Source: Acidobacteriota bacterium (GTDB lineage Bacteria > Acidobacteriota > Thermoanaerobaculia > UBA5066). Taken from it: a stretch of 35,088 nt of DNA. Position numbers and translations under genes: made by a program. The DNA is taken from the NCBI GenBank assembly GCA_003152095.1, contig PLZI01000131.1, forward strand, positions 1-35,088, read 5' to 3'. Shown here in pieces: positions 1 to 35,088 of this stretch. The notes under the pieces are model-generated. The model was not told the DNA's origin. It did not search any database and was given only the letters and a program-made list of their open reading frames with translations. Position 1 is the stretch's first letter, and every line of letters begins with the position of its first letter.

Positions 1-640
1 CCAGGGTCTGGACGACCTGGGCGACCGTCGAGTTCTTCTGGCCGATCGCGACGTAGACGCAGAAGACGCCCTTGCCTTTCTGGTTGATGATCGCGTCGAG
101 CGCGATGGCGGTCTTACCCGTCTGGCGGTCCCCGATGATGAGCTCGCGCTGGCCGCGGCCGATCGGAATCATCGCGTCGATGGCCTTGATGCCCGTCTGG
201 ATCGGCTCCTTGACGGGCATGCGGTCGACGACGCCGGGCGCGAGGCGCTCGACCGGGTAGAACTCCTTCGAGGCGATCGGACCCTTGCCGTCGATCGGCT
301 GCCCGAGCGGGTTCACGACACGGCCGACGAGCGCCTCGCCGACAGGCACCGAGATGATCCGCTTCGTGCGCTTGACGGTGTCGCCTTCCTTGACGAGGCT
401 CGTCTCGCCCATGAGGACGCAGCCGACGTGGCCTTCCTCGAGGTTCAGCGCGAGGCCATAAACGCCGTTCGGGAATTCGACGAGCTCGCCCGCCATGACC
501 TTGTCGAGACCGTACGCGAGCGCGATGCCGTCGCCGACCGACACGACGGTTCCCACTTCGTCGACGTCCACGCCCTGCGTGACGCCGGCGAGCTGGGCCT
601 TGATGAGCTGGGTGATTTCCTGAGCGCTGATTTCCGCCAT
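1..640 (-). CDS. atpA: ATP synthase F1 subunit alpha (3' end beyond window)
   Basis: N-terminal part of the F1 alpha subunit, the non-catalytic nucleotide-binding subunit of the ATP synthase head. The visible protein starts [19 protein letters not shown], continues through the beta-barrel domain and reaches the P-loop GDRQTGKT (about residues 170-177) and the following [12 protein letters not shown] segment. The rest, roughly residues 214 onward, lies to the left of the window. The ATG at 638-640 is preceded by a GGAGAAAG ribosome site. It is the fourth gene of a minus-strand run atpF'-atpF-atpH-atpA with short gaps, so it is very probably co-transcribed. By comparison with similar operons atpG, atpD and atpC should follow, but that cannot be seen here. 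Identification is secure. Confidence 0.97.
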
Positions 641-663
641 GTTCGTGCTTCTTTCTCCGTGTG

Positions 664-1203
664 TCAGGCCGGGGCGAGTGCGTGCAGTGCCGCGCGGGCT
701 TTCTCGAGTCGCCGGAAGAGCGAGGCGTCGAGCCGCACGCTGCCCACCGAGACGACGAAGCCGCCGAGGAGGGCCGGGTCGACCGCCGTCACGAGGCGGA
801 CGCTCTTTTTCGTTCGCTCCGCGACGAGCGCGCGGAGAACGTCCAGAACGGCCGCGTCGGCAGGCTGCGCCGTGACGACGCGCGCCTCGACGGCATGTGT
901 GTCGCGGTCGAGCCGCGCGCGAATGGCCGCGAGGAGCTCTCCGAGGACGCGGAGCCTGCGGTTGACGAGAAGGATCCGGAGCAGGCGGCTCCCGACCTCG
1001 GGAACGCCGACGCGGGCCGCGACCGCGCCGAGAAGCGCTTCTCGTCTGTGCCGGTCGAGACCGGGATTCTCGAGAACCTTCAGAAGCTCGGGGGCCCGCT
1101 CGAAGGCCCCGAGAAACGCGTCGAGCGCGGCGAGCTCGCCGGCCGGGTCTTTGGCCACGTCGAAGAATGCGTCGACGTAGGGGCGTGCGAATCGCGCGCT
1201 CAT
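664..1203 (-). CDS. atpH: ATP synthase F1 subunit delta
   Basis: The 179-residue delta (OSCP-like) subunit forms the peripheral-stalk cap joining the b/b' stalk to the alpha3beta3 head. The protein opens [19 protein letters not shown], the usual A-x-x-YAxAL-type start of the family, and ends with the conserved [20 protein letters not shown] segment that matches the family's D-x-x-L-x-GG-hxhxhG-x-xxhDxS C-terminus. Its length is normal. It starts 4 bases after the atpF stop codon and ends 23 bases before atpA, in keeping with one operon. Nothing unusual was seen. Confidence 0.95.
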
Positions 1204-1207
1204 CGCT

Positions 1208-1753
1208 TCAGCTCTTCGCCGCGCCGGTCAGGCGGGCGACGCCTTCCGAGAGCAGCCTCTTCTCGTCGTCCGCGTTGACGTTCTTCTTGAGGAGCTCGCG
1301 CGCGAGGTCGACCGAGAGGTCGCCGGCGTACGCCGTGAGTTCCGCCCGCGCCGCGCGCACGCGGTTGTCGAGCTCGGCGCGCGTGCGCGCCAGGATGTGG
1401 TCGGCGTCCGACTGGCTCTTTGCGAGGAGAACGGCGTGTTCAGCCTCGGCGTCGCGGCGCGCGGCATTCTTGAGTGCCGTCAGCTCCGTCTCGATGCTCG
1501 AAAGCCGGGCCGCGAGCTCTTCCGAAAGCTGTTCGGCTCGGCGGCGGTCTTCGTCGGCCTTCGCGAGAGCCGTCGCGACGCCGGTCTTGCGGTTTTTGAA
1601 GAAGCCGGCGAGCGGCTTACGGAGAAGGAACCAGAGGAGGCCGACGAAAAGACCGAGGTTGAGGAACTGCCACACGATCGTCGGAACACCGAGAAAAGCG
1701 CGGGCGGCTTCGTGGCCTTCCTCGGAGAGGAGAAGCATCGCCGCGAGAGTCAC
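1208..1753 (-). CDS. atpF: ATP synthase F0 subunit b
   Basis: This is one of two b-type stalk subunits. The 181-residue protein has a single hydrophobic segment (FLNLGLFVGLLWFLLRKPL, about residues 30-48), then a long charged, alanine-rich helix typical of the dimeric peripheral stalk, with KNRKTGVATALAKADEDRRRAE directly after the membrane. The start is GTG at 1751-1753, overlapping the atpF' stop as GTGA, with CGGAG at a suitable distance inside the end of atpF'. The overlap implies translational coupling and a fixed b:b' ratio. Which of the two copies is b and which b' is assigned from order (b' first), as in other split F0F1 operons. Confidence 0.92.
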   Translation of the reverse strand: MTLAAMLLLSEEGHEAARAFLGVPTIVWQFLNLGLFVGLLWFLLRKPLAGFFKNRKTGVATALAKADEDRRRAEQLSEELAARLSSIETELTALKNAARRDAEAEHAVLLAKSQSDADHILARTRAELDNRVRAARAELTAYAGDLSVDLARELLKKNVNADDEKRLLSEGVARLTGAAKS

Positions 1754-2178
1754 GCAATTCTCCGGCCGAGAGCGAGCGAGGCGATCTCCAGGGCCGTCGC
1801 GCGCGCGTTCTTGGCGAGCTCGGCACGCGCCGCCTCGATGTCCTTCTCGAGCGCGCCCTGAGCGTCTGCGACGACGAGGCGCGCTTTCTCGCGTGCGTCG
1901 TCGAGCATTGCTTGGCGCTTCGCGTTTGCTTCGGCGCGCGCCGCGTGGCGTGCGGCCAGCGCGTCGCGCCGCGCCTCCGTAAGGCGCCGGTCGATGCCGG
2001 CGAGCGTCTCTTTCTCCTGATCGAGCATTCCGGCGAGCGCCGCCGTTGCTCCCGCGACGGCGCGCTCACGTTCCTCGAGGATCGTGCCCAGGGGCCCGAG
2101 GACAAAGACCCTCAGGACGAGGTAGGTCGCCCAGAAGATCACCATGACGAGGAGCAGGGAGAGATCGGGTAGCTGCAT
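1750..2178 (-). CDS. atpF': ATP synthase F0 subunit b' (first gene of operon)
   Basis: The second b-type subunit is 142 residues from ATG 2176-2178. It has a membrane helix immediately after the start (MQLPDLSLLLVMVIFWATYL and onward), then a coiled-coil helix rich in Glu, Arg and Ala. An upstream TTG at 2256 would add 26 Arg-rich residues before the helix; the ATG was preferred because it places the membrane helix at the N-terminus as in the family and has GAGAG upstream. atpB (subunit a) and atpE (subunit c) are not upstream: the next gene is a bactofilin. The membrane rotor genes must therefore be elsewhere, the split layout known from Geobacter-like and acidobacterial genomes. Confidence 0.9.
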   Translation of the reverse strand: MQLPDLSLLLVMVIFWATYLVLRVFVLGPLGTILEERERAVAGATAALAGMLDQEKETLAGIDRRLTEARRDALAARHAARAEANAKRQAMLDDAREKARLVVADAQGALEKDIEAARAELAKNARATALEIASLALGRRIA

Positions 2179-2411
2179 GCGCTCTCGGCGTCGCCTGCGC
2201 CGCACCGAAATCCGGACGCCGTGTCTTTCGGACGCCGCGGACCCGGATCTGTGCAAGCGGCGGCGTTATCTCACAGCAGCGGCGGTCGGTCAAACGCCGA
2301 GGTCGTTCCGGCTCGCTCGTGTGGGGCCCGTTCGCGGGGGCAATATGACACTGGACGGAGCGGCGCGTGGAAAAGGAATATTCAATCGAGCGATTGACAA
2401 CCGGACCCGGA
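2179..2411. other. Intergenic region between bactofilin and atpF'
   Basis: A 233-base spacer between two minus-strand genes, locally less GC-rich around 2371-2400. Besides the putative atp promoter (2265-2293) it holds the dyad CAATCGAGCGATTG (2383-2396). On the minus strand this is followed by AATATTCCTTTT, so it could be a weak intrinsic terminator for the bactofilin transcript; the 5-6 bp stem is short and the U tract imperfect. A DnaA-box-like 9-mer (TTTTCCACG on the minus strand, 2366-2374) is also present but isolated. No ORF with coding character was seen. Confidence 0.5.
2265..2293 (-). promoter_or_regulatory. Sigma70-type promoter of the atp operon
   Basis: On the minus strand TTGACC (2288-2293) and GATAAC (2265-2270) are separated by exactly 17 bases. 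Matches to TTGACA/TATAAT are 5/6 and 4/6. Transcription would begin near 2258, about 80 bases before atpF'. This is a motif call only; it fits the need for a start point in the 233-base gap between bactofilin and atpF'. Confidence 0.5.
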
Positions 2412-2789
2412 CTAGGACGCAGGCTCGCGGCGGGTGGGTTCTTCTGCGCGCGGCGGGCCGCTCTCAACCGGCCCCTGGAGCACGGCACCCTCTTCGACAA
2501 CGAGCGTCGGCGTGCGAACGTCGGCGAAAACGCGGGCGCCAGAATGCAGCTCGACGCGCTCTGTGGCGTGCACGCTCCCCCTGATGGTGCCCGAGACCGC
2601 AAGCCGCCCCACACGCAAGTCACCTTCGACGACGCCGCCCTCACCGATCACGAGCTCGGCGTCCGACGTGATCGTGCCTTTGAAGTGTCCGTCGATCCGG
2701 AAGACTTCGTCGAACGAAAGTGAGCCCTCCAGGCGTGCGCCTTGGTCGAGGAAGCCGTTTAGCGAGCCGCCCCCCTTCTTCGCGCTCAT
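2412..2789 (-). CDS. Bactofilin (polymer-forming cytoskeletal protein)
   Basis: A small 125-residue bactofilin. These proteins polymerise without nucleotide into membrane-associated filaments and act in cell shape, polarity and, in Myxococcus, positioning of the ParABS machinery. The core is a right-handed beta-helix, visible as repeated short strands with glycine turns (GSLSFDEVFRIDGHFKGTI, VIGEGGVVEGDLRVGRLAV, RVELHSGARVFADV). Short, charged and proline-rich tails flank it, as usual. The ATG (2787-2789) overlaps the parB stop as ATGA, so translation is coupled to parB. The reading frame continues open upstream through the end of parB in its -1 frame to a slippery A8 run, so a ParB-bactofilin frameshift fusion is conceivable (see findings). 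Confidence 0.92.
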   Translation of the reverse strand: MSAKKGGGSLNGFLDQGARLEGSLSFDEVFRIDGHFKGTITSDAELVIGEGGVVEGDLRVGRLAVSGTIRGSVHATERVELHSGARVFADVRTPTLVVEEGAVLQGPVESGPPRAEEPTRREPAS

Positions 2790-3652
2790 ACCGTGCCTCC
2801 CCCCGAGAGCCTCTCGAACAAGCCGATGAGCTCCTCCTCCGAGAAAAAGGAAATTCGCACTTCGCCGCCGCGGCGCTTCCTTCGGATCTCGACACGGGTT
2901 CCAAGCGCTCGCGAGAGGCGTAGCTCGGCGTCGCGCGTGTCGGCATCCGGCGCGCGGGACTTTTTTTTCTTCACGCTTCCCTTCTGGATGTTCGCCACTC
3001 GAGCCTCGACGGCCCTCACCGAGAGCCCGCGGCGCACGATCTCTTTCGCGAGCTTCTCCTGATCCGCCGCGGACGGCAGCGCGAGCAGCGCGCGCGCGTG
3101 GCCCGCGGAAACGGACCCATCCTCGAGCGCCGCGCGTACCGCGGCCGGGAGCTTGAGCAGGCGGAGCGCGTTCGCGACGGTCGTACGGTCCTTGCCGACG
3201 CGCTCGGCGACGTCCTCCTGCGTGAGACCGAAATCGTCCTTGAGATGGCGATACGCTTCCGCTTCCTCGAGAGCGGTGAGGTCGCGACGCTGGACATTCT
3301 CGACGAGCGCGAGCAAGAGGTGGTCGCGGTCCGTGACGCCGTCGCGGACGATCACGGGAACCTCGGAAAGCCCCGCGCGCCGCGCCGCGCGCACCCGGCG
3401 CTCGCCAGCGACGATTCGGAAGCGCCCGCCTTCCCTCGTGACGAGCACAGGTTGGAGAATTCCTGTCCGCCGGATGGACTGCGAGAGCTCCTCGATCCCG
3501 GTATCGTCGAAACGCCGGCGCGGCTGGCGCCGATTCGCGTCGAGAAGGTCGATCGCGACAACCCTCAGGCTCGCGCCCGGCCCCTCGGCGCGCGCCGACG
3601 GAATAAGCGCCGACAGGCCTCTGCCAAGGGCCGGTTTTCGGGAGGCGGTCAT
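2786..3652 (-). CDS. parB: Chromosome partition protein ParB (CTP-dependent clamp)
   Basis: A 288-residue ParB/Spo0J. It binds parS and spreads as a CTP-loaded sliding clamp to build the partition complex at the origin. The N-terminal GRGLSALIP tail (residues 10-18) is the ParA-stimulating type. The CTP-binding region includes NRRQPRRRF (40-48), GERRVRAARRAG (83-94) and ENVQRRDLTALEEA (118-131). The parS-reading helix-turn-helix lies near GLTQEDVAERVGKDRTTVANALR (about 142-164). A lysine linker (228-231) precedes the C-terminal dimerisation domain. That linker is encoded by AAG AAA AAA AAG, an A8 run that is odd in a gene otherwise poor in AAA codons. ParB lies 10 bases after parA and overlaps the bactofilin start by 4 bases. 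Confidence 0.97.
   Translation of the reverse strand: MTASRKPALGRGLSALIPSARAEGPGASLRVVAIDLLDANRRQPRRRFDDTGIEELSQSIRRTGILQPVLVTREGGRFRIVAGERRVRAARRAGLSEVPVIVRDGVTDRDHLLLALVENVQRRDLTALEEAEAYRHLKDDFGLTQEDVAERVGKDRTTVANALRLLKLPAAVRAALEDGSVSAGHARALLALPSAADQEKLAKEIVRRGLSVRAVEARVANIQKGSVKKKKSRAPDADTRDAELRLSRALGTRVEIRRKRRGGEVRISFFSEEELIGLFERLSGGGTV
2932..2983 (-). promoter_or_regulatory. Candidate -1 programmed frameshift signal in parB
   Basis: On the coding strand the heptamer A AAA AAG (2960-2966) lies in the phase used by the E. coli dnaX frameshift site. AGGGA (2978-2982) lies 11 bases upstream and could act as an internal Shine-Dalgarno element. Downstream, CGCGCG (2951-2956) can pair with CGCGCG (2932-2937) across a 13-base loop, 3 bases after the heptamer. 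All three dnaX-type elements are therefore present. No evidence of use exists beyond the motif set. Confidence 0.4.
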
Positions 3653-3662
3653 CCGTACGATC

Positions 3663-4484
3663 CTAGCAGCCGGGAGGCGACGCGGCCGGCTTGCGGTCGT
3701 CGCGCCTCAGGAGTTCGCGGGCGATTCCGAGATACGCTTCGGCGCCTTTCGACTTCACGTCGTAGAGAAGGATCGGTTTGCCGAAGGACGGCGCCTCTCC
3801 GAGGCGTACGCTCCGCGGGACGACGTTCTCGAAGACGGCCGCGCCGAAGTGCTTCCGTATCTCCTCGAGCACCTGTCGCGAGAGGTTCGTCCGCTCGTCC
3901 CACATCGTGGCGATGACCCCCGCGAGCGTGAGTCGGGGGTTCAGGCTTTCGGTCACGCGTTCGACCGTCGTGACGAGCTCGGAAACTCCCTCGAGCGCGA
4001 AGTATTCGCACTGGATCGGCACGAGGACGCCGTCGGCGGCGACGAGCGCGTTCACCGTGAGAAGGGACAGCGACGGTGGGCAGTCGATGAGGATGTACTC
4101 GAACCGGTCCCGGAGCGGGTCGATCCTCTCGGCGAGGCGGTACTCGCGGCGCTCTTCGTTCACGAGTTCCACCTCGGCGCCCACGAGCTCGCGGTTGGAG
4201 GGTACGAGCGTCAGGTGCGGCAGGTCCGTGCCGCGTGCGACCTCCTCGAATGCCGCTTCCCCGCCGAGCCAGTCATAGACGGTGCGCGAGAGCGTCGACT
4301 TGTCGACGCCGAGTCCGGACGTCGCGTTGCCTTGAGGGTCGAAGTCCACGAGCAGGACCGGGCGCTCGAGAACCGCGAGCGCCGCGGCGAGGCTGATCGC
4401 GGTCGTCGTCTTGCCGACGCCTCCCTTCTGGTTCGCGATGGCGAGGACGCGGGCCGGACGGTGGAGATGTTTCACGTGAAACAC
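3663..4484 (-). CDS. parA: Chromosome partition ATPase ParA (Soj)
   Basis: A 273-residue Walker-type ATPase that dimerises on nucleoid DNA with ATP and moves ParB-parS complexes. The deviant Walker A KGGVGKTT is at residues 20-27. LLVDFDPQGNATSGLG (Walker A' region) and YILIDCPPSL (Walker B) follow. The assigned start is GTG at 4482-4484, giving MFHVKH; these six codons contain a perfect parS site and overlap the last codons of rsmG by 13 bases. Starting later would remove little functional sequence, so the exact start is uncertain, but no better start with a ribosome site was seen. parB follows 10 bases later. Confidence 0.96.
   Translation of the reverse strand: MFHVKHLHRPARVLAIANQKGGVGKTTTAISLAAALAVLERPVLLVDFDPQGNATSGLGVDKSTLSRTVYDWLGGEAAFEEVARGTDLPHLTLVPSNRELVGAEVELVNEERREYRLAERIDPLRDRFEYILIDCPPSLSLLTVNALVAADGVLVPIQCEYFALEGVSELVTTVERVTESLNPRLTLAGVIATMWDERTNLSRQVLEEIRKHFGAAVFENVVPRSVRLGEAPSFGKPILLYDVKSKGAEAYLGIARELLRRDDRKPAASPPGC
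4468..4483. promoter_or_regulatory. parS centromere-like site
   Basis: TGTTTCACGTGAAACA is a perfect 16-bp palindrome identical to the Bacillus subtilis parS consensus. It lies about 6.6 kb from dnaA, inside the rsmG/parA overlap, where it encodes FHVKH at the ParA N-terminus and part of the RsmG C-terminal sequence in another frame. ParB made from the adjacent gene should load here. I found no second perfect copy in the window. Confidence 0.95.
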
Positions 4485-5122
4485 TCGAGCAAGAGGATGC
4501 CCCGTCGTTCGGCTCCGGGCGCTCGGTGGAACGACGCCCGCCCTGCGCGGCTCGCCTGCTTCGCCTCGGCCGCCAGAGGCTCGCTCGTCCAGAGCAGGGC
4601 CCGCCCGCCGGGCGAAAGGAGCGGGCGCGCGGCGCGCACGAGCTTTCCAGCCGAGCCCACGGCGCGGGTCGTCAACACGTCGTACCGCAGCGTATCGGCC
4701 ATGGGAAACGAACCCGGGAATCTAGCGTTCAAGACCTGGGCGGTCAACGCGAGGCGCTCGATCGCCTCCGCGAGGTAGGCCGATTTCTTCCGGGACGATT
4801 CGACGAGTGTTCCCTCGAGGTCGGATCGCACCACGAGGAGCGGAATCGCCGGGAATCCGCCACCGGAACCGAGGTCGAGGAGGCGCGCGGCGCGCCCGCC
4901 CGGTCGGGGCAGGAGGGGGAGGCCGAGCAGAGCATCGAAGAGATGCTCCTCCGCAAGGACACCGGGGTCCGCGGAGCGTGCCGAAACGAGGTTCATCTCC
5001 GTGTTCTTCTCGAGCAAGATCGCGAGGAACGCCGCGAGCCGGCCAGACGCGGCCTCGACACGCGCGCGCTCTTCCGCCGGAACCTGTGCCACGAGATTCC
5101 GGACCATTTCCTCGAGATTCAC
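4472..5122 (-). CDS. rsmG: 16S rRNA (guanine-N7) methyltransferase RsmG (GidB)
   Basis: A 216-residue SAM-dependent methyltransferase that modifies the G527 position of 16S rRNA; its loss gives low-level streptomycin resistance in E. coli. The SAM-binding motif LLDLGSGGGFPAIPLLV is at residues 81-97. The preceding NTEMNLVSARS (40-50) and the downstream LTTRAVGSAGKLVRAARPLLSPGG match RsmG. The start is GTG 5120-5122, overlapping the mnmG stop as GTGA. The 3' end overlaps parA and carries the parS palindrome. The mnmG-rsmG-parA-parB order is the standard origin-proximal arrangement. Confidence 0.95.
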   Translation of the reverse strand: MNLEEMVRNLVAQVPAEERARVEAASGRLAAFLAILLEKNTEMNLVSARSADPGVLAEEHLFDALLGLPLLPRPGGRAARLLDLGSGGGFPAIPLLVVRSDLEGTLVESSRKKSAYLAEAIERLALTAQVLNARFPGSFPMADTLRYDVLTTRAVGSAGKLVRAARPLLSPGGRALLWTSEPLAAEAKQASRAGRASFHRAPGAERRGILLLECFT

Positions 5123-7026
5123 GCCGCGACCCCACGCCGGAAGGAGAGAAGACGAGCGAGGAGAAGCGTCACGGCGGCGGGGGTCACGCCGGGGAGACGC
5201 GATGCCTGGCCGAGCGTCCGCGGGTGATGCCGTTCGAGTCTCTCGGTCGCTTCGGCCGACAGCCCCGGGATGCCATTGAAAGCGAATCCATCTGGAAAAA
5301 CGCGTTCCGCCGCGCGCGCCACGCGGGCGATCGCCTCGCGCTCGCGCGTGACAAAGCCCTCGTACCGCAAGTCCGCGACGAGCCGGTCACGCTCCTCCGG
5401 CCGCAGCGCGGCAAGGTCGGCGGCCGTTTCGCCATCGAGCATCTCCGCGCACAGATCTTCCAGCTTCGCCAGGTCCGCTTCAGGACGTCGCAGAAGGCCG
5501 GCCAGGGTCGTCTCTTCCATCAGGCTCACGCCACGCCCGGCGAGACGCTCGCGCGTGGCACGATCCGGCCGCACCCGCGCTCCGGAGAGTCCCTCGCTGA
5601 CGCGGGCGACCCTCGCCTCGGCTTCGAAGACGGGCGCGGCCTCTTGCTCGGTCACGAGGCCGAACGCGAGCGCTGTCCCCGTGAGACGCGCGTAAGCGGT
5701 ATCGGCGCCGAGGAGGAGGCGGTGTTCGGCGCGCGAGGTGAGAAGGCGGTACGGCTCATCCAGACCGAGCGTGACGAGATCGTCGAGCATCACGCCGATG
5801 TAAGCCTCGTGCCGGCCGAGCCGGAGCGGTTCATCACCCGTGACGACCCGCGCCGCGTTCGTTCCCGCGACGAGACCCTGGCCAGCCGCCTCTTCGTAGC
5901 CGGAGGTGCCATTGATTTGCCCCGCCAGGAAAAGACCCGGCAGGGCGCGCGTCTCGAGCGAGACGTCGAGCTGCTCGGGAAAGACCATGTCGTACTCGAC
6001 GGCGTAAGCAGGCCTGAGAATCTCGGCCCGCTCGAGCCCGCTTATCATTCTTACGATGGATTCTTGTGTCTTCTCCGGCAGTGACATCGACAGGCCGTTG
6101 AGGTAGAGCCAGTCCGTCGAAAGGCCCTCTGGCTCGACGAAGATCTGGTGGCGTGGCTTGTCCGAGAAGCGCACCACCTTGTCCTCGATCGACGGACAGT
6201 AGCGCGGACCGCGGCCGACAATACGCCCCGAATAGAGCGGCGAGAGCGGCAGACTCTCCCGGATCAGGTCGTGCACCGCCTCGTGCGTGTGTGTGAGCCA
6301 GCAGTCCACCTGTCTTTGTCTTGGAAACGCCTCACCGCGCGAGCGGAACGAAAACGCGACCGGCCGCGCATCGCCCGGCGCGCGCGCCATCTTCGCGACG
6401 TCGACCGTGCTTGCGCGGACACGGGGCGGAGTGCCTGTCTTCATACGCCCGAGGCGGAGCCCGAGGGCGACGAGCGCGTCCGAAAGCGCACGTGCCGGAG
6501 GCTCGTTCCAGCGTCCGGCCTCCCGTTGCACGTCGCCGACGTGCACGAGGCCGCGCAGAAACGTCCCGGTCGTCACGACGGCAGCGCCGCACACGAGCGT
6601 CGAGCCGTCCTCGAGCGTCAGCCCGCCGAGCCGCCCGCCGAGCAGCGAGAACCCCGCGGCCGTGCCTTCCCCAACCGAGAGGTTCGGCGCCGAATTGACG
6701 GTTCGCGTCATCTCCTCGGCGTAAAGCGCCTTGTCCGACTGGCAGCGAAGGCCGCGCACGGCGGTTCCGCGCGATCCGTTGAGTACCTTGAACTGGATCG
6801 CGGTACGATCCGCGACAAGGCCCATCGCGCCGCCGAGCGCGTCGATCTCGCGCACGACTTGTCCCTTCGCGAGGCCGCCCACCGCTGGGTTGCAGCTCAT
6901 GCGTCCGATGGTCGCTCGCTCCCGCGTGAGGAGAAGCGTCTTCCTTCCAAGGCGCGCTGAAGCGAGCGCCGCCTCGCAGCCCGCATGCCCCCCACCGACG
7001 ACGATGACCTCCCAACGCGCTTCCAT
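5119..7026 (-). CDS. mnmG: tRNA uridine 5-carboxymethylaminomethyl synthase subunit MnmG (GidA)
   Basis: The FAD-dependent partner of MnmE; together they install the cmnm5 group at the wobble uridine U34 of certain tRNAs. The protein begins MEARWEVIVVGGGHAGCEAA (dinucleotide fold), followed by MSCNPAVGGLAKGQVVREIDALGG, GPRYCPSIEDKVVRF with its catalytic-region cysteine, and NGTSGYEEAAGQGLVAGTNAA. The length of 635 residues is normal. ATG 7024-7026 was chosen over a TTG at 7053 that would overlap mnmE, because the family starts just before the GGGHAG motif. It lies 11 bases after mnmE and is the natural operon partner. Confidence 0.97.
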   Translation of the reverse strand: MEARWEVIVVGGGHAGCEAALASARLGRKTLLLTRERATIGRMSCNPAVGGLAKGQVVREIDALGGAMGLVADRTAIQFKVLNGSRGTAVRGLRCQSDKALYAEEMTRTVNSAPNLSVGEGTAAGFSLLGGRLGGLTLEDGSTLVCGAAVVTTGTFLRGLVHVGDVQREAGRWNEPPARALSDALVALGLRLGRMKTGTPPRVRASTVDVAKMARAPGDARPVAFSFRSRGEAFPRQRQVDCWLTHTHEAVHDLIRESLPLSPLYSGRIVGRGPRYCPSIEDKVVRFSDKPRHQIFVEPEGLSTDWLYLNGLSMSLPEKTQESIVRMISGLERAEILRPAYAVEYDMVFPEQLDVSLETRALPGLFLAGQINGTSGYEEAAGQGLVAGTNAARVVTGDEPLRLGRHEAYIGVMLDDLVTLGLDEPYRLLTSRAEHRLLLGADTAYARLTGTALAFGLVTEQEAAPVFEAEARVARVSEGLSGARVRPDRATRERLAGRGVSLMEETTLAGLLRRPEADLAKLEDLCAEMLDGETAADLAALRPEERDRLVADLRYEGFVTREREAIARVARAAERVFPDGFAFNGIPGLSAEATERLERHHPRTLGQASRLPGVTPAAVTLLLARLLSFRRGVAA

Positions 7027-7037
7027 CGAGCGCCACT

Positions 7038-8408
7038 CTACTTGCCCACGCAAAACGTCGCGAAGATCCGATCCAGCAGCTCCTCGGTCGCCGTCTCGCC
7101 CGTGATCACCCCCAGCGCCGACAGCGCCTCGCGCACGCGTGCGGCCACGAGCTCCGGCGCGGGGGGCAAGTTTCCCGCGAGCGCCGCCGCCTCTCGCAGG
7201 GACGACGCCGCGGACACGAGCGCCGCGCGGTGGCGCTCGAGGACGAGGAGCTCTCCGTCCGCCTGGACAAAACCGAGCCGCGCCGCGAGAAGCGCGCGCA
7301 GCGCCTCGAGCCCCAGACCCGTGCGCGCGGAAGCGAGAACCTCGACGCGGCCTTCTTCCGCGTCGCCGCCCACGAGATCCGCCTTCGTGCCCACGACCAG
7401 CGTCTGGCCCGCTCTTCCCTTTCCCAGGAATTCCTCGTCCTCTTCCTTCATTCCGAGAACCATGTCGATCGCATAGAGCACGAGATCGGCCGTTTCCCCC
7501 GCGCGCTCGGCCACGTCGACACCGATTTTCTCCACCTCGTCCTCCGTCGCCCGGAGGCCCGCGGTGTCGAGGAGCGTCAACATCTCGTCGCCGATCTCAC
7601 AGGTTTCGGAGATTGCGTCCCGCGTGGTTCCGGGCACCGCCGTAACGATGGCGCGATCGCGTCCGACGAGCGCGTTAAAGAGCGTCGACTTTCCCGCATT
7701 CGGCCGTCCGAGGATGGCGACCACCTTGTGCCGGTCTCGTGCCCCGCCCCGCGCGGCCGTCGTGGCCAGGGCTTCCGCTTCGCCCGCGACGGCCGCGAGC
7801 ACATCCGCGACACCGCGTGCATCCGGAGCCGCCACATCCTCGGCAAAATCCAGCGCCGCCTCGAGCCCCGAGAGCACGTCGAGCATTTTTTCGCGCGCCG
7901 CCATCACGCGCCGCGACAGCTCTCCTTCGACGAGCCCGAGCGCCCGCCGGGCCGCTCCACGGGTCTCGGCCCGAGCGAGCGCGGCGAGCCCTTCCGCCTC
8001 GGCGAGATCCAGCTTGCCGTTCGCGAGGGCGCGACGCGTGAACTCGCCTCGCACGGCCGGCCGCGCGCCCGCTGCGCGCGCCGCGGCGAGCAGCCCCGCC
8101 ACGATCGCTAACGAACCGTGGCAGAAGAACTCCACGACCTCCTCGCCCGTAGCGGAAGACGGCGCCGGAAAGAAGAGCACGAGCGCGCGGTCGAGCGGCT
8201 GGCCGTCTTCCCCCACGAGACGGCACAGCGCCGCCTCGCGCGGGCGCGGCGCCTCAGGCAGGCGCGGCGCAATCCGCCGGGCGACCGCGAGCGTCGCCCC
8301 GGTCGGTCCCGTTAGGCGGACGACCGCGAGCGCGGATGCGCCCGGAGGCGTCGCGGTTGCGACAAGCACGTCGCCTCCGCGGTCCGGGTCGGCCACGAGG
8401 CGCGCCAT
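7038..8408 (-). CDS. mnmE: tRNA modification GTPase MnmE (TrmE)
   Basis: A 456-residue potassium-dependent GTPase that works with MnmG on tRNA U34. It has an N-terminal tetrahydrofolate-binding domain (DVLVATATPPGASALAVVRLTGP; RRALANGKLDLAEAEGLAAL), a helical domain and an inserted G domain with GRPNAGKS (G1), TTRD (G2), DTAG (G3) and TKAD (G4, where most homologues have NKxD). The C-terminal residues FCVGK correspond to the conserved C-(I/L/V)-G-K active-site motif that meets the helical domain. ATG at 8406-8408. The only mild oddity is the threonine in G4, which is also seen in other GTPases and should still bind guanine. Confidence 0.96.
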   Translation of the reverse strand: MARLVADPDRGGDVLVATATPPGASALAVVRLTGPTGATLAVARRIAPRLPEAPRPREAALCRLVGEDGQPLDRALVLFFPAPSSATGEEVVEFFCHGSLAIVAGLLAAARAAGARPAVRGEFTRRALANGKLDLAEAEGLAALARAETRGAARRALGLVEGELSRRVMAAREKMLDVLSGLEAALDFAEDVAAPDARGVADVLAAVAGEAEALATTAARGGARDRHKVVAILGRPNAGKSTLFNALVGRDRAIVTAVPGTTRDAISETCEIGDEMLTLLDTAGLRATEDEVEKIGVDVAERAGETADLVLYAIDMVLGMKEEDEEFLGKGRAGQTLVVGTKADLVGGDAEEGRVEVLASARTGLGLEALRALLAARLGFVQADGELLVLERHRAALVSAASSLREAAALAGNLPPAPELVAARVREALSALGVITGETATEELLDRIFATFCVGK

Positions 8409-8432
8409 TGGGTCTGCTCGGCTCCGCGGGCC

Positions 8433-10082
8433 TCACGCCGCCTTCGGTTTCATCGACTTCGGGCCCAGGTCGGTGAACCGGTTGAGAAGCATCTGCTGTC
8501 CGATCGTGAGGACGTTTTGCATGAGCCAGTAGAGAACGAGCCCCGACGGCACGTCTTTGAAGAGAAAGCCCATGACGAGCGGCATGATGTTCTGCACGCG
8601 CCGCATCGTGGGATCGCCGCCCGTCGGCGTCATCTGCTGCTGGAGCCACATCGTTGCCGTCATGAGGATGGGCGTGACGTAGTACGGGTCCTTCGCCGAG
8701 AGGTCCGTGATCCAAAGCATGAACGGCGCGTGGCGCAGCTCGATCGAGTGTGCGAGCAGGTTGTAGAACGCCACGAGGATGGGCATCTGCAGGAGAAGCG
8801 GCAGGCAGCCGCCCGCGGGATTGACACCCTCCTGCTTGTAAAGGGCCATCATCTCCTCGTTCATCTTCACGCGCGCCTGCGGGTCCTGCTTGAGCTTCCC
8901 CGACCATTTCGTGCGGATCGTCTCCACCTTCGGCTGCAGCACGCTCATCTTCCTCATCGAGACGAGCTGCTTGTGCGTGAGCGGGAAGAGAAGAACCTTG
9001 ATCACGACCGTGATGAGGAGAATCGCGACGCCCCAGTTTCCGACGACACGGTGGATGGCCTTGAGGCCCCACAGAAGTGGCTTCACGAGGATCGCGTACC
9101 ACCCATAGTCGATGAGTCGGTCCATGCCGGGCCGCGTCTTCTCGAGGACGTCGAGTTCCTTCGGGCCGAGGAAGACGTCCGTCGCGAGGGCACCAGGCGC
9201 CGCCAGGACGACCTCGCTCTCGGCATCGGCCGGCGCCGGCGCCGCCGCCGCGAGCGTGACGGGTCTCAGGGTCACGGCCGCGGTCCCGGTGGGAAGGAAC
9301 GCGGTGAGGAAGTAGTTGTCTTCGAGGCCCGCGGCGACGAGGCCCGCGCCCTTGAGCTCGGCTTCCTTGAGCCCGTCCTTGGCCTTGCGGTCCACCGAGG
9401 CCGTCGCGGAGAGCGTGACCGTCGCGCCAGGCTTCGTGTACCGGCTTGCAAGCTCGTCCGTGGAGGGGTTGCCGATTCCGGGGCCGAGGACGAGTCCGAC
9501 CGCGCCGCCGGCGGCACCGTCGCGCTCGGCCGTCACGACAACGACGTACGAATCCCGGAACACGTACGTTCGCCGCAGGCCTTCCCCGCTCGCCTCGCGG
9601 TACCGGAAGCGCACGGTCGTCACGCCGTTCCCGCTCTCGCGCTCGACGGCGAAGCGGGCCTTTGCCGCCCGCGCGAGGAACGCGTCCGCGGCATCGAGCG
9701 CGAGCGTCGCGCCCGGAAAGGGCGACCCCTGACGCACGAGGTCGAGCGCCTTCCCGGCGCCGTCCCGGTGGTGCGTCAGAACGAACGACTTCAGGACGCC
9801 GCCCTCGTTCGAAAGGCGCGCCGTATAGAGCGGAGTCCGCACCTCGACCATCTCCTCCGCTCCGGCCGAGACCGGGATCGCGGGCACGCTGGCTGCGGCC
9901 GCGGCAAGCGGCGTCGGGGCGGCGGTCGCGATGGGTGGTGCGGCCGTTGTTGCGGTGGCCGCGAGTTTCGCGGCGGGCTTGGCGGCGGGCTCAGGCCGCT
10001 TCGACGGCGGGAAAAGGACCGTCCAGCCGACCAGGACGGCAGCCGACAGGGCGAAGGCGAGAACGAGACGCTTCGTTTCCAA
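8433..10082 (-). CDS. yidC: Membrane protein insertase YidC
   Basis: A 549-residue Oxa1/YidC-family insertase that works alone or with SecYEG. It has the Gram-negative layout: a first membrane helix (LVLAFALSAAVLVGWTVLF), an Ala/Pro-rich linker (about residues 30-75), a large periplasmic beta domain, and then the conserved five-helix core starting near NWGVAILLITVVIKVLLFPLT. The cytoplasmic hairpin LQPKVETIRTKWSGKLKQDP and the NPAGGCLPLLLQMPILVAFYNLL signature are both present. The start is TTG (10080-10082) with a strong GAGGAG five bases upstream. It ends 24 bases before mnmE and starts 18 bases after yidD. Confidence 0.96.
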   Translation of the reverse strand: METKRLVLAFALSAAVLVGWTVLFPPSKRPEPAAKPAAKLAATATTAAPPIATAAPTPLAAAAASVPAIPVSAGAEEMVEVRTPLYTARLSNEGGVLKSFVLTHHRDGAGKALDLVRQGSPFPGATLALDAADAFLARAAKARFAVERESGNGVTTVRFRYREASGEGLRRTYVFRDSYVVVVTAERDGAAGGAVGLVLGPGIGNPSTDELASRYTKPGATVTLSATASVDRKAKDGLKEAELKGAGLVAAGLEDNYFLTAFLPTGTAAVTLRPVTLAAAAPAPADAESEVVLAAPGALATDVFLGPKELDVLEKTRPGMDRLIDYGWYAILVKPLLWGLKAIHRVVGNWGVAILLITVVIKVLLFPLTHKQLVSMRKMSVLQPKVETIRTKWSGKLKQDPQARVKMNEEMMALYKQEGVNPAGGCLPLLLQMPILVAFYNLLAHSIELRHAPFMLWITDLSAKDPYYVTPILMTATMWLQQQMTPTGGDPTMRRVQNIMPLVMGFLFKDVPSGLVLYWLMQNVLTIGQQMLLNRFTDLGPKSMKPKAA

Positions 10083-10100
10083 GGGATCTCCTCTGGCGAT

Positions 10101-10331
10101 TCAGGGAACCGGGTCCGGGCCGCCCGCGTTGAAGGGGTGACAGCGCGCAAGCCGCCGCGCGGCCAACGCGAGGCCCCTGCACACGCCGTGGCGCGTGACG
10201 GCCTCACGCGCGTACTCCGAGCACGTCGGGGTGAACCGGCATGCCGGCGGCAACAGGGGCGACACGAAGCGCTTGTAGGCGGCAAAGACTCCCGCGAGGG
10301 TACGAGCGGGTTCGATCGAAACCACGCTCAT
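10101..10331 (-). CDS. yidD: Membrane protein insertion efficiency factor YidD
   Basis: A 76-residue protein of the YidD family, a small membrane-associated factor that assists YidC-dependent insertion. Diagnostic motifs are [15 protein letters not shown], then [20 protein letters not shown] and the terminal GGPDPVP. The start is ATG 10329-10331, overlapping the rnpA stop as ATGA. A longer reading frame extends upstream into rnpA, but the conserved protein begins here. The rpmH-rnpA-yidD-yidC order is standard. Confidence 0.95.
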
Positions 10332-10720
10332 TTGACCACGGCCGCCACGGCGCGCGCCAGGAGCGCTGTCAGCTCGCCGGAAAGCGCAGCGAACGGTGCG
10401 CGGGCTGCACGCGCCGAGATATTCACGACGAGATCCACGCCAGCGTCGGGCGCCGTCGCTGCCCATCGGCGGAAGATCTCCCGAACGCGCCGCCGCGCCC
10501 GGTTGCGAAGCACGGCTCCGCCCGCCTTGCGCGTGGCCGTGATGCCGAGCCGGAGCCCGCCCGCCGAACGGGGACGCGCGAACACGACCACGAGGCGACC
10601 GTGCTGTTTGGCGCCGTGTTCATAAGCATCCAGAAAATCCCGGCGAGCCCCGACGCGGCGAGCCCGCGGGAAAGCCCCGCTCCCAGCGCGGCGGGATGGG
10701 GTGCTGACCTGCGCGTGCAT
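10328..10720 (-). CDS. rnpA: Ribonuclease P protein component
   Basis: The basic protein subunit of RNase P, which helps the catalytic RNA bind and cleave pre-tRNA 5' leaders. The 130-residue protein contains [17 protein letters not shown] near its N-terminus, [31 protein letters not shown] (the RNR box with the conserved arginines) and the central [12 protein letters not shown] strand. The start was set at ATG 10718-10720, because upstream residues of the open frame overlap rpmH and are unlike the family. The gap to rpmH is 52 bases. The first 15 or so residues are not conserved, so the start could be a little downstream. Confidence 0.93.
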
Positions 10721-10772
10721 GGCTCCGGCCAGACGCCGCGGACGCCGCGGCGAGTCCGGGGGCCGCCTCCGC

Positions 10773-10916
10773 TCAGGCGGAGAGGCGCTTGCGCCCTTTC
10801 GCCCGGCGGCGGGCAAGAACGGCACGGCCCGTCTTGGTTCTCATCCGGATCAGGAACCCGTGCGTCCTGCTCCGGTGACGGTTGTTAGGCTGGAACGTGC
10901 GTTTCGTTTTGGCCAT
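10773..10916 (-). CDS. rpmH: 50S ribosomal protein L34
   Basis: A complete 47-residue L34. It starts [20 protein letters not shown] and ends [11 protein letters not shown], almost the textbook sequence. The start is ATG 10914-10916 with GGAGGG ten bases upstream and a good promoter at 10947-10975. It is the first gene of the minus-strand arm and the promoter-proximal member of the rpmH-rnpA-yidD-yidC group. The open frame continues far upstream antisense to dnaA, but that extension has no L34 character. Confidence 0.98.
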
Positions 10917-11060
10917 GGTGCGCGGACCCTCCGAAGGGGGAAAGGGATTCTCGGGGCTTCCGCCGGTCCTGTCAACCGATGGCCTCTTTTCCGCCCGCAC
11001 GGGCGCTGATACCATCCGCGTCCCCCCGCGAACCCCGTTTTGCACAGCGGTGGAGATCCT
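10917..11060. other. Divergent rpmH-dnaA spacer with dnaA control signals
   Basis: A 144-base divergent spacer. It contains the rpmH promoter on the minus strand. For dnaA, TGATACCAT (11007-11015) could be an extended -10 element, but the -35 region is poor, so this is weak. A DnaA-box-like TTTTGCACA (11038-11046) lies just before the dnaA ribosome site GGTGGAG (11049-11055). A second box, TTTTCCACA on the minus strand, covers 11060-11068 including the GTG start itself, which suggests autoregulation by DnaA. Confidence 0.5.
10947..10975 (-). promoter_or_regulatory. Sigma70-type promoter of rpmH
   Basis: On the minus strand a perfect TTGACA (10970-10975) is followed after 17 bases by GAGAAT (10947-10952, 4/6 to TATAAT). 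Transcription would start near 10940 and give a leader of about 24 bases carrying the GGAGGG ribosome site of rpmH. This is the strongest promoter-like sequence seen in the window and probably drives a long co-directional operon. Confidence 0.65.
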
Positions 11061-12374
11061 GTGGAAAAGCCGACTACTTGGGCCAAGATCCTGGAGCACC
11101 TCAAGACGCGCGTCGACGAGCGCGAGTTCGACTCGTGGTTTCGGGATTCGCGTCAAAAATCCGAGACGGCCGAGGCCATTTTCGTCCAGGTTCGGACGCC
11201 GCTCTTCGTGGACTACATCCCCGAGGCCTACGCTCTGCAGATCGCCGAGGCGGCCCGCCTCGCGGGCGCCGGCACTCGAGAGATCCGCTTTGGCGCGGAC
11301 GGGGAATACCGGTCGGCGGTGAACCCGCAGAAGATTCCCGCAGAGCCCCGGCGGCGGACGGGCGGCTTGAATCCGGCGTATACGTTTGAGCACTTCGTGA
11401 CGGGAGAGTCCAACCGCTTTGCTCACGCCGCAGCCCTGCGCGTCGCGGACCAGACGTCGCGGCAATACAACCCGCTTTTCATCTGCGGCGGAACGGGCCT
11501 CGGCAAGACCCATCTCATGCAGGCTCTCGGGCATCGGCGCCTCTCGCGACGGCCGGGCGAGAAGGTGATTTACCTGACCTCGGAGAACTTCGTGAACGAG
11601 GTCGTGCTCGGCGTGCGGTTCAACAAGATGGAGAGTCTCCGCCAGCGCTTCCGGGCCGCCGACATCCTGCTGCTCGACGACGTGCAGTTTGTCGTCGGGA
11701 AGGAGGCCTCTGAGAACGAGCTCTTCCACACGTTCAACGCGCTGTACGACGAGGGCAACCAGATCGTCTTCTCTTCCGACGTGCCGCCGCGCGAGATCCC
11801 AGGGCTCACGGACCGCCTGAAAAGTCGGTTCGAGGGCGGACTCATCGTGGATATCCAGCTCCCCGACTTCGAGACAAAGGTGGCGATCCTCCGTCAAAAG
11901 GCCGAGGCGAACCAGGTCATCCTTGAGGACGACGTCGCGTTCTTCCTCGCCGGCAAGATCAAGTCTTCGATTCGCGAGCTCGAGGGCTACTTCAACCGCG
12001 TCGTGGCCTTCGCCTCCTTGAAGGGCGAGCCGATCTCCCTCGACCTCGGCCGAGAAGCCCTGAAGGATGTCTTTCGCGCCGAGGAACACGCAACGACACC
12101 CGCAGAGATCCTCAAGATCGTCGGGGCACACTATGGTCTCAAGCCCGCCGAGCTACGCGCGCGCACGAAACGCGGTCCTATCGTTTTTGCCCGGCAGGTG
12201 ACGATGTACGTCCTCAAGGAGGTAACGGCCCTTTCCCTACCCGAAATCGGCCGATTGTTCTCCGACAAGCACCACACCACGGCCCTCCATGCCATTCGGA
12301 AGATCGCCGCTCTGCGCGAGGAAGATCCGGAGCTGGATCGGCTTATCGCGGCTTTCCTGGCGCAGTTTCGCTGA
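11061..12374 (+). CDS. dnaA: Chromosomal replication initiator DnaA
   Basis: A 437-residue initiator ATPase. Domain I begins [20 protein letters not shown] with the DSWF segment at residues 24-27, and linker domain II is short (about 80-105). The AAA+ domain III has Walker A GGTGLGKT (143-150), Walker B ILLLDD (202-207) and the arginine-finger region [13 protein letters not shown]. Domain IV binds DNA through SLPEIGRLF and the signature KHHTTALHA (403-411), where most DnaA proteins have RDHTTVxHA. GTG 11061 was chosen over TTG 11040 because GGTGGAG lies five bases upstream and the family N-terminus starts here. It is the first gene of the plus-strand arm. Confidence 0.97.
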
Positions 12375-12616
12375 GATTTCCACCTCTTTCCCCGCTCCTT
12401 CGCTTTGAGCCTTCCCAACCGCTGGAAAACTCGTCTGCCTCGGTTTCGTAGGGTCCCATTTTCACAAAGGGCAGGCGGGAGATCCACAGCTCATGTCCCC
12501 ATCTAAACATTTGAAATAAAACTGGTTGTAGACCACTGCACTTTTTGGACCTCCCTACTTCTTCTACTTCTTTCACATGCCTGTAAATGATAGGATTCAA
12601 GATGTAAGGAGACGTC
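12375..12616. other. Probable oriC (dnaA-dnaN intergenic region)
   Basis: A 242-base non-coding gap in the classic oriC position, with clearly more A and T than its surroundings (notably 12500-12545 and 12575-12606). DnaA-box-like 9-mers are ATTTCCACC (12376-12384), TTTTCCAGC on the minus strand (12421-12429) and AGATCCACA (12480-12488), each two or three mismatches from TTATCCACA or TTTTCCACA. No perfect TTATCCACA is present. A perfect tandem 9-mer CTACTTCTT x2 (12555-12572) reads AAG/TAG triplets on the minus strand, like a DnaA-trio. The dnaN ribosome site AAGGAG (12606-12611) ends the region. The origin call is inference from position, boxes and strand switch. Confidence 0.6.
12555..12572. 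repeat. Tandem 9-mer, DnaA-trio-like
   Basis: Two exact head-to-tail copies of CTACTTCTT. On the complementary strand this reads as consecutive AAG and TAG triplets followed by GGGAGG, the order (trios, then GC cluster) seen in the Bacillus subtilis unwinding element. A convincing DnaA box next to the GC cluster was not found, which lowers confidence in the function, but the repeat itself is exact. Confidence 0.55.
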
Positions 12617-13741
12617 GTGGAGCTAACACTTCCGGCCTCGTTCCTGGCCCGCGAACTGAGCCTGATTCAGGGCGTCGTCGAGAAGCGGACGACTCATCAG
12701 ATCCTCACGAACGTTTTGCTCGAGGCCAAGGGCGAGACGCTCACGCTCACGGCAACGGACCTCGATACGACGCTCGTGTCCGAGATCGCCCCGGTGACGC
12801 TGAAGAGCTCGGGCTCGGTGACGGCACCAGCGCGGCGCCTGTATGACGTCGTCAGGGAATTGCCGCCGAACACGGAGATCAAGCTCAAGGTACTCGAGAA
12901 CAACCACGTCTCTCTCGAATGCAAGGAACCGAAACTCAGGATCCGGCTGAACGGCTTGCCGGCAGGGGACTATCCCACCCGGCCCGAACCCGCGGGAGGC
13001 CCCACTCTCACGCTTTCGTTCGGTGCGCTCCGCAGGATGGTCGATAAGGTCCGGTTTGCCGTTTCCACCGAGGAAATGCGGCTGCAGCTCCAAGGAGCGC
13101 TTCTCAAGGCGAAAAACGGTACCGTTGAGATGGTCGCTACAGATGGCCACCGGCTGGCGCTCGTGGAGGTGGAGGGCGCGCAGGCCGAGGCCGGCTTTGA
13201 GCCGGTTCTCGTCTCCAAGAAGATCCTCGACGAGCTCGGGAAGCTCGACGCAAGCGACGACGCGCCCGTTACGATCATGCGCGGCACGAATCACATCGGG
13301 TTTTCGGTTGGGAGCCGCAGGCTATTCTCGAAGCTTGACGAGCGTCGCTTCCCGGACTACGAAAAAGTCATCAGCAAGGAGAACGACAAGAAGGCGGTCG
13401 TTCCCCGCGAGGAGCTTCTGGGAGCCGTCCGGAGAATCGCCCTTCTGTCCGGCGACCGGATGAAGGCGGTAAGTCTCGCGTTCCAGAAGGACGCCCTCGT
13501 CGTCTCCTCGGAGAGCCAGGAGGTTGGTGACGGCTCGCAGGAAATTGCCATCACATATGACAATGCTCCGGTCACGCTTCGCCTCAACGCGCGCTATCTC
13601 GAGCAGTTTCTCGAAGTGGCCGAGACAAAAGAGGTTCATCTGTTCGTGAAAGATGAGCAGGCCCAGTGCCAGGGGCGCCCCGCGGAACCGCTCGGGGGTA
13701 TCCGGAGCTATCTCTACGTCGTGATGCCGATGAGGATGTAG
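12617..13741 (+). CDS. dnaN: DNA polymerase III sliding clamp subunit beta
   Basis: A 374-residue beta clamp, the dimeric ring that tethers polymerase III and mismatch and recombination factors to DNA. It has three repeated domains: MELTLPASFLARELSLIQGVVEKR opens the first, FGALRRMVDKVRFAVSTEE opens the second, and VVPREELLGAVRRIALLSGDR opens the third. The C-terminus YLYVVMPMRM is the usual peptide. The start is GTG 12617 with AAGGAG five bases upstream. The gene is followed 8 bases later by recF. No anomaly was seen. Confidence 0.97.
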   Translation: MELTLPASFLARELSLIQGVVEKRTTHQILTNVLLEAKGETLTLTATDLDTTLVSEIAPVTLKSSGSVTAPARRLYDVVRELPPNTEIKLKVLENNHVSLECKEPKLRIRLNGLPAGDYPTRPEPAGGPTLTLSFGALRRMVDKVRFAVSTEEMRLQLQGALLKAKNGTVEMVATDGHRLALVEVEGAQAEAGFEPVLVSKKILDELGKLDASDDAPVTIMRGTNHIGFSVGSRRLFSKLDERRFPDYEKVISKENDKKAVVPREELLGAVRRIALLSGDRMKAVSLAFQKDALVVSSESQEVGDGSQEIAITYDNAPVTLRLNARYLEQFLEVAETKEVHLFVKDEQAQCQGRPAEPLGGIRSYLYVVMPMRM

Positions 13742-13749
13742 TCGGCCGC

Positions 13750-17408
<3,659 letters not shown>

Positions 17409-17441
17409 GTTGTTTGTCGATGACACACCCGAGGTTCTCGC

Positions 17442-20084
17442 GTGAGTGACGACGCCGTGAAGCCACCTGCGCCCCCCGCCCCGCCCGGGGTGATGGGTGG
17501 GCGGGGCGGGGCGGGGGGCGAGAAGATTCCCGTCTCGATCGAGGAGGAGATCAAGCGGAGCTATCTCGCGTACGCGATGTCCGTCATCGTGGGGCGCGCG
17601 CTGCCCGACGTGCGCGACGGCCTCAAACCGGTGCATCGCCGCGTCCTCTTCGGGATGTGGGAGCAGTCGAACCGCCACAACCGGCCCTACAAGAAGTCGG
17701 CCCGACTCGTCGGCGACATCATGGGCAAGTACCACCCGCACGGCGACGCCGCGATCTACGACACGATCGTTCGGATGGCGCAGGATTTCTCGATGTCCGA
17801 GCCGTTGGTGGACGGACAGGGCAACTTCGGCTCCGTGGACGGGGACTCGGCGGCGGCGATGCGCTACACGGAGATCCGGCTCACGCGCCTCGCCGAAGAA
17901 ATGCTCGGCGAGGACATCGACAAGGAGACCGTCGACTGGACGCTGAACTACGACGGCTCGCTCCAGGAGCCGACCGTCCTGCCCTTGAAGTTCCCGAACC
18001 TCCTCGTGAACGGCTCCGAGGGCATCGCCGTCGGCATGGCGACGAAGATCGCCCCGCACAACCTCGCGGAGGCCTGCGCCGCCGCGATCCTTATCCTGGA
18101 TGACCCGAAAGCCGAGCTCGCCCGGCTCGTCGAGGTGATGCCCGGCCCTGACTTTCCAACCGGCGGTCTCATTCTGGGCCGGCAGGGCATCGTCGACGCT
18201 TACAAGACGGGCCGCGGCATCCTGCAGGTGCGCGGGCGGACGGAGATCGAAAAGACGAGGAAGGGCGACCGCGAGTCGATCGTCGTCACGGAACTCCCGT
18301 TCCAGGTCAACAAGGCGCGCCTCATCGAGCAGATCGCGGGCCTCGTGAACGACAAGAGGATCGAGGGGATCTCGGCGATCCGCGACGAGTCCGACCGCGA
18401 CGGCATGCGCATGGTCGTGGACGTGAAGCGCGACGCCATCGCGCAGGTCGTCCTGAACCAGCTCCTCGCGGCGACCCCGCTGCAGTCCTCGTTCGGGATC
18501 AACGCGCTCGCGATCGTGGACGGGCAGCCGCGCGTCCTGCCGCTCCGGGACCTCTTCCGGCACTTTCTCGACCACCGCCGCCAGGTCGTCGTGCGCCGCA
18601 CGCTCTACGACCTCAAGAAGGCCGAGGAGCGCGCGCACCTCCTCCTCGGGCTTGCGATCGCGCTCGCGAACCTGGATCAGGTCATCGCGATCATCCGCGG
18701 CAGCAGAGACCCCGAAGAGGCACGGACCCGCCTCACGCGCGAGATCTCGGTCCAAAGAGCCGCGCTGGAAAACTTCCTCGGCGCCATGAGCCTCGACGTG
18801 ACCGCCTCCGCGCGGAGCGACGACGGGCTGCTGCGGCTCGACGCCACGCAGGCGCAGGCGATTCTCGACATGCGCCTCCAGCGCCTCACGGGACTCGAGC
18901 GCGAGAAGATCGTCGCGGAGTTCCAGGAGGTTCTCGCGACGATCGCCGACCTCAAGGACATTCTCGCGAGACCCGAGCGCGTCTCGGCGATCATCCGCGC
19001 CGAACTCTCGGAAATCCGCGACACGTACGGGCGCCCGCGGCGCACCGAGATCGTCGCCGCGGCGGACGACCTTGCGGCCGAGGACCTCATCCCGGAGGCG
19101 GAGGTCGTCCTCACCATCAGCCGGGGCGGTTACGCGAAGACGACGCCGCTTTCCGTGTACCGCGCGCAGAAACGCGGAGGAAAGGGCCGGATGGGGGCAC
19201 AGACGAAAGAGGAGGATGTCGTCGAGCACCTGTTCGTCGGCTCCACGCACGACTACCTCCTCGCGTTTACGAACAAAGGGCGCGTCCATTGGGTGAAGCT
19301 CTACGACGTGCCCGCGGGCGGGCCCGCGACACGCGGCAAGGCGCTCGTGAATCTCCTCGCGCTCGAGGAGGGTGAGCGGGTGGCTGCGATGGCGACGACA
19401 CGTACGTTTCCCGAGGATCGGTTTCTCCTTTTCGCGACGAAGCGCGGCCTCGTCAAGAAGACCGTCCTTTCGGCCTACGGAAACCCGCGGGAGAAGGGCA
19501 TCATTGCGATCAAGCTCGAGGATGGCGACGAGCTGCTCTCGGTGCAGATCACGGACGGCACCCGGCAAGTGTTCCTCGGCACCCGCCTCGGCATGGGGAT
19601 CAAGTTCTCCGAGACCGACGCGCGGGCCATGGGCCGCGACACCACCGGCGTCAAGGGCATCGAGTTGAAGGGGGACGACGTCGTCGTCGAGATGGACCTC
19701 GTCGAGGAGACGGGTACGCTGCTCGCCGTCACGGAGAAGGGGTTCGGCAAGCGGACGGACGTCGCCGAATACCGCCACCAGACGCGCGGCGGCTCGGGCG
19801 TCATCAACGTCAGGGTCAGCGAGAAGAACGGCCCGGTCGTGGGAATCTCGTCCGTAACGGAGGGAGACCATCTCCTCGTCATCACGGAGCAGGGCCTCCT
19901 CATCCGCCTCGCGGTCGCCGACGTGAGGGAGACGGGCCGCGCGGCAATGGGCGTGAGGCTTATCGATCTCGCCGAGGGAGACCGGGTCGTCGCGGTGGCC
20001 AAGCTGCCCGAGCGCGACGAAGAGCCCGAGAACGGTTCGTCCGGGCCGGAAGAGGGCCCGGGAGAACCGGCGCCCGCCGCCTGA
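17442..20084 (+). CDS. gyrA: DNA gyrase subunit A
   Basis: An 880-residue cleavage-rejoining subunit. After an unusual Pro/Ala/Gly-rich N-terminal extension (residues 8-27), the family starts at [20 protein letters not shown]. The quinolone region reads [10 protein letters not shown], with Ala103 where E. coli has Ser83 and with Asp107 kept. The active Tyr is 142 in AAMRYTEIR. The C-terminal pinwheel carries the GyrA-box QKRGGKGR, which wraps DNA and marks gyrase rather than topoisomerase IV. The start is GTG 17442 with GAGG seven bases upstream. The N-terminal extension is encoded by a 51-base perfect inverted repeat structure (17470-17520) with G-quadruplex potential. A GTG or ATG at 17490/17493 inside the hairpin is an alternative start. 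Confidence 0.96.
17470..17520 (+). repeat. 17-bp perfect inverted repeat with G-quadruplex-type loop and arm
   Basis: Left arm CGCCCCCCGCCCCGCCC (17470-17486) and right arm GGGCGGGGCGGGGGGCG (17504-17520) are exact reverse complements separated by 17 bases. The plus strand from 17487 to 17518 carries six runs of at least three G separated by 1-4 bases, satisfying the usual G-quadruplex pattern. The element starts 28 bases after the gyrA start codon and is translated as a Pro/Ala then Gly/Arg-rich stretch. Confidence 0.9.
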
Positions 20085-20113
20085 CCTTCCGGGCGAGTAG
20101 ACTTCGCCGTCCG

Positions 20114-20767
20114 ATGCGTTTCTTCCTGGATACCGCCGACCCCGAAGAGGCCCGCCGCGTGCGCGACTGGGGCCTCCTGGACGGGGTCCTCCTGCGCCCC
20201 GAGTCCGCGGAAATGAAGGGCCGAGACGCGCGCCGCGTCCTGGCCGATCTCGCTCAGGTGGGGGACGGACCGGTGATCGCAACCCTCGCGGCAGGTGACC
20301 CGAAGGCGATGTACAAGGAGGCGCGCGAGCTCCACAAGCACGGAAAGAACGTCGTCCTGCGCGTCCCGATGACGCGGGAGGGCCTTCGCGTCGTGCGGCT
20401 CCTCGGCGACGAGCAGATCGCCACGGACGTGGGGCTCGTCTTCACGGCCACGCAGGCCCTTCTCGCCGCGCGCGCGGGCAGCGCCTACGTCTCGCCCTCC
20501 GTCGGCGAGCTGGACGACGCGGGCCAGATCGGAATGGACGTCGTCGAGTCCATGGTGCGCGTTTTCGACAACTACGGCCTCGAGTCCCAGATCTGCGTGC
20601 AGGGCATCCAGAACCCGATTCACGTTCTCGACGCGGCGGCGCTGGGTGCGGACGTCGCGATGCTGCCCTTCGCGGTCCTCGACAGGCTGTTCGAGCATCC
20701 GCTGACGGCGCGCGGTGTGGCGGCGCTCCGAAGCCCGCAACCCGACGGACCGAGGAGGATTCATTGA
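20114..20767 (+). CDS. Transaldolase/fructose-6-phosphate aldolase-fold protein lacking the catalytic lysine
   Basis: A 217-residue protein with the small TalC/FSA-type TIM-barrel fold: MRFFLDTADPEEARRVRDWGLLDGV aligns with the family start, and VFTATQALLAARAGSAYVSPSVGELDD with the middle. Most active-site positions are changed. The Schiff-base lysine (VVKVP in E. coli FSA) is Arg83 (VVLRVPMTREG), the TNPSL loop is LRPES (27-31), and the phosphate-binding SFR/K strand is GIQ (164-166). Only Asp6 of the catalytic set is clearly kept. It should therefore not make a Schiff base and is probably a pseudoenzyme, perhaps a sugar-phosphate sensor or scaffold (inference). It is coupled to the next gene by overlapping stop and start (TTGA). 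Confidence 0.85.
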   Translation: MRFFLDTADPEEARRVRDWGLLDGVLLRPESAEMKGRDARRVLADLAQVGDGPVIATLAAGDPKAMYKEARELHKHGKNVVLRVPMTREGLRVVRLLGDEQIATDVGLVFTATQALLAARAGSAYVSPSVGELDDAGQIGMDVVESMVRVFDNYGLESQICVQGIQNPIHVLDAAALGADVAMLPFAVLDRLFEHPLTARGVAALRSPQPDGPRRIH

Positions 20768-21045
20768 TCTCTCGCGAGCGCGCCGTGGACATCTCGCATC
20801 GCATGATCGAGCGGCTCGGCAAGACGCCGGGCGTCGCTCTGTTGGGCGAGCGTGAGTTCGTGCGCAATCACGTGCTCCAGGCCTTGCTTTCGTGGGACAA
20901 GGAGAACGAGCGCCTCTCTCTCGAAACGAAGAAGAAGCTTCTGGGCCGGGCACGGCGCGTGGTCGAGGGCTCGCGCGAGTGGGACCTCCTTTTTGCCGAG
21001 GAGATGGAGCGCGCCTACGCCGCGCTGCTTTCGCGCGGCGAATAG
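20764..21045 (+). CDS. DUF507 family protein
   Basis: A small 93-residue protein. The segment VEGSREWDLLFAEEMERAY matches the EGSREWDxLxxKxxEE end of DUF507 proteins, and the N-terminal RERAVDISHRMIERL resembles their first helix. No function is established for the family. It is mostly helical and charged, with no signal peptide. The start is TTG 20764, preceded by a strong GAGGAGG at 20753-20759, and overlaps the stop of the transaldolase-like gene, so the two are probably made together. Confidence 0.8.
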   Translation: MISRERAVDISHRMIERLGKTPGVALLGEREFVRNHVLQALLSWDKENERLSLETKKKLLGRARRVVEGSREWDLLFAEEMERAYAALLSRGE

Positions 21046-21094
21046 CCGCGGTCGGATCCGCCTGGCGCTTGGTTGGGGCGTTGTTCGCCCGCAT

Positions 21095-21123
21095 TTGACG
21101 TTGGTCTAGGCCAAGCTCAAGAT
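21095..21123 (+). promoter_or_regulatory. Candidate pdxR promoter with operator-like palindrome
   Basis: TTGACG (21095-21100) and CAAGAT (21118-21123, 3/6) are 17 bases apart. Between them lies TTGGTCTAGGCCAA (21101-21114), a 14-bp palindrome with one mismatched pair. A repressor bound there would cover the spacer. The predicted transcription start coincides with the ATG at 21130, so the message would be leaderless. The -10 is weak; this is a motif-level proposal. Confidence 0.35.
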
Positions 21124-21129
21124 TCCGGA

Positions 21130-22653
21130 ATGGCGCTGAACGCCTCCGATCCCGCGACTACGGTTCCACGCGTGCCGCTCTACCGGACAATTGCGGACAC
21201 CGTCATCCGCGACATCCGTCGGGGCCGGCATCTCGAGGGCGAGCGTCTGCCCGCCTCGCGAGACCTGGCGCGGGCGCTCGACGTGAACCGGGCCACGGTG
21301 CACCAGGCCCTACAGCTCCTGAAACGCGAGGGCTGGATCGAGACGAACAAGGGCGGAGGAACGCGCGTGGCGCGCCGCTCCAGCGCCGGGCCCGTCCTCG
21401 GCCCCGCGCCGGCGTGGGACCGCATCGCCTCGTCGCTCCTCACCCGGATTCTCTCCGAACCGCCGGCCGTCGAACCGGTCTCGGTGCCGTACGACCTCTC
21501 GCGCCTCGCGCCGGACGAGCGGGATTTCCCGGCGGCTGCTTTCGCGGCGCTTCTCGCGGACGTGGCGCGCGACGGATCGCTCCTGGCGTACGGCTCCCCG
21601 TTTGGCTACCGCCCGCTCCGCGAGACGCTCGCCCAGCGCCTCGGCAGGCGCGGAATTCCGGCCGACCCCGACGCGCTTCTCATCGTGAACGGCGCGCAGC
21701 AGGGGCTCGACCTCATCACGAGAGCGCTCGTGGACCCGGGCGATCCCGTCGTCGTCGAGACGCCGTCGTATGCCGGGGCGCTTTCGCTCCTGCGCGCGCA
21801 CAGGGCCCGTCTCGTCGGCGTGCCGCTTGACGGCGAGGGCCTCGAGCCGGCCGCGTTCGAGCGCGCGCTTCTCGAGAAGCCGAAGTTCGTCTACACGATT
21901 CCGGACTTCCAGAACCCCACGGGCCTTCTCTTCTCTCCGTCTCGGCGGGCGGAGATCGCGCAGCGCGCGGCAGCGGCGGGCGTCCTTCTCGTCGAGGACG
22001 CGTTCGACGCCGATCTTCTCGTCGAGGGCGAGCTGCCGCCGCCGCTCGCGGCGCTCGCACCTGGGCACGTGATTCACCTCGGCACGATCTCGAAGGCGCT
22101 GTTCCCGGGCGTCCGGGTCGGATGGATCTCCGGGCCGAAGGAGTTCGTCCATCGGCTCGCGGCGCTGAAGCGCGTCGGAGAGCTGACGTCCCCGGTGGTG
22201 CTGCAGGCGGCGCTCAACCTCTTCCTCGTGCGGGGCGACTACGAGCGGCACCTCGCGAAGACGCGGAGCCGCCTGAAACACCGCCTCGCGCTCGCGCACC
22301 GCACGGTCGTAAACCGTTTCCCGATCGGGACGCGCGTCGAGCGGCCCTCCGGAGGCTATGTGCTCTGGGCCGAGCTTCCGCCCGGTGTCTCGGGCCGCGC
22401 CCTCGCGGCGGCGGCGCGCGAGAAGGGCGTCCTCCTCTCGGCAGGCGCGGAATTTCAGCCCGACCAGACCGACGTTCCCGCCATCCGGATCTCCGTCGCG
22501 CGCGGATCGGCTTCCGACCTCGAGAAGGCTCTCGAGATCGCGGGCGCGGCGGCGCGCGATCTCGCCCGGCAGGCCGCGCGCCGGCAGAAGAGCCCCGCGC
22601 GCGAGACCCGCGAAGCCGCTCAGGCGGCCGAAGCGGCCCTTATCCAGATCTGA
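21130..22653 (+). CDS. pdxR: MocR/PdxR-type regulator (GntR winged helix plus aminotransferase fold)
   Basis: A 507-residue regulator. The N-terminal GntR winged helix ([54 protein letters not shown]) is fused to a fold-type I aminotransferase domain that binds PLP through Lys322 in [25 protein letters not shown] and the [13 protein letters not shown] segment are typical of the fold. In characterised PdxR proteins the aminotransferase domain senses PLP and controls pdxST, which here lie immediately downstream on the same strand, 20 bases away, rather than divergently. No ribosome site precedes ATG 21130. The name PdxR is inferred from context; the MocR architecture is clear. Confidence 0.88.
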
Positions 22654-22673
22654 GTCTCATCGAAAGGAATCCC

Positions 22674-23588
22674 ATGACAACGACCGGCCTCAGGATCACG
22701 TCTCCGTTTTCATCCGACGAATTCCGCGTCAAGGTCGGCCTGGCCGAGATGCTCAAGGGCGGCGTCATCATGGACGTCGTCAACGCCGACCAGGCGAAGC
22801 TCGCCGAGGATGCGGGAGCCGCGGCGGTCATGGCGCTCGAGCGCGTCCCCGCGGACATCCGGCGCGACGGCGGGGTCGCGCGCATGTCCCCGGTCTCGAA
22901 GATTCGCGAGATCGAGGCGGCCGTGTCGATCCCGGTGATGGCAAAATGCCGGATCGGCCACCTCGCCGAGGCCCGTGTCCTCGAGGCGCTCGCGGTGGAC
23001 TTCATCGACGAGTCCGAGGTGCTCACGCCCGCCGACGAGGAGAACCACGTCTACAAGCACGACTTCAAGGTGCCGTTCGTGTGCGGCTGCCGGAACCTCG
23101 GCGAGGCGCTCCGGCGCATCGGCGAAGGGGCCGCGATGATCCGCACGAAGGGTGAGGCCGGCACGGGCGACATCGTCCACGCGGTGAGGCACCTGCGCGA
23201 GGTCGCCCGGCAAATGAAATCCCTCACGCTCCTCACGAAGGACGAGTGGATGGCCGCGGCGAAGAACCTGCAGGCTCCCTTCGAGCTCGTGGTGTGGGTG
23301 GCCGAGCACGGGCGCCTTCCGGTCCCGAACTTCGCCGCTGGCGGTATCGCGACGCCCGCCGACGCGGCTCTCTGCCGCATGCTCGGCGCCGAGGCGGTGT
23401 TCGTGGGCTCGGGCATCTTCAAGTCGTCCGATCCCGCCAAACGCGCGCGCGCGATCGTCGAGGCGACGACGCATTTCCTGGACCCCGCGCGGATCGCGAA
23501 GGCGTCCGAGGATCTCGGCGAAGGCATGAAGGGCATCGAGGCCGCGAAGCTCGCCGAGGGCGACCTGCTGCAGACGCGCGGCTGGTAA
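22674..23588 (+). CDS. pdxS: Pyridoxal 5'-phosphate synthase subunit PdxS
   Basis: A 304-residue synthase subunit of the DXP-independent vitamin B6 pathway. It forms PLP from ribose 5-phosphate, glyceraldehyde 3-phosphate and ammonia in a 12-mer decorated by PdxT. Asp34 (VIMDVVN), Lys91 (MAKCRIGH) and Lys159 ([10 protein letters not shown]) correspond to the catalytic Asp24, Lys81 and Lys149 of Bacillus subtilis, offset by a 10-residue N-terminal extension. The start is ATG 22674 with AAAGGA upstream. The long open frame upstream of it belongs to another frame of pdxR. pdxT starts 3 bases after the stop. Confidence 0.98.
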
Positions 23589-23591
23589 GAC

Positions 23592-24170
23592 GTGATCGGC
23601 GTCCTCGCCCTTCAGGGCGACTTCGAGGCGCATCTCGACGCTCTCGGGCGCGCGGGTGTCGCCGCGCGCGAGGTGCGCGACGCAGAGGAGGTCCTCGCGT
23701 CCACGGGACTCGTGATTCCCGGCGGCGAGTCGACGACGTTTCGCAGGCTCATGGAGGGGACCGGAATCGAAGAGGCGATCCGCGCGGTTGCGGGCCGCGG
23801 CGATCCCGTCCTTGGCACGTGCGCGGGCGCCATCCTTCTCGCGCGTGACGTGGAGGGACCGCGGGCGGCCTCTCTCGGCCTTCTCCCGATGACGGTCGTG
23901 CGCAACGCCTACGGCCGGCAGCTCGACTCGGCCGTGGTGCGGCTCACGGACCTCGCGCGTGGCGTCCTCGGCGGGGAGTCGCTCGAGGCCGTCTTCATCC
24001 GGGCCCCGAGAATCGCCTCCGTCGATCCGTCCGTCGAGATCCTCGCCCGGCGCGACGGAGATCCCGTGCTCGTGCGCCAGGGCAACGTCACCGCGGCGAC
24101 GTTTCATCCGGAGCTGACGGAGGATCGCCGCGTCGTCGACGTGTTTCTCTCCGGGCGAGCCTCCACGTGA
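23592..24170 (+). CDS. pdxT: Pyridoxal 5'-phosphate synthase glutaminase subunit PdxT
   Basis: A 192-residue class I glutamine amidotransferase that supplies ammonia to PdxS. The start MIGVLALQGDFEAHL and the GGESTTF loop (44-50) are diagnostic. The triad is Cys77 (GTCAGAI), His172 and Glu174 (FHPEL). The start is GTG 23592, three bases after the pdxS stop, implying a stable PdxS-PdxT ratio. The usual length and complete triad indicate an active enzyme. Confidence 0.97.
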   Translation: MIGVLALQGDFEAHLDALGRAGVAAREVRDAEEVLASTGLVIPGGESTTFRRLMEGTGIEEAIRAVAGRGDPVLGTCAGAILLARDVEGPRAASLGLLPMTVVRNAYGRQLDSAVVRLTDLARGVLGGESLEAVFIRAPRIASVDPSVEILARRDGDPVLVRQGNVTAATFHPELTEDRRVVDVFLSGRAST

Positions 24171-24183
24171 GAAAATCGCCGGC

Positions 24184-24972
24184 ATGAGCGCGAACGCCGT
24201 CACGATCGACGCTCCGAACGACCTTCTCGTGGAGGACCGGGGCGGCATCCGGATCCTCGCTCTGGGCCGCGGCAAGGCAAACGCCATGTCGACGGAGTTC
24301 GCGGCGACCCTGCACGAGGCCGCGCTTGCCGCGCAGGAGGATCCCGCCGTCCGCGGCGTCGTCCTGACATCCCGATCGCCGAAGATCTTCTGCGGCGGGT
24401 TCGATCTGAGACGGCTGGCGCACGCCGGCCCGGAGGATTTCGCGCGCTTCGTCCGCGTCTTCGACGCTCTCTTTTTCGACCTCTTCCTCCTCGGCAAGCC
24501 GCTCGTCGCGGCGCTGACGGGCCACGCGGTCGCCGGAGGGGCCCTTCTGGCGGGCACCGCGGACTTCCGTTTCGCGGCGGAAGGGCCCGGCACGATCGGC
24601 CTTCCGGAAGTGCGGCTCGGCATCCACGTGCCGCGGCACTGCGTGGAGGCGATGCGTACCACGGTCGGAGAGCAGGCCCTCACGCGCTGGGCCCTCCTCG
24701 GCGAGACGATGCCGTTCGAGGAGGCGCATGCGCTCGGCGCGATCGACCGGATCGTCCCCGCGGATCGCCTCCTCGAGGAGGCGGTGACCTTCGCGCAGCA
24801 GCTCGGCGGCGCCCCGAGCGAGGTGTACGCCGCGATCAAGCGCGACCTGAGGGGCTCGGCATACGACAGGGCCATGGACGTGCAGCCCGACGCGCGCAAG
24901 GCGTTCGTGGACTCCTGGTTCTCCGAGATCGGACAGCGCGGCCTTGCCTCGGCCCTTCGTCACGGTTCCTGA
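24184..24972 (+). CDS. Crotonase-fold protein (enoyl-CoA hydratase/isomerase family)
   Basis: A 262-residue crotonase. The oxyanion-hole segments SPKIFCGGFDLRRL (65-78) and GHAVAGGALLAGTADFR (113-129) are clear. Of the two hydratase glutamates, the first (GGGCELA in rat crotonase) is replaced by Leu121, while the second is kept as Glu142 in GLPEVRLGI. A single glutamate at that place is typical of delta3,delta2-enoyl-CoA isomerases, so isomerase or another CoA-thioester reaction is more likely than hydration. It starts 13 bases after pdxT on the same strand, but a metabolic link to B6 is not obvious. Substrate cannot be told from sequence. Confidence 0.88.
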   Translation: MSANAVTIDAPNDLLVEDRGGIRILALGRGKANAMSTEFAATLHEAALAAQEDPAVRGVVLTSRSPKIFCGGFDLRRLAHAGPEDFARFVRVFDALFFDLFLLGKPLVAALTGHAVAGGALLAGTADFRFAAEGPGTIGLPEVRLGIHVPRHCVEAMRTTVGEQALTRWALLGETMPFEEAHALGAIDRIVPADRLLEEAVTFAQQLGGAPSEVYAAIKRDLRGSAYDRAMDVQPDARKAFVDSWFSEIGQRGLASALRHGS

Positions 24973-25009
24973 CGCCTGCCCGTTTTTCGTGACCGACACG
25001 AGGGATGTG

Positions 25010-26122
25010 ATGGACACCGCGCGCGTGGATGCGGTTCTCGACGCACTCGGGCTCGAGAGGCGACCGCCCGACGGGCGCTTCTTCGAGAACGTCTTCCTGC
25101 GCTTCCAACGGCGCATCGCGTGCGAGACGCTCACGCGCCCCGCGGGGGATCCGCAGGCCTTTGACGCGGAGCGATTCTTCGCGGAATGGGTCGAGGAAGA
25201 GAGGGGTCTCGTCGGCGCGGAACGCACGCGTGCGTTCGAATGGCTCGCAGTGAACTGCGGGTTCGACGTGACGGCCGTGCGTGGCGAGTGTCGGCGGCCC
25301 TGGGAGGAGGACGCACCCGGGCGCGACGAGCCGCGCCTCGGCCCGGAAGACGGTGGTTTTTCTTCGAAGGTGAAGGGAGCCAGAGCGCACTGGGTGGTCA
25401 TCGCGACCATCGAAGGTCGGCGCATCCTCGCCGACGCGGGGTTTCCTCTTCCGGTCCTTCTGTCGCTCGACCCTCCGGCGCGAGAGATCCCGACAGGGTT
25501 CGGCAGCCTATCCTCCGCGGTCGCGCATGACGGCTCCTTGCTTGTGACGTGTGACGCCCGCGGCGAGGTCGCCGAGCTGCTCCGCCTCTTCCCGCCGCCG
25601 TCGGAACCCTCTCTTCCACTCGAAGAACTTTCCAGAAGGATTCCCGTTGCTCAGACGGGACCCGAAACGCCACGGCGCCCGTCCGCCCTCCGCGTCCTCG
25701 ATGACCGCGTCCTCTTCTGGAGCGCGGGGCGCATGACGATCCTCGACGCGTGGAGTCGGCTCGAATACGCGCTTCCCGCCTCCGAGCGCTCCGCGATTGA
25801 AAAGCTCTTCGCGCTGGAGCTCGGGGACGTGGTCCTTCCCCGCGAAGCGGACGAGGACCCGGCGAAATCCGCCACGCTCTCCGTGTTTCACATGAGCCCG
25901 GTCGCCGCGGACAAAGCCCGCACACGGATTGCACGCGAGACGCCCCCCTATTCACTCGTCGCGAGCCGCGAGCTCCGGGTCGAGGAGTCGGGTGCGGGCT
26001 CGCGCCTTGGGATCCACGCGACGCTCGCGGGGCCCGTGCCGCCTGCCGGCCCCGGTGAGGCGGTCCGCAAGACGCTCGTCTTCCACCTCGTGTCGGAACT
26101 TTTCGAGCTCTCTCGCGGCTAG
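25010..26122 (+). CDS. Arylamine N-acetyltransferase-like protein without catalytic Cys
   Basis: From ATG 25010 (CGAGGGA upstream) the protein has 370 residues. RFFENVFLRFQ (23-33) resembles the PFENL motif of arylamine N-acetyltransferases. WVEEERGLVGAERTRAFEWLAVNCGFDVTAV (60-90) resembles the RRGGxCxExN...LGFxVxxh region, and AHWVVIATIEGRRILADAGF (126-145) resembles the H...DxGF region. His127 and Asp142 keep the 15-residue spacing of the His-Asp pair, but the RGGxC cysteine is replaced (RGLVGAE), so acetyl transfer by the usual mechanism is unlikely. The C-terminal 200 residues are long and divergent. The family call is moderate. Its stop overlaps that of the convergent gene within CTAG. 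Confidence 0.6.
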   Translation: MDTARVDAVLDALGLERRPPDGRFFENVFLRFQRRIACETLTRPAGDPQAFDAERFFAEWVEEERGLVGAERTRAFEWLAVNCGFDVTAVRGECRRPWEEDAPGRDEPRLGPEDGGFSSKVKGARAHWVVIATIEGRRILADAGFPLPVLLSLDPPAREIPTGFGSLSSAVAHDGSLLVTCDARGEVAELLRLFPPPSEPSLPLEELSRRIPVAQTGPETPRRPSALRVLDDRVLFWSAGRMTILDAWSRLEYALPASERSAIEKLFALELGDVVLPREADEDPAKSATLSVFHMSPVAADKARTRIARETPPYSLVASRELRVEESGAGSRLGIHATLAGPVPPAGPGEAVRKTLVFHLVSELFELSRG

Positions 26123-26880
26123 AAAGTCAGCTCATCCCCGTCGGAGAGGAGGGACACGCGGGCGTCGCCGAGCGCCGCGACCTCGGCGCGCAACCGCCCG
26201 AGACTGGGCGGCTTCATGTGGTGGAGGTAGATGGGCACTTCGGGAGGAAACTTCTCGATCTCCAAGCGCAGCGTCGCGGGCGTCAGGTGCTTCGACGCGT
26301 CCGCGAGGTGCTGCAGATCGTCCGGAAACGAGCACTCCACGAACAGCGCCTTCACGTCGTTCCGCGCCCGCGCCTCTCTCCAGAGCTCCTCCGTCGGGCC
26401 CGTGTCGCCCGAGAAGACGATGCTCGTGGCGCCCTCGGAGAGGATGTAGCCGTACGTCGGCACGACGTGTGACACCGGAATGGCGGTGCCGACGACGCCC
26501 GCGACCTCGAATGGCTCGCGCGTCGGAATCGCCCGAAACGTGACGCTAGGCATGAGGTCGTTCGGCAGGCGCGAGAAATCCGGCCAGAGGGCGTCGTTGA
26601 AGAGATGTTTCCTCAGGGCGGCGAGGATCTCCCCGGGGGCCACGATCTCGAGAGGCATGGCGTGCCGGCCGAAGACGTTCTCGACCAGAAAAGGAAGAGA
26701 CGCCACGTGGTCCATGTGCGCGTGTGTCACGAGGACGGCGCGCACGAGCGCCTGCTCGTCCAGCGGCAGCGCGTCGGTGAGGGCACCGGCGTCCACGCAG
26801 AGCGAGTCGTTTACCAGGAACGACGTCTGCCGATGGAACGGTGAGGAGCCGCCATGGGCTCCGAGGACGCGAACGCGCAC
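26119..26880 (-). CDS. Metallo-beta-lactamase-fold hydrolase, class II cAMP phosphodiesterase-like
   Basis: A 253-residue MBL-fold protein starting MRVRVLGAHGGSSPFHRQTSFLV. The zinc motif HAHMDH is at residues 53-58, further ligands are HVVPTYG (second His), FSGDTG (Asp) and YLHHMKPP (C-terminal His). This layout, a short strand-glycine start and VSHxxxxYGYxL, is close to class II 3',5'-cyclic nucleotide phosphodiesterases, so cyclic-nucleotide hydrolysis is plausible; other phosphodiesters are possible. No signal peptide was seen. The GTG start (26878-26880) lacks a ribosome site, and CATAAT lies just upstream (26889-26894), hinting at a leaderless message. Confidence 0.78.
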   Translation of the reverse strand: MRVRVLGAHGGSSPFHRQTSFLVNDSLCVDAGALTDALPLDEQALVRAVLVTHAHMDHVASLPFLVENVFGRHAMPLEIVAPGEILAALRKHLFNDALWPDFSRLPNDLMPSVTFRAIPTREPFEVAGVVGTAIPVSHVVPTYGYILSEGATSIVFSGDTGPTEELWREARARNDVKALFVECSFPDDLQHLADASKHLTPATLRLEIEKFPPEVPIYLHHMKPPSLGRLRAEVAALGDARVSLLSDGDELTF

Positions 26881-26954
26881 GGACGCGGATTATGCGACCG
26901 GAGGAGCGCGAGCGTTCGCACCGTGACGCGTCTCACAAAACCGAAGGCCCGAGG

Positions 26955-29819
26955 CTAGAAAGTCGTCCCGACGTAGAACGTCGACTGCCAGTTCGACAGC
27001 GACGAGTGGAAGTCCCACTGCTTCGAGAAATCCACGTTCCATGGGAGGCCGAGGAAATAAATGCTGAAACCGGCTCCGAACGACGAATGCCCGTCCTTCA
27101 GCGTTCCGTTCTGCCAGAACTGAAAGGACTGATCGTTGAGCCACGCCCCGCCGATATCCAAGAAGATCCGCCCGCGGATTCCCCCGAACTGCAGGAACGG
27201 CATGGCGAGCACGTCCACGAGCGGGAAGCGGAACTCCGAGTTCACGTAAAAGACGTTGTTCCCGATGATGCTCCGGTAGTCGTAGCCGCGCAGCGTGTCG
27301 AGGCCGCCGAAGTAGAAGACCGTGGGCGCCGCACCCCGCGAGAGGCCGCCGAAGGCGCGGAACGCGAAGAGCACGCGCCGGGACAGCGGAAGATAAAGGC
27401 GCCCTTCGGTGAAGGCGTCGAACGTGAGCGTCGTCTCGCCCGTCTGGAACGAAGGCGTGTACTGCAGGCTGACATCGAGCATCTTGCCGCCCTGCGGCCC
27501 GAAGCTGGCGTAACGCGTCGTGTCGTACGAGAACCCGACCCCTGCGGTCGGAACGTTGTCCGAACGGGGGTTGAACACCATTTGCTGCGTTCCATCGAGG
27601 TTCGATTCGATATACGGGACGTCGAGAGATCGGCTCACGAAGCCGACGTTTCCCTCTAGGCGCGTGTAACGCGAGATCGGGTAATAGCCGTTCACCGAGA
27701 AGCCGGTGTCCCGCGCGATGCGCTGGGTGCGGTCGTAATTGCCCGTCCCGTAGTCGTAGGCGTAGAAGTATTCGCGGTCGTCGTAGAGCTGGACTCCCCA
27801 CTGGAAACGCTTGGCGATGTTGAAGTAGCCGACGCGGAAGTTCGAGAACGTGGAGACCGAATCGAACAGGAAGAACGCGCGGTGGTCGCCGAGGTAGTCC
27901 GAGAAGGAAAGGAGGATCTGGGAAAGGAAAGTCTGGTCGGAGTTGATTCCGGCGAGGACCTGAGCGTTGTCGAGGAACAACTTGAACTTCGGCCGCGAGA
28001 GCTTCTCGGGGTCGACGGCCACTTCCACGGCCGGCACGAAGGCAGCCTGACCGGCCAATTTCAAGGGCGCGGGAAGCGGCGCGTGCTCGTCGAGCATTCG
28101 AAAGGGCTTCTTCGCGTCGGCGACGTAGAGCTGGAAACGCAGACCCTGGAAGCCGGAGAAGACCACCTTTTCTTGGCCGTCGGGACCGACGAAGGCGGCC
28201 GGGCCGAGCGCGGCACCGATGACGTCCGTGTATTGAGCGATCTGGCCGGACGCGAGGTCCTGCCCGTAGATGTTGTAGATCCCGCCCCGCGAGGACGCGT
28301 AGTAGAGGCGCTTTCCGTCGGGCGAGAAAGACGGATCCTCGTCGTTGCTGTCTCCCCACGTGACCTGCTCGCTCTTCGCGGGGTCGTCGATCGGGAAGCG
28401 GACGATTTTCGAGAAGCTGCCGACGATCTTCGAGTGATAGATCCACTTGCCGTCGGGCGAGAAGACGGGCGCCGCGTCGTACTCGGGGTCGTTCGTGAGG
28501 TTCTTCACCGCGTGCGTCTTCAGGTCGAGAAGAAAGATGTCGCGGCTGTTGCCCTCGATCCCCGAGAAGACGATGGAGTTACCGTCCGGCGACCACGAGG
28601 GCGCGAGAGGCACATCCGGCGCCACGGCGATGCGTTCGAGAAGCCCGCCCCCGCGCGCCGAGAAGATCAGGAGCTTGCGCCCGCGCTCCTGCCGTCCGAA
28701 GGCGGCGATCCGGTCGCCATCCGGCGCGAAAGAGAGATCGCGCCCGCTTTCGGGGCCCGCCGTGAGGTACTGGCCGACGATGTATTCGTACTTCGTCGTG
28801 TGGCCGGCCGAGAGGTTCTTGTAGAGCTTGCGGTCCTTCACGGAGAGAAGGGCGATGTCGACGTCTCCCTTGTACGTCGTGAGGGTCGCGATGAAATCCC
28901 CGGACGGCGACGGTGCCGCGCCGAATTCGAAGGACTCGCGGCCGTAAGGGCCGACCCGGAAGCGTTCGCCGTACTCGGAGGCCTCGCCCTTGCTCGCGAG
29001 GAGCGGAAGGTACTTGCGGCGCAGGTAGCGGCGGAACTTGAGGTCGAAGTCGTCGGGCTGAATCTCAAAGGCGCGCTTGAGGGCGACGGATACGTCCCGG
29101 CCGAGGAACGAGCGGTACTCGAAGAGGAACTCGCGGACCGCGTCCTTGCCCCACTCGGCCTCCATGAAGTCGTAAACCGCGTGCCCGTACCGGTAGGCCG
29201 GATAGCCCTCGATGTTGACCTTCGTGATGGGCGGGATGAGGTCCTGGTTGACCGCGTCCCTCAAGTACATCCGGTCCTTGTCGTCCTCGTCGTTTCCGTA
29301 GTACGAGGCCATGCCCTCGACGACCCAGGTCGGGACGTTCGACGTGAGCGCGCGGCTCAGGCGCCCGCCGAACAGGATTTCGTACTGGAACACGTGCGTG
29401 AGCTCGTGCTGGATCAGCGACTGGAGCTTCTCGTCCGGCAGGTCGATTGGAAGGACCATCCGGTTTCGTGCCGGCTCGGCGAACGCGCCAACGCCCTCGG
29501 GGATGAAGTTGAGCTCGATGTTGTTCTGCTCGAACTCGGCGTGCGTCGCGTAGTAGATGATCGGGATGCGCTTCGGGATCTGGTAGTTCAACCGGCGCGA
29601 CAGCTCGTCGTAGGCCGACTCGGCCATCGAGACGACTTTCTGAAGCGTCTGGCGCTCTCGCGAGTAATGGAAAACATCGAAGTGCGTGGACTGGTAGATC
29701 TGCCAGTCGAACCGGTCGTAGACGATCTTGTTCTGCCCGGCGGGCCGGGCTTCTCTCGCGAGGGCGACGGCGAGAGCGAGAACGGCGAGGGCGGCGAGAG
29801 ACCTCTTAGTCGAAGACAT
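26955..29819 (-). CDS. Outer-membrane gluzincin protease-TolB propeller-Omp85 barrel fusion
   Basis: A 954-residue secreted protein. It has a signal peptide (MSSTKRSLAALAVLALAVAL and onward, residues 1-27). A peptidase domain follows with HELTH (138-142) and Glu168 in WVVEGMASYYG, the ligands of HExxH...E gluzincins. A TolB-like propeller follows with repeated SPDG/APDG blades (about 300-560: APSPSGDF, SFAPDGD, SWSPDGN, VFSPDGK, SFSPDGK). The C-terminal barrel of about 330 residues contains LRGYDY, matching the Omp85 (V/L)RG(F/Y) lock motif, and the chain ends in Phe. No POTRA domains are seen. ATG 29817-29819 overlaps the preceding lipoprotein gene by 14 bases; the longer open frame upstream is antisense noise. 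Probable role: envelope proteolysis or export, not established. Confidence 0.88.
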   Translation of the reverse strand: MSSTKRSLAALAVLALAVALAREARPAGQNKIVYDRFDWQIYQSTHFDVFHYSRERQTLQKVVSMAESAYDELSRRLNYQIPKRIPIIYYATHAEFEQNNIELNFIPEGVGAFAEPARNRMVLPIDLPDEKLQSLIQHELTHVFQYEILFGGRLSRALTSNVPTWVVEGMASYYGNDEDDKDRMYLRDAVNQDLIPPITKVNIEGYPAYRYGHAVYDFMEAEWGKDAVREFLFEYRSFLGRDVSVALKRAFEIQPDDFDLKFRRYLRRKYLPLLASKGEASEYGERFRVGPYGRESFEFGAAPSPSGDFIATLTTYKGDVDIALLSVKDRKLYKNLSAGHTTKYEYIVGQYLTAGPESGRDLSFAPDGDRIAAFGRQERGRKLLIFSARGGGLLERIAVAPDVPLAPSWSPDGNSIVFSGIEGNSRDIFLLDLKTHAVKNLTNDPEYDAAPVFSPDGKWIYHSKIVGSFSKIVRFPIDDPAKSEQVTWGDSNDEDPSFSPDGKRLYYASSRGGIYNIYGQDLASGQIAQYTDVIGAALGPAAFVGPDGQEKVVFSGFQGLRFQLYVADAKKPFRMLDEHAPLPAPLKLAGQAAFVPAVEVAVDPEKLSRPKFKLFLDNAQVLAGINSDQTFLSQILLSFSDYLGDHRAFFLFDSVSTFSNFRVGYFNIAKRFQWGVQLYDDREYFYAYDYGTGNYDRTQRIARDTGFSVNGYYPISRYTRLEGNVGFVSRSLDVPYIESNLDGTQQMVFNPRSDNVPTAGVGFSYDTTRYASFGPQGGKMLDVSLQYTPSFQTGETTLTFDAFTEGRLYLPLSRRVLFAFRAFGGLSRGAAPTVFYFGGLDTLRGYDYRSIIGNNVFYVNSEFRFPLVDVLAMPFLQFGGIRGRIFLDIGGAWLNDQSFQFWQNGTLKDGHSSFGAGFSIYFLGLPWNVDFSKQWDFHSSLSNWQSTFYVGTTF

Positions 29820-30504
29820 ACCGGTTCGCCTCCCGCTCGCGCACGACGAAGAGCCCGAGGAGCTGGTTCTCGAGAGAAAAGAGGTTCTCGAAGAGACCCA
29901 CGAGCTCGTCCACGCGCGCCTTGCTCTTCTCCTTCGTATCGCGGAAGTTCTCCTGGAAAAGCTTCCCGCCCGTGTGAGCGTCGATCGCCACGACGGTGAC
30001 GTCGAACGTGAAGCCCGTGGACTCGATGCGGACCTGCCGGTAATAAACCCGGTTGTCGATGGGGCTCCGGTATTCCTCGGTGCGATAGCCTGACTTGTTC
30101 TCGACGCGGAAGTCCACGACGCCCGTGAGAAGGATGTCGGCCCCGGTACGGGCGCCCACACCCCGCCAGAAGTCCGTGGCCTCCCCGAGATCCTTCAAGT
30201 TCTGCGTCGGGAGCCGCACGTCCTGCGGCATCGTCACGAGCGTCATCTTCGTGCGCTTGCCAAGTTGCTTGCCGAGGTAGCGCCGGAACTCGGCATCGAG
30301 GTCGAGGTCTTTGTAGCGCGGGGCGTCCTTCTTGTCGGAGAGCTTCGAGGCGACGAGGAAAGGCGCGAGGGAGATGCGCTCGCGCCCCGTCACCGCGAGC
30401 TTCGGGCGCAGCGGAAGCCGGAGCTTGACCTCTTTCGTTCCGCTGGAGCACGCCGAGCCGAGAACGATGGCGACGAGGAGGGCGGGGGCTGCGGCGCGTC
30501 TCAT
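29806..30504 (-). CDS. Predicted lipoprotein of unknown function
   Basis: A 232-residue protein with a lipoprotein signal: MRRAAAPALLVAIVLGSAC, lipidated cysteine at 19. The mature part is mixed alpha/beta. Strands such as ISLAPFLVAS, KMTLVTMPQDV, GADILLTGVVDFRV and TFDVTVVAIDAHTGGKLFQENF recall CsgG or penicillin-binding-protein-activator-like lipoproteins that bind periplasmic partners, but the similarity is weak and no family is claimed. The C-terminus is helical (ARVDELVGLFENLFSLENQLLGLF). It overlaps the TPR lipoprotein gene by 4 bases (ATGA) upstream and the protease-barrel gene by 14 bases downstream, so the three are almost certainly co-translated. Confidence 0.85.
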   Translation of the reverse strand: MRRAAAPALLVAIVLGSACSSGTKEVKLRLPLRPKLAVTGRERISLAPFLVASKLSDKKDAPRYKDLDLDAEFRRYLGKQLGKRTKMTLVTMPQDVRLPTQNLKDLGEATDFWRGVGARTGADILLTGVVDFRVENKSGYRTEEYRSPIDNRVYYRQVRIESTGFTFDVTVVAIDAHTGGKLFQENFRDTKEKSKARVDELVGLFENLFSLENQLLGLFVVREREANRYVFD

Positions 30505-31103
30505 CGGACCGCCGGGGGTGAGCCGCCCGGTCCGGGGGTGGGTGCTGGCGGCGGAGCCGGCGGATTCTGCGCGGGCGGTGGAATAGGAGTGCCGGGCGAC
30601 GCGCCGGAGGGCACGGTGCCGACGGACGGCGGCACGAGCGGAGGCTCACTCGAACCGGGCTTCCCTCCGGTTTCCGGCGCAGGCGCCGGAGAGGGCCGTG
30701 CCCCCGCTGCGGACGGCGCGGGCAGTGAGGAGGCGCGCTGCACGGAGGTGTAGTACTCGGCGAAACGCGCGTAGTTGCGCTTGATCTTCTGGTCCTGCGG
30801 CGCAAGCTCGAGGGCCCTCTTGTACGCGGCCAGGGCGCGCGACGTCTCGCCGACGCTCTCGTAGGCCACGCCGAGATTGTTCTGAACTTCGGCGTTGTCG
30901 GGCTGCAGGGCGGCCGCCTTCTCGTAGCGGAACAGCGCTTCCCGCCAGAAACCCTTGTGAGCCATCTCGGTTCCGTAGGAGTTCTGGCTCTTCCACGCGC
31001 CGGCGTCCTTGGACGATGAGCAGCCTCCCGTTCCCGCGGCGGCGACGGCCACGAGAAGCGCGGCGGCGGATCGGAGTCGGCGCGGCACGGGAAGGTCGGG
31101 CAT
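30501..31103 (-). CDS. TPR-repeat lipoprotein with proline-rich tail
   Basis: A 200-residue predicted lipoprotein: basic N-terminus, hydrophobic AAALLVAVAAAGTGGC with Cys28 as the lipidated residue. Two TPR units follow (about 46-115: AHKGFWREALFRYEKAAALQPDNAEVQNNLGVAYESVG and ETSRALAAYKRALELAP), then a 70-residue Pro/Ser/Gly tail that probably spans or lines the periplasm. First gene of a three-gene envelope operon. No ribosome site is visible at ATG 31101-31103, and TATAAT overlaps that ATG as TATAATG, so a slightly different start (GTG 31112 or downstream) cannot be excluded. A far longer frame upstream is antisense to dprA and topA. Confidence 0.85.
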   Translation of the reverse strand: MPDLPVPRRLRSAAALLVAVAAAGTGGCSSSKDAGAWKSQNSYGTEMAHKGFWREALFRYEKAAALQPDNAEVQNNLGVAYESVGETSRALAAYKRALELAPQDQKIKRNYARFAEYYTSVQRASSLPAPSAAGARPSPAPAPETGGKPGSSEPPLVPPSVGTVPSGASPGTPIPPPAQNPPAPPPAPTPGPGGSPPAVR

Positions 31104-31151
31104 TATAGACACCGGTCTTGAGACTTTTTCTCTGAGCAAGAGGGGTGCCGC

Positions 31152-32288
31152 ATGGACGGCGCGGCGAACGATGCCCGGACAGGACTCATCTGGGCCCGAA
31201 AGGGCCGCGGGAAGGCTGCCCGTGCCCTCCGGGCGCTCCTTCTTACGGCTGGGTCGCCCGCAGCCGTGCGTGCGCTGTCCCCGGAAGAGGCCGCCCGGAT
31301 CGCGGGCGAGGATCTCTCGGTCGTCATGCCGCTCCTGGCGGCGGACGAGGGGGGTGAGACTGAAGAGATCCGGGAAGATGTGCGACGGCTCGGGGAATCC
31401 GGAGCGCGCGTCCTTTTCCTGACGGACCCCGGTTACCCCGCGCTCCTGCGCGAGATCCAGGATCCCCCGCCCGTCCTCTTTGCGCGCGGCACTGCGTATC
31501 CCGACGCTCCGGCGATCGCGGTCGTCGGGGCGCGCCGCGCCTCGCGCGCGGGGCTCGACGCGGCACGCGTCCTTGCGACCTCTCTGGCGGAGGCCGGTGT
31601 GACGGTCATCTCCGGGTTTGCCCGCGGGGTGGATGCGGCCGCCCATCGCGCGGCGCTCGAGGCCGGCGGGAAAACGGCCGCCGTCTTCGGCTGCGGCGTG
31701 GACGTGTGCTATCCAGCCGAGCAGAAGGCGCTTCTCGTGGAGCTGCTGTCGTCCGGCACGGCGCTCTCGGAGTTTCCGTTGGGCGCTCTCCCCGAGCCGT
31801 GGAACTTCCCGGTCCGAAACCGCATCCTGGCTGGGCTCGCGCGCATCGTCTGCGTGGTCGAGGCCGCCGAGAAGAGCGGCTCGTTGATCACGGCCCGTTA
31901 CGCGACGGGTTATGGCCGCGACGTGGCCGCGGTCCCCGGCTCGATTCTCTCGCCGGGCGCGGTCGGATCGAACGCCCTCCTCAAGGACGGCGCGATCTTC
32001 GTGAGGAACGCCGGCGACCTCCTCTCGGAGCTGCCCGAGGAGGAGCGGCGGCGCCTGAAGCGAGCCGCTCCAGCCCGCGACGCCGCGCCGATGCCGTCTC
32101 TTTCTCCAGACGCCGCCGCGGTTCACGCGGCGCTCGACGCCGACGAGGCGAAGGACGCGGATACGCTCCTTTCGGCGACGGGGCTGGACGCGGCGCGCTT
32201 CTCGGCGGCCCTCGTCCACCTCGAGCTCGAGGGACTCGTGACGGTTCTTCCGGGGGCCCTGTTCACCCGGCCGCGCGCAAAGAGTTGA
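31152..32288 (+). CDS. dprA: DNA processing protein DprA
   Basis: A 378-residue DprA/Smf. It protects incoming single-stranded DNA and loads RecA during natural transformation; many non-competent species also keep it. The Rossmann-like core has PDAPAIAVVGARRASRAGLDAARVLA, GVTVISGFARGVDAAAHRAAL and the signature EPWNFPVRNRILAGLARIVCVVEAAEKSGSLITA. The N-terminal helical domain and the C-terminal winged-helix (DADEAKDADTLLSATGLDAARFSAALVHLELEGLV) are both present. ATG 31152 has AGAGGGG seven bases upstream. It precedes topA by 27 bases, a pairing common in many bacteria. Confidence 0.96.
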   Translation: MDGAANDARTGLIWARKGRGKAARALRALLLTAGSPAAVRALSPEEAARIAGEDLSVVMPLLAADEGGETEEIREDVRRLGESGARVLFLTDPGYPALLREIQDPPPVLFARGTAYPDAPAIAVVGARRASRAGLDAARVLATSLAEAGVTVISGFARGVDAAAHRAALEAGGKTAAVFGCGVDVCYPAEQKALLVELLSSGTALSEFPLGALPEPWNFPVRNRILAGLARIVCVVEAAEKSGSLITARYATGYGRDVAAVPGSILSPGAVGSNALLKDGAIFVRNAGDLLSELPEEERRRLKRAAPARDAAPMPSLSPDAAAVHAALDADEAKDADTLLSATGLDAARFSAALVHLELEGLVTVLPGALFTRPRAKS

Positions 32289-32315
32289 CAGACGTGGCAT
32301 CGTGACGGCCGGTTC

Positions 32316-35036
32316 ATGGCGAAATCTCTTGTGATCGTCGAGTCTCCCGCGAAGGCTGTCACGCTCGGAAAGTTCCTCGGCAAGGACTTCTCCGTCATCG
32401 CGTGTTACGGCCACGTCCGCGACCTGCAGAAGAAGGGCATCTCCGTGGATCGTGAGCACGGCTACACGCCCACCTACGAGATCCTGCCCGGCAAAGAGCG
32501 CACGGTCGCGGACCTGAAGAAGGCCGCGAAGGGCGCCGACACGATCTATCTCGCTGCCGACCCGGATCGCGAAGGCGAGGCGATCTGCTGGCATCTGCAG
32601 GAGATCCTGAAACCGAATCTCCCAAAGGTGACCTTCCACCGGGCCGAGTTCCACGAAATCACGAAAGCAGCCGTGACGCGCGCCGTCTCGCACCCGGGCA
32701 CGATCGACCAAAACCGCGTCAACGCGCAGCAGGCCCGGCGGATCATCGACCGCCTCGTCGGCTACGAAGTGTCCGACCTCCTCTGGTCGAAAGTCTGGAG
32801 GGGACTCTCGGCCGGGCGCGTCCAAACCGTGACGCTGCGCATCATCGTGGAGCGCGAGAGCGAAAGGGAACGCTTCGTCCCCGTCCCGTACTTTTCGGTC
32901 CCGGCGACGCTGAAGAAGGGCGACGTCGCCTTCCCGGCGCGCGTCGTGGCCTGGAAGGGCGAGAAGCTGAAGTTCGACGGGACGGACCCGCGCCTCGCGA
33001 CGGCCGAAGAGGCGGAGGCCGCACGCGCGCACGTCGAGGGCGCGGCGCTCTCGGTCGTGAAGGTCGAGGCGAAGGAGCGGAAGGGAAGCTCCCCGCCGCC
33101 GTTCACGACGTCCAAGCTCCAGCAAGGTGCCGCCCGCGTCGGGTTCAGCGTGCGCCGCACGATGCAGATCGCGCAGCGCCTTTACGAGGGCAGGACGATC
33201 GGCGACCGCGGCACGATCGGCCTGATCACGTACATGCGCACGGACTCGACGCGCACGGCGGAGGAAGCGCTCGTCGCGGTCCGCGAGTTCATCGGCCGGA
33301 CGTACGGGCCGGACGCGCTTCCCGAGGACGCGCGGCGCTTCCGTCAGAAGAAAGACGCGCAGGACGCGCACGAGGCGATCCGGCCGACGTCGCTCGACCT
33401 CCCGCCGGAAGCCGTCGCACGGTACCTCGCCTCCGACGAGCTCAAGCTTTACCGGCTCATCTGGAACCGTTTCGTCGCGTCCCAGATGAACCCGTCCGTC
33501 TCGGAGGTCACGTCGGTCGACATCGAGGCCGTGAAGAAAGGCGTGACGGCGGGGCTGCGCGCCTCTGGCACGGTCCTCAAGGATGCGGGCTGGCTCCGTG
33601 TCTACGAAAAGGAAGCCGAGCCGGACGCAGAGGAAAAGGACAAAGCGGAGGGCGACGGCGAGGCGGCAGACGGCAACGAGAGGGTGCGCCTGCCCGCTCT
33701 CGCCGAGGGAGATCCGGTGTCGCTCGTGGCGGTCGCCGCCGAGGCGCACGAGACGCAGCCGCCTCCGCGATTCAACGAAGCCTCTCTCGTGAAGTTCCTC
33801 GAGGAGAACGGCATCGGCAGACCCTCCACGTATGCCGAGATCATGCGCAAGATCGAGGATCGCGAGTACGTGCGGAAGAAGGACCGTCGGTTTACGCCGA
33901 CGCCGCTCGGCCGGGTCGTCGTGGACCTCATGCGCGAGGGTTTCGACGACTTTTTCCAGACCGAGTACACCGCGAAGATGGAAGAAGAGCTGGATGAAGT
34001 CGAGGAAGGGAAGATCGATTGGCGAAAGGCGCTCGCCGAATTCGACGGCAAGTTCGTCAAGGATCGCGACAAGGCGAAAAAGAAGATGGTCTCCTTGAAG
34101 GCGGGCCTTCCGCTCGCCGAGGTGCGGAAGCGCTTCGTCGACTTCAAGCTCACGAGCGATCCCGGGGACGCGTGCCCGAAGAGCGGTCATCCGCTGAAGC
34201 TCCGCATGGGGAAGGCGGGCCTCTTCATCGCATGCAGCGGGTATCCCGACTGCGACTTCACGCAAGACATCCCCGAGGTGGAGGAAGACCCGATCGACGC
34301 GTCCGACCTCGAGGGTCAGACCTGCGAGGAGTGCGGCAGCCCGATGAAGCTCCGTACCGGCAGGAACGGGTCCGTGTTCCTCGGCTGCACGGCCTATCCC
34401 GTCTGCCGCAATACGGTTCCCGTGAAAGTCGCGGGCGGAAAGGCCGAGGCGAAGCCCGACGTCCCGACGGGTGAGGCATGCCCGAGCTGCGGCCACGCCC
34501 TCGTCACGCGGCACGGCCGGTTCGGCGACTACGTCTCATGCTCGAATTATCCGGCCTGCCGGTTCAAGCCGCCGAAGCCCGTGACACTCACGGGCGTGAA
34601 GTGCCCGAAGTGCCAGACGGGCGAAATCCTCGTGCGGCGCGGGCGCTTCGGCCCGTTCTATGGCTGCTCGAATTACCCCGCGTGCGACAAGAACTTTCGC
34701 GCACGCCCGGTGCCGAAGGCCTGCCCGAGCTGCAACGCGCCGTACCTTCTCGTGCGGGACCGCAAGGCGGGCCCGTTCTACGTCTGCGAGACGGAGGGCT
34801 GCGGTCTCGACGTTCCGGCCGCCGATCTCGACCTCTACGAACCCGCAACGCGCATTCCCAAGGGAGCCCTCGAGGCCGCCATCGCCGAGGCGCGCACGCC
34901 GGCGCCCGTGAAAGGCCCGAGGAAGCGCGTGTCGCGCGCGCGAGCCGCGGAGTCCGCCCCGGCCGAAGCCGCCACGCGCCCCGCGAAGGCTCCGGGCGCC
35001 TCGAAAGTGGCGAAGCCGAAGGCGCGGAAGCGCTGA
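32316..35036 (+). CDS. topA: DNA topoisomerase I
   Basis: A 906-residue type IA topoisomerase that relaxes negative supercoils, opposing gyrase. The TOPRIM domain has SLVIVESPAKA with Glu9 and DPDREGE (82-88). The active-site tyrosine is Tyr306 in LITYMRTDSTR. NGIGRPSTYAEIM is the conserved core motif. Five zinc-ribbon-like repeats follow (about 620-840). The first has CPKSGH, one cysteine short of a standard C4 ribbon; the other four look complete (for example CPSCGH...CSNYPAC). A Lys/Arg/Ala tail ends the protein. No clear ribosome site precedes ATG 32316. Confidence 0.97.
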   Translation: MAKSLVIVESPAKAVTLGKFLGKDFSVIACYGHVRDLQKKGISVDREHGYTPTYEILPGKERTVADLKKAAKGADTIYLAADPDREGEAICWHLQEILKPNLPKVTFHRAEFHEITKAAVTRAVSHPGTIDQNRVNAQQARRIIDRLVGYEVSDLLWSKVWRGLSAGRVQTVTLRIIVERESERERFVPVPYFSVPATLKKGDVAFPARVVAWKGEKLKFDGTDPRLATAEEAEAARAHVEGAALSVVKVEAKERKGSSPPPFTTSKLQQGAARVGFSVRRTMQIAQRLYEGRTIGDRGTIGLITYMRTDSTRTAEEALVAVREFIGRTYGPDALPEDARRFRQKKDAQDAHEAIRPTSLDLPPEAVARYLASDELKLYRLIWNRFVASQMNPSVSEVTSVDIEAVKKGVTAGLRASGTVLKDAGWLRVYEKEAEPDAEEKDKAEGDGEAADGNERVRLPALAEGDPVSLVAVAAEAHETQPPPRFNEASLVKFLEENGIGRPSTYAEIMRKIEDREYVRKKDRRFTPTPLGRVVVDLMREGFDDFFQTEYTAKMEEELDEVEEGKIDWRKALAEFDGKFVKDRDKAKKKMVSLKAGLPLAEVRKRFVDFKLTSDPGDACPKSGHPLKLRMGKAGLFIACSGYPDCDFTQDIPEVEEDPIDASDLEGQTCEECGSPMKLRTGRNGSVFLGCTAYPVCRNTVPVKVAGGKAEAKPDVPTGEACPSCGHALVTRHGRFGDYVSCSNYPACRFKPPKPVTLTGVKCPKCQTGEILVRRGRFGPFYGCSNYPACDKNFRARPVPKACPSCNAPYLLVRDRKAGPFYVCETEGCGLDVPAADLDLYEPATRIPKGALEAAIAEARTPAPVKGPRKRVSRARAAESAPAEAATRPAKAPGASKVAKPKARKR

Positions 35037-35046
35037 CAGGGACGAC

Positions 35047-35088
35047 CTACACCTCGATCTCGCCCCGCATCATGAGGACGGCGCTCCC
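35047..35088 (-). CDS. C-terminal end of an unidentified minus-strand gene
   Basis: Reading the minus strand into the window gives 13 codons ending GSAVLMMRGEIEV and a TAG at 35047-35049, 10 bases after the topA stop. The composition looks coding and a convergent gene here would be natural, but the fragment is too short to identify. It may be chance. Confidence 0.4.
   Translation of the reverse strand, partial: GSAVLMMRGEIEV

Follow-up and report, generated by a model that had tools for sequence, protein, structure and literature searches.

A peptidase-propeller-Omp85 fusion protein without POTRA domains and its two co-inherited partner genes: a possible outer-membrane machine of Acidobacteriota

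Introduction

POTRA domains are usual in the Omp85/TpsB superfamily yet not obligatory, and POTRA-less subfamilies exist (PMC4104836). One of these is the WD40-Omp85 subfamily, which was described by Heinz and Lithgow in 2014 and likened by them to a fusion of BamA and BamB (PMC4104836), and which had yet to be well characterised by 2024 (PMC11116518). The 2014 survey nowhere mentions 'peptidase' or 'PD40' in its main text and describes no partner genes of WD40-Omp85 (PMC4104836). Two further kinds of Omp85 protein join another functional domain to the barrel: the 'Metallo' subfamily has a metal-dependent domain (PF00149) before it (PMC4104836), while PlpD, a patatin-Omp85 protein, has POTRA and a lipase-type enzyme domain located in the periplasm (PMC11116518).

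Parts of the kinds considered here also occur as separate proteins in the BAM complex and BepA, namely a barrel (the POTRA-bearing BamA), the propeller BamB, the TPR protein BamD and the zinc peptidase BepA of family M48, which at BAM either cleaves LptD or assists it (PMC8423444, PMC13067283).

Here we describe a three-gene locus from an Acidobacteriota bacterium which encodes a TPR protein (TPR), a second predicted periplasmic protein (LIP) and a fusion of a peptidase, a propeller and an Omp85-type barrel (FUS). A first-pass annotation of this DNA could not match the set to a named system. In the literature searched, no family with an established role was found that corresponds to the set, WD40-Omp85 being the nearest; a search for the same combination of parts returned the 2014 survey only, and no paper on the TPR or LIP partners was found.

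Results

Layout of the locus

The three genes lie on the minus strand of the window (the whole stretch of DNA analysed, 35,088 nucleotides) in the order TPR-LIP-FUS, at the positions given in the first-pass annotation. The TPR gene (30,501 to 31,103) encodes a protein of 200 amino acids with a signal peptide bearing a lipobox (GGC), approximately two TPR units and a local proline-rich tail. The LIP gene (29,806 to 30,504) is predicted to encode a periplasmic protein of 232 amino acids of the FlgT_M/LpoB/TolB-D1-like type, with a lipobox in the window copy, and the FUS gene (26,955 to 29,819) encodes a protein of 954 amino acids consisting of a signal peptide, peptidase, propeller and Omp85 barrel. 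The previously noted overlaps of 4 nt (ATGA) between TPR and LIP and of 14 nt between LIP and FUS were borne out. A sigma-70 promoter scan found no promoter. A gene for a metallo-beta-lactamase-fold hydrolase (26,119 to 26,880, minus strand; Pfam Lactamase_B_2, E=2e-17) follows 74 nt after FUS; it is the next gene after FUS in many, not all, relatives and is possibly a fourth gene of the set in the window's class, outside the core.

The fusion protein

The C-terminal part of FUS (residues 641-954; 26,958 to 27,899, minus strand) is an Omp85-type barrel in which the Omp85 loop-6 motif, (V/I/L)RG(F/Y), reads LRGY (residues 843-846; 27,282 to 27,293, minus strand); among homologues of the class R844 is invariant and G845 is at least 90% conserved. 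Full-length alignments of the barrel profile were obtained with a solved POTRA-Omp85 protein (E=3e-5) and BamA (E=8e-5), the Omp85 model was matched by 16 of 30 homologues (best 2e-10), and the BamA model aligned to FUS by its barrel part only (positions 455-741 of 741). No POTRA model matched the window FUS or the 30 homologues, and the spacing between propeller and barrel in FUS is approximately 55 residues. FUS therefore has the C-terminal barrel and loop-6 motif of the Omp85/TpsB superfamily and lacks its POTRA domains, and the earlier description of an Omp85-type barrel with LRGY and without POTRA holds on the strength of the barrel alignments, the invariant arginine and the lack of a POTRA match. 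Each barrel match at E<1e-60 was found in a frame of approximately 930-1580 amino acids, with three exceptions cut by contig ends or a frame break; peptidase, propeller and barrel are thus kept in a single frame.

Residues 300-585 (28,065 to 28,922, minus strand) form a TolB-like beta-propeller. This assignment, also made in the first-pass annotation, is strongly supported by a PD40 match in the window FUS (E=1e-23; PD40 was matched by all 30 homologues), by a sequence search against TolB structures (E=1e-22) and by fold, with TolB being the closest (Z=23.7, rmsd 2.8 over 245 residues). The window FUS scored 101 bits against the TolB equivalog TIGR02800 (NCBIfam), under its cut-off of 343 bits. 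The AlphaFold models used for fold comparison were built with five sequences and had a mean pLDDT of 50 and 51; as the models are poor, only the propeller fold match was used, and the LIP fold match is quoted below as weak. Approximately 16 barrel strands are present in the low-confidence FUS model, and the fold comparison barely covers the barrel and peptidase, so that no conclusion is drawn from it for those two domains.

The peptidase domain (residues 28-290; 28,950 to 29,738, minus strand) contains the zinc-binding and catalytic motif HELTH (residues 138-142; 29,394 to 29,408, minus strand) and, within EGMAS, the invariant E168 (29,316 to 29,318, minus strand) as a third zinc ligand of gluzincin type. 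H138, E139, L140, H142 and E168 are invariant in 30 class homologues with identities as low as 38%, and HExxH together with the distal glutamate is kept in 73/73 homologues phylum-wide (a narrow pattern flagged four of the 73 for the glutamate, which their printed sequence does show). FUS thus carries the HExxH and distal glutamate ligand that characterise gluzincins (clan MA, Peptidase_MA_2). The Peptidase_MA_2 model was matched by 27 of the 30 homologues (best E=3e-9), while the match of the window FUS itself (E=0.003, 18 bits) is under the Pfam gathering cut-off of 32.4 bits. Mean pairwise identity was highest for the peptidase (0.60; propeller 0.47, barrel 0.44). The peptidase also had an omega of 0.055 within the genus, the lowest and hence most constrained of the set, compared to 0.12 for the adjoining topoisomerase I. 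The unbroken retention of the zinc site and the stronger constraint on the peptidase than on the other domains argue for catalysis by this site being important and the domain being no relic; the intact HELTH...E168 site proposed at first reading was confirmed.

Comparison with described Omp85 proteins

By architecture, FUS fits the WD40-Omp85 subfamily, with which it shares the lack of POTRA and the placing of a TolB-like propeller ahead of the Omp85 barrel. The intact gluzincin domain and the two co-inherited partners go beyond the description of that subfamily and are what is new here, as additions to a known kind of protein. Where the 'Metallo' subfamily has PF00149, which we take to be a calcineurin-like phosphoesterase fold, FUS has an HExxH peptidase and a propeller instead, and PF00149 had no match in the window FUS or the 30 homologues. 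An M48 peptidase domain was likewise unmatched in these sequences, and the likeness to BepA is accordingly one of analogy, not homology.

PlpD resembles FUS in the joining of an enzyme domain to an Omp85 barrel, and differs from it in having POTRA and an enzyme of lipase type; we know of no TPR or LIP partners for PlpD. Surface display, in which the barrel would carry the peptidase-propeller at its N-terminus out to the cell surface, was once proposed for PlpD, and a peptidase-propeller module exists without a barrel in Salinibacter (the one remote relative found on plasmids; no FUS relative was found in viral contigs). For FUS such a surface-displayed protease is quite improbable, as the enzyme domain of PlpD was shown to be periplasmic (PMC11116518) and conserved partners of periplasmic type would have no access to a displayed enzyme.

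The LIP and TPR proteins

The FlgT_M model was matched by 29 of 30 LIP homologues (best 4e-7) and LpoB by 6, with the window LIP scoring 15.2 bits against a FlgT_M cut-off of 31.2. Foldseek with the low-confidence LIP model placed FlgT at rank 2 (E=6e-3, weak), and the other fold matches (GNA1162, HpaA, LptE and CsgG) were all weak. When LIP was compared to the TolB proteins of relatives using hhalign, the alignment fell on the TolB N-domain, weakly (probability 16-27%). LIP is thus predicted from its profile matches to be a FlgT/LpoB/TolB-D1-like protein; its omega of 0.10-0.12 is about equal to the constraint on topoisomerase I.

The TPR protein matched Pfam TPR_2 (E=6.6e-11), and a TPR homologue was found at the same place in approximately 90 loci. 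Both proteins had been called lipoproteins, which agrees with the lipobox in each window copy and does not extend to a general trait, a simple lipobox pattern being found in 39 of 90 LIP and 41 of 91 TPR homologues. The proposal that the proline-rich tail reaches across the envelope was not supported: a tail of at least 40 residues is a local feature of 8 out of 91 TPR proteins, and a function for it shared throughout the system is therefore unlikely.

Since the FUS propeller is closest to TolB and LIP falls weakly on the TolB N-domain, the two might together make up a TolB-like pair in split form. The set resembles TolB of the Tol-Pal system in these two respects and differs from it in that the parts lie in two genes and are joined to a peptidase and a barrel, with a normal TolB also present in relatives. 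The pair might be taken further, as a TolB/Pal-like tether or peptidoglycan-linked regulator in which LIP (TolB-D1/LpoB-like) and the propeller (TolB-D2-like) sit on the barrel and the peptidase trims a lipoprotein or a peptidoglycan-linked partner. The LpoB and FlgT_M matches and the placement of LIP on TolB would suit such a role, which we nevertheless regard as quite unlikely given that relatives carry their own full TolB and that the window FUS falls well short of the TolB cut-off.

Recurrence across Acidobacteriota

A scan of genome contigs with FUS returned close relatives only, and the scope of the survey is Acidobacteriota; the named MAGs with close copies are Acidobacteriota, one of them being labelled Thermoanaerobaculia. 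Within the class, the order dprA (divergent)-TPR-LIP-FUS was observed in almost every locus extending far enough to show it, and across the phylum TPR-LIP-FUS recurs with dprA adjoining or not. All 70 examined loci holding LIP and FUS together had the same order and strand, with 58-238 nt between the LIP stop and the peptidase domain, the signal peptide counted. The recurrence of order and strand phylum-wide puts the set far beyond chance, and the view that the genes form one set is upheld by both their packing and their joint inheritance.

In a sample of 247 genomes of the phylum, a strong peptidase-domain match (E<=1e-50) was found in 123 and a LIP match in 89. The 89 genomes with LIP were without exception among the 123, and LIP was found in 0 of the 124 others (Fisher P=4e-39, a value which is inflated as the genomes are related and not independent). 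Of the 34 genomes with a strong peptidase match and no LIP match, most had either a divergent LIP-like gene in the gap or a paralogue, FUS2, alone (loci were inspected in families f37, f48 and f70 for the latter, a part of the 34 genomes). Loss of LIP in families f24, f36 and f56 was rejected, as a divergent LIP-like gene is in that place, and in f17 the gene at the LIP place encodes a lipoprotein beyond the reach of the LIP profile. FUS2 forms a deep separate clade with neither TPR nor LIP nearby and was rejected as part of the same system. Approximately half of the sampled genomes are without FUS, so its role must be dispensable or replaceable.

In several families TPR-LIP lies between dprA and rplU-rpmA-obgE, and FUS is absent there and found elsewhere in the genome; the unlinked protein is an ordinary FUS1 by barrel score. 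In a tree of 73 proteins the unlinked copies group in a single clade that lies within the linked ones and has a linked sister (f46), and FUS has thus moved about once. The genes are not scattered in most relatives, and the persistence of co-occurrence after unlinking speaks for a functional tie of TPR-LIP with FUS. The unlinked clade could also be read as a sign that the three genes are neighbours by descent alone and work apart, which is very improbable in that LIP without FUS was not found even in this clade and the reading frames overlap in the window genus.

Host context

The host has a POTRA-bearing BamA beside OmpH/Skp-like and LpxD-like genes, as well as a TamA-like protein with several POTRA domains (all named from reading of the sequences). 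FUS as the cell's BamA was rejected, since FUS is without POTRA and a canonical BamA is present; with that BamA in the host, the FUS set is an accessory system. The neighbours of the set are housekeeping genes (dprA, topA, rplU and obgE), and no recurrent substrate gene was found beside it among the neighbours of the examined loci; no dedicated cargo is therefore apparent.

The lack of such a gene weighs against FUS being a dedicated export or maturation pore, which would translocate particular proteins across the outer membrane and clip them en route with TPR and LIP as guides, like two-partner secretion with a built-in peptidase. Omp85 barrels do include translocators (FhaC/TpsB), the ShlB/FhaC model was weakly matched in 10 of 30 homologues, and LIP weakly resembles the CsgG/FlgT group, some members of which serve export. 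FUS is, however, without POTRA domains, which in TpsB transporters bind the incoming protein (PMC9355242), and we consider an export pore unlikely.

Discussion

Our preferred, if tentative, reading is that the three genes encode an accessory outer-membrane processing or quality-control machine facing the periplasm, by analogy with BamA, BamB and BepA. FUS would sit in the outer membrane via its Omp85 barrel, with the propeller and zinc peptidase in the periplasm directly under it, in the usual place of POTRA, if its orientation is that of PlpD. TPR and LIP would dock on FUS as adaptors, presumably in a physical complex. A protein arriving or stalled at the barrel might be held by the propeller and TPR and cut at the HExxH site, for maturation or for clearance, the probable substrates being outer-membrane or exported proteins. 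FUS would in this way work like BamA, BamB and BepA in one polypeptide.

It is possible, and we put it forward with some reserve, that the locus encodes an undescribed outer-membrane machine, in which a split TolB-like assembly of LIP and the FUS propeller is built on an Omp85 barrel, an active zinc peptidase replaces POTRA and a TPR protein is the partner, and which is inherited across much of Acidobacteriota. If this is true, FUS would, to our knowledge, be the first peptidase demonstrated among Omp85 proteins. WD40, one of ten described Omp85 subfamilies and one without a known role, now has, by architecture, members with an intact, conserved peptidase and two co-inherited partners. The locus provides a concrete genetic unit (three genes and a point mutation, E139A) with which the role of POTRA-less, propeller-bearing Omp85 barrels becomes directly testable. 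It suggests, too, that one polypeptide can combine assembly, scaffolding and proteolysis at the outer membrane, for which E. coli uses separate proteins.

Gene order around FUS

Downstream of the gene for the peptidase-propeller-barrel fusion protein FUS (26955-29819, minus strand), and separated from it by 74 nt on the same strand, lies a gene (26119-26880, minus strand) encoding a metallo-beta-lactamase-fold hydrolase which resembles RNase Z and class II phosphodiesterases. The first-pass annotation described a set of three genes, those for the TPR protein, the periplasmic protein LIP and FUS, and omitted this hydrolase gene. Locus comparison across the class placed it next after FUS in many relatives; it is a possible fourth member of the set. 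An arylamine N-acetyltransferase-like gene was also observed (24944-26122, plus strand), which is only approximately 30% identical within the family; its neighbours there are 60-75% identical.

In the stretch 31088-31107 (minus strand) a perfect TATAAT was found at the proposed start codon of the TPR gene, overlapping it as TATAATG, and is kept in two congeners. If this motif is a -10 element, translation may begin at the GTG at 31088, which is conserved.

Departures in relatives

In families with FUS located elsewhere, the TPR-LIP pair still adjoins dprA (L149-L168), and is followed by rplU-rpmA-obgE-nadD in most of those loci that were read. In family f17 (L140, L146) a short lipoprotein gene, unmatched by the LIP profile, sits between TPR and FUS, and encodes either a very divergent LIP or a replacement. 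The peptidase and LIP were unmatched in three nearly complete genomes (G021, G024, G027) of f6, a family of the same class; another f6 member (L071) carries TPR, LIP and FUS, running off the contig end.

The FUS frame is interrupted within the propeller in genome G104 (L177:2885-2911), reflecting either a natural split or an assembly error. Automated searches reported the host's canonical BamA as two pieces (contig 67; L002/L003), because ambiguous bases in the assembly interrupt the gene.

A deep paralogue, FUS2, approximately 29% identical to FUS and of the same peptidase-propeller-barrel build, was found in several families (L065-L069, L138, L148, L169-L171 and others); its zinc site is also intact, and neither TPR nor LIP was seen beside it in the loci read. 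Plasmid pSR116 of Salinibacter ruber encodes a barrel-less protein with 28% identity to FUS (L208:4902-6803), annotated as basic secretory protein-like, which is the peptidase-propeller module without a barrel, beyond the Acidobacteriota.
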